Assembly (NCBI GenBank): GCA_943787575.1
Contig: CALSMY010000003.1
Coordinates: forward strand, 1-64,000
DNA: 64,000 bases
DNA from: an uncultured Opitutales bacterium
Lineage (GTDB): Bacteria > Verrucomicrobiota > Verrucomicrobiia > Opitutales > Seribacteraceae
Reading direction: 5' to 3'
Below the pieces are notes generated by a model. It was not told the DNA's origin. It saw nothing but the letters and a program-made list of their open reading frames with translations, and did no database searches. Of this stretch, positions 1 through 64,000 are shown one piece after another. The position numbers and the translations under genes were made by a program. The first letter of the stretch is position 1; each line of letters opens with the position of its first letter.

Positions 1-228
1 GCTTATGATTTGTTTAAAGCCTTAAGGGTATGGGATTGGTTTGACCGGAGTTATCTTAGCAGCTGGGAGGGCTTTCAATACAACAATGATGGATTTCCCA
101 AAAACCCGGGCCGTAGTCTGTTGCTGATAAGTCGACGCTTTGGATACGACTTATCCGATGAACTGAAAGCTCGGTTCGGCATCATCATGGAATTACGTCC
201 CGGTCGGGATAGCAGTCGGCAGAGCTGA
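1..228 (+). CDS. C-terminal fragment of an unrecognised protein
   Basis: An open frame runs in from the window edge and ends at TGA 226-228, giving at least 75 residues with no start visible. The in-window ATG/TTG codons are probably internal. The fragment is rich in aromatic residues (WDWFDRSYLSSWEGF) and ends in alternating hydrophobic and charged residues, which could be a closing beta-strand of a membrane or secreted protein. I do not recognise a family. The next 170 bases contain no gene and no obvious hairpin terminator. Confidence 0.5.
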   Translation, partial: AYDLFKALRVWDWFDRSYLSSWEGFQYNNDGFPKNPGRSLLLISRRFGYDLSDELKARFGIIMELRPGRDSSRQS

Positions 229-399
229 GTGGGGTCCCTTGAAATTTCTTATCGGGATCAGAAAGGGAAGGAATCCTTAAGTTGAATTTTGCTCTAATAA
301 GTGAGCAGGTTTCGAAGTTTTTCGGAAGTTAAACCTCTCTTTTTTGCTTTCCGGGCAATATGGTTACAGAACCCGAAGAAGTTTCTTAGCAATTTCTTT

Positions 400-783
400 T
401 TACCAATCATATCTTTTGATCCCTTTAACTCGGTCAAAATGACGATCTTTGCTGAGTAATCCTAGTTTGTGCTGGCGAGCAAGGGCAGCGATCCAGCAAT
501 CATTTGCAGGAATAGGGGTGCCGGCAGCTTTTAACTCTGCTCGAACCGTGGCATAAGGTTCAATGGTCTGACGATTGGGTGAGAGTACTTCAGCCCGTTC
601 GAGAAAGGCATCGAGCCATGCTTGGAGCTGTTTGCGGCGGGCTGGGGTGCAACCGGTTAAGCCATAGGCATATTCTCCAAGACTGATTAAGGTCGTGCAG
701 ATACGTGGAGCAGTTGAGAGTTGATCAATTAAATTTTCGTCTCTGCCCGCGAGGGCAGACAGGGCATTTGTATCCAGAATCAT
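400..783 (-). CDS. vapC: PIN-domain toxin, VapC family
   Basis: A 127-residue PIN-domain protein, expected to be a metal-dependent ribonuclease toxin. The N-terminus MILDTNALSAL carries the first acidic metal ligand, a glutamate follows in SLGEYAYG, and NDCWIAA and SKDRHFDRV supply the C-terminal acidic cluster of the VapC fold. I chose the ATG at 783 because it forms an ATGA overlap with the stop of the antitoxin gene; a GTG two codons upstream (789) is also possible. The overlap implies translational coupling and the usual antitoxin-first order. The target RNA cannot be read from the sequence. Confidence 0.82.
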   Translation of the reverse strand: MILDTNALSALAGRDENLIDQLSTAPRICTTLISLGEYAYGLTGCTPARRKQLQAWLDAFLERAEVLSPNRQTIEPYATVRAELKAAGTPIPANDCWIAALARQHKLGLLSKDRHFDRVKGIKRYDW

Positions 784-1034
784 TTCCACATATCGTCATC
801 GATTTCACGAAAGTCATCCGCTGAAATATTTTTTTCTAAATCACCAAGGGCGGCCGGGGAAACCTTGGGTAACGAGTTGATCCATTCTTTCAAGGTGCCG
901 TCTTGGGATTCATCGTGTGCTAATTTTTGCTCAAGGCACTCTTCCATGTACTGGGCCAGTGGTTGGCCGCGTAAAGCAGCCCGGGACTTGGCTCGGCGCA
1001 AGACATCTCCTTTCAAATTAATGGTGGTTTTCAT
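780..1034 (-). CDS. Antitoxin of the VapBC pair, ribbon-helix-helix-like
   Basis: An 84-residue protein immediately upstream of the PIN toxin and overlapping its start by four bases. The N-terminus (MKTTINLKGDVLRRAKSRA) looks like a ribbon-helix-helix DNA-binding strand followed by a helix. The acidic C-terminal tail (about residues 60-84) is the kind of segment that wraps around and inhibits a VapC partner. Antitoxins of this class normally repress their own operon. The call relies on position, size and fold pattern rather than a diagnostic motif. Confidence 0.75.
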   Translation of the reverse strand: MKTTINLKGDVLRRAKSRAALRGQPLAQYMEECLEQKLAHDESQDGTLKEWINSLPKVSPAALGDLEKNISADDFREIDDDMWK

Positions 1035-1066
1035 AATGCCATATTTACGGCAAAACCATTAATGTG

Positions 1067-1360
1067 TCAAATCTCAGTACCTTCTCTTAGTTGTTTTTGC
1101 GAGCGGCGATGGCGGAAGAGCTTTTGGTGCTTGATACTTTGGGTGGAGGCACGTTTGCGCCACAATCTGAAGCTGGATGGTTTGAGAGATTTTCTCATGT
1201 GGGCAATTACCTTGCTCTCGGTAAGGCCGGTGACTTTGCGGATTTCCTCAAAGGTGATCCGGTCGGCCCAGGCAGCCCAGATGATCCAATCCGGACTATC
1301 CTTCGAGGGCTCGGGTTTTTTGACCCGGGTAACTGGACTGTCGGATTGTTTGGGCTTCAT
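1067..1360 (-). CDS. DUF2805/TIGR03643 family protein
   Basis: A 97-residue basic protein with the segment WIIWAAWADRITFEEI followed by a predicted helix-turn-helix (TGLTESKVIAHMRKSLKPSS) and FRLWRKR, which I recognise as the TIGR03643/DUF2805 family. The function is unknown. The HTH-like core and strong positive charge suggest nucleic-acid binding, but that is inference. It lies 32 bases upstream of the antitoxin gene on the same strand and may share its promoter. A plus-strand ORF across the same bases is an antisense shadow. Confidence 0.8.
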   Translation of the reverse strand: MKPKQSDSPVTRVKKPEPSKDSPDWIIWAAWADRITFEEIRKVTGLTESKVIAHMRKSLKPSSFRLWRKRASTQSIKHQKLFRHRRSQKQLREGTEI

Positions 1361-1458
1361 TCAAATATTAAACCTAACTTTATTTGATGGTGGGGCAAAT
1401 TGGAGGATGTATACCGATTGTCTTGGGCTTTTCCAGCATGTTACTAGTATGAGCTATC

Positions 1459-2141
1459 TTGAATACTAATAATACAGCCAGCGGACGGGAAGCACTTGTT
1501 GTGGAGAATGCCAAAAAGTCATTTGGTAATGTGGATGTGCTCAAGGGCATAGATTTAAAGATTTTAGCAGGAGAGCGAGTGGCGTTGATGGGCCCGAGTG
1601 GCAGTGGCAAGTCCACTCTCCTGAATTGTATTTGCGGGATTGAACCCTTGGATGATGGGACGATCCATGTAGGCGGGCAGGAATTGTCGGGATTGAAGAG
1701 TGGAGAGATCGAAAAATTGAGGAGAGAAAATATGGGCTATGTGTTCCAGTCTTTCCATTTGCTTCCGACCCTAAATGCTTTGAAAATGTGGAGTTTGCCG
1801 CCCAGTTGGTTGGAATGGGTAAAGAGGAAAGGCAGAGCCGGGTATCCTCCTTACTTGAGCAAGTGGGATTGAGCCACCGGGCGGAGCATTTACCTAGTGC
1901 ATTGAGTGGGGGGGAGAGGCAGCGCGTAGCGATTGCCCGTGCACTGGTGCACCATCCAAAGTTGATTTTGGCAGATGAACCGACGGGCAGCCTGGACACG
2001 GAGTCCGGCGGGCAGGTATTGAAATTACTCAAATCTTTATCTTCAGACCTTAAGGTGGCCCTGCTTTTGGTAACTCATGACCATGAGTCCACACGGATTT
2101 GTGACCGGGTGATCACGATGAAGGATGGTTGCCTGATCTGA
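1459..2141 (+). pseudogene. ABC transporter ATP-binding protein, LolD/MacB type, frameshifted
   Basis: ATPase subunit of an FtsX-permease ABC exporter. Walker A is MGPSGSGKSTLL, the Q-loop is YVFQSFHLLPTLNA, the signature is LSGGERQRVAIARAL, Walker B is LILADEPTGSLD and the switch His is in LVTHDHES. The reading frame breaks at about 1770-1778: the first frame (1459-1872) gives the N-terminal half and a second frame (to 2141) the rest, so one base appears to be missing where the family reads LNAFENVEF. The start is a TTG at 1459; a nearby ATG (1449) closes after six codons. The stop overlaps the permease ATG by one base (TGATG). This is a frameshifted gene or a sequencing error. Confidence 0.8.
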
Positions 2142-4726
2142 TGCACTTGCGTTCCCGCATACAGCTTGTCTGGTTGTTACTAACCCGGACGACTTTCCGG
2201 CACTGGCGGAGTAAACTTGGGCATTACCTGCTGCTGCTGGGAATTGTGGCGGTGGGAGTGGGGCGTTTAATGGAATACGCCAGGCAAGCCGGGCAGCATC
2301 TGCAAATTTCGGACTCTTTAATCAGGCGGTATCGGGGCAGAGCGATTTTCTGATCGAATCTCCCGTACAAAGATTGCGCGAACAGGACCTCGCAAAGCTA
2401 CAAAAACTAGGCACTGATCCAGACTGGCACCTGATCCCGGTGATCGAAGGTTCGGTCACGGCAGTGAGATGAGGACACGGAAGCAAGGAAGCAGCTCCGG
2501 TTGATTGGGCTGGACTTGCTGGCATTGGGTAACCTGCCAACACTGGCACAGGAGAGCCTAAAGTTTTCCGCCGAGGACGATGCGAATTGGTATGACTGGA
2601 TTGGTAGTGAAAACGAGGTATGGGTGGGGCAAAAACTAGCAGATGCTCTTACCATTTCTGTGGGGGACGAATTATCATTTTTGGCAAGTGGACATTTGGC
2701 GAAGATGAAGGTGCGGATGATTTTGGATGATCCCAATGGCAACCTCCCGGATGATTTAGTATTGGCCGATATTCCCACTGCACAATCCCTCTTGAGCAGA
2801 CCGGGTGAGTTAAACCGGGTGGAGGTGGTGATCGATCAATAGACCGCGAGAAGATCAGAATACCTGAGCGAAATCGAAAATAGATTGCTTGAAAATATAC
2901 CAGCCAACCTCAGCCTTTCTCCCACCCAAAACCGGGCGGCGGACCGTGCATCGATGACGGCCGCATTTCGGTTGAACCTAACCATTCTATCCTTAATCGC
3001 TATCCTTGTGGGTGCCTACTTGATCCTACAGGCATTGGATGCTGCGGTGGTACGCAGGCGTTCAGAAATTGCCACCCTTCGATCATTGGGAGTGGATGGA
3101 TCGGTCCTGTTTTTTACCTATCTGTTGGAAGCGTTTGTACTGGGCTTACTTGGTTCGATCGCAGGAGTGGGAGTGGGCCAGGTCCTGGCACTTGGGGCTG
3201 TGGGTATGCTCGCAGATACCGTAAACGCACTGTACTTTGCCACTTCGGTGGAGGCACTGGACCTGACCGTAGTAGATGTGGTGGTGGGCATTGTACTGGG
3301 ATTACTCTTTAGTATGCTGGCTGGGTGGCTGCCTGCACGGGATGCAAACCAAACCCCACCTGCACAGGTGTTGGCACGGGGAGATTGGTCGCCCGGTTTT
3401 TCATGGTTGCGCAATCCAAAATATGGAGTGGGTCTACTTTTGATTGGTGGAGTTTTTCTGCTTTTCCCGCCCTATGTTATGGAGTCGGGTTCCAAGATGC
3501 CTGTCGGTGGGTTTCTTGCATCTGGTTGCTGGATATTGGGAGCGGCTCTCTTGTCCGGCCATGTGTTGGTGGTTTTGGCAAAGTTGTTTCGTCCCATTTG
3601 TACGAGCCCGGTAGCGAGGCTGGCGTGTAGCCGTTTGCAGGATGGATCGAGCAGGCACCGGTTGGCAGTGGCTGGCTTGGTCGTGGCGGTAAGTATGGTG
3701 ACGGGGATGTTTCAAATGATCGATAGTTTCCGGGGGACAATTGAGGAATGGTTCGATGTACGTTTCCAGGCAGACCTATATATTTCAGAGAGCGGGGTGA
3801 CGGGTGCGGGTAATATCAATGGAATTGATCCGGCTTTGTTGGATGAACTGTTGACTGACCCCAATATAAAATATGCAGATGTGATGCGGGTATGTAATGC
3901 CAAGCCACCCAAGGGCGTGACGGTTCTCGCAGGGGTGGATATGAAACACTGGAGCGGGGAGGCCAGGCAAATCTGGTTGAAGAAGCCCGGCTCGATTACG
4001 GTGGAGAGTGGTGCCGAGCCCGCCTTGGTCAGCGAAACTTTTGCCCGTAGGTTTGGTGTGCTTTCCGGCGGGGTAGTGGAGCTGGAAACCCCAGCGGGTA
4101 TGCAAAAAGTATCCCCGTTTGGAATTTTTTGTGATTATGGAAATGAGTTTGGAATGGCGGCGGTATCCTCGGATGTATGGATGAAGTGGACAGGGTTTAC
4201 ACGCCCAATCAATGCCAGTTTGTTTCTGCATGATCTTTCCAAGTTGGAAGAGACTCGCGATCGTTTACGCCTAGAATACCCGGGGCTGGATATTCGAAAC
4301 GAGCGGGAATTAAGGGATGTGGCCCTGGGGATTTTTGAGCAGACCTTTCAGGCAACCAATGCCCTGAGCCTGATTGGGTTGGCGGTTGCTTTTGCCGGAT
4401 TGCTTCTTGGTTTGTTTTCCATTTTTGATGAATCCACCCAGACCTGGCAGACTTTAAAACACCTTGGGTTTTCCACTCCCCGTTTTATTTGGGCCGCTGG
4501 ATTGGAGGGGGCAGGGATTGGATTGGCTGCGTGGGTGGCAGGTGCAATCACCGGGTTGGCCCTGGGCTGGTTATTGGTCTTTGTGATCAATGTACAATCC
4601 TTTGGTTGGACCTTGCTATGGACGGTGCCACTGGAAAGTATTTTGTGGTTTGGTGCCTTACTCACTGGAGTGGGTCTGCTATCAGGAATCGTTTCCTCAA
4701 GTTATTGGAATTTTCGTAGACGATGA
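2141..4726 (+). pseudogene. FtsX/MacB-like ABC permease, with frameshifts and one stop codon
   Basis: A large permease with two FtsX domains. The N-terminal membrane segment ([16 protein letters not shown]) is read from ATG 2141. The frame then changes near 2262 (about one G short in a GGGG run) and near 2465, and a TAG interrupts at 2840-2842. From 2885 the frame is intact for 613 codons with two further sets of membrane segments, one near 3000-3330 and one at the C-terminus (4370-4700). The family moves lipophilic or lipoprotein cargo across or out of the inner membrane. The stop overlaps the next gene as ATGA. The long intact 3' part contrasts with the damaged 5' part, so recent decay or local sequence error are both possible. 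Confidence 0.8.
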
Positions 4727-5850
4727 AACAGGCTATTTTGTTTTTGTTGTTTTGTGGATGCCTCGGTGCTGCCGAGTGGATTGAGCCACCGGTACTTTCC
4801 AGTAAGGGTACAAGGTGCCGCTCCGGACTATGAGCCATCCTTCCCAACGGACCATGGTGCCCACCGGGAATATGGATTGGAGTGGTGGTACTGGATCGGG
4901 CACCTGAAAACAGAGAGTGGAGAGAAGGAGTATGGGTTTCAGTCCACTGTATTTCGGGTGGCGGGGAATCCCAACGAATCGAACAACTCCGAATCAAATG
5001 CATTTGGCAACCGGCAGCTCTTTCTCGCACACTCGGCCTTGAGCAATCTTTCAACCAAGCAATACCTCATAATGAACGGGTTGTGCGTGAGGGATGGCAA
5101 GCCCGAGCGAGTACGGACACCCTGGATCTACAAGTTGCTGGGATAAATGCATCGATGGCACCTGATGGAAAAAGCCACAGACTCACCACACGATATCCGA
5201 ATGGCGGAATCCTGGAACTTGCACTGACTCCCACCAAGCCTTTGGTGAGGTTTGGAGATCGTGGGCTTAGCCGAAAAGGAGATGGGGCATCTTCGGTAAG
5301 CTGGTATTGGACATACACTCGGCTGAAAGCTAGAGGGTACGCTTACCCAAGATGGGAAAACGGAAAAGGTGGAGGGGCTTGCATGGATGGACCATGAGAT
5401 ATCCTCGAGCCAGTTGGGTAAAGGTCTGGTTGGGTGGGACTGGACTTGTATGCAACTCGATGATGGAACCGAAGTGAAGGCTTACCGTTTGCGCAAGGAT
5501 GATGGTACGAGTGACCGCTGGTCCGCTGTTTATTGGATTGATGAGAAGGGTGGGGTGCAGCAGGTATATGCTGACCAATTTACCTGGGAAGAGGAAGATG
5601 AGTGGACCAGCCCAACCACCGGGCTTTCTTATCCTACAACTGTTCAAATAAAAGCACAGCATCCAACCAGGGAATGCAAAATTATCGGCTCCGTCCACTG
5701 CTTGATAACCAGGAATTTACTGGCAACCGTGCCGATAATGCCTACTGGGAAGGTGCCTGCGAGGTATTGGATACTGATGGCCGCGTAATTGGAAAAGCCT
5801 ACCTCGAACTTGCCGGATATGGTGGCGGGCTGGGTGCCCGGCTCAATTAA
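4723..5850 (+). pseudogene. AttH/CrtC-like lipocalin-fold protein, with multiple frameshifts
   Basis: The gene begins at ATG 4723 with a signal peptide (MKQAILFLLFCGCLGAAEW) and encodes a protein of the AttH / carotenoid 1,2-hydratase-like family. Family landmarks are EYGLEWWYWIGHL near 4870-4910, LAWMDHEISSSQLG near 5380 and a C-terminal EGACEVLD plus GKAYLELAGYGG. These landmarks are spread over several frames, with changes near 4790, 5060, 5330 and 5680. AttH-type proteins are commonly encoded after an FtsX permease and its ATPase, as here (attEFGH-like order), and are presumed to be exported partners of that transporter. With four breaks in about 1.1 kb it cannot yield a full protein as written. 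Confidence 0.75.
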
Positions 5851-5913
5851 TTTATCATCTGTATAATGCTAATCTTATTGCAATTAATTTGCATAGTACC
5901 AAGGTTTCCTTTC

Positions 5914-6264
5914 ATGAAACAATTCCTGGCATCTTTATGTTTGATCATCGTGGGTACTCTTTCGGTATCCGTGGTATCGCCGGGCATACACTCCTATGTG
6001 TTTCATGGAGATGCGGAGTGCCCGCACAGTAAGGCGGGTAAGAGCTGTTCTTCCCATCAGGAAAATTCCACAGAGGATAAGCAAAGCACTGGCAGTTGTG
6101 CAGTGGTGCTTTTTGGCCAATCGGTGGAGCATGTATCTGCATTTTTTTACAGCGGTCCTTTCTCTCTTTTAGCGGAAGGTGTTGTTTGCTTCGATACCGT
6201 CGGAGTTCGTGTTCTTGGAGAACAAAATATTTATCGGGTGCGTGGACCGCCCGAAGAGGTTTAA
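5914..6264 (+). CDS. Small exported Cys/His-containing protein, possibly DUF2946-like
   Basis: A 116-residue protein with an N-terminal signal or anchor segment (MKQFLASLCLIIVGTLSVSV). A short region follows with three Cys and two His (FHGDAECPHS, GKSCSSHQ, GSCAVVL), then a hydrophobic stretch. ATG 5914 was chosen because it starts the signal peptide; an upstream in-frame start would add unlike sequence. Small proteins of this sort, often annotated DUF2946, sit next to TonB-dependent receptors for metals, and a receptor gene begins 165 bases downstream. A metal-related role is inference from composition and context. Confidence 0.55.
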   Translation: MKQFLASLCLIIVGTLSVSVVSPGIHSYVFHGDAECPHSKAGKSCSSHQENSTEDKQSTGSCAVVLFGQSVEHVSAFFYSGPFSLLAEGVVCFDTVGVRVLGEQNIYRVRGPPEEV

Positions 6265-6269
6265 TATTT

Positions 6270-6428
6270 GTAAACCTGGGGTGCATGAACCCTGCCAATC
6301 GTGGCAGAGGCAGTGCTCCATAATTTGCCTCCTGATTTTGAGAGTATGGGAGGCATAGAAATAAAGAATCCTACTCGATCTGAATGTAGCGTTCTAAAAG
6401 CCTCAAATCTCTTTGAATATTGAATCCA
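6270..6428 (+). promoter_or_regulatory. Possible structured leader of the TonB receptor gene
   Basis: This gap contains two inverted repeats: CTGCCA-ATCG-TGGCAG at 6292-6307 (six perfect pairs, four-base loop) and TGCCTCC/GGAGGCA at 6326-6332 and 6349-6355. Neither is followed by a T-run, so they do not look like terminators for the small gene upstream. They may form a folded 5' leader controlling the receptor. I could not match them to a cobalamin or other known riboswitch consensus. Confidence 0.3.
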
Positions 6429-8552
6429 ATGAAATTTTATACTGTTCCCATTTTATTATCCATACCCTTTGCATTTGCACTGGGTCAAAAAGACAAACAG
6501 CAAGCCGAGCAGCTCGATGCCCTGGTTGTTGAATCAAGCCCGCTTGATACCAATCAATGAAACCACTCAATCAGTGGGTATTCTTACTGGTGATGAACTA
6601 GATAAAGCCAGAAGCAAAACCATAGCTGAAACTTTGTCTGATCTTCCTGGAGTTAATCAAACTCAATTTGGTCCATCCGCTAACCGCCCCATCATTCGCG
6701 GTCAAGATAAGTTTAGAATTAAGGTTGTTCAAAATGGATCTGATTCATTTGATGTTTCCGGCCAGTCTGAAGACCATGCAGTACCTATAGACCCATTACT
6801 TGTAGACAGAATCGAAATACTACGTGGTTCTGCTGCACTATTACATGGAGGAAGTGCAATCGGTGGTGTTGTAAATGTAATTGATCGTAGTATTCCAACT
6901 GCTATTCCATCTGGAATTAGTGGGTCTTTACTATCAAGTTACAGCAGCGTAGATGATGGTTTTAATTCCGGTATTACAGCTTTCGCAGGTTCTGATAATT
7001 TTAACTTTCAAATCAATGGTTTTATTCGGGACTTTAAAGACTATGATACCCCAAGTTTTTACAAGGAGGATCATCATTCTGGAGAATTGGAGGGACCTTT
7101 CAATGTTGTTTCAAATAGCCATGGTGAGAGCCAGTCAATTGGGTTTGGCGGGGCGTATAAATTGGATTCAGGCTATGCAGGGTTCAGTTACTCAAACTAT
7201 AATAACGACTATGGAGTACCCGGAGAACATGCCGAAAGTGATACTCTTATCGAAATGGAAAGAGATCGTTTTGAATTCCGAACTGAAATTGAGATTGCTG
7301 ATTCTGAATGGCTCCGAGCCGTCGAGCTAAACCTTGGTTATGCAGATTACAAGCACAGTGAGAGTGGATATGAAACTGAAGACAATATTACAGAATGGCA
7401 CACTCATTCGACTTACTTAAAGAGGGGTTTGATGTAAAAATTGCATTTGACCATGAATTTGGTGACTTTAGCGGAGTCTTTGGAGTTCACGGTATTTTTG
7501 ATGAATTCAAAATTGACGGCGAAGAAAGTATTCTTGGTGGTCTCAGTAAGGATGATAACAATAATTCAGTTCCTCAAAACGATGCAATTAGTTCGGAGGA
7601 TTCTTCAAGGATAGCCCTTTTCTTAATCGAGCAATACTCCTTAAGTGATCAAACCACATTGAATGGCGGAATTCGTTGGGAAAGTTTTGCTCGTGACTAT
7701 GAAGGTACTGCAGATCGGGACGATTCATTATTTAGTGCAAGTGGTGGAGTTTCACACGAACTCAATGAAATTTGGAACATCAGTGGTAACTTGAGTTACT
7801 CTGAGCGTGCTCCAGATACAGCTGAATTGTATTCTGACGGAGGGCATCATGCGACCGAGTCCTATGATGTTGGTACTTCAACTTTAGGTACTGAGTCTGC
7901 CGTTGGTATTGAAGTTATTCTTCGTAAGAAAATTGGCAATGTTACAGGTCAATTCTCAGCATTTCATACCGAGTATAAAAATTACATATTCCTGGAAGAT
8001 ACAGAGCAGGTTCGGGATGCCACAGGCCATTTGCCTAACCGCCCTGATAATGAATTTTCTTCAGGAGCAGAGGGTCTTGAAGAAAAAAAATATGAGTCTG
8101 CAGATGCTGAGTTCCAAGGATTTGAAGTTGAAGTTGATTGGTTAGCTCTGGAGAACCCAGGGTGGGACTTGCTGCTTTCGGCATATGGTGACATGGTGCG
8201 CGGTAAAAATAAGTCCGAGGGTGGAAATCTACCCAGAATTCCAGCAGCTAGAATTGGATTTGGTTTTGAAGTTCAGCAAGAGAAACTTGATTTCGGTATG
8301 AAGCTTATTCGTTCCCTAAAGCAGGATAAAGTTGCCGTTCACGAAGACCACAGCGAAGAAGCAACGGATGCATATTCTATCTTAAGTGCATTCGCGTCTT
8401 ATGATATTAATGTTGGTGACAATGTCGGTACGCTTTTCCTCCGTGGAAACAATCTTACTGACGAACTTGCATTCAACCATGCCTCTGTACTTAAGAATCA
8501 TGCACCCTCAGCTGGTCGAAGTGTAGAAGTTGGTCTCAAGTTCGATTTCTAG
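6429..8552 (+). pseudogene. TonB-dependent outer-membrane receptor, possibly for zinc or copper, frameshifted twice
   Basis: The gene starts at ATG 6429 with a signal peptide (MKFYTVPILLSIPFAFALGQ) and enters a plug domain with landmarks TLSDLPGVNQTQFG, RPIIRGQDKFRIKV and VDRIEILRGSAALLHGGSA. A 22-stranded barrel follows, ending in a C-terminal Phe (VGLKFDF), as outer-membrane proteins do. The first frame closes at TGA 6558-6560, so a shift near 6550 is needed to join the signal peptide to the plug. A second shift lies in 7395-7437 at the AAAGAGGGG run. Loop sequences rich in His and acidic residues (YKEDHHSGELEGP, NSHGESQS, GVPGEHAES) recall ZnuD-type zinc receptors. A metal substrate is inferred, not shown. 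Confidence 0.8.
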
Positions 8553-8581
8553 GACTTTCCGAAAAGTAAAAAGCTTAAAAT

Positions 8582-8653
8582 TTAGGATTCGTAAACTGAT
8601 CCTAATATAGGGCAAGTCGGACTTCTCTGCAATTTGGGGAGTCCGGCTTTTTT
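8582..8653 (+). terminator. Tandem hairpins ending in a rho-independent terminator
   Basis: A perfect 7-bp inverted repeat (TTAGGAT/ATCCTAA, 8582-8605) is followed by a 12-bp stem with some G-U pairs (8616-8627 with 8636-8647). Six Ts follow directly (8648-8653) and then a further T-rich stretch. It ends the receptor transcript; the next gene is convergent. Confidence 0.8.
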
Positions 8654-8705
8654 GTTTTATCTAATGTAGAGGACGAATCATCCGTTGCTGAATGGCGGGA
8701 AATCT

Positions 8706-9542
8706 TTATAGGGCAAGCAGTTCGTTCATTAACTTCGCTGTCTTGTCGATCCCACCATCGTTACCCTCGCGGGTGGCCCAGCCTGAAAATTCGACTCTTT
8801 CGAGTTCGTGGCGGACTTTCTTCCAGTCCACATCTCCCTGGCCGAGTGGGCAAAATCCATTCTTCGATCCCCAGTCCTTGATATCTAGTTTGAGGGTGCG
8901 TTTGCCCAGGATACGGATCCATTCATGGCTGGGAGCAAACCTTTGCATGTTGCCAATATCAAAATATGCCTGCACCCAGGGACTGTCACAGGCATCGATA
9001 TAATCCCGAAATTGCTCGGGTTTGTAACAAAATCCATTCCATACGGTTTCGATCAGGATATGAATCTTTAACTCCTCTGCGAGGGGGAGAAGTTGCTGGA
9101 TTTGTTCAATCGAACGATCCCAAACATGCTGATGGTTTTCCTGCTCTCCGGTAACTTTCCCTGGGACGAGCAGTACGGAGGTTCCGCCAACTGCCTTGGC
9201 GTCACGCATCGCCTGTGCGAGCCCATTGCGGCTCTTTTCGCGAACCTCAGGATTCTTGTCGGATAGTCGAATTTGCCAGTGTTTACTGTAGACCACGCCA
9301 TGCATGGGAAGATCCAGCTTGGAACAGGCCTTTTTTATTGGTTCAACCTGTAAGCCAGGTGCATTGCCCTCAATCCCATCAAACCCGAGGTCTTTTACTC
9401 TTTGAAAATGTTTCTCATCGGGAGCGGTGCCCACCTTGACCGCCTTGTGAATGATTCCACGAAAGGACTTCGACTGGGCGTGTGATAGACCGGCAAGGGC
9501 GAGAGACCCCGCGGCACTGGTAAGAAACTGTCTACGATTCAT
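8706..9542 (-). CDS. Exported sugar-phosphate isomerase/epimerase-like TIM-barrel protein
   Basis: A 278-residue protein beginning MNRRQFLTSAAGSLALAGLSHA, a Tat-like signal (RRQF) ending in an Ala-x-Ala-type site. The mature part is an AP-endonuclease-2/xylose-isomerase-like barrel: GFDGIEGNAPG, then HILIETVWNGFCYKPEQF (Glu ligand), AYFDIGNMQRF (Asp), LKLDIKDWG and a final GWATREGNDGG. These are the positions of metal-binding Glu/Asp/His in such isomerases. ATG 9542 was chosen because it begins the Tat motif; the open frame extends further upstream without coding character. The substrate is unknown. Many copies of this family occur in Verrucomicrobiota and Planctomycetota. Confidence 0.85.
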   Translation of the reverse strand: MNRRQFLTSAAGSLALAGLSHAQSKSFRGIIHKAVKVGTAPDEKHFQRVKDLGFDGIEGNAPGLQVEPIKKACSKLDLPMHGVVYSKHWQIRLSDKNPEVREKSRNGLAQAMRDAKAVGGTSVLLVPGKVTGEQENHQHVWDRSIEQIQQLLPLAEELKIHILIETVWNGFCYKPEQFRDYIDACDSPWVQAYFDIGNMQRFAPSHEWIRILGKRTLKLDIKDWGSKNGFCPLGQGDVDWKKVRHELERVEFSGWATREGNDGGIDKTAKLMNELLAL

Positions 9543-9668
9543 TTGTGTATAACTGGGGTTCTGTAAGAGTTTGTCAATGCTCGCAATGAGATGTGCGGAA
9601 TTCGCAGATTTAGGTTGCCGAATATAGGATTGGTTTAGCATTCTCAAGAAACCCTTCCGTCCAACATT

Positions 9669-10919
9669 ATGACTGATCCAGCCGTTTCTAATCATTTAAG
9701 AAAAAGTCGACTGACCATCCTGCTTATTTTGGGTGGGGTTCTAATGATCCCAGCTTTTTTTGCCTGGATCGTAAATGTGGAGATAGGTATGCGGACCATC
9801 TTCCCTGGATGGAAACTATTGGAGAGTGTACTCCCGAGTTTTATCTATGACTCGTTCCTCATCTTTGCGGATGATCTTAGTACGATCAGTACTTTTATTC
9901 CTCTTCTGCTTATTCTCTACCCACTGGTTATGAGCTGGAAGGTTTGGAAACTTAAAGCAGAGCAGGAGGAGAGTTTATCCAAGCTGGAACACGATCCTTA
10001 TCCCGACAATTTTCCTTTCTTTTTAGTGATGCTTGGATTGGTGGGCACTCTTTATGGATTGCTGATTGGGTTGGATGTGAGCGGGGTGAAGTCGATTGGC
10101 GATGATACGGATTCGCCGGATCGTATTAAAGATGCATTGGATCAATTGCTTGGCGGAACCTCCACCGCATTGCTTAGCTCTCTGGTTGGCTTATTGGGCG
10201 CCTTTTTAGCTGCCAAGCCCATGACTGCAGTTTTTCACTGGGCCGCCTGTCTGCCTAAGGTTGAAAGCGTCGGCCTTGGAGAGACGCTCGGGGGGTTGAT
10301 CGAGGACATGAAAACCCTCAGTGATTCGAGCCGTGAATTTTCTGAGAGATTAAATTCTACCCATGTGCAGGAGGTCTCGACTACCTTGTCTGAAATCGGC
10401 ACAGAGATGACTGGGTTGAGGCAGGAATTAGCACATACAAACCAAATCATTGAGGGCCTGGGAGAGACTCAGAAAGCCGGGCAGAATATGCTTGGTTACC
10501 TCGGTCAATTGGGAAGGTTGGAAAATTTGGAAACCTTACTTGAGCGGATGGGTAATGCATATCTAACTGCAAGCCAATCTAACGATCGTGCAATGCAGTC
10601 GCTTCAGTCCATGGGAAGCAGGCATGCAGAAGATTCCATGAAAATGGAAGAAGCCCTTCGCACAATTGCTTCTACTTTATCGGATGTGGAAACCGCAGGA
10701 CGGGACAGTGCCGAGCAGATGCGGGAAGTGGTATCACAACTTAATGAGGCCAATGAAAGTTTGCGTTCCGGTAGAGAGCGGGCAGAAGTCCAAAGGCAGG
10801 ACACGATTGAAATCTTGCAGGCAGTTCGGCAGGATAGAAATGTAGACCGAAAAGCCTTAAGGAATGCTTTTGGACAATTTTTACAGTCCGATGACAAGCC
10901 AACCACAGATCAATCGTAA
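9669..10919 (+). CDS. MotA/TolQ/ExbB-like membrane channel protein with a long coiled-coil tail
   Basis: A 416-residue protein with four predicted membrane spans (about residues 15-36, 73-92, 115-135 and 162-182). Spans 3 and 4 resemble the proton-channel domain of MotA/TolQ/ExbB: GLVGTLYGLLIGL and then GGTSTALLSSLVGLLGAFLA, with small residues and threonines facing a presumed pore. After residue 190 comes about 225 residues of charged heptad-like helix (ESLRSGRERAEVQRQD near the end), presumably cytoplasmic. The stop TAA overlaps the ATG of the next gene. In stators of this class the four-span protein forms a pentamer around a dimer of the single-span partner, and such a partner is encoded next. 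Assignment to the superfamily is fairly firm; the biological role is unknown. Confidence 0.72.
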   Translation: MTDPAVSNHLRKSRLTILLILGGVLMIPAFFAWIVNVEIGMRTIFPGWKLLESVLPSFIYDSFLIFADDLSTISTFIPLLLILYPLVMSWKVWKLKAEQEESLSKLEHDPYPDNFPFFLVMLGLVGTLYGLLIGLDVSGVKSIGDDTDSPDRIKDALDQLLGGTSTALLSSLVGLLGAFLAAKPMTAVFHWAACLPKVESVGLGETLGGLIEDMKTLSDSSREFSERLNSTHVQEVSTTLSEIGTEMTGLRQELAHTNQIIEGLGETQKAGQNMLGYLGQLGRLENLETLLERMGNAYLTASQSNDRAMQSLQSMGSRHAEDSMKMEEALRTIASTLSDVETAGRDSAEQMREVVSQLNEANESLRSGRERAEVQRQDTIEILQAVRQDRNVDRKALRNAFGQFLQSDDKPTTDQS

Positions 10920-11695
10920 TGAGTGGTAGGGCAGGAGGTTCCTCCAATCTTCAGGGCTTGGATGATTTAATCCGAGGAAAGAAGAAAAACTCTCTTTCAC
11001 TTAGTCCAAACGATGCCCTAGTGCAGATCGCACTACCTTTGGTTCTGATCTTGGCAATCATTACCCGCTTGATGGTGATCGAGTATACGGAGGCGATGCG
11101 CAATAAGGGCCCGCGAGTTCTGGAGATGTGGAAGCAGCAACTCATTCTGCGAATGGATACCGTGATGAATAAATGGGAAAAACAGGCGGAGCTCGGTGCA
11201 TTTCCAGACTTTAGTCGTGTTCAATGGAAAGGTGCTTTTCCAGTAGATGAACGATTTAAGTCTCTTTGTGCGAGGGCTCAGGAGATGGATAACCGAAAAA
11301 ATTTGGAAGATGATATTTATAACCAAGCACTGGCTTATACTCCTCCAATTGAGGATGAGGAAAGTGCGTCCTTCTTTGTCCCGGTGTTCGATCCTGATGC
11401 CAAGTATCAGCCAAAAAACGCCGATAAAATATCCGACGAATTTGTAATTAATGAGGGGCGAAGAGCCTATGCCATGCGTCACATTGCGGACCGGGTATCG
11501 AAGTGGAAGGAGCAGGTTGAGGGTTTGCAGTGGGCCGCGGTGGCTCAGTGTGCAGATAAGATGCCATTGAATGCTCTAGGGGGATCACCTGACAAGATAT
11601 CCACACAGCTAACTAGGGTGGCCAGCGAGATGAACAAGCGTGGATATCCACTTATGAATAGCGTGGTGGAAGAGTACGGAAAACTGGACGAATGA
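10919..11695 (+). CDS. Single-span membrane protein, possible ExbD/MotB-like partner
   Basis: A 258-residue protein with a basic N-terminal tail (RGKKKNS), one membrane span at about residues 33-55, and an extracytoplasmic domain of about 200 residues that is mainly helical and charged. Asp32 sits right at the cytoplasmic entry of the span (SPNDALVQIALPLVLILAII). That is the place occupied by the essential proton-carrying Asp of MotB and ExbD. There is no OmpA-like peptidoglycan-binding domain and no ExbD fold that I can recognise. The start overlaps the upstream stop and the stop overlaps the next start (ATGA), so all three genes are translationally coupled. Confidence 0.65.
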   Translation: MSGRAGGSSNLQGLDDLIRGKKKNSLSLSPNDALVQIALPLVLILAIITRLMVIEYTEAMRNKGPRVLEMWKQQLILRMDTVMNKWEKQAELGAFPDFSRVQWKGAFPVDERFKSLCARAQEMDNRKNLEDDIYNQALAYTPPIEDEESASFFVPVFDPDAKYQPKNADKISDEFVINEGRRAYAMRHIADRVSKWKEQVEGLQWAAVAQCADKMPLNALGGSPDKISTQLTRVASEMNKRGYPLMNSVVEEYGKLDE

Positions 11696-13956
11696 AGAAT
11701 ACATTATCTAGCTTAGCTACCTGTCTGATTGTTTTCGGAGCAATAAATTTTTCCTGGGGAGCAGACCCCAAGGCCGAAGCAAAGCGCATGCTTACTTTGC
11801 GAGCGGCTGCGGAAAAAGCGCGAACTTATTTGCAAGAATCTGCGGAGGTGAATGAAAAACAAAACGATGCGGTTAGCACGATGCTTTCCAAGGAAATGCT
11901 CAAGCAGGTCGAAAAATTTCGTAGTAAAAAAGATGGGCAAAGTCCAGGTAGGGACTGGTTATCGGGTTGGAAGTTAAAGGAATTAGAGAAGTCGGTGGAT
12001 GGTGCATGGGAATGGGCGAAGGAACAAAGTCCGCTTCCGGTCAATCGGGCTGATGTAATTAAACGGGCGACCAAAAACTGGTCTAAGGATGCTCAGGCAA
12101 AGGTGGGCCAGTTTGCTGATAAAAGTATGAAGGCAGTCTATGATAAAGCACGGCGCTTGGCTGCGGATGAACAACTGAGAAGCCTGAAGCAAAAGCTCAA
12201 CTACCCAAGCAAGGATGACTTGAATAAGCGTATCTCCGGTTTGATCGGAGGAAATAAAAACAGATGGTCTCCTTTGAACTCCAAAGATTTTGGAAAGTTA
12301 GATGGCTGGTTAAAGACAGTGGTGGGAAACGCAGGGCCTGTGTTTGAGGAATTAAACAAGGAGGTTGCAAAGATGTCCTCCAACTTGCGGCTTGAGCTGG
12401 GAAACCAGTACCAGGCTCAGTACAAAAGCATTCAGCAGATGGTTGAGAAAAATGGATTTCCCAAGGAATTGATTACCAAAGAACAACTGAAGGCTCATGC
12501 ACTCAATTTACTGAAAGAAAATACTTCGGAAAACTTGGCAGCTAAACCACCAAGGTATGGGGTGTTTTCGGCGATGGAAAATCTGGTCGAAAATGCCGCT
12601 GCCCATTGGGAAGTGAAGCGTATGGAAATATTTGCCAAAGCCAGGAGTGATTGGCTGCCTATGAAAGATCAGCTGGAACAAGCTATTCGCGGAGACTTGG
12701 CTAAACATGCTCCCTTGGAGGATAGCCTGAATGTTTTAACGGAAAAATTTTTATCTCCTGCGAATGAAAAACTTGCTTCTTTGTATGGAGGAAAACAATG
12801 GGCCACTTATTTTAAAGAGGCTTTGGCTGAGCAAGATGTATTGAGAAAAAATGTGACCAACCAGTTTCGCAGTGCTCTGAAGGAAAGGATCAAGCCCATT
12901 CGGGAGAAGATTGCAGGGGAACAGTTTGCTACTCATTTTTCCATGCTTAATGAAAAGGTTTTTCCGGAGGAACCCATTATTATGTATTTTTATCAGAAGG
13001 GTAAAAAAAGCGTAACCGACTTTAATGAGCTCGCAGATGGGCTCAATTTCCCAGCACCTGAGCGACCCTCAATTATTGAGGAAACAAGGTTGCTTGCGGG
13101 GGACCGTGCGAATCGGGCAATGGTACCTGCATTGAGTTCAATGGATAAGCAGGTGGGTTTGGTGCGTGAGGTGGAAAAGAAAAAAATAGACCAGTTGAAA
13201 GTGGAGGCTGAGCAAGGGCGTCCCTTCGCCGAAATTCTCAGGGAATGGGACAAGGATTGGGGTACTCTTTGGAACGGTGCAAAGCAAAAAGTCTCTGAGA
13301 GGTGGCGGTCGAAGTTTAACCACATAGATAAGTTATTGAATAAAGGGGTCAGGCAATTCTATGATGGTATGCAACCTAGCTCGAATAGCACCCCACAAGA
13401 TACAGTTGCGGTAAAGGAGGATGAACTTGGCGAAGAACAGGAGGATACCCCTAATGAATCTGTCCCGGTCGAAAATGAACAGCCTGAGCAAGAGGATGAA
13501 AATGAAAAATCCGAGCAGGAATCTTTGCAGGGTATGTGTGAAGAACTGAAGCTCTATATTGGACTTGCAGATGGGGTCTTTGCTTTTTCTGATCTACCGG
13601 ATGGGAGGTGCAGGATGTTATTTGGTACACCGGATGGGGTGGGTGCGTTTTCTGTAAAATTTGATCCTCAACAAGTCGAAGTTGCTGCCAATCAAATATC
13701 AGGAAGTTTGAAGAAACCGCTTGGGTTAGTGCTTGATGGAAATGCCCGAATGGGCGGGAATCGTATCCTGCAATTGTTTCAAGGGGAGTATCAGGGGCCG
13801 GAAATAAAAATGCTTTTTAAGGTATCCACCCCAGCAGTTCGACACCAAATGAGCATACTGGTTCGGCAACAGGTGGAAGAGGCGATCGAGGCATGGGCGA
13901 AGAAGTCAGGTCGGAAAGCTCCTGATCTTATTTGGCAGGACGATGTGGAACTCTAA
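11692..13956 (+). CDS. Large exported helical protein, third gene of the stator-like unit
   Basis: A 754-residue protein with a cleavable signal peptide (about residues 1-23, ending NFSWG). About 540 residues of charged helical sequence follow, then a highly acidic linker near residues 570-612 (EDELGEEQEDTPNE), and a C-terminal domain of about 140 residues with beta character (GLADGVFAFSDLPDGRCRMLFG). I recognise no family, catalytic motif or peptidoglycan-binding signature. Its four-base overlap with the single-span gene suggests it is the periplasmic element on which the membrane complex acts. A short gap separates it from the convergent MFS gene. Confidence 0.7.
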   Translation: MKNTLSSLATCLIVFGAINFSWGADPKAEAKRMLTLRAAAEKARTYLQESAEVNEKQNDAVSTMLSKEMLKQVEKFRSKKDGQSPGRDWLSGWKLKELEKSVDGAWEWAKEQSPLPVNRADVIKRATKNWSKDAQAKVGQFADKSMKAVYDKARRLAADEQLRSLKQKLNYPSKDDLNKRISGLIGGNKNRWSPLNSKDFGKLDGWLKTVVGNAGPVFEELNKEVAKMSSNLRLELGNQYQAQYKSIQQMVEKNGFPKELITKEQLKAHALNLLKENTSENLAAKPPRYGVFSAMENLVENAAAHWEVKRMEIFAKARSDWLPMKDQLEQAIRGDLAKHAPLEDSLNVLTEKFLSPANEKLASLYGGKQWATYFKEALAEQDVLRKNVTNQFRSALKERIKPIREKIAGEQFATHFSMLNEKVFPEEPIIMYFYQKGKKSVTDFNELADGLNFPAPERPSIIEETRLLAGDRANRAMVPALSSMDKQVGLVREVEKKKIDQLKVEAEQGRPFAEILREWDKDWGTLWNGAKQKVSERWRSKFNHIDKLLNKGVRQFYDGMQPSSNSTPQDTVAVKEDELGEEQEDTPNESVPVENEQPEQEDENEKSEQESLQGMCEELKLYIGLADGVFAFSDLPDGRCRMLFGTPDGVGAFSVKFDPQQVEVAANQISGSLKKPLGLVLDGNARMGGNRILQLFQGEYQGPEIKMLFKVSTPAVRHQMSILVRQQVEEAIEAWAKKSGRKAPDLIWQDDVEL

Positions 13957-13976
13957 GGATTTTTTGAGTCGGGCTC

Positions 13977-15302
13977 TTAGGCTTTGGCGGGTGGTTGAGG
14001 ACGTAGTTTCCAGTTGCATAAGAGCACCCCGATAAAGGTGATAAGAAACCACGGAGCAAACCAATCTGCAGCCGCCTGAAAAAGTAGTCCAGAATCAGCA
14101 GCTATGGTGGAATCTTTTCTCAAGCGGACCACAAGAAAGGCGTAGAGAATACCAATCGCTCCATAACCTAGGTTGAGGGCAAGTCCCTTGAAACTGAGCA
14201 GGGTTGCACGGATGGATTTGTTGGCCGCTTGGTTGAGGTAAAAACTCGCGCAAAATCCAGTCATTACCATGGCAGCGAAAAGGAGCATCGAAAAAATCAC
14301 TCCAATGTAGGGAACGAAAAAGCGGGTACCAATAAAAGCAAGGAGAACGATCGTGGAAATAATGAGAAAGTTTTGATTGGGACCAAATCTTTCGGTCATG
14401 TGACGGGCGATCTTGGAGACCACCATTCCTTGAAGGGCAATGACTGCACCAATTATTCCAAAGGCAACCTCAGGGTAGGAAATAAGCCGGTAATATTCAC
14501 TGTTCATGGTAATGAACATGCGGATCACGCTATCCACGGTGGCGGCGGCAAGGATGACAAGTAAGGCAAAAGGAGTGCGAGCAATCCAAAGGGCAACATT
14601 CCAGGTTTGTAAAAAAGCGGCCCTGAGGGGAAGGAACTCTGATTTGGACTGGTAGTTTTCAGTTTCGCGAAGGGCACATGCAGAAAAAAGTGTGAGCACG
14701 GCAGTTACCAGGTTGAGTAGGATGGGCCAGCGCATTGTATCCTGCTGGGTAAGAGAATTTTCAAACCCGAGCAGGGCACAGGCTTGATTCATCACATCCG
14801 GGTCGTAAATAATGCCACCCGTAAGGAGAGCAATCATGAAGGCAAAAGATTGCCATCGGGTTACTTTTTGGAGGATTTTTGCCCAGTCCTCCTTTTGGCC
14901 GGCCTCGTCAATTGAGTCGTAAACCAATGCCTCATCTGCGCCGCTGGCCGCTGCTTCTGCTAGTCCACTGAGAATACGGTTGATCGCGAGAATCCAAAAG
15001 AGCAGGTCGAGGTCGGAAGTGGGTGCAAATCCCCAGACCACCATTTCGATGACCATCAATATACCAGCTGCGACAACCATTTTTTTGCGGCCAATCATAT
15101 CGGATAGGGCACCAGAGGGAACTTCGGCAAGAATGATACTGGCCGCCCAGATGGAATTGAGAATGGCGAACTGTTCGAGTGTCATCCCGAAGTCCAAATA
15201 AATTACTGCAAATACGGGGTAGTAAAACCGGGCATTAAAAAAGATCCGGAAGGCGATGAAATTTCGCACATTGGAGCGGGCGATTTCTTTTTTCTCACTC
15301 AT
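13977..15302 (-). CDS. Major facilitator superfamily transporter
   Basis: A 441-residue protein with about twelve membrane segments. The MFS loop 2-3 signature is visible as GALSDMIGRKKMVVAAG following EVPSG. The N-terminal YYPVFAVIYLDFGMTLEQFAIL is typical of a small group of MFS permeases of unknown substrate. Its ATG shares one base with the stop of the upstream antiporter gene (TAATG), so the two are probably translated as a pair. The substrate cannot be predicted. Confidence 0.85.
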   Translation of the reverse strand: MSEKKEIARSNVRNFIAFRIFFNARFYYPVFAVIYLDFGMTLEQFAILNSIWAASIILAEVPSGALSDMIGRKKMVVAAGILMVIEMVVWGFAPTSDLDLLFWILAINRILSGLAEAAASGADEALVYDSIDEAGQKEDWAKILQKVTRWQSFAFMIALLTGGIIYDPDVMNQACALLGFENSLTQQDTMRWPILLNLVTAVLTLFSACALRETENYQSKSEFLPLRAAFLQTWNVALWIARTPFALLVILAAATVDSVIRMFITMNSEYYRLISYPEVAFGIIGAVIALQGMVVSKIARHMTERFGPNQNFLIISTIVLLAFIGTRFFVPYIGVIFSMLLFAAMVMTGFCASFYLNQAANKSIRATLLSFKGLALNLGYGAIGILYAFLVVRLRKDSTIAADSGLLFQAAADWFAPWFLITFIGVLLCNWKLRPQPPAKA

Positions 15303-16903
15303 TAACGATGCCCGGTCAGAAATTGTTTATAGATGGTGGGTACGAGGCACAGGATAATCGTTCCGACTGCCAGGCAAACCCAAGGAGAAATACCCAGGCC
15401 CATAGGAATAAACCCGGCAAGGAGGGCGACGGTCGCTGCGAGTAGAGCGTAGGGGAGTTGTGTGCGGAAATGGTCGTATGGTTTGATCTCGCATGCCATT
15501 GAGGAAATTATGGTGGTGTCGCTCAGGGGCGAGCAGTGATCTCCAAACACAGCTCCGCTAAAGACCGCCGCCACTGCGGAGGCCATCATCGCATCCGACC
15601 CGGGGGCAAGTGATGCACAGACTGGAACGACCAGTGGCATAAGTACACCCATCGTCCCCCAGGATGTACCAGTGGTGAAAGAGATTAATACGCCAAGAAT
15701 AAAGACAGATGCGGGGAAGAGGAAAGGGGGAAGGGTACCGGATAAAGTTTGGGAGAGAAAGGTGGCGGCTTCGAGCTCGCGGAGGGTACCACTTAGGCAC
15801 CAGGCGGCAATCAGCACAAGGGAAGGGGGAATGAAGCGGCCGATCCCACCGGCAAATACTCTGGATGAACGCATGCCGGAAGACTTTAGAGATTTTTGAT
15901 TGCATACAAAAGCTACGGCACAGGCGAAGATGGAGCTGTAAAGCAGGACCAGGTTGGACTGGGCATCTCCGAAGGCTTGTTGAAGTTTGTTCAGGCTGAG
16001 TGGCCATGCTTTTCCCTCAACTCCATTGAGGTACAAGCCGGCGAAGAGACAGCCAATGAGGGTGACCAAGGGGATGCCCACTTTGAGGGACCCATGGATT
16101 GATGGATGGTCCGTTGGAGTGCTATCCGTATTGTCTTGCTTGGTCTGAGCATCATTCGCCGATTTTTCCATTTTTTGCATAGGGCCAAGGTTGAGGGATT
16201 TCCTGATGGCAATGACGACGAGAACAAGGGTGAACCAGCAATAAAAATTTCGCGGGATAGAAGAGAGGAAAAGAACGAACGGTTCGGTCCCTTCGATACC
16301 AGCAGCGAGGTAGCCCTCGCGGATCATTGATAATTGATAGGCAATCCAGGTTGACATAATCGCCACGCAGGCAATGGCGGAACCCGTGGAGTCGACCAGG
16401 TAAGCAAGTTTTGCTCGGGACACTCCCGTACGATCAGCCATCTGCCGAAGGGCTCTTCCGGTGAGAAGTGCACTTGCGAGTCCATCAAAGAAACAAACAA
16501 CTCCCATAAGGAATGCGGACCACTGCACCTTTTGGGATAGGTCTTTTCCCTGCCTTAACCAAGCCTGTAAAATGCAGTCGAATCCGCCCCCTTTTTCAAG
16601 AAGGGCGGCAAACCCACCAAGTAGAAGGGTAAAGGCAAGAACGCTCAAATTCCATTCACTTGATAGTGCAGGAATGAGAATCTTTGAAAAAAAGGAAGTA
16701 AATGCATGGAGTGGATTGCCGCCGGCCATGAGAATAACTCCCGACCCCGCACCTAGAAAAAGCCCACCGAGAGCACTCTTTAGTAGTACGACGGAAACAA
16801 GGGCTACCACGCTTGGCCATAAGGAAAATATCGGTCCTTCCAATTGAGCTACTCCAAAGGATGCCAGGAAAATAATCAGGACCATTCCTTTTTTGATATT
16901 CAT
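15302..16903 (-). CDS. NhaC-type Na+/H+ antiporter family protein
   Basis: A 533-residue inner-membrane protein with about twelve spans. NhaC/ArsB-like family landmarks are GGFAALLEKGGGFD, VCFFDGLASALLTGRALRQM, VDSTGSAIACV, FTTGTSWGTMGVLMPL and GAVFGDHCSPLSDTTIISS. The last is the conserved half-helix with Asp and Ser residues expected to bind cation. Family members exchange Na+ for H+, or small carboxylates or amino acids, so the exact ion is uncertain. It is the first gene of a two-gene unit with the MFS transporter, read leftward from the 326-base gap on its right. Confidence 0.85.
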   Translation of the reverse strand: MNIKKGMVLIIFLASFGVAQLEGPIFSLWPSVVALVSVVLLKSALGGLFLGAGSGVILMAGGNPLHAFTSFFSKILIPALSSEWNLSVLAFTLLLGGFAALLEKGGGFDCILQAWLRQGKDLSQKVQWSAFLMGVVCFFDGLASALLTGRALRQMADRTGVSRAKLAYLVDSTGSAIACVAIMSTWIAYQLSMIREGYLAAGIEGTEPFVLFLSSIPRNFYCWFTLVLVVIAIRKSLNLGPMQKMEKSANDAQTKQDNTDSTPTDHPSIHGSLKVGIPLVTLIGCLFAGLYLNGVEGKAWPLSLNKLQQAFGDAQSNLVLLYSSIFACAVAFVCNQKSLKSSGMRSSRVFAGGIGRFIPPSLVLIAAWCLSGTLRELEAATFLSQTLSGTLPPFLFPASVFILGVLISFTTGTSWGTMGVLMPLVVPVCASLAPGSDAMMASAVAAVFSGAVFGDHCSPLSDTTIISSMACEIKPYDHFRTQLPYALLAATVALLAGFIPMGLGISPWVCLAVGTIILCLVPTIYKQFLTGHR

Positions 16904-17229
16904 TAGATGGGGCTTTTTAAAAAATGGTCATACTTTAGCCAAAACTATGCAATGCAAGGATATTGGGCTCAACTACCAATCCATTATTTTACTAGGCTTT
17001 ACTTAAAAATTTTCCGCTAAAACGGATTGGTTGTCGCTTGCGTTATTCACAATAGTTGGCTATAAGAATAACTTATTATTAATTAATCTAGCTTACAGCA
17101 AAAATTAATCGACAATATTGGGTGGTGGAATGATGTGGCGCAAACAATGCAATCTTAGCGTGTGGTCGCATTTTTCTCTTTCTAATAAGTTGATAAACTA
17201 ACTTTCAAACATTCTGACATAAACATACA
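16904..17229. other. Intergenic region between divergent genes
   Basis: An AT-rich gap separating the leftward antiporter gene from the rightward cNMP-domain gene, which must hold promoters for both. I see no ORF with coding character and no strong hairpin. A weak rightward candidate is TTGCGT (17039) and TATAAG (17061) with a 16-base spacer, but the distance to the ATG at 17230 is long. TTGATA at 17189 is another possible -35 element without a convincing -10 partner. Confidence 0.4.
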
Positions 17230-18636
17230 ATGAAAACTTTATTTGAAGAAGATCTCTTGGACGCCGGATATGAGCTTCCATCTTCCGGTCTTTGCTACAA
17301 TCTTGATCCCGAAGATGCAAAGGCTTTGATATCTGAAGGTGAGTGGTTACTTGCCGAAGATGAACTTGTGGCTCGTGAAGGCCAGGAACAGCGTTTCTTA
17401 TACATGATTGTTTCCGGGGCAGTCGAACTTTCCAAGAAGGACGAGAAAGGAAAGCATCAAAATATAGCAAACCTTGGCACTGGAGATACTTTTGGAGAAG
17501 TTGCCTTTTTGCGTGGTCACATTGCCTCAGCAACTTCCGAAACCCGGGGGCTTTGTATTCTTTGGAGAATGAATCATGATCAACTTCTAGAATTTATTTC
17601 GAGTCATGGTTCTCTTGCTGGTCAATTGTGCTTAAACTTGGCTGGTTTACTTGCAAGCCGGTTGTTGAAAGAAAATACGGTAGTATCCAAGGTTAAAATG
17701 GATTTGGAAGAAGCTATACTCAATTTACGAAGTGCTTCTGAAGAGGATAATTTAAAAACTACTGCTCTCAAAGAACTACAAAATAAGGTGGAAAGTTTAA
17801 ACCATGCCACCCGGGTAAAAAGAGAGAAGCAAAGCAAGCGTTCGAAATTTAACGCCATTTCCATGACCAGCCTTGCGGTTGCCTGCCTTTCAGTTGCCGG
17901 ACTATTTGCCTTGTACAACTCTTATGATCACGAGGCACCAGCCAAGGTTGTCGCACTGACCGAAGAGTTAGAAGGTATGAAAAATAATGAATCTTTCTAT
18001 CTGGATCTAAAGAAAAACCTCGAAGCGGAGAATTTAGAACTTGTTCAAACCAATAACCGAATTGAAAAGTCAATAGATACGGTTTCTGAGGAACTTCAGG
18101 AATACAAGGAATTATTAAGCAAAAGAAATTGGGATTATGATGCTCTCAATAGCGAACTTTTTCAAGTCCAGGAAGAACTTGCAGCTTTGATAAGTTTGGA
18201 AGAGGAAGCTCAGGCAGAAGAAATCGTAACCGAGGTTAACCCGGCTGATTTGTATATTCCCTTAATTCCGCAAAAATTCATCGACGAAATTAAGGCATGG
18301 ACCCAGTCTCATTCCACTCTTGCATTTCCTTGTGAAGTCAAGGTGTTGAATGAGGCGGTAACTCTTTCTGACCTTACCTTAATTGCAAATATGGAAGTTA
18401 AGGTTGGCGAGCAGATTGTGGTAACACGCTTTCATCCAGTGTCCGAAGAATATGTGGTAGCGAGACAGGGAAATAATGATACCTTCATGGCCTCAGTTCA
18501 TATAAATAATACTAATGTTATGGAGGTTCTGGCCTTGAAGTATGTTAAGCATATGAGGGAAATCGGCAAAGATGTTTCAAATCCCTTCTCATCCATCCGC
18601 TTTTCTCAAATAGATCAAAACTTCTCGGAGGATTGA
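17230..18636 (+). CDS. Membrane protein with N-terminal cyclic-nucleotide-binding-type domain
   Basis: A 468-residue protein. Residues about 25-140 form a cNMP-binding (CAP_ED) fold: GQEQRFLYMIVSGAVEL, then GTGDTFGEVAFLRG. In the phosphate-binding cassette the usual arginine of PRAAT-type sequences is replaced (GHIASATSE), so nucleotide binding may be lost or altered. A coiled coil precedes one membrane span (about residues 207-228), followed by another coiled coil (about 240-330) and a C-terminal domain of about 120 residues. With the sensor domain cytoplasmic, the second half would be periplasmic. There is no HTH, kinase or channel domain. The function is unknown. Confidence 0.75.
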   Translation: MKTLFEEDLLDAGYELPSSGLCYNLDPEDAKALISEGEWLLAEDELVAREGQEQRFLYMIVSGAVELSKKDEKGKHQNIANLGTGDTFGEVAFLRGHIASATSETRGLCILWRMNHDQLLEFISSHGSLAGQLCLNLAGLLASRLLKENTVVSKVKMDLEEAILNLRSASEEDNLKTTALKELQNKVESLNHATRVKREKQSKRSKFNAISMTSLAVACLSVAGLFALYNSYDHEAPAKVVALTEELEGMKNNESFYLDLKKNLEAENLELVQTNNRIEKSIDTVSEELQEYKELLSKRNWDYDALNSELFQVQEELAALISLEEEAQAEEIVTEVNPADLYIPLIPQKFIDEIKAWTQSHSTLAFPCEVKVLNEAVTLSDLTLIANMEVKVGEQIVVTRFHPVSEEYVVARQGNNDTFMASVHINNTNVMEVLALKYVKHMREIGKDVSNPFSSIRFSQIDQNFSED

Positions 18637-18820
18637 TCTAAAGCTTTTTGGTTGAAGGTTCGAATTTATCTTTAGCCTTTTAGATTGATTAGTCTAGCCA
18701 CTTATTCCGCTTAGTAAAGTACCCAGTTGTAGGGTTTCCATTTCGTACAATTGAATTGTTTGAGCCTTACCCTAGGCGTATTGCGAGTGCGTAGTTTTGG
18801 ATTGTCGGGTAAAGCCCAAG

Positions 18821-19867
18821 TTAGGATAAGGTGGCTAGATCAATAACAAATCTATATTTAACATCGCTTTGACGCATCCGTTCAAAAGCTTCGTTGATCT
18901 CATCCATTCGTATAAGCTCTACCTCAGAAAGAATGTTTTTATCACCGCAAAAATTGAGCATTTCTTGCGTTTCCGCAATCCCTCCAATCAAAGAACCTGC
19001 AAGGGTGCGCCTTCCAAAAATTAATTGAGCCGCATTTATTTTACTTAATGGCTCAATAGCACCGACTACACACATCGTTCCATCAGTCTTAAGCAATTCA
19101 AGGAAGGGCGTGAGGTCGTGATCTACGGGTATGGTATTAAGTAAAAAATCAAAGGACCCCGCTTCTTTAGTTAATGCATCAACAGAAGAGGAGAGAAGAA
19201 CCTCATTGGCACCTAGCATTCTGGCATCCTCTCCTTTTTGTTCGGATGATGTAATCATGGTAACCTGGGCACCAAGAGCACGGGCGAATTTTACCCCCAT
19301 ATGTCCAAGACCACCCAAGCCAATTACTCCCACTTTTTGATTTGGGCCAATATTCCAGTTTCGCAAGGGAGAATAGGTGGTGATTCCAGCACAGAGCAAT
19401 GGTGCAATGCCGGGACCTGTTAAGGAGTCAGGAATGTGCAGGACAAAAGATTCTTTCGCCACCACACTGGTAGAATATCCACCATAAGTAAAACCGCCTG
19501 GGTCTGAAGTTTCAGAATTGTAGGTGGCGGTAAATCCATTGAGGCAATATTGCTCGAGGCCTTTTTCGCAGTTTCCACAGATTCCACAGGAATCAACTAA
19601 GCATCCAATGGCCGCACGATCACCAGCCTTGAAGTTTTTCACTGCTGAGCCAACTTCAGTGACCCGACCCACAATCTCATGACCAGGAACCACGGGGTAA
19701 TTAGTCATACCCCAGTCGTTGTTAACAAAATGAATATCGGTGTGACAGACCCCGCAATGTTCGATAGCAATTTGAACATCGTTTGGTCCGACTGGACGGC
19801 GTTCGATGTTCGTTGGAATAACTCGAGCCTTTGGTTCGGACGCAGAATAGGATTTTATTATACTCAT
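18821..19867 (-). CDS. Zinc-dependent alcohol dehydrogenase, YahK/cinnamyl-alcohol type
   Basis: A 348-residue medium-chain dehydrogenase/reductase. The catalytic zinc site is CGVCHTDIH with GHEIVG, the structural zinc site is CGICGNCEKGLEQYC, and the NAD(P) motif is GLGGLGHMGVKFA. The combination matches the YahK/AdhC-like cinnamyl alcohol dehydrogenase group, NADP-dependent reductases of aldehydes with broad substrate range. The ATG at 19867 is preferred over the TTG immediately before it. It stands alone, with the desaturase gene upstream on the same strand. Confidence 0.9.
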   Translation of the reverse strand: MSIIKSYSASEPKARVIPTNIERRPVGPNDVQIAIEHCGVCHTDIHFVNNDWGMTNYPVVPGHEIVGRVTEVGSAVKNFKAGDRAAIGCLVDSCGICGNCEKGLEQYCLNGFTATYNSETSDPGGFTYGGYSTSVVAKESFVLHIPDSLTGPGIAPLLCAGITTYSPLRNWNIGPNQKVGVIGLGGLGHMGVKFARALGAQVTMITSSEQKGEDARMLGANEVLLSSSVDALTKEAGSFDFLLNTIPVDHDLTPFLELLKTDGTMCVVGAIEPLSKINAAQLIFGRRTLAGSLIGGIAETQEMLNFCGDKNILSEVELIRMDEINEAFERMRQSDVKYRFVIDLATLS

Positions 19868-19973
19868 CAATTGCTCTTGCTATCCCATCAGTGGGAAATG
19901 GCAAGGCAATGGGTAAATCCGAAGAATAAAAATTGTTTGATCCAGCAGACAGAAGTGTGTCGAGAAAATGGAC

Positions 19974-21112
19974 TTATGCAGTAGCTAATTTGCCTGCGGA
20001 TTCAATTTCTTGAACGATGGTACGAACCTCAGAACGTAATTCGTTCATGGTGCCTTTGGAGATCTCAATTTTCTCGCGAATAGCAGTTTGTAATTCTTGA
20101 TGAATCTCAGAGAGACGATCCCCAAACTTTTCCAGGTTTGCAGAGGCTTGGTCTATCAACTCAGAACTCTTATTTTGAGCGGACTTAAAAGAGGATAGTT
20201 GATTTTTAACAATACGAGAAATTTCTTTGGTTTCTGCAAGCAAGATCCGTTCATTTGGAACGCGCTTAAGGTTGTTGGTGAGACCAAGCTTGGAAAGGGT
20301 CCAAATAATCCATTTTGAGGGATCAAGTTGCCAGGGTTTTACACCGTTTCGGTAGTCCCATGCAAACTCGTGGTGGTAGTTGTGGTAGCCTTCTCCCATC
20401 GTGAAGATTGCTGCAATCCAGCTGTCACGGGCGAATGTTCGGTAGAGTAGGGGCGTTCGCCAATCATGTGGCATAGGGAGTTAATACAAAATGTGGCGTG
20501 TTGGACCAATACAACCCGTGCAACTCCAGGTATGAGGAAGCCGCCTAGTGCACCAACTGCAGGGGAAAGGTTGCCCGAAAATACTGCGTAATAATAGCCG
20601 ATTAGAGAGGGAACGATGAAACTGACGATAAAGGAAATAGCATGAACCCACTTATGCTGCCAAGCTACCAACTTATCGTTAAGAAGGTCGTGTACATTGT
20701 CGAAGGGTGGTTCCGGTTTTAGCTTAAACATTAACCAACCCATGTGAGCCCAGAAAAACCCTTTAGTAATGTCGTAGGGATCGTCATCTGTGTCCACATG
20801 TTTGTGGTGTTTGCGATGTTCGGAACTCCACCATACGGCTGAATTTTCAAAAGCGGCAGCACCGAAGAGAAGAACAAACAATTTAACCGGCCATTTTGCT
20901 TGGAAAGCTTTGTGAGAAAAGAGACGATGGTAACCCACTGTTATGCTCATTCCTGTGGCTAAGTAGAAAAATAAAAAGACACCAAAAAGGAACCAGTCCC
21001 AGCCGAAAGTCCAGAAGTAGTAAGGCACTGCAGATACGGTGAGTAAGGCAGTAAAGATGAGAAATCCGCTGGTCACCCATTCCACACGATTGAAAGGTAT
21101 ATTTTTGAACAT
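19974..21112 (-). CDS. Acyl-CoA (delta-9) fatty acid desaturase, frameshifted, with coiled-coil tail
   Basis: A membrane di-iron desaturase with all three histidine boxes: HRLFSH, EHRKHHKH and HNYHHEF. The first two boxes lie in the frame starting at 21112. The third lies in a second frame ending at 19974. The frames meet near 20443, where one extra A (ACC GAA ACA) would restore RPYSTE followed by TFARDSWIAA. After the desaturase core there is an unusual tail of about 95 residues of heptad-like helix (FKSAQNKSSELIDQASANLE). The enzyme inserts a cis double bond into saturated acyl-CoA. I list it as a coding gene because a single-base change restores the whole protein. Confidence 0.82.
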
Positions 21113-21292
21113 ATTATATAAGTTTAGTAAAAATAGTAATTATGGCGAACATTAAAATGGCTGCTTCCAATGAGGATGCAGAGATAATTAAGCTACTTGG
21201 AAAAAGAAATTACTTGTTAGCCGTTCGATATAGATTACTACTAAATATGCCTATTGGGGCATTTTACAAACAATTCAAAAAACCATTGTGCT

Positions 21293-21448
21293 ATGAATAA
21301 AATAAAAATCATCATTTCAGGAATCCTTGTATCCAGTCTTCTCTCATTATCCGGATGTTATGTTACCAAAGCTGGAAATTATGTTTCTGAAAAATCCAAA
21401 GCTGCTTGGTCCGGTACTAAATCGTTTTTCGGTGCAGACGAAGAATAA
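21293..21448 (+). CDS. Small lipoprotein
   Basis: A 51-residue protein with a basic start, a hydrophobic stretch and the lipobox LSGC, so the mature form is only about 31 residues. The mature part (KAGNYVSEKSKAAWSGTKSFFGADEE) closely resembles the segment just after the lipobox of the next gene, where a longer lipoprotein reads NYLVEKSKGAYNYTKEVIG. The start at 21293 is fixed by the signal sequence. It lies 15 bases upstream of the ThuA-domain gene and is likely co-transcribed. The function is unknown. Confidence 0.7.
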   Translation: MNKIKIIISGILVSSLLSLSGCYVTKAGNYVSEKSKAAWSGTKSFFGADEE

Positions 21449-21463
21449 TTATTTGTATATTTT

Positions 21464-22642
21464 ATGAAATCCTCCCTCCTGTTAAGCTTACTTTATTCTT
21501 TTATCCTTCTTGGTGTTTCTTCTTGCTCACTTTCTGAGGTTGGCAACACCATCAAATCCAAAACGGTACAAGGATCGAACTACCTCGTAGAAAAATCTAA
21601 GGGCGCATACAATTACACCAAAGAAGTTATAGGTTTGGGTGATGATGAACCTGTGGATCCATCGATTCTATATCTGAAAGGAAAAAGAGGGCCAGGGAAA
21701 GGGAAGACCGTTGTTCTTATTTCAGGGGATGAAGAGTATCGAACTGAGGAGAGTATGCCTATGCTTGCCAAAATTTTGGCAGAAAGGCACGGATTTACCT
21801 GCAAAGTTCTATTTTCTTGGGACGAGGGAGGAAATTATATTGATCCAGATAACCACAGAGGGGTTAAAGGTTGGCACCACTTGGATAAGGCAGACCTCAT
21901 GATTATTGGTACTCGTTTTCGCGACCCATCTACCGAAGATGCCAAGCATATCACCCGATTCCTCAACGATGGAAAGCCCATTATTGGCATACGTACCTCC
22001 ACTCATGCATTCAAATGGTTGGACGATCGTTCCTTTGGTGGAAAAATCACCTTTAAGGAATTTGGTCCCAAGGTGATGGGCGAAGGTTGGGTTAGCCATC
22101 ATGGTAAGCATAAGGTCGAGGGAGCCCGTGGCGTGGTCGAACCAGCCAATGCCAAGCATCCAATTTTACGCAGTGTGAAGGATGTTTTTGGGCCATCAGA
22201 TGTCTATGGGATCAATGCCTTGACTTCAAAGGATACAATATTACTCCGAGGACAGGTAACCGAAAACCTGAATCCCAATTCAAAACCTGTTGCCAATAAA
22301 AATAAACCAATGCAACCCCTTGCATGGCTCCATACCTATGTTTCCCCAAATGCATCAAAAGGCACGACTTTTTGTACCACGATGGGTGCATCTGTCGATT
22401 TGGTGAGCGAGGATTTGCGCCGCCTTATTGTAAATGCCACCTATCACTTGTGCGGGCTTGAGGTTCCTCAGAAGGCGGATGCTGCTTATGTTGATCCCTT
22501 CTATCCGTCCTTTTACGGTTATACCAAGAATCAGAAGAATTATTGGAAGTTAGAGAACATGCAACCAGATGACTACGGATTGGGGAAATCTCCCCAGGCT
22601 GCAGATCCTAAGGGTTCTCCAAAGTGGCCTTTCCGGGATTAA
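21464..22642 (+). CDS. ThuA-domain lipoprotein
   Basis: A 392-residue lipoprotein (lipobox VSSC near residue 21) with a short helical module shared with the preceding small lipoprotein. A ThuA-like (trehalose-utilisation type, class-I-amidotransferase-like fold) domain follows from about residue 80: KTVVLISGDEEYRTEESMP, DKADLMIIGTRFRDP, GKPIIGIRTSTHAF. ThuA-domain proteins are abundant in Verrucomicrobiota and Planctomycetota and associated with sugar metabolism, though activity is seldom known. The protein would be anchored to the inner or outer membrane facing the periplasm. Confidence 0.85.
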   Translation: MKSSLLLSLLYSFILLGVSSCSLSEVGNTIKSKTVQGSNYLVEKSKGAYNYTKEVIGLGDDEPVDPSILYLKGKRGPGKGKTVVLISGDEEYRTEESMPMLAKILAERHGFTCKVLFSWDEGGNYIDPDNHRGVKGWHHLDKADLMIIGTRFRDPSTEDAKHITRFLNDGKPIIGIRTSTHAFKWLDDRSFGGKITFKEFGPKVMGEGWVSHHGKHKVEGARGVVEPANAKHPILRSVKDVFGPSDVYGINALTSKDTILLRGQVTENLNPNSKPVANKNKPMQPLAWLHTYVSPNASKGTTFCTTMGASVDLVSEDLRRLIVNATYHLCGLEVPQKADAAYVDPFYPSFYGYTKNQKNYWKLENMQPDDYGLGKSPQAADPKGSPKWPFRD

Positions 22643-22745
22643 TTTAGTTTTTAAAGTCTATTCAGCCTCCCATTTCTACTTAGGTTTCAGTTTTTTCTGA
22701 ACCCCCTTACCGGTAGATTGGTCTATGCATTGAATTGTTTGAGTT

Positions 22746-23381
22746 ATGCCTGAAACAGAAATCATTCTAATCCGTCACGGAGAAACCGAATGGAACCTGA
22801 CAGGTCGTTGGCAGGGGCATGCTGACTCGGCTCTTAGTCCAAGAGGTATTGCTCAGGCTCAAGCTTTAGGGGAAAGGATGAAGGGCGAGGAGGTTGATGT
22901 GGTATATGTAAGTGATTTGGAGCGTGCTTTGCATACATCTCGTCTGGTTGGTAATCCTAGTGGTTGGCAACCCCGAACTATGCCAGGGTTGCGAGAGAGA
23001 GATCTCGGGGTTCTCGAAGGATTGACAACTGATGAAATGCGAGAAAGTCAACCAAGAGCATTTCAATCATTTATGGAAGATGGTCCAAGTTACCAACCAC
23101 CTGGAGGAGAGAGTTTTCAACAGTTTTTTGATCGTTGTTCTCTTGCTATTGAGACCCTGGCCAATGAGCATCCTGGGCAAAAGGTTGTAGCTGTGACCCA
23201 TGGAGGTGTCCTCGGCGCAGTATTTAGAAAGGTTTTAAAAATCTCTCTTGAAGCTGAAAGAAATTTTCTTTTGCTTAATTGTTCGATTAACAGGATCCAA
23301 AAGTCGCAAGTTAATTGGAATCTTGTCAGTTGGGGAGATGTCGCACACCTACAGGGCTTAGACTCTTTGGACGATTCCTAG
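22746..23381 (+). CDS. Histidine phosphatase family protein (phosphoglycerate-mutase-like)
   Basis: A 211-residue protein with the catalytic LIRHGETEWN motif (phospho-accepting His), GRWQGHADSALSPRG, the proton-donor region ERDLGVLEGLT and the second catalytic His in AVTHGGVLG. This is the GpmB/CobC-like branch of the histidine phosphatase superfamily. The branch includes phosphatases of sugars, nucleotides and alpha-ribazole phosphate, so the substrate is open. ATG 22746 is three bases after the only TTG upstream and fits the family N-terminus exactly. Confidence 0.9.
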   Translation: MPETEIILIRHGETEWNLTGRWQGHADSALSPRGIAQAQALGERMKGEEVDVVYVSDLERALHTSRLVGNPSGWQPRTMPGLRERDLGVLEGLTTDEMRESQPRAFQSFMEDGPSYQPPGGESFQQFFDRCSLAIETLANEHPGQKVVAVTHGGVLGAVFRKVLKISLEAERNFLLLNCSINRIQKSQVNWNLVSWGDVAHLQGLDSLDDS

Positions 23382-23383
23382 GT

Positions 23384-23497
23384 TATATATTTACCAGCTC
23401 TTCAAAGGATATTAGTTTAATCTTTTAATCCTACAGGTTATACTTAAAAAAATACGTAATAACAGATAATATTTAGAAAATTGTCGGTAAATATATA
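23384..23497. repeat. 12-bp inverted repeat in the leader of the small paralogue genes
   Basis: TATATATTTACC at 23384-23395 is the reverse complement of GGTAAATATATA at 23486-23497, with about 90 bases between. The arms are AT-rich, so chance is possible, but both end in the same CC/GG boundary. Confidence 0.35.
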
Positions 23498-23501
23498 TAA
23501 A

Positions 23502-23531
23502 AATGATGTATTATTTGATAAATGCATCATT
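23502..23531 (+). promoter_or_regulatory. Hairpin just upstream of the first small paralogue gene
   Basis: AATGATGTAT at 23502-23511 pairs with ATGCATCATT at 23522-23531 (nine Watson-Crick pairs and one G-U) around a ten-base loop. It ends 19 bases before the preferred ATG at 23551 and would cover an earlier in-frame ATG at 23503. It may control translation of the small gene. Confidence 0.35.
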
Positions 23532-23550
23532 TGAGGCTATATTGTGGTAT

Positions 23551-23793
23551 ATGAAAATTGATCCAAAACACGACCTTTTTGAATTTCATTTTCATTACCA
23601 TATTGAGGACTCCGCTTGTTTCTCTGACAAATACTTTTTGGCTCATGATTTTGATGAAGCCAAAGAGATGTTTGATTATGCATGTAGCAAACGGGCATCC
23701 TCTGCCTTATTGGACAAAGTGGAAAAATGGAATCGTTGGGCTGATCGCTGGGAGGAAGTCGACCTTCCCACATCTGACCCTTCTTTGAACTGA
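23551..23793 (+). CDS. Small protein with RWADRW motif, first of a tandem pair
   Basis: An 80-residue protein, MKIDPKHDLFEFHFHYHIED at the start and VEKWNRWADRWEEVD at the end. Start 23551 was chosen by alignment with the downstream paralogue, whose homology begins at the equivalent Met; an upstream ATG (23503) would add 16 unmatched residues inside a hairpin. The N-terminal half alternates charged and aromatic residues as in a beta-hairpin, followed by a helix (FDEAKEMFDYACSKRA) and the Trp-rich motif. I do not recognise a family. No signal peptide. Confidence 0.6.
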   Translation: MKIDPKHDLFEFHFHYHIEDSACFSDKYFLAHDFDEAKEMFDYACSKRASSALLDKVEKWNRWADRWEEVDLPTSDPSLN

Positions 23794-23805
23794 TATGATC
23801 GAGTA

Positions 23806-23835
23806 TTCCCCTGCTGCAGCAGGGGAATTTCTTTC
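23806..23835 (+). terminator. Rho-independent terminator between the two small paralogues
   Basis: Positions 23806-23827 form a perfect 22-base palindrome, TTCCCCTGCTG and its complement, followed by TTTCTTT. It starts 12 bases after the stop of the first paralogue. It makes an in-frame upstream start for the second paralogue (23795) unlikely. Confidence 0.85.
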
Positions 23836-23899
23836 ATTTGTGAATAACTTTTATGCTTTTCATTTGCGTAGTCATTTTTTCCACACTCTCTTAACAAAT

Positions 23900-24151
23900 A
23901 TGGGTAAAAAAGATCCAGAGGACGAAGTCTTCGAATTTCGTATAAAATTTTATCACTCTGGCTCTGAGTTTGTAAACGAGCGTCATTTTATCGCTTTGAA
24001 CCATTCATTAGCTTTGGAAATGTTTGAATTTGCATCGAGAAAAGACTCCATGGAAGTGGAGATCATTGGTTTAGAAAAGTGGAATCGATGGGCAAATCGC
24101 TGGGAATCAAGCGAGGAGTTAGTAGAAGAAGAGGTCGGTTTAGTTTCCTAA
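23900..24151 (+). CDS. Small protein with RWANRW motif, second of a tandem pair
   Basis: An 83-residue protein paralogous to the gene ending at 23793. MGKKDPEDEVFEFRIKFYHS parallels MKIDPKHDLFEFHFHYH, the helix LALEMFEFASRKDS parallels AKEMFDYACSKRAS, and LEKWNRWANRWESSE parallels VEKWNRWADRWEEVD. Start 23900 follows a terminator hairpin, so it probably has its own promoter in the 65 bases between. The tail is acidic. The function is unknown. Confidence 0.62.
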   Translation: MGKKDPEDEVFEFRIKFYHSGSEFVNERHFIALNHSLALEMFEFASRKDSMEVEIIGLEKWNRWANRWESSEELVEEEVGLVS

Positions 24152-24181
24152 TTGATCTGACATTTTATCTGGCTGAGGCTC

Positions 24182-24200
24182 GTTACTTTGTAACTTTTTT
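24182..24200 (+). terminator. Weak terminator-like hairpin
   Basis: GTTAC-TTT-GTAAC (24182-24194) is followed by six Ts. The stem is only five pairs, but the position 30 bases after the second paralogue and before tgt fits a terminator. Confidence 0.35.
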
Positions 24201-24258
24201 CTTATTGAATTAAATATCGCTTTTACCTTTGCATAGCTAATCCGTATTCTGGTTGGGA

Positions 24259-25419
24259 ATGATTTCTCCTCCTAACATGCCAGCCTCTTCAAACTTCCGC
24301 ATTGAATCTGATTGCTCAGATCAAACCGGGCCTCGAGCTGGTAGCCTTGATCTACCCAGGGGGTCTGTTCCCACTCCTGTATTTATGCCGGTGGGTACGC
24401 AGGCAACGGTAAAAGGAACTTTACCGGGAGACTTGAAAGAAGTGGTGCGTGCTCCCATTATTTTGGGCAATACTTATCATTTAAACCTCAGACCGGGAGT
24501 GGAGGTAGTACGCCAAGCGGGTGGCCTGGCAGATTTCATGAACTGGGATGGCCCGGTGCTTACCGATAGTGGTGGTTTCCAGGTATTCAGCCTTTCGAAG
24601 TTAAGAAAAATCAATGATGAAGGTGTGCGTTTTCGTTCCCACCTTGATGGCCGGGAAATTTTCCTTGGTCCCCGTGAGGCTGTGGCCATTCAAGACGGGC
24701 TTCGTTCTGACATAGCGATGTGCCTGGATGTATGTCCGGCAGCAGACGACTCTCAACAGGAAGTTGAAAGTGCGGTCAACCGTACTTCTTTATGGGCCCG
24801 TGCTTGCCAGCAGGCTTGGGAAGAGGGAACAGGTCCGAAGGAGGGGAGGAATCTATTTGGTATTGTTCAGGGTGGAAGGTTTGAGGAAATGCGCCGGCAA
24901 TCGGCCGAACAATTGATTGAGTTGAATTTCCCAGGTTATGCAGTGGGTGGAGTAAGTGTGGGAGAAACCGAAGAGGAAATGCTCGAACAGGTAAACTGGA
25001 CCACCAGGGTACTACCTGTACAAAAGCCAAGGTATGTAATGGGTGTTGGCACCCCCCCTCAGCTTTTAAGAATGATCGGAATGGGAGCGGATATGTTTGA
25101 TTGTGTGATGCCAAGCCGAGCGGCCCGCCATGGGATGGCTTACACATCAACCGGCACTCTAAATTTACGAAACGAAAAATTTAAAGAGGATTACAGCCCG
25201 CTGGATGAAAATTCAGATTGTGCAGCATCCCGCGAATTTTCGAAGTCCTACTTGCGACACCTTATTCAGGCAAAGGAATCGCTTGCTGGTACCATCCTCA
25301 CCCTGCACAACCTGCGCTTTTTCGTTTCGTTGATGGAGGAGGCGAGGAAGCAGATATTGAAGGGAGAGTTCGAGCGTTGGTCGGATCGTTGGATTTGTAG
25401 TTATAACTCGGGGGCTTAG
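24259..25419 (+). CDS. tgt: Queuine tRNA-ribosyltransferase with a degenerate zinc site
   Basis: tRNA-guanine transglycosylase, which exchanges G34 for preQ1 in tRNAs with GUN anticodons. Substrate-site motifs are present: TDSGGFQVFSL, FGIVQGG, GYAVGGVSVGE and the nucleophile Asp region DMFDCVMPSRAARHG. In bacterial Tgt a CxCxxC plus His holds a structural zinc. Here the segment is NSDCAASREFS, so the first and third Cys are Ser while the His in TLHNLRFF remains. The C-terminus (EFERWSDRW) is unusual and echoes the motif of the two small genes upstream. ATG 24259 is preferred to the TTG at 24253; ATG 24277 is also possible. Confidence 0.9.
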   Translation: MISPPNMPASSNFRIESDCSDQTGPRAGSLDLPRGSVPTPVFMPVGTQATVKGTLPGDLKEVVRAPIILGNTYHLNLRPGVEVVRQAGGLADFMNWDGPVLTDSGGFQVFSLSKLRKINDEGVRFRSHLDGREIFLGPREAVAIQDGLRSDIAMCLDVCPAADDSQQEVESAVNRTSLWARACQQAWEEGTGPKEGRNLFGIVQGGRFEEMRRQSAEQLIELNFPGYAVGGVSVGETEEEMLEQVNWTTRVLPVQKPRYVMGVGTPPQLLRMIGMGADMFDCVMPSRAARHGMAYTSTGTLNLRNEKFKEDYSPLDENSDCAASREFSKSYLRHLIQAKESLAGTILTLHNLRFFVSLMEEARKQILKGEFERWSDRWICSYNSGA

Positions 25420-25474
25420 TCTTGACTATGAGTCTCTGATGAAGCAGTTTCATCTCTCGTCTTCGGACATTAAG

Positions 25475-25553
<79 letters not shown>

Positions 25554-25571
25554 TTTTTTCTTCCTTCTCCC

Positions 25572-25593
25572 CCTTCTCGAAAAGAAGGTTTTC
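25572..25593 (+). terminator. Terminator after tRNA-Pro
   Basis: CCTTCT (25572-25577) pairs with AGAAGG (25583-25588) around a five-base loop, followed by TTTTC. It lies 18 bases after the tRNA. Confidence 0.6.
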
Positions 25594-25634
25594 AAATCCT
25601 CACCATCTGCTAGAAAAGAACCTTTGCGCAATTT

Positions 25635-26567
25635 ATGAAAACTCTAGTAACAGGAGGAGCCGGTTTCCTTGGTAGTCACATTTGTGAACGTTTGCTCGAT
25701 CAGGGGCATGAAGTCATATGCTTGGATAATTTTTTTACAGGCAGTAAGCAAAATGTCGCTCATCTGCAGGATTATGCCAATTTCGAACTTCTTCGTCACG
25801 ATGTGATTGATCCGTTTAAGGTAGAGGTCGATCGAATTTACAATATGGCCTGTCCGGCATCTCCGGTTCATTACCAGTATAATCCGATTAAAACGGTAAA
25901 GACTTCGGTGATGGGGGCGATTAACTGTTTGGGCTTGGCTAAGCGGGTTGGGGCACGCATTTTGCAGGCATCCACCTCCGAGGTTTACGGAGATCCGGAA
26001 ATACACCCTCAGCCCGAAAGCTATCGGGGAAATGTTAATCCGATTGGTACGCGTGCTTGTTATGACGAAGGAAAGCGTTGTGCTGAGACTTTATTTTTTG
26101 ATTATCACCGGGAAAACCAGGTGGATATACGAGTGGTCCGTATTTTTAATACTTATGGACCCCGTATGGCACCAGATGATGGCCGGGTGGTTTCCAACTT
26201 TATCGTACAGGCTCTCAAGGGGGAGGACCTGACTATCTACGGGGACGGATCTCAGACCCGTTCTTTTTGCTTTGTCGACGATTTGGTGGAAGCAATCCTT
26301 CGTACCATGGAACAGGAGGAAACTGTTGGCCCGATAAATATTGGAAATCCAGTTGAGTTCACGATCCGCGAATTGGCTGAGCAGGTACTCAAACAGGTGG
26401 GTTCATCTTCCAAGCTTGTGGAAATGCCCCTACCTTCGGATGATCCTACTCAACGAAAGCCCGATATTTCCCTTGCCCGAAAAGCCTTAGGCTGGGAACC
26501 CAAAGTCCAATTGGCCGACGGATTGGAGCTTGCTATTCCTTATTTTCGCGAGGCTATATCTCGCTAG
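25635..26567 (+). CDS. UDP-glucuronate decarboxylase (UDP-xylose synthase) family
   Basis: A 310-residue short-chain-dehydrogenase-type sugar nucleotide enzyme. NAD is bound by [17 protein letters not shown], and the catalytic Tyr/Lys pair is in [11 protein letters not shown]. Family markers are [20 protein letters not shown] and [15 protein letters not shown], which match UXS enzymes that convert UDP-glucuronate to UDP-xylose via NAD-linked oxidation and decarboxylation. The product would feed surface polysaccharide synthesis. It is a single gene 30 bases upstream of secA on the same strand. Confidence 0.9.
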
Positions 26568-26597
26568 CCATTTGCTTCCGTACCGACCCTTTTTCAT

Positions 26598-29500
26598 ATG
26601 AGTTTATTTTCACCCGTTCAATCGATCATGCAATCCCTTAAGGGGCGGCAATATCGAAAGTTTATTAAAAAGTGCGTGCCGGTAGTAACCCGGATTAACG
26701 AGTTGGAGAAGGAACTGCAGTCTTTGAGCGATGATCAGTTACGTGCCAAAACGGACGAGTTTATGCAGCGTTACCAGGACGGCACCAGCCTGGACGATCT
26801 GCTACCTGAGGCCTTTGCCGTAGTAAAAAACGGAGCACGCCGACTTTGTGGTAAAACCATCGATGTGTGCGATCAGCCAATTGAATGGCAGATGGTTCAT
26901 TACGATGTACAATTGATTGGTGGTATGGCCTTGCATGAACGCCATATTGCAGAAATGGCAACAGGGGAAGGAAAGACCCTGGTCTCCACCTGTCCTCTTT
27001 ACCTCAATGCATTGTCCGGACAGAACTGCCAACTGGTCACGGTTAATGATTACCTTGCCCGTCGGGATTCTCATTGGATGGGTGCCCTTTTCGAATTTCT
27101 CGGACTAAAGGTGGGATGCATTCAAAACAGTATGCCATCATCAGAGCGCCGTGAAATGTATGCTAAGAATATTACCTACGGGACCGCATCTGAGTTTGGA
27201 TTTGATTATTTGCGGGACAATGGAATGGCCACTAGCCAGGAAGACCAGGTCCAGCGTGATCATTTCTTCTGCATTATTGATGAAGCGGACTCCATCCTTA
27301 TCGATGAGGCTCGTACACCCTTGATTATTTCCGGTCCCATGCGGGAGGACAATCCATTACCCTTTAATGAGATGAAACCCTTGGTAACCAAGTTGGTGGA
27401 CGCACAGGTTCGCCAGTGCAATCGCTTGGCTGAGGATGCTAAGAGGGTATTGACTTCGGATGAATCTGACGAGGATGTGCTTGATGAAGCCACTGGCAAA
27501 CTTTACCAGGTGAAACGGGGATTGCCCACCCATCGACAGTTCATGCGGATGATGGAGGATGCCAAAATCCGCAAGCGTTTTGAGAAGTTCGATCTGGAAA
27601 TGAATTCCGATTATAACAAGGAAAGGGCACACAATTTAAAGGAAGAACTGCACTATGTAATTGACGAAAAAAACCAGCAGGCGGACTTGACCGAGCAGGG
27701 GCGTGGTTTGATCAGTCCAAGTGATCCTGAGGGCTTCGTAATTCCTGACCTTGCCACCACCTATGTGGAAATTGATCGCAAGAAGACTTTAAGTGATGAG
27801 GAAAAGCGCCAGGAGCGCGAACAGGCGGAATTGGAATTTCAGGTAAAAAGCGAACGCATTCATACGATTTCTCAATTGTTGCGCGCCTTTGCCCTTTACG
27901 AAAAAGACAAAGAATATGTGGTGCAGGGTGGCAAAGTCATGATCGTGGATGAGAATACGGGTCGTTTGATGCCGGGCCGTCGCTGGAGTAATGGATTGCA
28001 CCAGGCGGTTGAATCCAAGGAGGGGGTACAGATCGAAAAGGAAACAAAGACCTATGCCACCATTACTATTCAGAATTATTTTCGGATGTATGATAAGTTG
28101 TCGGGAATGACCGGTACTGCGGAGACTGAGGCTGGTGAATTTCATGACATTTATCGCTTAGGAGTTATGGTCATTCCGACTCACCGCAAGTGCGTACGTG
28201 AGGATCTTAACGATTTGATGTTCAAAGGTCGTAGGCAAAAGTACAACCAGGTATTGGAAGATCTTACTGAAGCCCATAAACGCGGACAACCAGTCCTGGT
28301 GGGTACTGCATCGGTGGAATCTTCCGAAGTTTTCGGTCGTATGCTTAAGCGGGCAAATATCCGCCATACTGTACTCAATGCAAAATTCCATGAAAGGGAA
28401 GCTGAGATTGTTGCCCAGGCTGGGCAGAAGGGTGCAGTGACGATTGCCACCAATATGGCAGGTCGGGGAACAGACATTAAATTGGGCGAGGAAGTCAAAG
28501 AACTTGGAGGCCTGCTTGTCCTTGGCACCGAAAGGCATGAGTCCCGAAGGATTGACCGACAATTACGCGGACGTTGTGCCCGTCAGGGCGATCCTGGAGC
28601 CTCCCGCTTTTATGTGTCTTTGGAAGATGATTTGATGCGTTTGTTCGCGAACCAGGGAGCTCTTTCCAAAATGTTGGAAAAATCTTTTGGAGATGATGAG
28701 GTGCTCGAGCATGGCACGCTCGACTGGTCGATCCAGAACGCTCAGAAAAAAGTGGAGCAGCAAAATTATTCTATTCGTAAACGCCTGCTCCAGTATGATG
28801 ATGTACTCAACCGACAACGGGAAATTGTTTATTCGATACGCAATGATGTTTTACTTGAGGAAGATCCCGGGAAAATCCTGCTCGATTTAGTGGAGGAGGA
28901 GGTGGACGAACGTCTCGCCACCATGCCCGAGAATGAATTTAAGGCCACTAAGTTAGAGGATATGCCGGAGGTTGAATCTTTTGTTGCCTCCTGGGTCAAT
29001 ATTACCTTTCCCCTTAATCTTAACGCCGAGGAATTTGTTGGCCTGGGCGAAGAAGGTTGTAGGAAATTACTTCTCGAAAAAATCCACCAAGCCTATGAGG
29101 GCAAACGTAAGCTGGAAGATCCTCAACAGATTCAAAGTTTGGAACGTTATGTGGTGGTCAATGCAGTTGATGTTCATTGGCAGGATCATCTTACTGAGAT
29201 GGAAGAATTGCGCCGCAGTGTGGGCTTGCGTGGATATGGACAGAAAGATCCCTTGAGTGAATACAAGAGCGAGGCATTCCGGGCTTTTGAAGAAATGATG
29301 GGCTCGATGCGTTCAGAGGTTTGTACAGGTATGTTCCGTGCAGCGACCAACCTGGCAGCTTTTGAAAACATGTTAAATACTTTGAGTAAATCTGCCAAGT
29401 CTACCGGGCCCGACTCCGGTGGTGCCGCTGGATTTGACCGTTTTTCTGCCCCCTCTGCTTCCGCACCTCCCCCGGATGCACCTTCTGCACCTCCTGTCGC

Positions 29501-29606
29501 CACACCGGTGGTCAGGGATGCACCCAAAGTCGGTCGTAATGATCCTTGCCCCTGTGGGAGTGGTAAGAAATACAAGAAGTGTTGCGGGGTAGGGGCTGCC
29601 GCCTAG
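26598..29606 (+). CDS. secA: Preprotein translocase ATPase SecA
   Basis: A 1002-residue motor of the Sec pathway that drives unfolded preproteins through SecYEG. Walker A is [12 protein letters not shown], the DEAD-type box is [17 protein letters not shown], and motifs in the second nucleotide-binding fold include [13 protein letters not shown] and [14 protein letters not shown]. The C-terminus ends in a SEC-C zinc motif, [14 protein letters not shown], after a Pro/Ala-rich linker. It is about 100 residues longer than E. coli SecA, with the extra sequence lying mainly between the Walker B region and the preprotein cross-linking domain (around residues 270-420), as in several Bacteroidetes/Verrucomicrobia homologues. 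Confidence 0.98.
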
Positions 29607-29625
29607 CACAGGCAAAGATAAAAGA

Positions 29626-30471
29626 TTAGCTTTCTTTGGAAAGCGAGCGGGCAAGATCTGTCCATTGCAAAACGGTAATCTTTTCAGGGCGTATGGTTGG
29701 GCAGAGATTCTGTCTTTTTAACCATGAGAGCATAATTTCTTGAATAGCAGAATTCTCGTTTTTGATTAAGCTACCAAGTTGTTTCCGGCGTTGCGTAAAA
29801 ACTCGTCTAATTAATACCCGTACATCTTTGGGAAAGGGGAATCTATTTTCCAACCTGTCCATACGAAGCAATACGGAATCAACCGATGGTGCTGGAAAAA
29901 AGCATTGTCCTGGCACCGCGTGTCTGCCACCTGTTTTGTAGCAGGCCTGTAAAAAAATGGATAGGGCATTAAATGTTTTACTTCCCGGAGAGGCGAGCAT
30001 GCGTTCGGTTGCTTCCTTTTGTAACATCATGACCATGCGCAAAGGAAGTTTTCCAGATCCGAGCAAACCTTCCAACCATGCTGAGGAAATGGCATAGGGC
30101 AGATTGGCGACCACTGCAAAATCATCTATTTCTTCGGGTAAATCTCCAGTGGGATATTTGACCGCGTCTGCCCGCAATAGATTGAACTGACCGGATTCGA
30201 TGAAGGAGGCAAGTTGTTCCCTAAGGTGAGCATCCAGGCGACGATCAATTTCTACCGCGTAGACTGGGTGCCCATGTGCGAGCAAGCGTTCAGTCAGGGT
30301 GCCTAGTCCGGGTCCAATCTCGAGCACGGGCATATTTGTAGGAAGTTCTGCCATGGAAATAGATTTTTCCACAAGGTTTCCATCGATGAGGAAATTTTGG
30401 CCTAATTTCTTGTTGGGCCGATGATCGAGTTGACGGAGCAACTCATTGGTGACTGATGGACTAAGGGCCAT
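29626..30471 (-). CDS. rsmA: 16S rRNA dimethyladenosine transferase RsmA (KsgA)
   Basis: A 281-residue SAM-dependent methylase that dimethylates A1518 and A1519 near the 3' end of 16S rRNA. It starts with KKLGQNFLIDGNLVEK, then motif I LEIGPGLGTLTERLL, motif II VYAVEIDRR and the catalytic motif IV NLPYAISS. The C-terminal region CFFPAPSVDSVLLRM is also characteristic. Length and domain order are normal. Convergent with secA, with only 19 bases between the two stops. Confidence 0.97.
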   Translation of the reverse strand: MALSPSVTNELLRQLDHRPNKKLGQNFLIDGNLVEKSISMAELPTNMPVLEIGPGLGTLTERLLAHGHPVYAVEIDRRLDAHLREQLASFIESGQFNLLRADAVKYPTGDLPEEIDDFAVVANLPYAISSAWLEGLLGSGKLPLRMVMMLQKEATERMLASPGSKTFNALSIFLQACYKTGGRHAVPGQCFFPAPSVDSVLLRMDRLENRFPFPKDVRVLIRRVFTQRRKQLGSLIKNENSAIQEIMLSWLKRQNLCPTIRPEKITVLQWTDLARSLSKES

Positions 30472-30507
30472 TCAAGCAGTGGACATGAGAATGTTTAAGT
30501 CTATCTA

Positions 30508-31305
30508 CTATTCGCAGTCCTTCATCTCCCCGATGAATTCCTCGACATCATCCGCCCGCATTAGCGCTTCTCCACAGAGCACAGCATCCGCACCTGCCTC
30601 CCGGGCACGCCAGGCATCTGCTGGTTCCAGGATTCCACTCTCGCTAACTTTGATAATCCCATCAGGGATTTTGGGGAATAAACCTTCAGTCACCGCAAGG
30701 TCGGTCTTGAAACGTTTGAGGTCCCGGTTGTTTACTCCAAGAAGGAGAGGGTTGTGGGGTAAAACTTTTTCAAGCTCTTCTTCTTCATGAATCTCATAAA
30801 GGCAGGTAAGTCCTGCAAGGTCTGCTGCATACCTTAAAGTTTTTAATTCATCATCATCGAGGGCACGAACGATTAGAAGGATGGCTCGGGCACCGGCTTC
30901 GAGGGCTTCCAATATCTGAATCGGATGGACCATAAAGTCTTTGCGCAAAGTTGGGGTGGAGCGGTTGTGCTCGCGTAAAAAATCATTCACATCCCAAAGG
31001 TCCTGCAGGGTTCCACCGAAATAGGGCTCGTCGGTTAGTATGGAAAGTGCATCGGCACTTGCATTGACATAAGACCGTGCCTGTTCAGGAGCAGATGCAG
31101 AGGATGCGATCTCACCGGCAGAGGGGGACTTTCGTTTAATCTCGGCGATGACAGATAATTCATCCGGATTGGAAAGGGCGTCGAGAAAGGAAGGGCCGTT
31201 TTGCAGGCGTTCTCCAAGTTGGGAAAGTTCGCTATCACGAACCGGACGGATGAGCGGTTCGATTTCGCGGCGTTTAGCCGCCATGATTTCAGATAGTTTG
31301 TCCAT
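30508..31305 (-). CDS. trpC: Indole-3-glycerol-phosphate synthase
   Basis: A 265-residue TIM barrel of tryptophan synthesis that closes carboxyphenylaminodeoxyribulose phosphate to indole-3-glycerol phosphate. Markers are VIAEIKRKSPSAG (catalytic Lys), ALSILTDEPYFGG, LRKDFMVHPIQ, LLGVNNRDLKRF and KVSESGILEPADAW. ATG 31305 begins the family-typical MDKLSEIMAAKRREIEPL; an upstream TTG-type extension is unlikely. Stands apart from other trp genes. Divergent from mazG. Confidence 0.95.
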   Translation of the reverse strand: MDKLSEIMAAKRREIEPLIRPVRDSELSQLGERLQNGPSFLDALSNPDELSVIAEIKRKSPSAGEIASSASAPEQARSYVNASADALSILTDEPYFGGTLQDLWDVNDFLREHNRSTPTLRKDFMVHPIQILEALEAGARAILLIVRALDDDELKTLRYAADLAGLTCLYEIHEEEELEKVLPHNPLLLGVNNRDLKRFKTDLAVTEGLFPKIPDGIIKVSESGILEPADAWRAREAGADAVLCGEALMRADDVEEFIGEMKDCE

Positions 31306-31381
31306 GGATAATTGTTTGGGAAATAAATTTCCTGGGGTATGGGTTTGCAAGTCCCAGGCATTTTTCCCATAGTGCGCCTGC

Positions 31382-32059
31382 GTGAGCGAAATTCAACGAC
31401 TAAGAGAACTAATGGCAAGATTGCGTGCCCCGGACGGTTGTCCCTGGGATCAGGAGCAAACCCATCAATCCATTGCCCGCTGTCTGGTAGAAGAGGCGGC
31501 TGAGGTGCTCGAAGCAATCGATACCGAAGACACGGAGTTATTAAGGGAGGAACTGGGTGATCTTTTACTGCAGGTAGTTTTTCATTCGCAGATTGAAGAA
31601 GAGGCAGGCCGCTTCGATCTGGAGGATGTTGCCCGGGAGATTTCTGACAAATTAGTCCGCAGGCATCCACATGTCTTTGGTGATCCAAACGACAAAGAAG
31701 AAGATGCTGATGCGGTGATTGATCGTTGGGAACGAATTAAGGCCGAGGAGAAAAAGGCCAAGGGGGTAAGTGAAACCAATCAAAAATTTAAGAATTTACC
31801 TCCGCAACTTCCTTCCACTCTTTTTGCTAACGAGGTATACAAGCAGGCAAATAAACTTGGCTTGGAAAAGGACGGAGAATGGGATGATAGTAAGATCAAT
31901 GAAATGGGCAGCGGTTTGAATGAAGCCCAAGCGGGAAGAGCTCTTTTTGAATGGGTGGCAGCCTGTCGGTCTGGTGGCATTGATCCAGAATCTGCCCTGC
32001 GCAAATTTGCATCTTCTCAAGTCCGTATTCTCGAAGAGAAATATAAGCCAAAGCCTTGA
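31382..32059 (+). CDS. mazG: Nucleoside triphosphate pyrophosphohydrolase MazG
   Basis: A 225-residue all-alpha NTP pyrophosphatase. The N-terminal domain carries LRAPDGCPWDQEQTHQSI, EEAAEVLEAI and EELGDLLLQVVFHSQIEE, whose acidic residues bind magnesium. HVFGDPNDKEEDADAV and WERIKAEEK follow, then a second shorter MazG-like repeat. The enzyme hydrolyses (d)NTPs to monophosphates as housecleaning. It starts with GTG at 31382. The stop overlaps the following TTG start by four bases. Confidence 0.95.
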   Translation: MSEIQRLRELMARLRAPDGCPWDQEQTHQSIARCLVEEAAEVLEAIDTEDTELLREELGDLLLQVVFHSQIEEEAGRFDLEDVAREISDKLVRRHPHVFGDPNDKEEDADAVIDRWERIKAEEKKAKGVSETNQKFKNLPPQLPSTLFANEVYKQANKLGLEKDGEWDDSKINEMGSGLNEAQAGRALFEWVAACRSGGIDPESALRKFASSQVRILEEKYKPKP

Positions 32060-32814
32060 GTATTTTCCGCTCCACAAAGTTTGAAACTTTGGAGTTTTTG
32101 GACGATTCCAAGCCCCGTACACTTGTTTGTGAATTACGGAAGAGTTCGCGTTCGCGTAGGATTAATCTGCGATTAAAAAGTCCAGGCAGTGCCTTGCTCA
32201 CTTTTCCTCAGCGAATGGCATGGAAGGAGGCGGAAAAGTTTTTGCAGCAACAAACAGATTGGTTGCGGCGTAAAAGTTTGGAGTTTCCAGTCCGCATTTC
32301 TTTGAGCGATTATTTTTCTGGGGGCGGGTGTATTTGTTTAGATTCCATAGGTTCAGGCAAACCGGTTAATGTACAAATTGACCCTCATGCTAACAGAACC
32401 CGGACCAGTCTCGAAAACCAGCAAGTTTCTATTTTTGTATCATCCGAAGAAAACCAGGAGCTTTTGATTAAAGAGGCTTGCCGTAAATTGGCCTGCCAAT
32501 TTCTGCCATCCCGGTTGCAATGGGCAGAGGAACGGACTGGTTTGCAGTCAAAAAAAATCAGGATTGGGGATCAACGTACCCGTTGGGGATCTTGTTCCCC
32601 ACGAGGAACGATTTCCTTAAACTGGCGAATTATTCTACTTCCTGAAGAGTTGGGAAACTATGTGCTTTTTCATGAACTTGCTCATCTTCAGGAGATGAAT
32701 CATTCCTCCCGTTTTTGGACAAAACTAGAAGAATTTGTTCCAGGAGCCAAAGAGACGGACCGTAAATTATCCAGGGTAGGAAAACCAGTGTTCTCCTTAG
32801 GGCGAACAGAATAG
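32056..32814 (+). CDS. YgjP-type (DUF45) zinc metallopeptidase-like protein
   Basis: A 252-residue protein of the YgjP/SprT-like group. The C-terminal half reads RWGSCSPRGTISLNWRIILL, then FHELAHLQEMNHSSRFW, giving HExxH zinc ligands and a third His. The N-terminal part (SRRINLRLKS) is typical of this family. It starts with TTG inside the mazG stop (TTGA), indicating coupling. Substrates are unknown for most family members. The C-terminus is convergent with the ankyrin gene. Confidence 0.88.
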   Translation: MSIFRSTKFETLEFLDDSKPRTLVCELRKSSRSRRINLRLKSPGSALLTFPQRMAWKEAEKFLQQQTDWLRRKSLEFPVRISLSDYFSGGGCICLDSIGSGKPVNVQIDPHANRTRTSLENQQVSIFVSSEENQELLIKEACRKLACQFLPSRLQWAEERTGLQSKKIRIGDQRTRWGSCSPRGTISLNWRIILLPEELGNYVLFHELAHLQEMNHSSRFWTKLEEFVPGAKETDRKLSRVGKPVFSLGRTE

Positions 32815-32830
32815 TCGCTAAAGAGCCAAT

Positions 32831-35284
32831 TTATTCAGGCCCAAGTTCCCAGGCGGATCGGCCACCCATCGAGCGCAGATAGATTAAGCCCTCACTGCCT
32901 TCTTCGCCCACATCAGTCGGGGTGATGGCGTCAGGCCCGTAGCGCCGGTTTAAGTCGAGTCCAAAGGCCAACATTTTACGGATTAAGGACTTTTTTCCTG
33001 AAAACGCAGCTCCATGGAGAAGAGTGTAACCATTCATCGCTTCGATAGTTGGATCAGCGGAACGGTCCAGTAAATAATCGACCACATCTTCACGACCAGC
33101 CACGGTGGCGACTAAAAGGGGGGTGGCTCCGAATGAGTCCTGTTCATTGATTAATCGTCCGGCTTTAAGGAGCGATCGGATCTGATTAAAATCTCCGGTA
33201 CCAGCAGCCAAGTGTAAGGGATAGGATGATTTCACACCCAATCCTTTAAGCAATTCGACAATTTTAATATTTCCACTTGCTCCGGCCAAGTCCATGAGGT
33301 TTGAGCCATAAGCATCGACGGCATGGACATCAGCAGACAGGGCGAGTAAAGTTTCGACTGTTTCAAGTTGTCCGCGGAGGGTCGCAGTCATGACCGGAGT
33401 TTCCTGCTCGTCAGTTTGGGCATCAACTTCGGCACCGTCTTCCAGCAGCAATTCGACCACTTCCTGGTTTTTTCCCCAGGCCGCACTGTGCAGGGGGGTA
33501 GATAGATGATTTCCACGGGTATTTGGATCTCCACCATTGCGCAACAAGTAGTCCACAATATATACATTTCCACGGTAAGCGGCATAATGCAGTGGGGAAT
33601 GTCCAAAGCGGTCGTTCGCATTGATCAAAGCTCCCATGGCCACGGCTTCAACCACCTCGTTGAGGTCGTCACGGGCGATAGCTAAAAATAAACGGGTATT
33701 GATTTGATCAATCCATTCCTGGCCAAGTCTGTCAATAATGAGGGACCACGGTTGCTGGTCAGCGGTTGAGAGTTTTAGTTTTCCTGATAATCCTCCTTGG
33801 TTGTTACTTCGTAGATTAAAATTCGAAAATTCATCCAACCAACTGATATATTTTAATTGATCAAAACTAAGCCCTTGTGGTTCACGGAGCAGTTTGGCTG
33901 ATGCTGTTGGGTTGAAGTCGAGGGCAAAGGCATGGTTGTTTAATAATTTGCGCCGGTGAAAGGCCAGCGGCTTGATAGTCGTACCCAATTTTAATTCCCG
34001 AGAATACTCGGGGGTGGATAGCCAGGCGGTATCGATTCCTTCGATAAGTTCAAGTTGATGAACTTGAAGTAAAGCATTCAGACCCATACCAGCATTCATT
34101 CCTGCCAGTAATTCTCGAAAGGCAAGGGGATTAGAAATCTTCATTCCTGCAGCCCAAATCGGACTGGTTTGGGCAATGGGTTGGCCGTTGGGGAGGGAAG
34201 TTTGTTCGGTACGTGAACTTCCTCCGGCAAAGACAAAATCTCCGCTCGGGAAACGGACTAATTCCCGGGCACTCAGATCAAATCCTGGCAGGTCAGTATC
34301 GGCTCCCAATTTATTTGCCGAAAATAATTTTAGGGCCATGTCCACAGCTTCTCCAAGAAAATGGTGGAATCCTTCTTCAGGTAGACTAATACGACCAACA
34401 AGGGGGGCGTCACCTGGTAACTGGTCAACGATCTTTATAGGGTTAACCTGTTTGGTCCGGCTGGTTTTATCATTTGAATAATTGTGCACATCGATATTTA
34501 GGCTGCCCGGTTGAGAACGAAAAAAGACCCCATAAGAATCGAGCAGGAGAGAGTCAAATAAGGGAAGGATCGATTCGATGAGGGTATTGCCATGCCATGC
34601 CTCGACCAATCGTCCATTTCCGGTGCCCTCGAGGTAGATAGCAAGATCAGAGGAGTGGTTGGCATGACTGGCGAGAGGGGCAGGCAATTCGGGCGGTTGA
34701 AAGCTTGAAGAAAGGGAGGATATAAATTTTTCGAGATCCTGATTTCGTGCAGGTAAATTTGCGGTTTGTTGGAGGAGTAAATTACCAAGTAGAAAGCAAA
34801 ATTCACCTTCCCGACCAATGGCAAATGGCTGGGTGGTCCGTTGGTAAATTTTTGGGTTATTTTTAGAAGGTCGCAGACCTAAGAAACGGGCGAGGTCTGA
34901 CATCGACCGATCGGCCAGTTCAGGGGAGCTTGCACGGGCAATCGCCCCGAATTGTGGGTATGGGTTTTCGCCTTCGACCAGACGGACGAAGAATTGTACT
35001 GGTTCGGACCATTTTATCCCACTACTATTATGGTCGGACAGCCAGGAGCGAAGAGGAGAACCAGCTTCTTCCAGGCGTTTAAACAAAGAGTTCCATTTTT
35101 GATTTTGAAGAATATCCGACTTGGATATCATTTTTTGTCCATCGATACTGAGCACGAGGATAGAGTCGGTCGGAACCCTGTGAAGGGTTTGGGAGACTGG
35201 AGCAGACCTAGCAGATACAGCCAAGAAAGGAAATGCCAGGCAAGTGGTTAGGAAGAGAATGAATGGAGGGCGAAAAATAAGCAT
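32831..35284 (-). CDS. Exported ankyrin-repeat protein with long N-terminal domain
   Basis: An 817-residue protein with a signal peptide (FILFLTTCLAFPFLAVSARS). The first 540 residues are a domain starting HRVPTDSILVLSIDGQKMI that resembles the DUF4836-type or similar periplasmic proteins where a Ser/Lys-rich start is followed by repeats of beta and alpha elements; I am not certain of the family. The last 260 residues carry about seven ankyrin repeats, for example GHSPLHYAAYRGNVYIVDYLL, TPLHSAAWGKNQEVVELLL and ATPLLVATVAGREDVVDYLL. Ankyrin repeats bind proteins. Divergent from ribE. Confidence 0.82.
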   Translation of the reverse strand: MLIFRPPFILFLTTCLAFPFLAVSARSAPVSQTLHRVPTDSILVLSIDGQKMISKSDILQNQKWNSLFKRLEEAGSPLRSWLSDHNSSGIKWSEPVQFFVRLVEGENPYPQFGAIARASSPELADRSMSDLARFLGLRPSKNNPKIYQRTTQPFAIGREGEFCFLLGNLLLQQTANLPARNQDLEKFISSLSSSFQPPELPAPLASHANHSSDLAIYLEGTGNGRLVEAWHGNTLIESILPLFDSLLLDSYGVFFRSQPGSLNIDVHNYSNDKTSRTKQVNPIKIVDQLPGDAPLVGRISLPEEGFHHFLGEAVDMALKLFSANKLGADTDLPGFDLSARELVRFPSGDFVFAGGSSRTEQTSLPNGQPIAQTSPIWAAGMKISNPLAFRELLAGMNAGMGLNALLQVHQLELIEGIDTAWLSTPEYSRELKLGTTIKPLAFHRRKLLNNHAFALDFNPTASAKLLREPQGLSFDQLKYISWLDEFSNFNLRSNNQGGLSGKLKLSTADQQPWSLIIDRLGQEWIDQINTRLFLAIARDDLNEVVEAVAMGALINANDRFGHSPLHYAAYRGNVYIVDYLLRNGGDPNTRGNHLSTPLHSAAWGKNQEVVELLLEDGAEVDAQTDEQETPVMTATLRGQLETVETLLALSADVHAVDAYGSNLMDLAGASGNIKIVELLKGLGVKSSYPLHLAAGTGDFNQIRSLLKAGRLINEQDSFGATPLLVATVAGREDVVDYLLDRSADPTIEAMNGYTLLHGAAFSGKKSLIRKMLAFGLDLNRRYGPDAITPTDVGEEGSEGLIYLRSMGGRSAWELGPE

Positions 35285-35377
35285 AAAGGTATGGTTTCAA
35301 GCTAATCAGCGTTAGATAATGGTCAAATTATCTTTCCATTCTTCCCTGTCCTTTCTAAAGATTGTGTAAGAATAATT

Positions 35378-35971
35378 ATGTTTACTGGAATTGTTGAAGG
35401 AGTTGGGGTTGTAAAAAGCCTGGAAGAACAGGAGGAATCCTGGTTGCTTCGCTTGGAATTGCCCTTTGCCAACGGGGATGGATTGGAAGCAGGTGCAAGC
35501 TTAGCCGTAAATGGATGTTGCCTGACCATGCGGGAAGACGGATCAACCGCTGGATCGTTTGATTTGCTGGAGGAAACTCTAAACCGTACAAACCTCGGAC
35601 AATTATCTACCGGAGACTGGGTAAACCTCGAGCGCTCCCTCCCAGCGAACGGTCGTTTGGGCGGTCATTTTGTAACCGGTCACATTGATGGCCCGGGAAC
35701 GATTCAAGTTTTTGAGGAACGGGGGAAAAATTTATTTCTTCAAGTGGGTGTAGAGCAGGAATCGGCCAAGTATCTGGTGGATAAAGGATGCATTGCAGTG
35801 GATGGATGTTCGTTGACTGTTTGTGAAGTAACTGACGATTCCTTTGCAGTCTGGCTAATTCCCCACACCTTGGACCAGACGAATTTGAAAGGACGAAAGC
35901 CTGGGGATCGCTTGAACCTAGAATTCGACCTGCTTGCCAAGTATGTCGAGCGCATCCATGCAAAGACATGA
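35378..35971 (+). CDS. ribE: Riboflavin synthase, alpha subunit
   Basis: A 197-residue enzyme made of two lumazine-binding repeats: MFTGIVEGVGVV with LAVNGCCLTM, then GGHFVTGHIDGPGTI with AVDGCSLTV. It dismutates two 6,7-dimethyl-8-ribityllumazine molecules to riboflavin. N-terminal MFTGI and the Cys and His residues of the active site are present. The stop forms an ATGA overlap with the DNA glycosylase gene. No FMN riboswitch is visible in the 93-base leader. Confidence 0.97.
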   Translation: MFTGIVEGVGVVKSLEEQEESWLLRLELPFANGDGLEAGASLAVNGCCLTMREDGSTAGSFDLLEETLNRTNLGQLSTGDWVNLERSLPANGRLGGHFVTGHIDGPGTIQVFEERGKNLFLQVGVEQESAKYLVDKGCIAVDGCSLTVCEVTDDSFAVWLIPHTLDQTNLKGRKPGDRLNLEFDLLAKYVERIHAKT

Positions 35972-36927
35972 ATGATTCTTCCACCATGGAGCCTGCGGAT
36001 GCTGCCTTGGCGGTTTTGGAGGAATTAAAAAGACAACGGTCGGAGGGAACTCGCCATTTGTACATGGAGGAATCCACTTTGCAGGGATTGGAGGAATTAT
36101 TAGCCGGAGGGAAAAAGGAGTCTCCACCGATTGCCGCTGTGCCTGATAAGCCGAGATTTGATCAAGTCTCCGAACCCCCTGCCGTGGCTAAGGTTCCTTT
36201 GGGTACCCAAGCACCTGAACAAGAAAAGCCAGTTCCAGTTTCTCAACCAACTCCAAAATCCGTAAACCCTGCACTGGCGAAGCCTCCGGAGATTTCCCTG
36301 CCCGATGGATCAAAGGCTGAACGATGGAATTGGCTAAAGGAGCGGGTATTGGGTTGCGAGGTTTGCCAGTCCGAACTTAATCCCGGGGCAAAGGTGGTTT
36401 TTGGCGTGGGGAATTTGGATGCGGATTTATTTTTTTGTGGGGAAGCCCCGGGTCCAGAAGAGGAGGAAGCGGGCGAACCTTTTGTTGGGCCGGCTGGTGA
36501 ATTGTTGGACAAAATTATATCGGTGATGGGACTGTCCAGGGAATCAGTTTACCTTGGCAATGTGGTCAATTTTCGTCCCCGTCATGAACGGGCTTACGGT
36601 AACCGTCCGCCCACTTCCGAGGAATTGAATTTTTGTTTGCCTTACCTGCGGGCACAGTTGGAGATTATTAAACCAAAAATTGTGGTTGCCCTGGGCAAGA
36701 CTGCGACCGATGGATTGCTTGGTCCTGACCCTCAGCGCCGGCTCGGACAGATGCGTGGAAACTGGCATGAATACGAAGGTATTCCCATGATGGTCACCTA
36801 TCATCCATCCTACCTCCTGCACAACCCAAGCAAATCGAGCAAGCGTAAGGTATGGGACGATATGCTCCTGGTTATGGAAAAGTTGGAACTCCCGATAAGC
36901 GAGAAACAACGATCCTTTTTTCAATAG
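35968..36927 (+). CDS. Family-4 uracil-DNA glycosylase with N-terminal extension
   Basis: A 319-residue protein with a linker-like N-terminal 115 residues and a family-4 UDG domain. Motif A is FCGEAPGPEEEEAGEPFVGPAG and motif B is TYHPSYLL. Family-4 enzymes carry a 4Fe-4S cluster on four Cys. Here GCEVC and ELNFCLPYL supply three, but the position usually read as KCRP is NFRP, so the fourth ligand is missing from its usual place. The enzyme removes uracil from DNA. It is coupled to ribE through a four-base overlap. Confidence 0.88.
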   Translation: MNDSSTMEPADAALAVLEELKRQRSEGTRHLYMEESTLQGLEELLAGGKKESPPIAAVPDKPRFDQVSEPPAVAKVPLGTQAPEQEKPVPVSQPTPKSVNPALAKPPEISLPDGSKAERWNWLKERVLGCEVCQSELNPGAKVVFGVGNLDADLFFCGEAPGPEEEEAGEPFVGPAGELLDKIISVMGLSRESVYLGNVVNFRPRHERAYGNRPPTSEELNFCLPYLRAQLEIIKPKIVVALGKTATDGLLGPDPQRRLGQMRGNWHEYEGIPMMVTYHPSYLLHNPSKSSKRKVWDDMLLVMEKLELPISEKQRSFFQ

Positions 36928-36939
36928 CCCCTTTTTACT

Positions 36940-37587
36940 GTGTCTGAATCAATAGTCTTGATGACACTGGGGGGGCATGCTCCTTCGGCCGAGCTTTTGA
37001 GGTGGCGGATGGAAGAGGCGGAACTTTCGATTGCGGTAGATGGTGGTTGCTTGGCTCATTGCCATGCGGATGTGGAACCCGATGTAATACTAGGAGATTT
37101 TGATTCCTGTGGAGATATTTCTGACATTGAAATGAAATTCTCACGATCTGAGATCCATAAATTATCTGACCAGGAACATACCGATTTTGAAAAAGCGGTT
37201 TCTTGGATGATGGATAGGGGAGTTCCCAGGCAACTTGTCATCCTTGGTGGACTGGGAAAACGAACAGATCATTGCCTTTCTAATTTGATGACCGCTGCCC
37301 GGATCGATCCGTCGGTGGAAGTGGTCTTTGATGATGTCCACGAATATGTACGGAGAATAACTCCGCGTACCTCCTTCTCACTAAATGGCAGGTCAGGAAG
37401 TGCCCTTAGCCTGCTCCCCATGGGGAAATGTGAAGCTGTGGAGAGTTCCGGTCTGCAATGGGAATTGCAAGGGGTAGATTTTTCCTGGGACCGAATGGTC
37501 AGTCAGAGCAACCAATGTGTTGCCAATGAAGTACGGGTGGAATGCCAAAAAGGGGTTCTCTTTGCCTTTGTTTCCAAGAAGTCATAA
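36940..37587 (+). CDS. thiN: Thiamine pyrophosphokinase
   Basis: A 215-residue thiamine diphosphokinase that makes TPP from thiamine and ATP. Family motifs are SIAVDGGCLAHC, PDVILGDFDSCGDI, QEHTDFEKAVSWM, VILGGLGKRTDHCLSNL and, in the second domain, LSLLPMGKCEAVESSGLQWEL. It starts with GTG at 36940, 12 bases after the UDG stop, so the three genes from ribE form one transcription unit that ends at the hairpin at 37586. Confidence 0.93.
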   Translation: MSESIVLMTLGGHAPSAELLRWRMEEAELSIAVDGGCLAHCHADVEPDVILGDFDSCGDISDIEMKFSRSEIHKLSDQEHTDFEKAVSWMMDRGVPRQLVILGGLGKRTDHCLSNLMTAARIDPSVEVVFDDVHEYVRRITPRTSFSLNGRSGSALSLLPMGKCEAVESSGLQWELQGVDFSWDRMVSQSNQCVANEVRVECQKGVLFAFVSKKS

Positions 37588-37622
37588 AAAAACCCTGCCG
37601 GCATGAACCGACAGGGTTTTTT
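37586..37622. terminator. Bidirectional rho-independent terminator
   Basis: AAAAACCCTGCCGG and CCGACAGGGTTTTTT form a stem around GCATGAA, A-rich on the left and T-rich on the right, so it can end transcripts from both convergent genes. Confidence 0.9.
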
Positions 37623-37645
37623 AAAAAGTAACTAGTGGAAAATAC

Positions 37646-38098
37646 TTAGGACTTGAACTGGGGGAGTATTCCTTTGTCCATTGCCTCTTTGAAATACTTT
37701 TCTGGATCCTTCTTCCATCTGCGCTGTGCACTGGATGACCAAAAATAAATAGTCTTTCCGTTGTACTCAATGGTTTTGGATTCGGGATTTACGATGCGAT
37801 CATTGTAAACTGGGCAAAATCGCTGCTCGAGCAATTCGACCTTGTCCACGCCAAGTTCCTTCTGTTCAGCTGCGGAAAACTTCTCGGCAAGAGCAGGGAC
37901 TGCCTTGATGTAGTATGCAGTGGCCTTGTCGAAAGCTTTGACGCAGGAACCGCAGCAAAATTCGATCTTCTTGCCCAGGACCTCGGAGTATTCTTCCGGA
38001 TCGATGTCGTCATCCAACATGAGGGCACATTTTTCTGCTCCAAAAAGAGCGGGCTGCATAAGCAATGCGATAAAGAGAGTAGAGAGTGCAATTTTCAT
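37646..38098 (-). CDS. Exported putative metal-binding protein with YHS/TRASH-like motifs
   Basis: A 150-residue protein with a signal peptide (ALSTLFIALLMQPALFG). The mature part has a first Cys-rich module, KIEFCCGSCVKAFDKATAYY, which looks like the FCCxxC signature of YHS/TRASH domains. A second module, FCPVYNDRIVNPESKTI with YFWSSSAQRRWKKDP, has the same YHS layout but with fewer Cys. YHS/TRASH modules bind copper or other soft metals. It faces the thiN gene across a shared terminator. Confidence 0.72.
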   Translation of the reverse strand: MKIALSTLFIALLMQPALFGAEKCALMLDDDIDPEEYSEVLGKKIEFCCGSCVKAFDKATAYYIKAVPALAEKFSAAEQKELGVDKVELLEQRFCPVYNDRIVNPESKTIEYNGKTIYFWSSSAQRRWKKDPEKYFKEAMDKGILPQFKS

Positions 38099-38222
38099 AT
38101 TTCCTAATTTGATCGATCAGTTCAGAAAATTCAAGCTTTTCAGAGGGATTAAAGAAATTTTTTTTCTGGAGGTAGATATTATCGGGTTGACCCAGGCAGG
38201 TAGGCTCATTGCGATACAAACA

Positions 38223-38555
38223 ATGAGAGATTCGCAAAACCTCGAAAATTTCCGCAGGCAATTGCAGGAATCTCTCGAGGAGATCGAACAATATCTGGTG
38301 AAGACGGAAGAGTCAGCCGAAGCGGTTTCCCCGGATAAAGGCCTTGGGCGTTTATCGAGAATGGAAGCGATGCAGGACCAACAACTCATCCTTGCGGCAC
38401 GTCGTCGAAAAAAGATGCAAAAAGTAGAGGTTCTTTCCGCCTTACAACGCATAGAGAACGGAATATTTGGAACCTGTATATTTTGCGGGAAGCCGATTGC
38501 TGTTGAGCGTCTGGAAGTTGCACCGGAAGCAACTACCTGTGTGAACTGCTCTTAA
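38223..38555 (+). CDS. DksA/TraR-family zinc-finger protein
   Basis: A 110-residue protein with a helical hairpin and a C-terminal zinc finger CIFCGKPIAVERLEVAPEAT followed by CVNC, the C4 finger of the DksA/TraR C4-type group. AMQDQQLILAARRRKKMQKVEVLSALQRI precedes it. Such proteins bind the secondary channel of RNA polymerase, but many short versions are uncharacterised. ATG 38223 is the simplest start. A TTG at 38187, 13 bases after GGAGGT, would add 12 residues. The promoter must lie in the gap shared with the divergent gene on the left. Confidence 0.82.
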   Translation: MRDSQNLENFRRQLQESLEEIEQYLVKTEESAEAVSPDKGLGRLSRMEAMQDQQLILAARRRKKMQKVEVLSALQRIENGIFGTCIFCGKPIAVERLEVAPEATTCVNCS

Positions 38556-38578
38556 ATTTATTTCCTGCTCAGTTAATT

Positions 38579-40591
38579 TTATCCGTGAGCATCTGCTTGC
38601 TGAACTGCCTGATCGGCATCAAACCAGGGTGTAATCGTTTGTAAGTCCTGATCGTTCCCGATGCAGTACACAAGATCTCCGGTTGCAAAAGTGGTATCGG
38701 CTAGACGATGGACAATCAAAGATTCCCCCTGTCGAATGGCGAGAATGGAAACACCCGATGTTTCAGCAAGGTCAAGGGTCCGGGGGGATTTTCCGATTAC
38801 CCGGCTGCCTTCAGTTACGAGCAATTTCTCAACCTTCAAGTCCTTGAGCCCCGCATGGGCTGCCAGGGGGAGGGGGGAGGAGGAATGCTCGCGGTCGGAA
38901 TGCATCGTTTCTTCCCGTGCCTGATCAATTTCACGGACAATTAAATTTCGCGGAATCTTGAGCTGTCGTAGAACGAGGGAAAGAATTTCCAGCCCTCCTT
39001 CCACTTCAGATGCGACCACATTGACCGGGACGACTTTGCTGAGTTGTTCCGATCCACGCATATATTGAGTGCGGACAAAGACGGGTGCTTTCACCTTCAT
39101 TCGGCCAATAGTGGAGATAACCCGCTCAATTGCCTGGTTGTCATTAATCATAATGACGATGGCCCGACAGGTTTCGACATGGGCATGTCCAAGTGCTTCT
39201 TCACTGGTGGCATCAGCATAATAGACTGGATCACCCAGCCGGCGACCAAGCTCAACATTGTCCGAGTTCATCTCCAGGGCAACCGCTTCAATATCTAAGC
39301 GGCTCAAACTGTTGGTCAGTAAACGTCCGGCCAGCCCGTAGCCAATGACCACCACATGGTCGTTGTGACCGACGGTGCGGTCTTCCAGTTCTTCGGCACT
39401 GCGAGCCCGTAGCAATTTAGCCAGAGGGTCGAGGGCCCGTTCTCCGGCAGTAAAGTGAGGAGCTTTGTAAACCAGTAAGGGAGTGAGGAACATGCTGAGA
39501 ATTCCAGCGTTGAGCAGAGAGCCAATTTCAGATTCGAGCACCACCCCCTCGTGGATAGCGAGTTGGAGGATCACAAATCCAAACTCTCCAAACTGGGCCA
39601 GGCCCACCCCGGCCAACCAGGCAGCCCGGGGAGGGAAACGCATAAAGGATGCGGCAAGGATGGCAATCAATCCTTTTCCTCCAATAAAAGCGAGAAGAAG
39701 AAGGCCAACTTCTACAGGCTTGTCGGCGAGTAATTGAAAATCAAAAAACATCCCCAGGGAAACAAAGAAGAAACTTACAAAGACATCGCGCAGAGGAAGA
39801 ATGTCTCCCATCGCCCGATGGCGGAAATCGGTATCGGCCACAATCATGCCGGCAAGGAAGGCACCCAGGGCCAGGGATAGACCGGTTAGGGAGGTAAGGT
39901 AAGCGGTTCCAATACAAAGGCAAAGCACAGTAAGGATAAAGACTTCATTACTGCGGCTTGCATCCACCCAGCGAAAGAGTAAGGGAACTAATTTGCGGGA
40001 GGCGGCAAAGAGCAGGGTAACCATGAGGGCGGCCTTGGCCAAAGCTATCCCAATTGCCTGCCAGGTCTCAGGCTTATCCAGCCCAAACGAAAGCAAGGGA
40101 ACGATGAGAACCATGGGAACGATGCAAAGATCCTGGAAGATCAAGGTACCCACAATAAAACGTCCATGGGGTGCGTCTAATTCTCCACGCTCTCCAAGGG
40201 TGCGAAGAACCAAGGCGGTACTGGATAAGGCAAAGACAAAGCCGTATACAATTGCCTGTGGAGTGGAGAGACCAAAACCTATACAGATTGCGAAGGTTAC
40301 AAGTGCTGTCACGCTCACTTGGATCAAGCCACCAAGGGCAACCTGGCGGAAGATATTACGCAAGCGAGCGAGAGAAAATTCCAGGCCGATTGTAAAGAGC
40401 AGGAAAATTACGCCCACTTCAGCAATCACCTCAATGGCTTCGGGATCGTGGGCAAGTGAAAGTGCATTGGGGCCAACGAGGGCACCCGAGAGTACAAGCC
40501 CGGCAACCACCGGAAGTTTAAGTCGCCCGAGAATAAGGGTGACCAACACGCTAACGGTGGCAATAACGGTAATTTCCTGAAGCAAATGCAT
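38579..40591 (-). CDS. CPA2-family cation:proton antiporter with RCK (TrkA) domains
   Basis: A 670-residue protein with about twelve to thirteen membrane segments in the first 400 residues: LSGALVGPNALSL, FLLFTIGLEFSLARLRNIF, SSTALVLRTLGERGE. The latter two are typical of KefB/YbaL-like exchangers. A Rossmann TrkA-N domain follows (VVIGYGLAGRLLTNSLSRL) and then a TrkA-C domain near the end. Such proteins exchange K+ or Na+ for H+ and are gated by nucleotides. ATG 40591 starts MHLLQEITVIATVSVL; an earlier ATG at 40621 would add ten unrelated residues. Confidence 0.9.
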   Translation of the reverse strand: MHLLQEITVIATVSVLVTLILGRLKLPVVAGLVLSGALVGPNALSLAHDPEAIEVIAEVGVIFLLFTIGLEFSLARLRNIFRQVALGGLIQVSVTALVTFAICIGFGLSTPQAIVYGFVFALSSTALVLRTLGERGELDAPHGRFIVGTLIFQDLCIVPMVLIVPLLSFGLDKPETWQAIGIALAKAALMVTLLFAASRKLVPLLFRWVDASRSNEVFILTVLCLCIGTAYLTSLTGLSLALGAFLAGMIVADTDFRHRAMGDILPLRDVFVSFFFVSLGMFFDFQLLADKPVEVGLLLLAFIGGKGLIAILAASFMRFPPRAAWLAGVGLAQFGEFGFVILQLAIHEGVVLESEIGSLLNAGILSMFLTPLLVYKAPHFTAGERALDPLAKLLRARSAEELEDRTVGHNDHVVVIGYGLAGRLLTNSLSRLDIEAVALEMNSDNVELGRRLGDPVYYADATSEEALGHAHVETCRAIVIMINDNQAIERVISTIGRMKVKAPVFVRTQYMRGSEQLSKVVPVNVVASEVEGGLEILSLVLRQLKIPRNLIVREIDQAREETMHSDREHSSSPLPLAAHAGLKDLKVEKLLVTEGSRVIGKSPRTLDLAETSGVSILAIRQGESLIVHRLADTTFATGDLVYCIGNDQDLQTITPWFDADQAVQQADAHG

Positions 40592-40748
40592 TGGGCAATC
40601 ATCTGAAGGATGAGTGGTCAAAAGGACAACCCGAAAGCTTTAAAATTTTGGGAAAATTATTTGTTTCAAGCATGAGAGAAATTCATCCTACCCCGGCCGG
40701 GCAAAAAAGGTGAAGAAATTACACTCAATTCGAGGTTGAAAGTACGAT

Positions 40749-40764
40749 TGGCACGCCTGATGCA
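40749..40764 (+). promoter_or_regulatory. Candidate sigma-54 (RpoN) promoter
   Basis: TGGCACGCCTGATGCA has the -24 GG and -12 GC elements with the required ten bases between them and differs from the TGGCACG-N4-TTGCA consensus at one base. It lies 40 bases upstream of the small membrane peptide gene at 40804, so a transcript would start near 40775. Confidence 0.5.
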
Positions 40765-40803
40765 AAATCAATTTTACTGAATAATCGTTACCAGTAAAAA
40801 ATT

Positions 40804-40926
40804 ATGGAAATAAACAATGATATAAATAAAGAGAGATCTGATGAAGTGGTTTGGTTAAAAAGTTTGTGCTGGGGGATGGGACTAGCATTATTTGCGGTGA
40901 GCTTCCTTGGATTAATGAACCTGTAA
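40804..40926 (+). CDS. 40-residue single-span membrane peptide
   Basis: A short ORF from ATG 40804 to TAA 40924-40926 encoding a charged N-terminus (MEINNDINKERSDE) followed by a hydrophobic segment (LCWGMGLALFAVSFLGLMNL) that would span the membrane and end at the C-terminus. The position after a sigma-54-like promoter and the layout argue for a real gene, though no clear Shine-Dalgarno precedes it and I know no family. It sits in the 440-base gap between the divergent antiporter and typA. Confidence 0.45.
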   Translation: MEINNDINKERSDEVVWLKSLCWGMGLALFAVSFLGLMNL

Positions 40927-41031
40927 AAAAGCAGTTGATGATTAGTCTTTGGTGAGGCTAAAAATTAATTCATTTGGAGTGTAAGCTTGCCTTGCCAATG
41001 GGGAATGAAGTCGATACTTTTGACCGCTTGC

Positions 41032-42864
41032 ATGAATTCCGCCGCACCACATTCCACAAATATTCGTAACCTCGCGATCATCGCCCATGTTGATCATGGA
41101 AAGACCACTTTGGTTGATCAACTACTTAGGCAGTCCGGTGTCTTCCGAGATAACCAGGCAATCGATGAACGGGCGATGGACTCGATGGACCAGGAGCGCG
41201 AGCGCGGAATTACCATCAAAGCGAAGAACACTTCCGTACGCTGGAAGGATTATTTAATCAATGTAGTCGACACCCCAGGGCATGCTGATTTTGGCGGCGA
41301 GGTTGAACGGGTAATGAAGATGGTGGACGGTGTCATGTTGGTGGTGGACTCCCATGAAGGTCCACAGGCTCAGACCCGTTTCGTTTTGCAAAAGGCCTTG
41401 GCTGCCGGATTGTTACCGGTGGTATTCGTCAATAAGATTGACCGGCCCAATGCTGAGCCTGCCAAGATGCAGGATAAGGTGTTGGAACTCTTTCTGGAAC
41501 TGGAAGCCACTGACGAACAGTTCAATGCCCCCTTTCTTTTTGGTAGTGCGAAGGAAGGCTTTGCTAAAGCTTCCCTGGAAGATGAGAATACCGATATGCT
41601 TCCTCTCTTTCAGGCAATTGTCGACCGTGTGCCTGCTCCGGTTATTGATGATGATCCCAACTTTCGCATGTTGGTAAGCAATGTCGACTGGTCTGACTAT
41701 GTCGGACGAATTGCGGTGGGTAAAGTGCTTTCCGGTAAGGTCAAGGCAGGAGACCCAGTCTGGCGGATCGGTGAGAATGGATCTTCACCCCGGTCCAAGG
41801 TCACAAAAGTATTTGAATACAGTGCTCTGGCTACTCAGGATTTGTCTGAGGGGGTGGCTGGAAATATTGTCGGGGTCGCAGGCTTTGAAGAGGTTGATAT
41901 TGGAGAAACGCTTTCGGGTAGTCCGGATGCTGAGGGTTTACCTTTTGTACAGATTGATCCCCCCACAGTAATGATGTCTTTTTCGGTAAACGACGGACCT
42001 TTGGCAGGACGAGAGGGAGATCGTGTGACCTCCCGTGAAATTCGCGAACGTTTATTTCGCGAAGCCCGTACCAACGTATCGATCAAGGTGGAGGATGGAA
42101 ATGATTCCACAGAATTTAAAGTAAGTGCCCGAGGAGCCATGCAAGTTGCTGTGCTTGTGGAAACAATGAGGCGTGAAGGATTTGAGGTTTTGGTAAGTCG
42201 ACCATCTGTCATTCGCAAGGAAATCGACGGGCGGATGCACGAACCATACGAGACTTTATATTTGGAAGTGCCCGATGAATGCCTCGGTGGATGTATGCAG
42301 GCAGTGGCCAACCGTAAGGGCCAGGTGGACGATATGTCCGCTTCCAATGGATGGACACGTTTACAGGCAATCATGCCCACCCGTGGTTTGATCGGCTTAG
42401 AGTTTGAGGCTCTCAATATTACCAGTGGTCGGGGAATTTTATCCCATCTGTTTTTAGAATACCGCCCGGTAACCGGAGAGATTCGTACCCGTCAAACGGG
42501 AACGCTTGTATCGATGGAAAAAGGTGAGTCTAATACCTATGCACTGCGTAATATAGAAACGCGGGGAAAATTGTTTATTGGTTCAGGGGAAGAAGTCTAT
42601 GAGGGAATGATTGTTGGGGAGAATCCACGGACTGAGGATTTGCCCGTCAATCCGACCAAGGCCAAGCATGTGACCAATCACCGGGCAGCAGGAAGTGACA
42701 AGACCGAAGCTCTGACCCCAGCAATTCGCTTTTCGCTGGAACGGGCGATTGAATATGTCGGTCCCGACGAACTCGTGGAAGTGACTCCTAAATTAATTCG
42801 TCTGCGCAAACGGATTCTTGATTTTAATGCCCGTAAGCGCGAGTCCAAGAAAGTAGCATCCTGA
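41032..42864 (+). CDS. typA: Ribosome-associated GTPase TypA/BipA
   Basis: A 610-residue translational GTPase of the EF-G type. G1 is [16 protein letters not shown], the switch region is [13 protein letters not shown]3 is [13 protein letters not shown] and G4 is VNKIDRPNA. Domain II, EF-G-like domain V (residues around 400-480) and the TypA-specific C-terminal region ([18 protein letters not shown]) are present. It acts on the 50S assembly and stress response. ATG 41032 puts the family-typical [15 protein letters not shown] near the N-terminus; TTG 40987 and ATG 41005 are longer options. Confidence 0.96.
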
Positions 42865-42913
42865 GTCTGCTCTTGGCTTGTACCTTCAAGCCGAGAAAGT
42901 TAAGTAATTGGAA

Positions 42914-43348
42914 ATGTTCTTCCGTTCTATCCAGTTTTATTTTTCAGTCCTCTTATCAGTAATGATGTGCGGGTGCGGAGTGGGTAGTCTCTATGGACCT
43001 GCTTATTACTCGGAAACCAAACTTGGAGAGAATGTCAGAAGAGTAACTTTTCGGGGAGGTGATCATCCTATGACTGGGGACTTGTGCCTCCTGAGATGTG
43101 CCGAAGTGACTTTGGAATCCGGCCATACTCATTTTCAGGTGGTTGATTCTGAATCCGGGTCGAATATTGATCAGATTGGTTCGGTCTATCCTTTTGAGCG
43201 GCACTATCACATGGATAGCCCCTTTCTTCGGGAAGTCACTTCCGTGACCAAGACCATTCGTCTACTTAAAACGGATGCTGAGGTTGGATTTTCATACAGT
43301 GCAAGTGAAGTCCGTGGCTCGATGCGGGAAAAGTATGAGATTAAATAA
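42914..43348 (+). CDS. Lipoprotein resembling the CC0125/CC1285 family
   Basis: A 144-residue protein with a signal peptide and lipobox near residue 18-21 (VMMCGC). The mature part has YYSETKLGENVRRVTFRGG and LCLLRCAEVTLESGHTHFQVV, which match the layout of the small CC0125/CC1285-type lipoproteins, where GYSE, VxFxG and LLRAAELTxExGxxxF are typical. The function is unknown. ATG 42914 is used in preference to the TTG two codons upstream. Confidence 0.7.
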   Translation: MFFRSIQFYFSVLLSVMMCGCGVGSLYGPAYYSETKLGENVRRVTFRGGDHPMTGDLCLLRCAEVTLESGHTHFQVVDSESGSNIDQIGSVYPFERHYHMDSPFLREVTSVTKTIRLLKTDAEVGFSYSASEVRGSMREKYEIK

Positions 43349-43420
43349 GGCAAACGCACTTATTTCTTCCGTCCGTCATTGACCTCTCCTCTAGCTTCCT
43401 GTTGACTTCGCCTTTTTCCT

Positions 43421-44404
43421 ATGAATGAACCTATCGAAATTCGCATCCCCGAGTTTATCCGCAATGGCTTGATCCTATGGGTGATTATTGCCATTGCCGT
43501 GATTAGCGGGGCTATTACATCCACCTACACCGTGCAGGCAGAGTCGCAGGGCGTGGTCTTGCGCTTTGGCAAGTACCTGAAGACTGTCGAGCCAGGCTTG
43601 AGATTCAAGGCACCCTACGGGGTTGATAAGGTATATGTTTTACCCGTCCGTCGCCAACTTAAGCAGGAGTTTGGCTTTGCCACACTTGGAGCGAGTAACA
43701 GCAATCAATTTTCAGAACCCCGTACCCGCACCCGTGAAAAAAGCATGGTTACCGGAGATTTGAATGCGGCCGAGGTTGAATGGATTGTTCAATACCGGAT
43801 AAGTGATCCGAGGCTTTATTTGTTCAATGTTTTGGACCCCGAAGGTACCCTGCGTTATGTGTCCGAGTCGGTCATGCGTACCGTGGTGGGGGATCGTACA
43901 GTTGACGAGGTCATTACCATTGGGCGTCAGGAAATCGAAGAAGAGGCCCGCGACCGTTTGGAAAGCTTGGTAAACAAGTATGAACTGGGCATAGGTATTG
44001 ATCAAATCCAGTTACAAAATGTTAACCCGCCACCCCCTGTTCAGGCGTCCTTTAACGAGGTCAATCAAGCCCAGCAGGAAAGAGAACGCATGATCAATGA
44101 AGCAAATGGGGAGTATAACCAAGAAGTTCCCCGTTCCCGTGGGGTTGCTGATCAAAAAATTCAAGCGTCAGAGGGTTATGCCCTTAAACGGGTTAATGAA
44201 TCCCTCGGGGATGTGGCCAGTTTCAAATCCATGCTTGCTGAGTACAAGAAAGCCCCAGAAATTACCCGAACCCGTCTGTACCTGGAATCTATGAAAGAAG
44301 TGATGCCCAAAATGGGTAAGAAAATTATTTTGGACGAAGAAGCCTCTCAGATCCTTCCTCTTTTACAACTGAACGATTCTGGAAAAGGAGCACAAGCACG
44401 ATGA
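43421..44404 (+). CDS. hflK: FtsH protease modulator HflK
   Basis: A 327-residue SPFH/band-7 membrane protein. One N-terminal span (about residues 15-36, GLILWVIIAIAVISGAI), then the PHB domain: VVLRFGKYLKTVEPGLRFKAP, RYVSESVMRTVVG and LGIGIDQIQLQNVNPPPPV. It lacks the Gly/Pro-rich N-terminal tail of E. coli HflK. HflK and HflC form a cage in the inner membrane around FtsH and modulate its proteolysis. The stop overlaps the hflC start (ATGA). Confidence 0.95.
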   Translation: MNEPIEIRIPEFIRNGLILWVIIAIAVISGAITSTYTVQAESQGVVLRFGKYLKTVEPGLRFKAPYGVDKVYVLPVRRQLKQEFGFATLGASNSNQFSEPRTRTREKSMVTGDLNAAEVEWIVQYRISDPRLYLFNVLDPEGTLRYVSESVMRTVVGDRTVDEVITIGRQEIEEEARDRLESLVNKYELGIGIDQIQLQNVNPPPPVQASFNEVNQAQQERERMINEANGEYNQEVPRSRGVADQKIQASEGYALKRVNESLGDVASFKSMLAEYKKAPEITRTRLYLESMKEVMPKMGKKIILDEEASQILPLLQLNDSGKGAQAR

Positions 44405-45363
44405 AGACTCAAGCACTTGCCATACTTATTATTCTCGGAGCGATTGCCTTCTATCTTTGTACCTATGTGGTCAAGGAAACAGACCAGGTTATCCTCACTC
44501 AATTTGGAAAGCCTGTTGGTGAACCGGTTACGGAAGCAGGGTTACATTACCGTTTACCCTTTATTCAGGAGGTTAACCGTATCGAAAAACGTTTTCTTCC
44601 CTGGGATGGTCCGGCCAATGAAATGTCCACCAAGGATAAGACCTATTTAATCATCGATACTTATGCTCGTTGGCGTATTAGTGACCCGATGCAATATTTC
44701 TTGCGTTTGCGTGATGAACGAAGTGCTCTTTCCCGACTTGATGATATCTTAGGAAGTGAGACCCGTAACGCGGTGGCAAAGCACGAACTCATTGAGATCG
44801 TGCGTACATCCAAAGACCGTGTGGCCGAGACGGATAAACTACTTACTGAGGGCATTGGTAAAGTTGGTCTGCTTTATTCAATCAAGGTTGGTCGTGAAAA
44901 AGTGGAGCAGGAAATCTTCGAAAAAGCGGCTGCTAAATTGACTGGTTTTGGAATCGAGTTGCTTGATGTCCGTTTTAAGCGGATCAATTATAACGAAACA
45001 GTTCGTCGTAGAATTTATGAGCGTATGGTTAGTGAACGTCAGCAAATTGCCGCCCGTTTCCGTTCGGAAGGAGCAGGGGAGGCAGCCAAGATTATTGGTA
45101 AAAAGGAACGTGACCTACAGGAAATTGAGTCTGAATCTTACAAACGGGTACAGGAAATTTACGGGGAAGCGGACGCCAAGGCATCTGCGATTTATGCCGA
45201 AGCATATGATAGTAGTAAAATGTCTGCTGAGTTTTATAAATTTATTAAGACCTTGGAGACCTACCGCGATGTCTTGTCCTCAGATGTATCCTTGGTTATG
45301 ACCACGGATTCTCCGCTCTTTCGCTTGCTTAAATCGACCGAAGTTTCAGTACCTGTTGATTGA
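44401..45363 (+). CDS. hflC: FtsH protease modulator HflC
   Basis: A 320-residue SPFH-family partner of HflK. One N-terminal span (AILIILGAIAFYLCTYVV), then ETDQVILTQFGKPVGEPVTE, GLHYRLPFIQEVNRIEKR and ARWRISDPMQYF. The C-terminal helix ends with KFIKTLETYRDVLSSDVSLVMTT, typical of HflC. A good Shine-Dalgarno-like AAGGAG precedes the ATG inside the end of hflK. The last 103 bases overlap the 3' end of a convergent ORF. Confidence 0.95.
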   Translation: MKTQALAILIILGAIAFYLCTYVVKETDQVILTQFGKPVGEPVTEAGLHYRLPFIQEVNRIEKRFLPWDGPANEMSTKDKTYLIIDTYARWRISDPMQYFLRLRDERSALSRLDDILGSETRNAVAKHELIEIVRTSKDRVAETDKLLTEGIGKVGLLYSIKVGREKVEQEIFEKAAAKLTGFGIELLDVRFKRINYNETVRRRIYERMVSERQQIAARFRSEGAGEAAKIIGKKERDLQEIESESYKRVQEIYGEADAKASAIYAEAYDSSKMSAEFYKFIKTLETYRDVLSSDVSLVMTTDSPLFRLLKSTEVSVPVD

Positions 45364-46139
45364 TCGGGCGGTTTTATTCCTCCCAGCCAAGTTGGAAGGT
45401 CATCGATTTTCTTGAGAAGAAAGTGATAGGTTGTTCGGTCAATCCACCCTTTTTGCCTTATTTTTTCAAGCCATCTTTTCCTTCGAGCCAATTCAATTTT
45501 TTCGGCCTTATCATTTCCTTGTGTTGAACCTCCGGATGGTGCCATGACTGCATAGATGGAAAATACTCCACCAGCTATGAGCATGTAGAGGGCAAACTTC
45601 CCAAACCCTTCCTCTTCTTGTTTGCTTTTGACCTCTACATTTTTGTTTAGAGTAGAACTAGTCATTTGCGCAGTAAAATTTCGATCTCTTATTTCCTTTG
45701 TTATTATCGCCAATTGAAGGAGACCTTTTTCCCTGTCCTTTTCGAAAAACTGTTCAATTTTTTCTGATTCCTCGAAGAGAAAGGAAGAACGGGCACGACT
45801 AATCTCAATAGAATCAAAGTAATTACCAAGCATCCAATCGGAAATTGATGAACTGGATATGGTGGAAAGTCTCAGGGGGGGGCGGTTGATCGATGCACTG
45901 GAATCTAATGATATTCGTGCGATAAATTCCATGGGGTGACCAACCGGGTTTGGATTAAGCAAAGACTCATAAAAAAAAGATTCCTGAAGGCAGTAATATT
46001 CCAAGGTTGGCGAAGCTAACGGATCGATAACTATTAAACGATTTTTTAGGCTATCTGGAACCGTATCTTGCCCATGAATAGATAACCCGAGACCTTCAAA
46101 GCAGGTAAGGATTAGAATAAAGCGGAAAAACAAAGCCAT
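45261..46139 (-). CDS. Hypothetical exported membrane protein, overlapping the end of hflC
   Basis: A 292-residue protein of no recognised family. Signal peptide (ALFFRFILILTCFEGLGLS), a soluble region, then a membrane span near residue 182-200 (FALYMLIAGGVFSIYAVMA) followed by a short charged tail. A GGAG Shine-Dalgarno lies ten bases before ATG 46139. The gene starts nine bases after the stop of the PEP-CTERM gene and is likely co-transcribed. Its final 34 codons overlap hflC tail-to-tail, which is unusual; they may be a run-on past a mutated stop. Confidence 0.6.
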   Translation of the reverse strand: MALFFRFILILTCFEGLGLSIHGQDTVPDSLKNRLIVIDPLASPTLEYYCLQESFFYESLLNPNPVGHPMEFIARISLDSSASINRPPLRLSTISSSSISDWMLGNYFDSIEISRARSSFLFEESEKIEQFFEKDREKGLLQLAIITKEIRDRNFTAQMTSSTLNKNVEVKSKQEEEGFGKFALYMLIAGGVFSIYAVMAPSGGSTQGNDKAEKIELARRKRWLEKIRQKGWIDRTTYHFLLKKIDDLPTWLGGIKPPDQSTGTETSVDLSKRKSGESVVITKDTSEDKTSR

Positions 46140-46148
46140 CGGTTCTCC

Positions 46149-47591
46149 TTACGAGACCTGATTTTCTATTTCAGTAGAATTTTCTTTTCTGGAATGCCTG
46201 CTGTAAAAAAAAGAAATAAGCTTTTTAAATGATCTCCGACTTGCCCGATTATAGGCAATTACGCAGAAAAGGGCACCGGTCATAACATAGGTAGACGGTT
46301 CAGGGACTGGACTAAAATTTAAATTACTAAATTCGTAGGTCAAATAAAGTTCGTTACCATCTTTGTGAACACCCCAAAGGTCAGTGGGTTGGTTGTATCC
46401 GTCAAATCCGTTGAGCCAGGCATCAATTCCTGTATGCCCTCCACTACCAGAGGTAATAAGATTAAAAGAACTGGTTACATCTCCGGAGGCACCCCAACCG
46501 GTTGCAGTTAAAAAGTTGAAACCATTTGTACCCGTATAATCTTGGAGTGCATTTCCGCCAGTCATGCCATAAGCCAATACCGCTAATGAATCGATGCCGT
46601 CATTCGCGATGATACTTAAATTGAATTTTTGACCGCTACTTGGGTCTGTTGCGAAATTGGTAGGTTCGTTTAGTTTAGAATCCGCTCCGGGCGTAAAGTC
46701 ATCTATTTCCCAGTTGTAAGTGGTTCCAGTTACCCAATCAGCTCTTCTCTGTCTACTGCTTTGTATCGAAATTACAGGCTCTATTATCTGTTCGGTAGTT
46801 AAACCTTCGTTGTTTTCTAATCGGGCGACCGGTTCAAAGGGACTGGAACTAAAAATATCGTAATAAAAGGTTGGAGCAGAGTTGGATTTCGGCAGGAACT
46901 GAGGATAATCATGAAATAGATGTTGAATTTTAAAGTTTTGTCCCTGTAGCTGTGTATCTTTCGAAGCCGAGTGGTCGGTTTGAAGGTTGGGCGAATGTGT
47001 GTCTGGAGATTTTTTTGTACCTGAGTAGAGCATCGCTGGAGAAAGGTGATGTTTAATCGAATGCTCAAATTCAAAAGTAATGTAAGAGGTGAGAAAATTG
47101 TAATTTTCTGGTTCTTTGAAACCTTCCCATTGAAAAGATTCTGTGAAAGCAGATAGCTCCTTTAGGAAGTGAAATTCAATGGAATGAAGGAAGGGCTCTT
47201 TTTCGGAGAAATCATCAGGGTCGAAATTCAAAGGTAAATCAGGCAGAATTGATAAGTGATCAGGACCTGGAAAAGGAGTTTGGGATAAGTTTAATTCCAC
47301 TAATCTGAATTCCATTGAACTTTTCAAAGGATTAGAATCTGAAAGTAGGTTTGAGGGTTGGGGAACTTGTCGATTTAACTCAGTTTGAGGAAGGAGGAAT
47401 TTTGGGAAAGCGTTTTCGGAACTGCTATGCGGCAGGGAAATCAATTTCTTTGAAAAAGAAGTAACCATAGAAAAATCATGGCTTTTATGATGATATGTAT
47501 TAAAAGGGTGGACATATTGAGCTTGCAGGGAAAACTTTTGCAAGACCCCGAAAGCAACGATGAATAACCACCTCTTTAAACCCCATAGCAT
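46149..47591 (-). CDS. PEP-CTERM sorting-domain protein
   Basis: A 480-residue secreted protein with a signal peptide at the start (WLFIVAFGVLQKFSLQA). The first 280 residues are low-complexity, rich in Ser, Pro, His and Phe. A beta-rich domain follows (DWVTGTTYNWEIDDFTPGA to LYLTYEFSNL). The C-terminus is the PEP-CTERM tripartite signal: VPEPSTYVMTGALFCVIAYN then RASRRSFKK. Such signals are cut by exosortase and target proteins to the surface or extracellular matrix; no exosortase gene is in this window. ATG 47591 is preferred to TTG 47609. Confidence 0.8.
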   Translation of the reverse strand: MLWGLKRWLFIVAFGVLQKFSLQAQYVHPFNTYHHKSHDFSMVTSFSKKLISLPHSSSENAFPKFLLPQTELNRQVPQPSNLLSDSNPLKSSMEFRLVELNLSQTPFPGPDHLSILPDLPLNFDPDDFSEKEPFLHSIEFHFLKELSAFTESFQWEGFKEPENYNFLTSYITFEFEHSIKHHLSPAMLYSGTKKSPDTHSPNLQTDHSASKDTQLQGQNFKIQHLFHDYPQFLPKSNSAPTFYYDIFSSSPFEPVARLENNEGLTTEQIIEPVISIQSSRQRRADWVTGTTYNWEIDDFTPGADSKLNEPTNFATDPSSGQKFNLSIIANDGIDSLAVLAYGMTGGNALQDYTGTNGFNFLTATGWGASGDVTSSFNLITSGSGGHTGIDAWLNGFDGYNQPTDLWGVHKDGNELYLTYEFSNLNFSPVPEPSTYVMTGALFCVIAYNRASRRSFKKLISFFYSRHSRKENSTEIENQVS

Positions 47592-47769
47592 TACTTTTAT
47601 TATTAGCAAAAGTAATTGAAAAGATACATATTTATTCCGCGAATTAGCTCAATAAATGGATTTATTAGTAAATGGATCGATCGATCGGAATTGAACTACT
47701 AATTTATATCATTTCTACTCTTTTTTGTTTTGGGTGGTCTTTTCTGACATTATTTGAAAATTTAAGTCT

Positions 47770-48120
47770 ATGGTTTGGTATTTATGTAAGCTACTAATAT
47801 CCGCAGGTATCATAGTTGTGATTTCTGAGATATCCAAAAAGCTACCCTTGCTTGGTAGTTTAATTGCGTCTTTACCTTTAATTTCTGTTCTTGGTATGAT
47901 CTGGATGTACGCAGAAACAAAAGAGGTTTTACGGATTGCTGATCATGCGGAGGGTACATTTTGGTATGTACTTCCCTCTCTCCCCATGTTCCTGCTTATG
48001 CCATGGATGATGCGCAAAGGAATCTCGTTTCCAGTCGCTTTGACTACGGGTATAGCTCTAACAGGTTTCCTTTATGTTGCCATGACTAAGATTTTGGCAA
48101 AATTCGGGATGAATTTGTAG
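47770..48120 (+). CDS. DUF3147 family membrane protein
   Basis: A 116-residue protein with four membrane segments: ISAGIIVVISEIS, LIASLPLISVLGMIWMYAET, FWYVLPSLPMFLLMPWMM and the C-terminal ALTTGIALTGFLYVAMT. The sequence LLGSLIASLPLISVL fits the DUF3147 family of small inner-membrane proteins of unknown role. The DUF423 gene follows after seven bases and is probably co-transcribed. Confidence 0.8.
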   Translation: MVWYLCKLLISAGIIVVISEISKKLPLLGSLIASLPLISVLGMIWMYAETKEVLRIADHAEGTFWYVLPSLPMFLLMPWMMRKGISFPVALTTGIALTGFLYVAMTKILAKFGMNL

Positions 48121-48127
48121 GCCTTTG

Positions 48128-48517
48128 ATGCAGACAAATTGGCCACTTTTCGCAGGTGCAATCTTTGGCTCATCCTCGGTTTTATTAGCCGCTTATGGGG
48201 CTCACGGATTAGAGCATGTCTTTTTGGCAACCCCGAGAATGCGGATTGCCTATGGAAATGCGGTTGATTTTCAAATGCTGCACTCCTTACTTTTGGTTGT
48301 TTTGGGTCTAACCTTGTATATTCCCAAGTTTCGACTGCCTGCTTACTTGTGGAAGACGGTCTTTTTATCGATTATTCTTTTTTGTTTGAGTATTTATCTT
48401 TGGGTTTTTGGAGGGCCAGACTGGTTGGGCAAGGTAACCCCTTTGGGAGGGATTGGTTTTGTTTTGTCTTGGCTCATGTTGATCCGAATAATTTGGCTGA
48501 ACTCTTCATCTAATTAG
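48128..48517 (+). CDS. DUF423 family membrane protein (YgdD-like)
   Basis: A 129-residue protein with four membrane spans. The family marker LAAYGAHGLEHVF near the start and GNAVDFQMLHSLLLVVLGL, then VTPLGGIGFVLSWLML at the end, identify DUF423. The function is unknown. ATG 48128 directly follows an in-frame TTG at 48125. Confidence 0.9.
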   Translation: MQTNWPLFAGAIFGSSSVLLAAYGAHGLEHVFLATPRMRIAYGNAVDFQMLHSLLLVVLGLTLYIPKFRLPAYLWKTVFLSIILFCLSIYLWVFGGPDWLGKVTPLGGIGFVLSWLMLIRIIWLNSSSN

Positions 48518-48528
48518 ATTGTGCCTAA

Positions 48529-49770
48529 ATGAATAAAGTTTTAGCCACTGCAATTTGGATCCTCACCGTAATTAGTGCTTATTGGCTGGGATTAGAAAAC
48601 GATTCTGGTCAGTCCAACGATTCGCCCGTTGCTTCTTTGGATAAAAACCTAGGGGATTCTTCTTTACCTCAAAAAAATGATGTTTTTTTACCAGAGAAGG
48701 GTAGGACTGCTGATCCAATGGAAATCAATGTTAAGGGTGCCGCGTCTATTATTGAAAATGGAATTAAGGAAGAAATAATTGAACCCTCAAAGAATCGTTC
48801 GTTAGTTAATAACTTGGAATCCAGTCATCCACTTGAAAGGTTGGAAGCATTTGTTGGATTGCTTAAAGAGCCAAATGCAGGTGCCATTGAGACGGCATTG
48901 CAGGCCTATGAATCATTACCCGGTGGGCCCGGCCGATTCAGTGAGTTGAAAATTCTCGCTTTTGCCTGGGGCAAAGTGGACCCTGAGGAAGCACTGGCTT
49001 GGAGTCAGAAGCAGGAACATTGGGACAAGCATGTCGCGAGCGGTACGATCATGGATTCTTGGGCCCGTGAGGATGCTGATTCGGCAATTACCTGGGCGAA
49101 GGAAAACTTTGAGGGCGATGAAAATCCTTATTTTGTGGGGATTATTAATGGTCTAGCAGAATCAAGTTTACCCCGGGCCACCGATTTAATGACTGAGTTG
49201 CCCTATGGACGTGTCCGGGGAAGGTCTGCCCATATCTTATTTGAAAAGGTTTGGAATCAGGGAGAAGAGGTTGCCCTGCACTGGGCTGAACATTTACCCG
49301 AAGGTTCATTGCAGGAATTTGCTTATGGAGAACTGGGAGAAAAAGTGGCAAGATCTGATATTTCCCGTGCAGTCGAATGGGTGGATTCGATGGAGGACTC
49401 CTCGATAAAATCAGCAGTAAGTGAAGATGTTTCCCGCGAGATGGCCAGGCAGAGCCCAACAGATGCTGGGGAATGGGTTATGCAGATGCCTGAAGGGGAA
49501 TCCAGGAAAGTGGCGATGCAAGAAGTTGCAAAAGTTTGGGCGCGAAAAGACCCTACTGCCACCGCCGAATGGATTAATCAATTTCCTGAAGGAACGGATG
49601 CGGATCCAGCGATTGAGGCATTGGTCCGCCAAATTAGAAAGTCGGATCCCCAGGAGGCATTGGACTGGGCGGCAAGTTTATCCAATTTGGAACAAAGAAA
49701 GAAATTGCTCGCCGAGACTGAGGCAATAATCAAGGCCCAAAAATTTCCGTCTGGTCGCAGTTCAAGGTAA
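48529..49770 (+). CDS. Membrane-anchored tandem helical-repeat protein
   Basis: A 413-residue protein with an N-terminal anchor (AIWILTVISAYWLG), a low-complexity stretch to about residue 80, then tandem helical repeats of about 32-36 residues with consensus AxxW and a PEG or similar turn: DPEEALAWSQKQE, DADSAITWAKENFEG, EVALHWAEHLPEGS, SRAVEWVDSMED, TDAGEWVMQMPEGES, TATAEWINQFPEG, QEALDWAASL. The pattern resembles TPR/HEAT-like solenoids found in many Verrucomicrobiota. It probably binds another protein on the periplasmic side. The 11-base gap after DUF423 suggests one operon. Confidence 0.7.
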   Translation: MNKVLATAIWILTVISAYWLGLENDSGQSNDSPVASLDKNLGDSSLPQKNDVFLPEKGRTADPMEINVKGAASIIENGIKEEIIEPSKNRSLVNNLESSHPLERLEAFVGLLKEPNAGAIETALQAYESLPGGPGRFSELKILAFAWGKVDPEEALAWSQKQEHWDKHVASGTIMDSWAREDADSAITWAKENFEGDENPYFVGIINGLAESSLPRATDLMTELPYGRVRGRSAHILFEKVWNQGEEVALHWAEHLPEGSLQEFAYGELGEKVARSDISRAVEWVDSMEDSSIKSAVSEDVSREMARQSPTDAGEWVMQMPEGESRKVAMQEVAKVWARKDPTATAEWINQFPEGTDADPAIEALVRQIRKSDPQEALDWAASLSNLEQRKKLLAETEAIIKAQKFPSGRSSR

Positions 49771-49931
49771 CTTTTTTGTCCCATTTACTCTCGGAAGGAT
49801 AAAGGCTCGCAAAGCACGGTGCTATGCCTTTTGGGGGTCATGTAAAAGTTGTACTTCCGTTTGTATGACCAAGATTTGAGGCATGAACAGAAAGAGGCAG
49901 GAGAGTAGGAGACTCAACCAATTAGAAAGCA

Positions 49932-49956
49932 AAGTAAGCCACAGTCAGGCTTACTT
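49932..49956. terminator. Bidirectional hairpin overlapping the lactonase stop codon
   Basis: AAGTAAGCC (49932-49940) pairs perfectly with GGCTTACTT (49948-49956) around ACAGTCA. A T-rich stretch follows on each strand. The stop codon of the leftward lactonase gene lies inside the right arm. Confidence 0.7.
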
Positions 49957-51075
49957 ATTTAAAAAAAGTAAACAAATGGGCTGGGGTACATTAATCATGG
50001 CACCTCTTTGGTAAGTCAGTTTGCCACTTGCGGGGTCGACTCGATGAGCCGCTACTGTGTTGGAGTCTTGTCCGGCCGCCAATAACCAGTTACCACTTGG
50101 AGTTAAGTTAATATTTCTGGGGAACGCTCCCCGTATGGGTTGTTTTTGTAAAATCTTCAAAGAACCGTCCGGATTTGTTGAAAAAACGGTTACGGAATCG
50201 TGACCCCGATTGGAGGTATAAATCCATTTGCCTGATGGATGTACCAAGATTTCCGCGGCCGAGTTAAAGCTTTCTCCTATTTTTTCAGGTTCTGTAAGGG
50301 TAGGGAAGTTACTTAGGCCTTTTGCCTTTCCCAGCTGAAAGTCCCAGGAAAAAACCTCTACTGATAGGCTTAATTCATTAAGCAGATAAATCCATTTCTG
50401 ATTTGTGGAAAACCTCATATGTCTAGGACCTCCCCCGGCTAGGCTCTTGGCCATTCCGTGTGGAGACATTTTAATCTCTTCTGGGTCAATTTTGTAAAGA
50501 ACGATTTGATCGAGGCCAAGATCCGGGATGAGGGCGAATTTACCACAGGGAGAGTATCCACACCAGTGAGGATGGGGAGAATCTTGACGGGTTCCAAATA
50601 CCTTAGAGCCACCGCTGTGTTCAAAGATAGATGGCTTGCTTAATTCGCCCTTTTCATTGAGAGGAAAAAAACCAACCGAACCACCCCCGTACTGGGCAGT
50701 AAGTAAAAATTTCCCACTCGGATGGACCGCGAGGTGGCATCCCATACCATCCGTGCAGGCCATGCGGGTAAATTCCTCAAGTTTTTGATCTTTCCCGATT
50801 TTGTATCCGACCACACCAGCCTGGTTTTTCCAACGGGCTACTGCATACAAACAATTTAAACTTGGATGTCTTGCAAGAAAGCCCGGGGCATTAATTTTGG
50901 AAGCCACAGAGACATCTGAGAACTGCCCCGTTTGTTCGTTGAAAGTAGTATGGTAAATACCTTCCGCCTGTTTTCCTCCTGTTCCGATGTAAAGGGTAAT
51001 CTCGTTACCCCAAGCCCAAGTAGAAATGGAGAAGCCCAATAAAATGACGAAAAGGGGGAACTGTTTTTGTATCAT
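49951..51075 (-). CDS. Exported lactonase-family beta-propeller protein
   Basis: A 374-residue protein with a signal peptide (FVILLGFSISTWAWG) and a seven-bladed propeller typical of the 6-phosphogluconolactonase/YkgB family. Each blade has a pattern such as HPSGKFLLTAQYGGGSVGFF, SPCGKFALIPDLGLDQIVLY, HPSGKWIYTSNRGHDSVTVF and TPSGNWLLAAGQDSNTVAAH. Cytosolic relatives act on 6-phosphogluconolactone, but this copy is exported, so a different sugar lactone or a binding role is more likely. Its terminator hairpin overlaps the stop codon. Confidence 0.88.
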   Translation of the reverse strand: MIQKQFPLFVILLGFSISTWAWGNEITLYIGTGGKQAEGIYHTTFNEQTGQFSDVSVASKINAPGFLARHPSLNCLYAVARWKNQAGVVGYKIGKDQKLEEFTRMACTDGMGCHLAVHPSGKFLLTAQYGGGSVGFFPLNEKGELSKPSIFEHSGGSKVFGTRQDSPHPHWCGYSPCGKFALIPDLGLDQIVLYKIDPEEIKMSPHGMAKSLAGGGPRHMRFSTNQKWIYLLNELSLSVEVFSWDFQLGKAKGLSNFPTLTEPEKIGESFNSAAEILVHPSGKWIYTSNRGHDSVTVFSTNPDGSLKILQKQPIRGAFPRNINLTPSGNWLLAAGQDSNTVAAHRVDPASGKLTYQRGAMINVPQPICLLFLNK

Positions 51076-51214
51076 GGTAATAAAGATGATTTAATTTGAT
51101 GCAGTATGTAAAATAATTTGGCAAGCATGCCCGCGTTATTCCCAATAGTCAGAACCTAGGAAAAGTACATTTTTTGGATTGCTGAAAATGAGGTGATGTA
51201 AATGTTAGAAGTAA

Positions 51215-52048
51215 GTGATTTGTAAAAACTTTAAGGAAAAAGAGCGCATGCGCAAAGTGGGCCGTTCTGCAGCTGAGGTCCTGGCCCGATTATGCGAACT
51301 GGTTAAGCCCGGTATGAGCACCTTGGAAATCGATGAAGCCGGTGGGGAAATCATGAAGGAGATTGGAGTGAAGAGTGCCTGTAAGGGATATCGTTCAGGT
51401 CATCGCATCTTTCCTTCATACACTTGCTTATCCGTAAATGAAGAGGTTGTACATGGGATCGGCATTGAGGAATGTATTCTTCAGGAGGGAGATGTTCTAT
51501 CGGTTGATGTTTGTGTCAAACAGGATGGATTTATTGGTGATAATTGCCGGACCGTTCCCGTGGGGAAAGTCACTCCTGAGGTGGCTCGCTTGCTTCGGGT
51601 AACCGAACAGTCCCTATACCTCGGTTTAATCAATGCGCTTCATAAAAACCGGGTGGGAGATATCTCCGAGGGTGTACAGCAGCATGTGCGGGACCAAGGC
51701 TTTGCCATCATTACAAACTTTGTCGGTCACGGGGTCGGGCGTACCCTCCATGAAGACCCCCAAATTCCAAATTTTGGAAAAGCAGGAACTGGTCCGCAAC
51801 TTCGTAAGGGAATGGCCATTTGCATCGAACCTATGGTAAACACAAAAAGCCCAGGTGTTCGTATGGCCAAGGATGGATGGACTGCGGTGGCGGAAGATAA
51901 ATTGCCCTCAGCCCATTTTGAACATACTCTTCTTGTTGATGTGGGTACTCCGGAGATCGTTACTTTGCCTCCCGGTTATCACCACGCGACCAAATTTCTC
52001 AAAGAAAAATTAGAACAACTCGATCTCGAGGTCGATTTGGATTTTTAA
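51215..52048 (+). CDS. map: Methionine aminopeptidase, type I
   Basis: A 277-residue enzyme that removes the N-terminal Met from nascent proteins. Metal ligands of the pita-bread fold are visible: two Asp in VLSVDVCVKQDGFIGDN, His in GHGVGRTLHEDP, Glu in CIEPM and Glu in FEHTLLV. The N-terminal YRSGHRIFPSYTCLSVNEEVVHG is typical. GTG 51215 starts directly with MICKNFKEKERMRKVG, matching the family N-terminus IKxxxEIExMRKAG. Confidence 0.94.
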   Translation: MICKNFKEKERMRKVGRSAAEVLARLCELVKPGMSTLEIDEAGGEIMKEIGVKSACKGYRSGHRIFPSYTCLSVNEEVVHGIGIEECILQEGDVLSVDVCVKQDGFIGDNCRTVPVGKVTPEVARLLRVTEQSLYLGLINALHKNRVGDISEGVQQHVRDQGFAIITNFVGHGVGRTLHEDPQIPNFGKAGTGPQLRKGMAICIEPMVNTKSPGVRMAKDGWTAVAEDKLPSAHFEHTLLVDVGTPEIVTLPPGYHHATKFLKEKLEQLDLEVDLDF

Positions 52049-52062
52049 AGCCTAAATTCAAA

Positions 52063-52932
52063 ATGCTCAAAAAAATATCGGACAGTGTATTTTCTTTTGA
52101 TGTCGAATGGATTCCCGATCCTAAGTCTGCAGAAATTTTACACAATTCCAACCCCGTCGAAGAACCGGGGCCACAAGCTGCAGAATCTTTTGAAGCCTTG
52201 TGGGCGAGTGCACGAAAAGAGGGAGATGACGCAGGTTTTCAACCCTATCTGAAAACCATTTTATGTCGGGTGGTTTCCTTGGCGGGTATTCTTCGGGAAC
52301 GGGCACCAGGCGGTCGACCCTCTTTAAAACTTATTTCCTTACCGGTTGACCCCAAAGATCCAGAGAAATCAGACGAAAAAACCATTCTCACAAGTTTTCT
52401 CAAATCGGTCGGTCGGAGAAAACCCCAATTGGTCGGTTATAATTCGGCACAGGCTGATGTCCCTATACTGGTTCAGCGATCAATCGTTCACGGGCTCCCT
52501 GGTTTTGGTTTTTCTGATCGCCCCAACAAGCCCTGGGAGGGGGTTGATTATTTTGATGCCCGCAATTCTGATTATAACCTCGACCTTGCCGATGCCATGG
52601 GTCAATTCCGGGATCGTCCGACTCTACATCAGGCAGCAACCCTTAGTGGGATACCTGGAAAGATGGAAGTCAGTGGAGATTCCGTTGCTCAAATATGGTT
52701 GGAAGGCAAATTAGAGGAGATTGTGGCTTATAATGAATTTGACGCTTTTACCACCCATTTACTTTGGGCAAGAGTTGCTCACTTTTCTGGTTTGCTCACA
52801 TCGGAAGAATATACAGAGGAGCAGAACCTCGTCCGTGAATTGCTCGAGTCTGAAAGTGCGCAAAATCGTCCGCATCTGCGCCGCTTTACAGAGGAATGGG
52901 ACCGATTGCTCACGATCACTGGTCAGAACTGA
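52063..52932 (+). CDS. PolB-type predicted 3'-5' exonuclease
   Basis: A 289-residue DnaQ-like protein related to the exonuclease domain of PolB (COG3298/DNA_pol_B_exo2). Motif Exo I is FSFDVEWIP, Exo II is LVGYNSAQADVPILV and Exo III is EIVAYNEFDAFTTHLLW, giving the DEDD acidic residues. Family members may act in DNA repair but few have been tested. It starts 14 bases after map and is likely in its operon. Confidence 0.88.
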   Translation: MLKKISDSVFSFDVEWIPDPKSAEILHNSNPVEEPGPQAAESFEALWASARKEGDDAGFQPYLKTILCRVVSLAGILRERAPGGRPSLKLISLPVDPKDPEKSDEKTILTSFLKSVGRRKPQLVGYNSAQADVPILVQRSIVHGLPGFGFSDRPNKPWEGVDYFDARNSDYNLDLADAMGQFRDRPTLHQAATLSGIPGKMEVSGDSVAQIWLEGKLEEIVAYNEFDAFTTHLLWARVAHFSGLLTSEEYTEEQNLVRELLESESAQNRPHLRRFTEEWDRLLTITGQN

Positions 52933-53037
52933 CCCGAATTATCTTTCTTCTCCCTAGGCTTTTATCTTGTGAGGATTTACCAGAGGTGGTGGAACGATAA
53001 ATTGCCCATAATTAACAATTGTAATAGATAAGTATAA

Positions 53038-54033
53038 ATGACCACAGACACAGCGGCTCAAGAGGCCTTGGATAAACTATCGGAAACGCGCGAACGCCTA
53101 TTGGGGGAGATTCGCAAGGCGGTTGTTGGCCAAGATGAGGTAATCGAGCAGCTGCTCATCTCTTTGTTGGCACGCGGACATTGCCTGCTCACAGGAATTC
53201 CTGGATTGGGCAAAACTTTATTGGTCAAAACTGTGGCCAATTGCCTGACGCTTGGATTTAAACGAATTCAATTTACTCCCGACCTAATGCCAGCTGATGT
53301 GGTTGGCTCGGAAGTGGTTGATGAAGATGCAAGTAGTGGCAAATTGTCCTTTCGTTTCGTTCCCGGTCCGATCTTTTCTCAAGTTGTATTGGCAGATGAA
53401 ATCAACCGTACTCCGCCAAAGACTCAGGCTGCCCTGCTCGAGGCAATGGAAGAGAGACAGGTCACAGTTGCGGGAGAAACCCGTTCATTAGAAAGCCCTT
53501 TTTTCGTACTCGCCACTCAAAACCCTATCGAATTGGAAGGCACTTATCCTTTGCCAGAGGCTCAGCTTGACCGTTTTTTATTGAATCCAGTTATTCAATA
53601 CCTTCCGGAAGCTGACGAAATTCGGATGGTTGGAGACACCACTGGTGCGGAACGTCCATTGCCTGAGGCGGTCCTTTCCGGTCCTGAAATTGAAACTTTG
53701 CAATACCTTACCAGGCAAGTTCCCGCTCCAGAAAGCGTTGTTTCTTACGCGGTGCGTCTGGTTTCCGCCTCCCGTCCAGGAGAAGATGGTTGCGACCCCT
53801 GGATGGCAGAAAGAATCAAATGGGGTGCGGGTTCCCGTGGTTCTCAGGCTTTGGTCCTTTCGGCGAAGGCACGTGCCTTACTTAATGGCCGTCCCAATGC
53901 TTCTCGTGATGATATCCGGGCTATGGCCAAATCGGCCTTGCGCCATCGTATACTTCCGAGTTTTCTGGCAGAGTCTGAAGGTTTAAGTTCAGATGATCTG
54001 ATCGACCGTTTACTCGATCAGGTATCCGAATAA
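53038..54033 (+). CDS. MoxR-family AAA+ ATPase
   Basis: A 331-residue AAA+ ATPase of the MoxR/RavA type. Walker A is GIPGLGKTLLVKT, Walker B is VVLADEINRTPPKTQAALLEAM and sensor 1 is FVLATQNPIELEGTYPLPEAQLDRFLL. The C-terminal lid (MAKSALRHRILPSF) is typical. MoxR ATPases act as chaperones that insert cofactors or assemble complexes, often with VWA proteins, which follow in this operon. Confidence 0.95.
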   Translation: MTTDTAAQEALDKLSETRERLLGEIRKAVVGQDEVIEQLLISLLARGHCLLTGIPGLGKTLLVKTVANCLTLGFKRIQFTPDLMPADVVGSEVVDEDASSGKLSFRFVPGPIFSQVVLADEINRTPPKTQAALLEAMEERQVTVAGETRSLESPFFVLATQNPIELEGTYPLPEAQLDRFLLNPVIQYLPEADEIRMVGDTTGAERPLPEAVLSGPEIETLQYLTRQVPAPESVVSYAVRLVSASRPGEDGCDPWMAERIKWGAGSRGSQALVLSAKARALLNGRPNASRDDIRAMAKSALRHRILPSFLAESEGLSSDDLIDRLLDQVSE

Positions 54034-54070
54034 ATAAACCAGCCCTCATTCTTAACCACTTTTTCTCCAC

Positions 54071-54976
54071 GTGATTAAATCTCCGGAGAATCCGCTGCTT
54101 GACCCGGTTCACCTTTCGAGGATTGATGATTTATTTCTGCTTGCAAAAGTAGTGGTGGAGGGAAACTTTTTTGGTTTGCACCGAAGCAGGCGGCAGGGGC
54201 AAGGGAATGAATTTTTTCAATATCGTTCCTACGAGGCCGGTGAGGATTTAAAGAATGTGGACTGGAAGGTTTATGGTAAACTGGGTGAATTGGTCTCCAA
54301 ATCTTACCAGGAAAGTGCCAACGCCAACCTCTTTATCGTCTTAGATGGCAGTGCTTCCATGAGTTACCAGGGTGAGGGATCTCCCTGTTCCAAGTTTCGA
54401 TATGCTCAAATGCTCGCCGCATGTATGGCGTATTTGGCCCATCGTCAGGGTGATCGGATCGGATTGTTTGGTGGGTCTGAGGATTCTATGCAATGGATGT
54501 TCCCATCCGGGGGAAAGGAAAGTTTTAAAAGCCTACTTTCCTGTATAGGAGGAATGAGTCCGAGTGGGGTGGATGTGGGCGATCCAGCCTGGGACAAATT
54601 CAAAAGCAAACTTCCTATGCACGCCACCGTGGTGGTGATCTCAGATTTTTTAGAAAACGAGGCTAAACTGAGTGATCGTTTGAGTTTTGCCCGCTCTCCC
54701 CGTTATGAGTGTATCTGTTTACAGGTTCTTGACCCGCTTGAGGAAAAACTTCCCGATGCCGAGGCCGTTCGTTTTATTGAACTTGAAGGGCAGGGCGAAG
54801 TTTCCGTATCTCCCGATCGTATCCGTGGAGATTATCAATTGAGTATGAGTAATCATTTGGAAAAGCTCAGTAGGATTTTCGCTGGAACGGGTTCTGAATT
54901 TTCTACCTTACGTACCCACGATGATCTTGGTCATGGCATGCGCAAATTTCTTGGTATGCGGGGGATGAATAAATGA
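54071..54976 (+). CDS. DUF58 domain protein of the MoxR operon
   Basis: A 301-residue soluble protein. The DUF58 motif EGNFFGLHRSRRQGQGNEFFQYRSYEAGEDLKNVDWKVYGK appears at about residues 30-75. A VWA-like fold follows (LFIVLDGSASMSYQGE, MIDAS-type Asp-x-Ser-x-Ser). It starts with GTG 54071. The stop overlaps the next gene (ATGA). DUF58 proteins are usually co-encoded with MoxR and may present client proteins to it. Confidence 0.9.
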   Translation: MIKSPENPLLDPVHLSRIDDLFLLAKVVVEGNFFGLHRSRRQGQGNEFFQYRSYEAGEDLKNVDWKVYGKLGELVSKSYQESANANLFIVLDGSASMSYQGEGSPCSKFRYAQMLAACMAYLAHRQGDRIGLFGGSEDSMQWMFPSGGKESFKSLLSCIGGMSPSGVDVGDPAWDKFKSKLPMHATVVVISDFLENEAKLSDRLSFARSPRYECICLQVLDPLEEKLPDAEAVRFIELEGQGEVSVSPDRIRGDYQLSMSNHLEKLSRIFAGTGSEFSTLRTHDDLGHGMRKFLGMRGMNK

Positions 54977-56980
54977 TGGAGTTTGGACAGCCTCTTGCTT
55001 TGTGGGCCGGCCTCGCCATAGCGCTGCCCATTATTGCCCATTTAGCCTATCAGAGGATTGCTCATAAGGTATCCTTTTCCAGTCTCCGTTTTCTTCGTTC
55101 CTCAAGTATTCCCAGGACAGGCCGTCGTAAACCCAGTGATTGGTTGCTTCTTCTTTTACGTATTTTACTCTTTGTCCTTTTGACCCTTCTGCTTGCTGAT
55201 CCCTACTGGCAAGAGCCTGATTTGGACAACCCCTTACCTTCGGGATCAAGCCAATCAATCTTGGTTATCGATTGTAGCCCGAGTATGGCTGGTTGGGGAG
55301 CATGGGATGAAATGATGGAAGAAATCGACCTGCGTTTACAAAATTCAGTGGATGAAAAGTTTGGTTTATTGGCTATTCAACAGGGTGCTTTAACCGAGTG
55401 GGCTGTGGGATCAAAAAAAGAGGACCTTCAAAAAGCCATTGAGGAATTAACCCCTCAGTCATCAGCCCTAGGGATTCAAACTTTGATCGACCGCTCAGCG
55501 GATTTGTTTTCACCGCAGGCAGGCTTGAAAAAAGTTGTCATCTTTAGTGACTTTCAAAAATCTTCCTGGCAGGACATTGCCGGATCGTTGGCAGAGGAGG
55601 GAATTGAAGTTGAATTGCTCCCTTTCGGACACGGTGAAAACCTTTGGTCAAATCGATCCTTCAATCGATCAATTGTGGATGCCCGGGTTGCTCCTTTTGG
55701 CACTGAAAAAGTCCGGGTTTGGACGGCTCTGAGAAATTGGGAAGATCAACGATCGGATATAAATGTTTCCATTTTTGCAGGTGGTGCTGTCAGGCAGACG
55801 ATTGAAACCTCTCTTCCGCCTCTGGGCTCGCAACAAGTTCAATTTATTTTACCGGCTCAAGATTTTGCTCAAGCAACTGTGAGTATTGAACAGCCAGATG
55901 CTTATACTTTGGATGATAATCAATCGTTGTGGGTTCTTCCACCCTTACCACGATCTTTTGGTTTTTGGAAAAATCCAAACCCGAAGGATTCTGATTCTTT
56001 GGAGCAACAATTTCTTCAGGCGGCCTTGGAAAGTGCCGGGGATGGCACTTGGAATCGTTGGCAGGAAAACAAAGAAAGGGCCAATGAAGTGCGTATGGGA
56101 ATAACCGGACCACCCCTTGAATTGCTCCTGGTTCTTGGCCTGTCCGGATGGTTTGAAGATGAGGGCTTGTCCATCCCTTTGGATTCTCACTTGCAGGGCG
56201 GGGGAACTGTACTGATCACCCCCCCAGATGATTCATTTGTGGCAATGAACCAAATTTTAAAGGAATCAGGAATGCTCAGTTTTACTTTTGGGGGGATTAA
56301 CCAGACTATGCCGGGAATCGATCCTTTCCGCTTTGAAGTGCTGGCAGAGAACAGTGAACTATCCAGGGTATTTTCAGGCGATTCCGCCCGGGATTTGTAT
56401 CTTTCTCAAATTAAACAATTTATTACCGTTAAAGAAGGTGAGAGCCTGGAAGTTCCTTTGCGGGATCGTTCAGGTAAACCCTTAGTTTTAGTTCGTACAC
56501 TGCCCAGTGGTGGAAGGCTGATCTTCTTTACTTTTCGTATGTTTCCCCAATGGACAGATCTTCCTCTGCGTAACTCTTTTCTTCCCTTACTCGTTGAGTT
56601 GTGTGCTCTCAATCAAAAGCAAGAGAGTATTGGATGGGTCCATCCGTTTACAGGGGGGCGACTCGATGGAAGTTGGGGGCAAACCCGTGGACACTCTGAA
56701 CCTTGGGCTTTTTCAAATGGGTGAAAAAAGGATTGAAGTTGTTCACCCCCTCGTCGAATCAATGCCTGAGGTGATCAATCGGAATGAATTAACCGAAGCT
56801 CTCGTGGGGAATCCTCCTTCCGTGCCGGCTGGCTTTTCTGGAAACCAAGTCAGGCCTAAATCAGGTATCCCTCTTTGGCCTTGGTTTGCATTGGCTTCGG
56901 CTATCCTCTTGGTTATGGAGATGATTTTCTCGGCCCCAGCTTCTACACCCCTTAATCGAGAGGAGTCGGTAGGTGGCTAA
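54973..56980 (+). CDS. BatA-like membrane VWA protein, frameshifted
   Basis: A protein of about 670 residues. The N-terminus is the BatA-type double span: LALWAGLAIALPIIAHLAY with FSSLRFLRSS, then LLLLRILLFVLLTLLLADPYW. A VWA-like domain with SILVIDCSPSMAG follows. A C-terminal span (GIPLWPWFALASAILLVMEMI) sits in a second frame. The frames meet at the G6 run at 56653-56658. Removing one G gives FTGGDSMEVGG and reads through to the stop at 56980. Restoration by one base in a homopolymer points to sequencing error or slippage, so I annotate it as coding. Its start overlaps the DUF58 stop (ATGA). Confidence 0.82.
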
Positions 56981-59900
56981 TTTTGTACGCAGATTACGCC
57001 GGGAATCACGGGTCATGGTTTTTGCCCAGTCCCTTGGTGCAATTATTTTCGGCTTTCTTGCCTGGTCAGGTTTGTTGATCCTTCTCGATCTTTACGACGC
57101 TTTTTCACCGATTCAGGAAGCGGAGGTTTCGACTTGGTTACTTGGGGTAATTACCGTGTCCCTTTTTTGCTTTTTGATATTGTTTATTCGTGCATGGATT
57201 CGCCGTCCTGGCCCAGTTCAACTGGCCAGGCAGGTGGAGTCTGCCAATCCCGAATTGCGAGATCTTTTAAACTCAGCAGTTGAGATTGAAGAAAAGAAGA
57301 AAAAACCCGGGTTGATGGAGCGCCGAGTTCTGCGTGAGCTAGATAGAAAATCCTTATCTCTTGATTGGGGCAAAGGGGTTCGTCCAACTGCTTCATCTTG
57401 GAGTTTTTTGGTGATTGGATTCGTGTGCGGCTTACTTCTTTCCCTTTGGAATATCGACCGCAGTCCGCTTAACAAAGCTTTTGCATCCTGGACTGGTGAA
57501 CCGGGACTTCGTGTTCAGACAAGTTTAAGTGGAGCCACCGATGATCAATTAAATGATCCCAACTTCGAGTACCGAAGAGGGACAGATGTTTCGATACGAG
57601 CCGAAGTCCTGCGGGGACATCGAGGCTCTAAATCAGCATGGATTGAATGGGTTGAAGAAAACGGTACCGTTCGTCTGAACATGCTCCCCACCGAAACACC
57701 TGGTAAGTTGGAATTTGTGCTTCCCTCGCTTCAAGAGTCCCTTCGATACCGGGTAGTCACACCTTCATTGGAAAGTTCCTGGTATCAAATCATTCCTTAC
57801 GATCCACCCGAGCTAGAATTTGCCCGTTGGGAAATTACCCCACCAACTTATTTGAAAATGGGACAAATTAATCATGATGGCTTTGGCTATCTTGAAGCTC
57901 CGGAAAACAGCGAGGTTCGCTTGGATGTTCGGGTGAAGGAGTTCCCAGAACAGGTAACGGCCCGGTTGATTAGTAAAGAGGGTAATTATTCATTGGAGAA
58001 AATCGGAAGGGTGACTTTTTCGTGGAAAGGGAAAATGGAAAAAGAATGGTCTGCCCGTTTGGGGCTATCTGATCCCAGCGAGCCTGGACGACCGGAAATT
58101 CTTTATGATTTAGTGAATTTTTCTCCGATTCCTGATGAACCTCCAATTGTTGAGATTTCTGAACCTGCTAAGGATTTGGAACTTCCTTATGACGCAGAGC
58201 CATTACTCATCGAGGTCTTTGCTGCAGATGATCACGGGATTTCCGATTTGCGCCTCCATGTTTCTCACGACGGAGAAAAGCGGGAAGAGGGATTGTTTGT
58301 TGATCCAGTGGAAAAAGAAAAGGCAGTAACTGGCATTTTAGACCTCAGCGAATATCCGCTCGCAGTAGGAGATGTGATTACATACATGGCCTTTGCTGCC
58401 GATAACAAGGAACCTCAAAACCAACTTGCCCGGTCCGAAATCTATTTTATCGAAATTCTTCCCCCAGAAGGAAATGCGACTGAATCTGAAGATCAAGCGG
58501 GTGGAGGTATGGAGGGCGACACCAAAGAAATTCCCATCCGTCAATTTATTAACCGTACCAAACAGATCATCCGGGATAGTTATGATGCCTTGATGGAAGA
58601 TGGATTGGAAAAGGAGGAAAGATCCCTCGCTTTGTGTACCGAGGCTTTGAGCTTAAAAAATGAAATGACCAAGACTTTTGATGAGTTTGAGGGAATGTTT
58701 CCAATTGTTGATGGATTGGACCTCGGAGAATTGCTCAACGAAGCCACCTATCATATTGAACAGACAGAAATCTACACGGGAGATCAGGAACTTGAATTGT
58801 CCCTCGAATCTTCGGAGCAGGCCCTGCGTAAATTGGTACAGCTTTACGCATTGATGCAACAGTTGGAAAAACAGAAGGCGAAAGGTAAGGGGCAGGGACA
58901 ACCGAGTCAAAGTGCAGGCAAGGAGGGTGAGCAAAAGGAAGAAGAGCCCAAGGGAGAAAAGAGCAAAGACCCAGCTCAACAACTAGAAGATTTGGCCAAG
59001 GAAATGGAAGAACTTGAAAACCTTGAAGCCCGCCAGGACTCTTTAAATGAACAGGTCGGAAAAGCTGCGGGTAGCGGACAATCCGGAAAACCGAACCAGG
59101 ACCTCGCCAGTGAACAGGAGGGAATACGTCGAGATCTTGATGGTTTGCGCCAGCAGAGGTATGACCGGAATGGAAAACTTGGAGATGTGGCTGACCTTGA
59201 CCAGGCTGGTCGGGAGATGAAGGAAGGGGCTGGCGACTTGCGACGTGATCAACCCCGCCAAGCTCAACCTCACGGCGAACTCGCATCTGAGGCACTTGGG
59301 CGTGCAATCTCTCAAGTCGAACGAGAGATGTCCAAGCTTGCCGCTGATATGGTTGATCAATTGACCGGGATGGCCGAACAACTTGGAGAAGGGCAGGGAA
59401 ACCTTCGTGGAGAAACTGAAAATGCTAAGGGTGGCCAGGGTGAACCTTTACGCGAGGAACAGGATAGTTTGAACGAGGGACTGGAAGACTTGCTTGAAGA
59501 GATTGATCGTACCGCGAGGTCACTCGGTAAATATCAGGATCGTGCCACCGAGGAGCTGCTAAAAGCCGCCCGTGATGCCAAGGAAGGTGGGTTGGAACAA
59601 GCGGGGAAGCGAGCATCTAACTCTCTGCTTTACGATGCTTTTCCCCAAGCCCAAAACGAACAGGGGAAAGTAGAGGATGGGTTGGAGGGTTTACAGGGTG
59701 ACCTGCAAAAAGTGGAGGATCAATTGCGCTACGGGGAAAGTTCTGAACTTGGAGAGTTGGCCGAGCGTTTACAACGGATGAGCCAGGAAGGAGCGGGCAT
59801 GGGAGAGGAAGAATTTAGGCAGGCGAATGAAGAAGCCGCTCGGGCTTTAGGCAATTTGCCTGACTCCGAGTCAGACGAACGTTTATTAAATCTTACCCGT

Positions 59901-60113
59901 ATGTTTGAGGAGTCAGCCATATCTGAAAATATCAGCAATGGAAGATCTCTTTCTGCTGGGGCTGTGGAACAGGCCTCGCGTTTGATCGAACAGTTTTATT
60001 GGCAGCAAGCCGTCGAGCAGAGCTTGCGGCGTAACCATCAATCCACCCGTGCGCCTGCCCGATACCGAAAACAAGTACAGGAATACTTTCGTCGCATCGC
60101 GGAGGGTCCTTAA
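56973..60113 (+). CDS. DUF4175-type large membrane protein of the MoxR operon
   Basis: A 1046-residue protein. Two or three N-terminal spans (about residues 17-42, 52-75 and 145-165), a beta-rich region to about residue 490, then a long Glu/Gln/Lys-rich coiled-coil (residues about 500-1030) with repeated GEGQG and QPSQS-like segments. The layout matches the DUF4175 family, which typically follows BatA-like genes in this operon. It starts with GTG 56973, overlapping the upstream stop by eight bases. The function is unknown; it may scaffold a membrane complex together with the VWA proteins. Confidence 0.8.
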   Translation: MANFVRRLRRESRVMVFAQSLGAIIFGFLAWSGLLILLDLYDAFSPIQEAEVSTWLLGVITVSLFCFLILFIRAWIRRPGPVQLARQVESANPELRDLLNSAVEIEEKKKKPGLMERRVLRELDRKSLSLDWGKGVRPTASSWSFLVIGFVCGLLLSLWNIDRSPLNKAFASWTGEPGLRVQTSLSGATDDQLNDPNFEYRRGTDVSIRAEVLRGHRGSKSAWIEWVEENGTVRLNMLPTETPGKLEFVLPSLQESLRYRVVTPSLESSWYQIIPYDPPELEFARWEITPPTYLKMGQINHDGFGYLEAPENSEVRLDVRVKEFPEQVTARLISKEGNYSLEKIGRVTFSWKGKMEKEWSARLGLSDPSEPGRPEILYDLVNFSPIPDEPPIVEISEPAKDLELPYDAEPLLIEVFAADDHGISDLRLHVSHDGEKREEGLFVDPVEKEKAVTGILDLSEYPLAVGDVITYMAFAADNKEPQNQLARSEIYFIEILPPEGNATESEDQAGGGMEGDTKEIPIRQFINRTKQIIRDSYDALMEDGLEKEERSLALCTEALSLKNEMTKTFDEFEGMFPIVDGLDLGELLNEATYHIEQTEIYTGDQELELSLESSEQALRKLVQLYALMQQLEKQKAKGKGQGQPSQSAGKEGEQKEEEPKGEKSKDPAQQLEDLAKEMEELENLEARQDSLNEQVGKAAGSGQSGKPNQDLASEQEGIRRDLDGLRQQRYDRNGKLGDVADLDQAGREMKEGAGDLRRDQPRQAQPHGELASEALGRAISQVEREMSKLAADMVDQLTGMAEQLGEGQGNLRGETENAKGGQGEPLREEQDSLNEGLEDLLEEIDRTARSLGKYQDRATEELLKAARDAKEGGLEQAGKRASNSLLYDAFPQAQNEQGKVEDGLEGLQGDLQKVEDQLRYGESSELGELAERLQRMSQEGAGMGEEEFRQANEEAARALGNLPDSESDERLLNLTRMFEESAISENISNGRSLSAGAVEQASRLIEQFYWQQAVEQSLRRNHQSTRAPARYRKQVQEYFRRIAEGP

Positions 60114-60118
60114 GAGGT

Positions 60119-62291
60119 ATGGAATCGATCGGATTGGAATGGCCTTATTCTTACTCCTGGCTGATTGCCGGGGCCGGGCTTTATTTTATACTGCTCTTCT
60201 GGCATGCTAGGTGTCTGTTGAAGGCAAGCACTGCCAAAGATGCCTGGAAGTTGATTATTCTCCGTGGTTTTTCCGGCTTAGTTTTTCTCATATTGGTCAC
60301 CCGTCCTTTTATAGAAACGCAGGAAACGAACCCCGATGCGGTCAGGTTGGTTGCTGCGGTAGATTTGTCTGGGAGTATGAATCATCGCGATCAGTCTGGT
60401 GGTAAAAGGCGAATTGATTTGGTTCGTCCTTTTCTCGATCCCGACCGTGCGGACTCGTGGGTTAATCAAACCAGGAAGACCTTTGGGGGAGTTGATCGAC
60501 TGGGCTTTTCCATTGACGAGATATCTGCGATCCGTTCATCCAGTTGGTCCATTCCGGAGAGGGGTAAAAATACCGCCCTTGGGGACGCTTTAATTGAACT
60601 ACTTGAACAGCAGGATAAAGAAACCCCTGGAGCGGTGGTGCTTTTTTCAGATGGTCGAAATAATATGGGTAAATCTCCGCTTGGTTGCGGGTGATCAATA
60701 CCGTAATCGAGGCATTCCCATAAATGTGATCGGGGTGGGTGAGGCCCAAGAACAGGGTAACCTTTCCGTCTCTTTTTCAGAGGTTCCTTCCGAGGCGGTA
60801 GCCAAGGAAGAATTGATTCTTTCTGCCGAGATAAATAATGGATTTGAGCGAGAGGTAAACTTGGTTGCCCGCTTATTTGCTGAGGAAGAAGAATTGGAGG
60901 ACCGATCAATTACCCTACAAGCTGGTGAATCAAGGCTGTTGAAGTTTACCCCTATTGTCCCAGAAGTTGCTGGGGTTCGTACCTACCGTGTGGTCATCGA
61001 TTCGGTCGAGGGAGATTCCGACCCCTCCGATAATTCTGATGCCCAGGTTATTCAAATTCTTCCGCCCGCTTTTTTTTCCGCGCTCTATTTGTCTCACCAA
61101 GTCAATCCTTTGTATCCTTTTCTTAAACGCTCCCTGGCTAGCGATCGTTTTCAGTTAAGTTCGCTCATTCGTTTGGGGGAGAAAACTTTTCATGCTCGTG
61201 GGGAAAAGGTCTCTCCCAAAGGTTACCCAAAAGACCCCGCCTTTTGGATGGATTACGATGTCGTCTTGCTCGATGCTGGTTGTTTAAACGAATTAAACGC
61301 AAGCATGATTTCCTCGCTCAAGGATTTTGTGCAAAAGCGGGGAGGTGGGCTTTTGCTTTTGGGAGAACCGAGTTTGGCACGAGAACTTCTTGGCGGGGTT
61401 ATGCCAGCAGTCGATACCCAATCTTCGCGTGGGAAACAAAACCTATCTCTTTCGGTTTTACCCGACCCCTTGTTTTCCGAGCGTAAACGGTTGGATAAAT
61501 GGAAAACTTTTTTACCTGCTGGATTGCCCGCCCATTTAATCACCCGGGTCAATCCGGCAGCCCGGGAGGTGGTCAGCCTCAAAGGCCGACCCAATCTATC
61601 TGTCATGGCATTGCAGGCGTATGGAGCGGGCAAATCTGCTTATTGGGGCTCTACCCATGATTGGAGAAGGGCACTGAGCGATGAGGATCGTTCTCGTGAG
61701 TTTTCACTCTTCTGGCAGGGAGTGGTCGAGTGGCTTGGTTCGGGCACAGTCGAGCGGATCAAGGTCGAGCAAACGCCTGGTTTTTTGATTGCAGGAGATG
61801 AAACTTCACTGCGAATGGAAGCTTTGGGGACAGATTTTGAACCCTCGATGGATGCCAGGGTGGAAGCAAACATAACTGGCCCCGAGGGTTTTTCCAAAAC
61901 CTTACAACTTTATCCACAGGGAGGTGATCTTGGCACCTACGCTGGGAAATTTATCCCTCCTCACCCAGGGCCATACCGAGTGGTTTATAAGCTCGGTTTT
62001 CCTGATGGTGAAAAGCTCGAGCAATCTTCCTACCTGAAAATTCGGCAATTCGGAGATGAGGCCAAGGATATGCGCTATGCCGAGCGCGATTTACAAATGC
62101 TTGCCAACCTAACCGGTGGGGCATTTGTAAGAGTCGAAGATATGACGGATACATGGGTGCCCAACTTGTCTGCAACTTTGCCTACTATAAATAAGAGAAA
62201 TAACTTGGCTGATGCCTGGCCTCTATTTGCTGCCTTGTTTCTCGCTGCTGGAGTCGAATGGATCTGGCGAAGAAAAGGGGGCTTGCGATGA
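60119..62291 (+). CDS. VWA-domain membrane protein with glutamine-amidotransferase-like region, frameshifted
   Basis: A protein of about 725 residues. N-terminal spans (YSWLIAGAGLYFILLFWHA and LIILRGFSGLVFLILVTRP), then a VWA domain with MIDAS residues DLSGSMN, NTALGDAL and FSDGRNNMG. The frame breaks between about 60665 and 60685; one fewer base joins NNMGKS to LVAGDQYRNRGIPINVIGVGE. A later region (DVVLLDAGCLNELNASMISS, FVQKRGGGLLLLGE) resembles the GATase1-like domain common in such proteins. The C-terminus has a last span (ALFLAAGVEWIWRRKGG). One base restores the gene, so it is annotated as coding. Confidence 0.8.
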
Positions 62292-63874
62292 TGGGGTTGA
62301 GAATAATGCTGCCGGCAATCGCATTGGGCATATCCACACCTGTTTATTCTCAGGATGCAATTCCTCCTGTTTCTTTTGAGGGCAATCAAACTGAAAATAA
62401 TCAGACTGATCTTCCTTTGCCTGCTATGCGTTCAACCATAGACAGTACTTTGAATCAGGCGTCACAAAAGCTAAAGTCTTCCAAAGTAGAAGAACGAGTT
62501 GGGGCTGCCAAGCTCTTGGGTAAGTATGCCAATTCCCAGGTAAGCCTGCTTTTGATTGGTGCGTTGGATGATTCCAGTGAATTGGTTCGTCGTGCGGTAA
62601 TGGTTTCTTTGGTCGAACATTTTAACAATGGTGCCCCGATTTATGAACAGGCATTGGTAGAAAAAATATTCTCCAAAATGGGAGATCCTGATGTGGAGGT
62701 TAGGCGGGAAACTTCTGCCCTCATTCCCCGTTTAATTCCTGGTCTTATGCGATCGGGGATGGAAAAAATTCAAGTGAATGGACGAACCATAATTCGGTCT
62801 GTTCCCGGGAAGCTTCGCCCAGATTTGCAAGACCTCGCGAATCAGGCCTTGATCGACCCTGACTCCATTGTCCGTCAAAATGTTTTAAAGCATCACTTCT
62901 CTTTGCGTTTTCAGATGGACTCTCAAACCTTCGTCCGCTTATTAGGCGATAAGGATGTTTCCGTCTTGCTCGTCGCCTTGGATCAGGCCCGTATGTATGC
63001 CACTCAAACAGGTACATATGAACAGATGGAGGCCCTGACTAAACATTCAGATGTTGGGGTGCGGGCAAAGTTGGCAAGGACAGTCCAGTCTTTGGGGCGC
63101 TCTTTTCCACAATATCGTAAGATACTTCGGATTTTGACCAACGACCCAGTGGATGAAGTGGCCACTCTTTCAGCCGTAGATCTGGCGAGGTTGGGAGAAC
63201 GGGTATCCAACCAGATGATCGATCGAATCATCGCTTACTTATCAAAGGCCAAGGGACTATTTGGCAAAGCCGAGTCCTTGTTTTATTCCCTCTCTGCCCT
63301 GGGCACAGATGCCAAACGAATTTATGCGGCTTTACTGGAGCACCCAAGTGCGAGTATGCGAGCTCAGGCATGGGTACGTCACCTATCCCTTTCTGAAGGT
63401 TGGAGGAATCCTTCGAGTTGGAGGGATGCATTGCAGGATCGAGATCTTAAAGTGAGAAAGGCGGTGCTATCCCTTCTTCGTGGACGGGTTGAACAAATCA
63501 ATCGGAATGAATTATCATATCTGATTAAAAGCCGCCATGTCGAGGTACGGTCCTTTGCATCGGAACTTTTATTGGTTGCAGAAAAAGAGGTGGTTAAGGA
63601 ATGTTTTTTTGATCTGCTAATCGATGAGGACTCTCTCGTTCGCTCAACTACTTTGCGAGCCCTTGCAAAGATTCAGGCAGATGGTTGGGTAGACCTGCAT
63701 GCCCGCTCATTAAAAGATAAGGATTATGCTATTCAACGGGCCGCTATGGATGGATTGCTGGGTGATCAGAAAGTGGGTGTGCCTGCCTTGCTCAAATATT
63801 TACGCCAATATCCAGCTGAAAGAATTAGTACATTGGCCCGAAAAGAACTTCAACAAATGGGAATAAATCCATGA
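62288..63874 (+). CDS. Exported HEAT-repeat protein
   Basis: A 528-residue protein with a signal peptide (LRIMLPAIALGISTPVYSQ) followed by a solenoid of HEAT-like repeats: EERVGAAKLLGKYANSQVSL, DSSELVRRAVMVSLVEHF, PDVEVRRETSALIPRLIPGL, DSIVRQNVLKHHFSLR and SLVRSTTLRALAKIQADGW. ATG 62288 overlaps the upstream stop as ATGA, and the stop overlaps the next start the same way. HEAT proteins are frequent members of MoxR operons in this phylum. A protein-binding scaffold in the periplasm is inferred. Confidence 0.85.
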   Translation: MMGLRIMLPAIALGISTPVYSQDAIPPVSFEGNQTENNQTDLPLPAMRSTIDSTLNQASQKLKSSKVEERVGAAKLLGKYANSQVSLLLIGALDDSSELVRRAVMVSLVEHFNNGAPIYEQALVEKIFSKMGDPDVEVRRETSALIPRLIPGLMRSGMEKIQVNGRTIIRSVPGKLRPDLQDLANQALIDPDSIVRQNVLKHHFSLRFQMDSQTFVRLLGDKDVSVLLVALDQARMYATQTGTYEQMEALTKHSDVGVRAKLARTVQSLGRSFPQYRKILRILTNDPVDEVATLSAVDLARLGERVSNQMIDRIIAYLSKAKGLFGKAESLFYSLSALGTDAKRIYAALLEHPSASMRAQAWVRHLSLSEGWRNPSSWRDALQDRDLKVRKAVLSLLRGRVEQINRNELSYLIKSRHVEVRSFASELLLVAEKEVVKECFFDLLIDEDSLVRSTTLRALAKIQADGWVDLHARSLKDKDYAIQRAAMDGLLGDQKVGVPALLKYLRQYPAERISTLARKELQQMGINP

Positions 63875-64000
63875 GGCTTTGTCTACTATTTTGTTTTTCC
63901 GTATGGATAGCCGTTTTTTCTCACGGCCAAGATTCATCGGTTCAGATAGATAATGCCGGGGCCGTTCGGATCATGCAGTTACGCAGGGATGGACCAACGC
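63871..64000 (+). CDS. Start of an exported protein, cut by the window edge
   Basis: ATG 63871 overlaps the stop of the HEAT gene. The first 43 residues visible begin with a signal peptide (MRLCLLFCFSVWIAVFSHG) and continue QDSSVQIDNAGAVRIMQLRR. It is the next gene of the MoxR operon. Too little is visible for a family call. Confidence 0.65.
   Translation, partial: MRLCLLFCFSVWIAVFSHGQDSSVQIDNAGAVRIMQLRRDGPT

Follow-up and report, generated by a model that had tools for sequence, protein, structure and literature searches.

A co-inherited gene trio of Verrucomicrobiota with a ZorA/ExbB-like channel protein, exchanged between related species as an allelic cassette

Introduction

Ion-driven motors of the 5:2 type drive swimming and gliding, the import of nutrients, the upkeep of the outer membrane, and phage defence. 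Their output partners vary by system. Ion-driven pentamer-dimer motors have been described for ZorAB (PMC11890865), for MotAB, ExbBD, and GldLM (PMC9389320), and for force transducers (PMC12204202). Motors of PVC bacteria that have TolR-like proteins in pairs together with vWA transducers were described in a 2025 survey (PMC12204202). In this work, we analysed a window, which is the whole stretch of 64,000 nucleotides from an uncultured Opitutales bacterium, that contains a trio of overlapping genes (A, B, and C). The trio had been read in an initial annotation as resembling a proton-driven stator, with force transmission to a new type of periplasmic protein as a suggestion. No description of the trio was found in the literature searched, which covered open-access papers under a narrow range of terms.

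Organisation of the three-gene unit

Gene A (9669..10919, forward strand) is an ORF for a four-span ZorA/ExbB-like channel protein of 416 amino acids. Gene B (10919..11695, forward strand) is an ORF for a single-span axle-like protein of 258 amino acids. Gene C (11692..13956, forward strand) is an ORF for a protein of 754 amino acids with an N-terminal signal-peptide-like segment. The overlap is TAATG at the A/B junction and ATGA at the B/C junction, and all three ORFs and both overlaps lie exactly where the initial annotation had placed them. The architecture that it gave was also recovered, which is four hydrophobic spans and a cytoplasmic coiled-coil tail of ~225 residues in A, one span with Asp32 at its entry in B, and a signal-peptide-like start and an acidic linker in C, where beta strands are found only in the last ~130 residues of a weak model. 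Its statement that no OmpA, TonB, TolA, or Zorya effector gene adjoins the trio was borne out as well. The flanks consist of isomerase, MFS, Na/H antiporter, and cNMP-binding genes.

The dN/dS values of the trio genes are 0.06-0.20 among the close relatives compared. Synonymous changes far exceed replacements, which indicates that all three are working genes, and the low dN/dS together with the gene order kept across the phylum argues against a chance arrangement. A, B, and C are a real, co-inherited unit. The genome encodes five other PF01618 proteins, one of them MotA-type, so the trio would be an extra motor.

Comparison with described motor systems

The trio resembles Zorya ZorAB (ZorA5:ZorB2) in its match to the ZorA model, its long coiled-coil tail, and its single-span partner with one conserved Asp. 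However, the OmpA-like peptidoglycan-binding domain that characterises ZorB is not recognisable in B, and the effectors that adjoin ZorAB in Zorya (ZorC/D, E, or F/G) were not recognised beside the trio. The trio also adds the signal-peptide-bearing C, and its chromosomal locus is fixed in the genus.

The ExbBD/TolQR systems with TonB/TolA share with the trio the TM3-TM4 core motif (GLxGT, ALxTT/SS), the Asp at the entry of the axle helix, and a three-part layout of inner membrane plus periplasm. Unlike ExbBD/TolQR, A has four spans and a long tail, and B is modelled as helical. Unlike TonB/TolA, C appears to be a soluble protein that has a signal peptide and no membrane anchor.

The TolQ-like/paired TolR-like/vWA transducers of PVC bacteria are, like the trio, uncharacterised Verrucomicrobia 5:2-type motor genes with a periplasmic partner, but the trio has a single B and no TPR gene, and its C lacks a membrane anchor (PMC12204202). 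GldLM and MotAB share the general motor plan. GldLM is a further likeness in that GldM swaps peptidoglycan binding for a long periplasmic shaft and GldL has a cytoplasmic tail (PMC9389320). The single MotA sequence used aligns poorly with A, and no flagellar or T9SS genes were seen near the trio.

Gene A is a relative of ZorA

The initial annotation had assigned a MotA/TolQ/ExbB-like core to A and named PF01618 as the profile that should match. The MotA/ExbB-superfamily core is supported by the ZorA HMMs and by the profile-profile comparison of TM3-TM4, and the assignment is refined here in that A is closest to ZorA, not to MotA or ExbB. The direct match to PF01618 did not stand, since this profile gave no match to A of the window at E<=1 and was absent for 14 A members among the first 25 of 56 matched families listed. 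The PADLOC ZorA model matched A of the window (E 7e-9) and 14/14 A members (best E 4e-10). NF033917 (ZorA) matched A with E 6e-7 and 29 bits, which is below its curated cut-off of 500. The ZorA-model scores are far under the curated cut-offs, and A is accordingly a relative of ZorA and not a ZorA. The ZorA models matched A over TM2-TM4 plus part of the tail. The best PDB match of A is also ZorA (8qyh), and it is weak (E 0.003).

The 14-member A alignment was then used as the query for Hhalign against small seed alignments. The values obtained were 96% against ZorA-like proteins of the same class, 85-94% against two further motor groups, 78% against ExbB (moderate), and 22% against TolQ (low). 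For seven sets of membrane or coiled-coil proteins that served as controls, the values were 0.1-5%, and the similarity of the TM3-TM4 core of A exceeds these controls. TM3-TM4 is also the region aligned with the ZorA-like proteins and ExbB. The long ExbB group gave 1-3% with no alignment with A. MotA was rejected as a relative of A after a poor alignment (under 2%), where the template was a single MotA sequence.

The TM3 motif GLxGTLYGL and the TM4 motif GTxTALLSSLxGLxGAF are kept across the main clade. Thr127, Thr166, and Ser170 are invariant in all A homologues, including those of the divergent clade that are only 16-23% identical to A. Thr127 (GLxGT) and Ser170/171 align with the GT and TT positions of ExbB, and A has the Thr/Ser ring in TM3 and TM4 that is expected of a 5:2 motor.

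Gene B carries a conserved aspartate

The motif SPND-[AV]-LVQI-[AS]-LP of B, in which D is Asp32, is kept across the phylum, and its version in G641 is NANDALVQI. The Asn31-Asp32 codons (11009..11014, forward strand) include that of the Asp which may carry ions where the span enters the membrane. Asp32 was found in 15/15 full-length B copies of the main clade (7 from the genus and 8 distant). In the main clade, B has the single N-terminal span with an invariant Asp at the membrane entry that is seen in 5:2 motors, which supports the earlier view of B as an axle-like protein. The divergent sister clade (G531, G754, and G604) has Ala or Gly at the Asp32 column and acidic residues 3-4 positions earlier. 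The conservation of Asp32, on which the initial annotation had relied, is consequently upheld among the main-clade homologues and does not extend to that column in the sister clade.

B belongs to no family in Pfam, NCBIfam, or PADLOC. None of its 13 members matched an ExbD/TolR family (Pfam and NCBIfam), no match to the MotB, OmpA, or PADLOC ZorB models was obtained in Pfam, NCBIfam, and PADLOC, and no relative in the PDB was found by sequence. The periplasmic part of ~200 residues is all-helical in the single-chain AlphaFold model, which is of low-to-moderate confidence (pLDDT 67). The fold search with this model returned generic helical bundles only (Z up to 5.6) and no Foldseek E below 0.001.

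Gene C encodes a putative exported protein modelled as mostly helical

C also belongs to no family in Pfam, NCBIfam, or PADLOC. It consists of a signal-peptide-like segment, a long helical body, an acidic linker, and a C-terminal beta-alpha domain. The signal-peptide-like N-terminus is present in C and in most C homologues with a plausible start. No outer-membrane or peptidoglycan-binding domain was recognised in C, no TonB/TolA domain was detected, and no vWA match was obtained. The single-chain AlphaFold model is weak (pLDDT 53) and mostly helical, with the beta-alpha domain at residues 613-754.

Residues 613-754 show a weak structural similarity to RNase H/actin-like folds (Argonaute PIWI, MreB, and exopolyphosphatase) with Z up to 7.7. 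This resemblance is taken as a lead only because the model is of low confidence and Z is under the level that excludes chance. A match of C to apolipoprotein A-IV (E 0.0045) was put down to amphipathic-helix composition.

Distribution of the trio in Verrucomicrobiota

The trio occupies one fixed locus in all eight genomes of the genus of the window, where the G005 copy is truncated by the end of its contig. It was not found elsewhere in the order (273 genomes, B profile) or elsewhere in the class (286 genomes, A profile), where the weak A-profile matches are other ZorA-like operons. These searches had suggested that the trio is genus-specific, and this was overturned by the phylum-wide search. 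Among the 388 Verrucomicrobiota genomes sampled, A, B, and C each gave strong matches in an identical set of eight genomes from other classes, apart from the genome of the window itself.

The three genes are adjacent in the order A-B-C in 7/8 of these distant genomes and usually overlap. In G641, the remaining genome, C is on a contig separate from that of A-B, and A-B lies away from the contig end. The expectation in the initial annotation that homologues of the three genes would be found together is thus confirmed by the phylum genomes and the genus locus. Three more genomes have a divergent A-B-C set in which the genes are adjacent. The distribution of the trio across Verrucomicrobiota is patchy, a point absent from the initial annotation. 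No neighbour gene common to all distant trios was seen in the stretches listed.

In the divergent sets of L130 (7383-11373), L131 (7871-12068), and L132 (5046-9118), B lacks Asp at the conserved column and has Asp-Glu a few residues before it, and A retains the Thr positions in the sets that were tested. In two genomes that belong to one genus, the gene immediately upstream of the trio is phospholipase-D-like (L124, 12394-14376; L129, 3865-5895).

Exchange of the trio between related species

The trio is an allelic cassette that is exchanged between related species as one block, which the initial annotation had not described. A, B, and C of the window are 44-68% identical to the versions in G004 and G005, whereas the flank proteins are 81-100% identical to those of G004 downstream and mostly 87-99% identical to those of G005. 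The opposite pattern was found against G007, where A, B, and C are 85-91% identical and the flank proteins mostly 65-93%. Nucleotide identity to G004 is ~90% up to about 9.58 kb, 43-73% from there to about 13.95 kb, and 83-97% beyond. The drop and the recovery coincide with the limits of the trio and place the swapped cassette at approximately 9580..13950 (no strand assigned).

Synonymous divergence between the window and G004 is saturated in the trio, and dS is 0.065 in the downstream antiporter. Against G007, the trio has the lower dS (0.6-0.8, compared with 1.8-2.05 for the flanks). In tree topology tests, the trio data reject the flank grouping (AU p 8e-49) and the flank data reject the trio grouping (AU p 9e-34). 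The trio allele of the window matches G003 and G007, which is the version of a distant species. The identity, dS, and tree conflict together indicate that at least two old allele classes have been recombining at the fixed locus with the three genes moving together. The exchange of the cassette as a block fits a physically interacting set.

The TonB-dependent receptor of the window (6469-8552) is broken into two ORFs that overlap and differ in frame, with the junction at about 7395-7437. The receptor allele matches G002 (80-82%) and not G004 or G003 (54-59%), and its exchange is independent of that of the trio.

Proposed mechanism and alternative explanations

We consider it fairly probable that A and B form an ion-driven 5:2 motor like ZorAB and ExbBD that acts on a dedicated periplasmic protein, C, in an envelope role under exchange pressure. 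Of the force-transmitting motor that the initial annotation had proposed, the A core, the axle-like B, and the three-gene unit are supported here. The data show the gene unit, the homology of A, the invariant Asp and Thr/Ser positions, the co-inheritance, and the allele exchange. The A-B pair should be a motor by homology, and its stoichiometry, ion flow, B-C contact, force, and biological output are inferred. Several observations weigh against this reading, namely the missing PF01618 match, the moderate to low ExbB and TolQ values, the failure of the long ExbB group and of MotA to align, the poor single-chain models of B and C, the Ala or Gly at the Asp32 column in the sister clade, and the separate contigs of A-B and C in G641.

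In the proposed mechanism, a pentamer of A would surround a dimer of B in the inner membrane, as in ZorAB/MotAB/ExbBD-type motors. Asp32 of B would carry ions past the Thr/Ser ring of TM3 and TM4 of A. The helical periplasmic domain of B may replace the usual peptidoglycan-binding domain and engage C. The lack of a recognised peptidoglycan-binding domain in B makes C the natural periplasmic target of the motor. The exported C could then relay motion or a conformational signal into the periplasm, in the direction of the cell wall or the outer membrane. The long cytoplasmic tail of A may bind a partner in the cytosol or serve as an anchor for the pentamer. That divergent alleles are exchanged suggests an output under variable pressure, which would touch something that changes under selection, for example surface structures, phages, bacteriocins, or a substrate that varies.

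The main rival is a Zorya-like anti-phage system in which envelope damage would be sensed via B and C and signalled through the tail of A to an effector encoded elsewhere. ZorA proteins are the closest sequence relatives of A with the tail included, the end of the tail is kept in the genus, and the patchy distribution and exchanged alleles are as in defence genes. This explanation is nevertheless unlikely given that ZorC/D/E/F/G were not recognised beside the trio, B lacks the peptidoglycan-binding domain that Zorya requires (PMC11890865), all genomes of the genus have the trio at a fixed locus and not sporadically, and searches of viral, phage, and plasmid sequences returned no copy of B.

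The trio could also be an ion channel under regulation, or a sensor of envelope tension, that produces no force, with C as a gating or plug protein. Conserved channel residues need not imply rotation, and a mostly helical C with no recognised outer-membrane or peptidoglycan-binding domain would suit such a role, but we regard it as quite unlikely because the characterised relatives that share the core have been described as ion-driven motors (PMC12204202, PMC9389320). A further possibility is that the trio is a Ton-like energiser, with C as the periplasmic link, of the TonB-dependent receptor close by (6.5-8.5 kb). In its favour, the receptor is found near the trio in the genus and also undergoes allele swaps. 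We regard it as very improbable, since the receptor matches G002 at 80% while the trio matches G003/G007 so that the alleles travel separately, C has no detected TonB-type domain, the receptor is split in the window, and none was recognised beside the distant trios among the neighbours scanned.

Returning to the motor acting on C, the chances are about even that the trio represents an undescribed class of Verrucomicrobiota envelope motor, in which a helical axle that does not bind peptidoglycan would drive a soluble periplasmic protein and old divergent three-gene alleles are traded at a fixed locus. Two partner proteins of no known family are inherited with the motor core, and an adaptive role in the envelope is suggested by how sharply the allele exchange is marked. 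Three genes and one candidate Asp are a small, defined set for asking if a soluble periplasmic protein could be coupled to ion flow.

Other motor-like operons in the class

Another motor-like operon was observed in L067 (5546-11621), L070 (2315-8254), and L072 (2536-8448). It encodes a ZorA-like protein and two different single-span proteins, one with Asp and one with 'VEPFLSIMAIVLKL', plus a further single-span protein and a protein of ~650 residues, which in L067 consists of HEAT repeats. In L069 (4853-8196), L071 (4190-7759), and L073 (5906-8918), a ZorA/ExbB-like gene is followed by genes for two different single-span proteins. These sets resemble the PVC motors with paired TolR-like proteins (PMC12204202).

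Follow-up and report, generated by a model that had tools for sequence, protein, structure and literature searches.

Between a divergent KefB/KefC-like antiporter gene and typA in an uncultured Opitutales bacterium lies a short open reading frame (ORF) preceded by a match to the sigma-54 promoter consensus. The locus raises the question of whether that signal serves the ORF, which would then be a gene for a small membrane peptide in its own right, or whether it chiefly serves typA further downstream. The window, by which we mean the whole 64,000-base stretch that was analysed, comprises bases 1-64000 of contig 3 of an assembly (G000) that is 2.1 Mb in size and 85.7% complete. When typA is used as the yardstick, the nearest named relatives are assemblies of uncultured Opitutales and of other Verrucomicrobiota, and from the names of these relatives we read the organism as marine. 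The features discussed are collected in Table 1, where the antiporter start is set at a conserved ATG.

Table 1. Features of the locus between the antiporter gene and typA (window coordinates)
Feature	Coordinates	Strand	Remarks
CPA2 cation/proton antiporter with TrkA domains (KefB/KefC-like)	38579-40591	-	Pfam PF00999, PF02254, PF02080; divergent neighbour, outside cassette
Probable enhancer / upstream activating site, ATGA-N7-TCAT	40672-40686	+	Centre about -96 from predicted start; conserved half-sites
Sigma-54-type (-24/-12) promoter, TTGGCAC-GCCTG-ATGCAAA	40748-40766	+	11/12 consensus positions; 0/400 shuffles as good
Small ORF, 40 aa	40804-40926	+	ATG...TAA; N-terminal half polar; single transmembrane segment; G-x-x-[SN]-L conserved at the end
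Promoter-like typA block, TTGCCA-N15-GATACT	40992-41018	+	Same position in 8/8 genus members; outside cassette
typA (translational GTPase TypA/BipA)	41032-42864	+	NCBIfam TIGR01394, 826.7 bits vs cut-off 757.3; downstream neighbour, outside cassette

The initial annotation had proposed a sigma-54-type promoter ahead of a small membrane-peptide gene. This proposal is supported by conservation, by dN/dS, by comparison with shuffled sequence and by a helix model, and we consider it highly likely that the locus holds a sigma-54-controlled gene for a small membrane peptide. Gene finders and family libraries overlook small membrane peptides, and here it is the regulatory DNA that reveals one which is very probably real and, as the conserved elements suggest, tightly switched.

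The small ORF and its relatives

The 40-residue ORF is present in front of typA where the initial annotation placed it, and conservation in relatives, which had been named there as a check on the gene, was found. A first protein search of 57 genomes detected the ORF in five other members of the genus with E-values of 8e-5 or better, and elsewhere weakly. Direct reading of the sequence upstream of typA gave copies in 7/8 genus members and in six genomes of a sister genus (three of the 46 typA regions were without the GTPase motif and were omitted from this upstream analysis). A profile built from 19 copies and run against 372 genomes of the order then returned 20 strong matches (E-values of at most 8e-6), the window copy included, each spanning the full profile. 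All 20 fall in one family, with matches in seven of the eight members of the window's genus and in 13 of the 27 sister-genus genomes; the seven genomes of two further genera gave no strong match. Weaker matches among the 372 genomes, for which the next E-values were 4e-4 and worse, lay mostly inside longer frames and were dropped. The gene is dispensable, since strong matches were lacking in 14 of the 27 genomes of the sister genus, a figure that includes one genome with a copy cut by a contig end (G010) and one with a decayed copy (G035).

Several properties of the ORF are those of a protein-coding gene: (i) its length is 40-41 residues in all 19 listed copies; (ii) of the 11 pairs compared, eight gave dN/dS values of 0.09-0.40 (Nei-Gojobori, own script) and three gave no value as synonymous sites were saturated; and (iii) M1, G36 and L40 are invariant across 19 aligned rows and V32 is nearly so. 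By these measures the ORF evolves as a coding sequence and is under purifying selection. They also bear on the possibility that the transcript is a sigma-54-dependent small RNA in which the peptide is incidental. Such RNAs exist, GlmY being an example (PMC3162934), but in the present case the substitutions obey codon constraint, the length of the ORF and its protein pattern are kept, and there is no credible Rfam match; the single match obtained was taken as chance because it fell below the cut-off (29.8 vs 48.6 bits, E 0.32). We regard a small RNA as an extremely improbable explanation of the locus.

The structure predicted for the one sequence modelled is a single helix from residue 2 to residue 39 (mean pLDDT 90), and the hydropathy maximum is 1.84-2.67 in the 13 typA-linked copies. 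No credible relative of the peptide was found in Pfam, NCBIfam or the PDB, and the plasmid and phage records searched contained no match to it. A clear ribosome-binding site was not found before the start codon in four genomes (G000, G001, G007 and G003). A literature search by title returned nothing on this peptide or on sigma-54-controlled small membrane peptides in Verrucomicrobiota, and the gene is apparently undescribed.

The promoter and a phased upstream repeat

The match on which the initial annotation was built, TGGCACG-N4-ATGCA at 40749-40764, was said to have the correct spacing and this was borne out; within the full site, TTGGCACGCCTGATGCAAA, the distance from GG to GC is 10 bases, as is proper for sigma-54. 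Counting from the -24 G, transcription is predicted to start at about 40775. The motif taken alone is no rarer than expected by chance in 64 kb, with six matches to TGGCACGNNNNTTGCW at two or fewer mismatches in the window versus 8.28 expected from shuffles, and the case therefore rests on conservation. When position ahead of the start codon is taken into account, none of 400 shuffles of the region upstream of the ORF scores as well as the site.

A sigma-54-like site lies 44-58 bases before the start codon in 19 of the 20 copies, and in these 19 the best site at -75 to -38 matches 9-12 of 12 positions, with 0-9 of 400 shuffles scoring as well. The exception is G030, where no sigma-54 site was recognisable (7/12 positions, 130/400 shuffles as good). 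The -12 box is imperfect in most copies, where A or G, not T, precedes TGCA, and it is broken in three sister-genus genomes (TGTA or TGAA in G023, G015 and G017). In an alignment of the eight members of the window's genus, TTGGCAC-N6-TGCA is kept in all seven that carry the ORF and is absent from the one that does not (G005). The boxes are identical in 7/7 genus copies versus 36% identity over the 25 bases downstream. Restricting the comparison to four diverged genus members leaves the boxes (11 positions) 100% identical, with 47% identity in the spacer, 31% over the 25 bases downstream and 37% between the sigma-54 site and an inverted repeat located further upstream.

This inverted repeat, ATGA-N7-TCAT, was absent from the initial annotation; we spotted it by eye in upstream regions of the sister genus and then scored it in the same sequences. 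It matches at 8/8 positions in 13 of 20 copies, at 7/8 in five and at 6/8 in two. With a search window of -95 to -67, the repeat starts 76-77 bp upstream of the sigma-54 site in 7/7 copies from the window's genus and 87-89 bp upstream in 13/13 copies from the sister genus. About 11 bp, or one helical turn, separates the two spacings, which is what would be expected if the activator has to face the polymerase. Widening the search to -150 to -25 (19 copies, G030 omitted) left the expected place among the best in 19/19 copies and as the sole best in 15. In the four diverged genus members the half-sites are 100% identical versus 31% for the repeat spacer. The G029 copy, which was found later through the protein profile and after the motifs had been defined, has both elements in place (9/12 and 7/8 positions) and constitutes a small out-of-sample test of both motifs. 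The copies are related and are not independent draws, and the contrast with diverged flanks is therefore the better argument.

The bipartite pattern of repeat plus promoter occurs at a single place in the 2.1-Mb genome G000, namely this site. In 42 genomes of the family it occurs at 33 places, 12 of which are at the peptide gene, and the reversed pattern occurs at 11. The alignments show that the phasing of promoter and inverted repeat is preserved, and the repeat is probably the binding site of a sigma-54 activator. For a gene of only 40 codons in uncultured bacteria, strict conservation of promoter and enhancer together with helical phasing is evidence of unusual strength. The result also suggests a general search, in which orphan sigma-54 promoters with phased enhancer repeats are collected and the next 150 bases are inspected for a short ORF.

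A cassette that need not accompany typA

Taken together, the putative activator site, the -24/-12 promoter and the gene for a single-pass membrane peptide of 40-41 residues make up a single-gene cassette of about 255 bases. In G005 there are approximately 280 fewer bases between the antiporter gene and typA, and repeat, promoter and ORF are gone together. G035 holds a decayed copy (L083), in which the ORF before typA is recognisable and its frame is kept, the start codon is lost and no sigma-54 site was recognised. For 13 of the 20 copies, typA is the next gene downstream and is read from the same strand. Cassette and typA are on different contigs in four genomes (G023, G015, G017 and G029), another ORF intervenes between them in G034, and typA was not found within the stretch fetched around the cassette in G057 and G030. 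Judged by these placements, the cassette can occupy other loci.

The initial annotation had also raised the prospect that a continuing transcript would place typA under sigma-54 control, for which we found no support. A related explanation is that the signal chiefly drives typA and that the ORF encodes a leader peptide in the typA 5' region. The same-strand position directly upstream of typA in 13 of 20 copies fits this explanation, and a scan of the window found no terminator between the ORF and typA, so that some transcripts may read through into typA. Set against this are the four cassettes that do not share a contig with typA, the clean loss in G005, and the fact that typA occurs without the cassette in most genomes searched. 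Furthermore, a promoter-like block adjacent to typA persists where the cassette has been lost: TTGCCA-N15-[GT]ATACT is kept in 8/8 genus members, the cassette-less G005 included, and a looser form is present in 14 of 31 typA regions examined. We infer that this block may be a promoter, in guarded terms because its 15-base spacing is short and a sigma-70 scan did not report it. Given that the cassette is found away from typA and that typA keeps a promoter-like block of its own, we rejected typA control and the leader-peptide reading, the latter being in our estimate quite unlikely.

As an observation on typA itself, if the conserved block within 40992-41032 is the typA promoter, the typA leader would be only about 7 bases long.

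Sigma-54, its activators and a possible role

The presence of rpoN in the genome was a further check named in the initial annotation, and here the outcome was mixed. Neither RpoN domain was found in G000 (86% complete), and PF04552 was also not found in G001 (92% complete); rpoN is present in 6/8 genus members, and RpoN in 50 of 57 genomes overall. The rpoN neighbourhood of G004 examined spans 5.7 kb (L137:2801-8500); by our reading of its ORFs, it runs from a gene resembling that of alanine racemase past a protein kinase-like one. At the DNA level this stretch was matched nowhere in G000 or G001, and in G007 it gave two matches of 69-72% identity. Since the rpoN neighbourhood as a whole is missing from an 86% complete assembly, an assembly gap is the simplest explanation, and the absence of rpoN from G000 is most likely of this kind. 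We also considered that rpoN has been lost from the lineage, leaving the promoter as a relic and the peptide gene silent in G000. The missing domains in G000 and G001 would be accounted for in this way, but the loss of an entire neighbourhood is gap-like, G000 retains three sigma-54 activators whose frames are open, both G000 and G001 have undamaged sigma-54 boxes, the promoter of the ammonium transporter gene amt is likewise intact, and dN/dS against the rpoN-bearing G007 is 0.13. A relic is thus, in our judgement, very improbable, and from the conserved boxes we infer that sigma-54 is used at the peptide promoter.

A near perfect match between the presence of sigma-54 and that of its activators has been described (PMC3162934). 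The three activators kept in G000 are NtrC-type enhancer-binding proteins (EBPs) with E-values below 1e-69, and EBPs are present in 42/42 family genomes. An attempt to assign the activator by presence and absence failed, as EBPs are family-wide and unevenly recovered in the genus assemblies. The motif ATGA-N7-TCAT was not found upstream of ten EBP genes, these being the ones, of 20 given, for which a frame was located.

What we suggest about the activator, and about the topology, function and partner of the peptide, is a working model. An NtrC-type EBP, activated by a signal, would bind ATGA-N7-TCAT near -96 or, in the sister genus, near -107, and would be carried by DNA looping to sigma-54 RNA polymerase at TTGGCAC-N5-ATGCA. 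Hydrolysis of ATP would then open the promoter, and transcription from about 40775 would yield the peptide. The peptide would be inserted as one helix, with its N-terminus probably inside and the conserved G-x-x-[SN]-L terminus on the opposite face, and might serve a membrane protein as its regulator or accessory subunit under specific conditions. The assignment to a membrane complex, in either of these two capacities, is tentative, falling somewhat short of an even chance; it is nevertheless the likeliest role, with a membrane-active growth brake as the main rival. More broadly, we put at an even chance the view that the cassette is a self-contained single-gene sigma-54 regulon, consisting of enhancer site, -24/-12 promoter and the gene for a 40-residue membrane peptide, the peptides forming a new family with no known relatives. 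On this view the cassette is kept, moved or lost as one unit in marine Opitutales and provides a fast membrane-level response to, for example, nitrogen or envelope stress.

There is precedent for the individual parts of this model. The genes glnA and amtB and the psp operon are controlled by sigma-54 and an EBP, and the arrangement described here resembles theirs in having a -24/-12 site with 10 bases from GG to GC, an inverted repeat approximately 100 bp upstream and phase-dependent spacing. PspG and PspB of the phage-shock response are likewise small proteins of the membrane whose control involves sigma-54 and an EBP; they differ from the peptide in being about twice as long, the peptide has no family match, and none of the three G000 EBPs passes the PspF cut-off. 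Regulatory small membrane proteins include KdpF, CydX, AcrZ and MgtS. The peptide resembles these, and YohP as presented in PMC12719787, in having fewer than about 50 residues and one transmembrane helix and in its apparently condition-controlled expression. It differs from them in that no relation to Pfam, NCBIfam or PDB entries was found, in its confinement within the order to one Opitutales family, and in lying under a sigma-54-type promoter with its own candidate enhancer.

Under the growth-brake alternative, the peptide would be a small hydrophobic toxin induced by stress, either as part of a type I toxin-antitoxin pair or as some comparable arrester of growth. The size of the peptide and its single hydrophobic helix fit type I toxins, although a dedicated activator site is atypical of them. 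An antisense RNA is unsupported, as the one minus-strand promoter-like match (40798-40771) is within shuffled expectation, and the only Rfam match is sub-threshold. The presence of the gene is patchy, as a toxin might be, but no match was found on plasmids or phages. Premature YohP in E. coli, as reported in PMC12719787, slows growth and lowers membrane potential, and this speaks for the toxin reading. On balance we think a toxin unlikely and favor a regulator or accessory subunit.

Sigma-54 regulons, those of Opitutia included, have been analysed by COG in PMC12316311, and that analysis would be expected to miss a peptide that has no COG. The cassette opens a way into sigma-54 regulation in Verrucomicrobiota. 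As in the glnA/amtB/psp type, G000 carries an amt gene (ammonium transporter, TIGR00836 above cut-off) with its own sigma-54-type promoter (L120:1501-1519, G000:C8). Genes of this sort are common targets of sigma-54, and the amt promoter adds to the case for sigma-54 control of the peptide gene. The amt gene differs from the peptide gene in that ATGA-N7-TCAT is found at 0/4 of the amt promoters aligned. The four eboE promoters aligned also have no perfect ATGA-N7-TCAT, and with both amt and eboE lacking it, the peptide gene need not be a nitrogen gene. A partial match, TGA-N7-TCA, starts at -79 in two of the four eboE promoters, and eboE and the peptide gene may have an activator in common.

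The amt promoter is present in four genus genomes (L120, L113, L130 and L131) and has conserved upstream stretches of its own that are unlike ATGA-N7-TCAT. The sigma-54-type promoter before eboE, which encodes a metabolite traffic protein (NF035939, 437 vs 250 bits), is strongly conserved in four genus genomes (L106, L109, L118 and L119; position 1501), and a connection between sigma-54 and the ebo genes might merit attention. Finally, a nearly palindromic sigma-54-like site, TTGGCAC...GTGCCAA (L128:1501-1519, G000:C16; also L121), lies 24 bases before an ORF that, by our reading, looks like glycogen phosphorylase.
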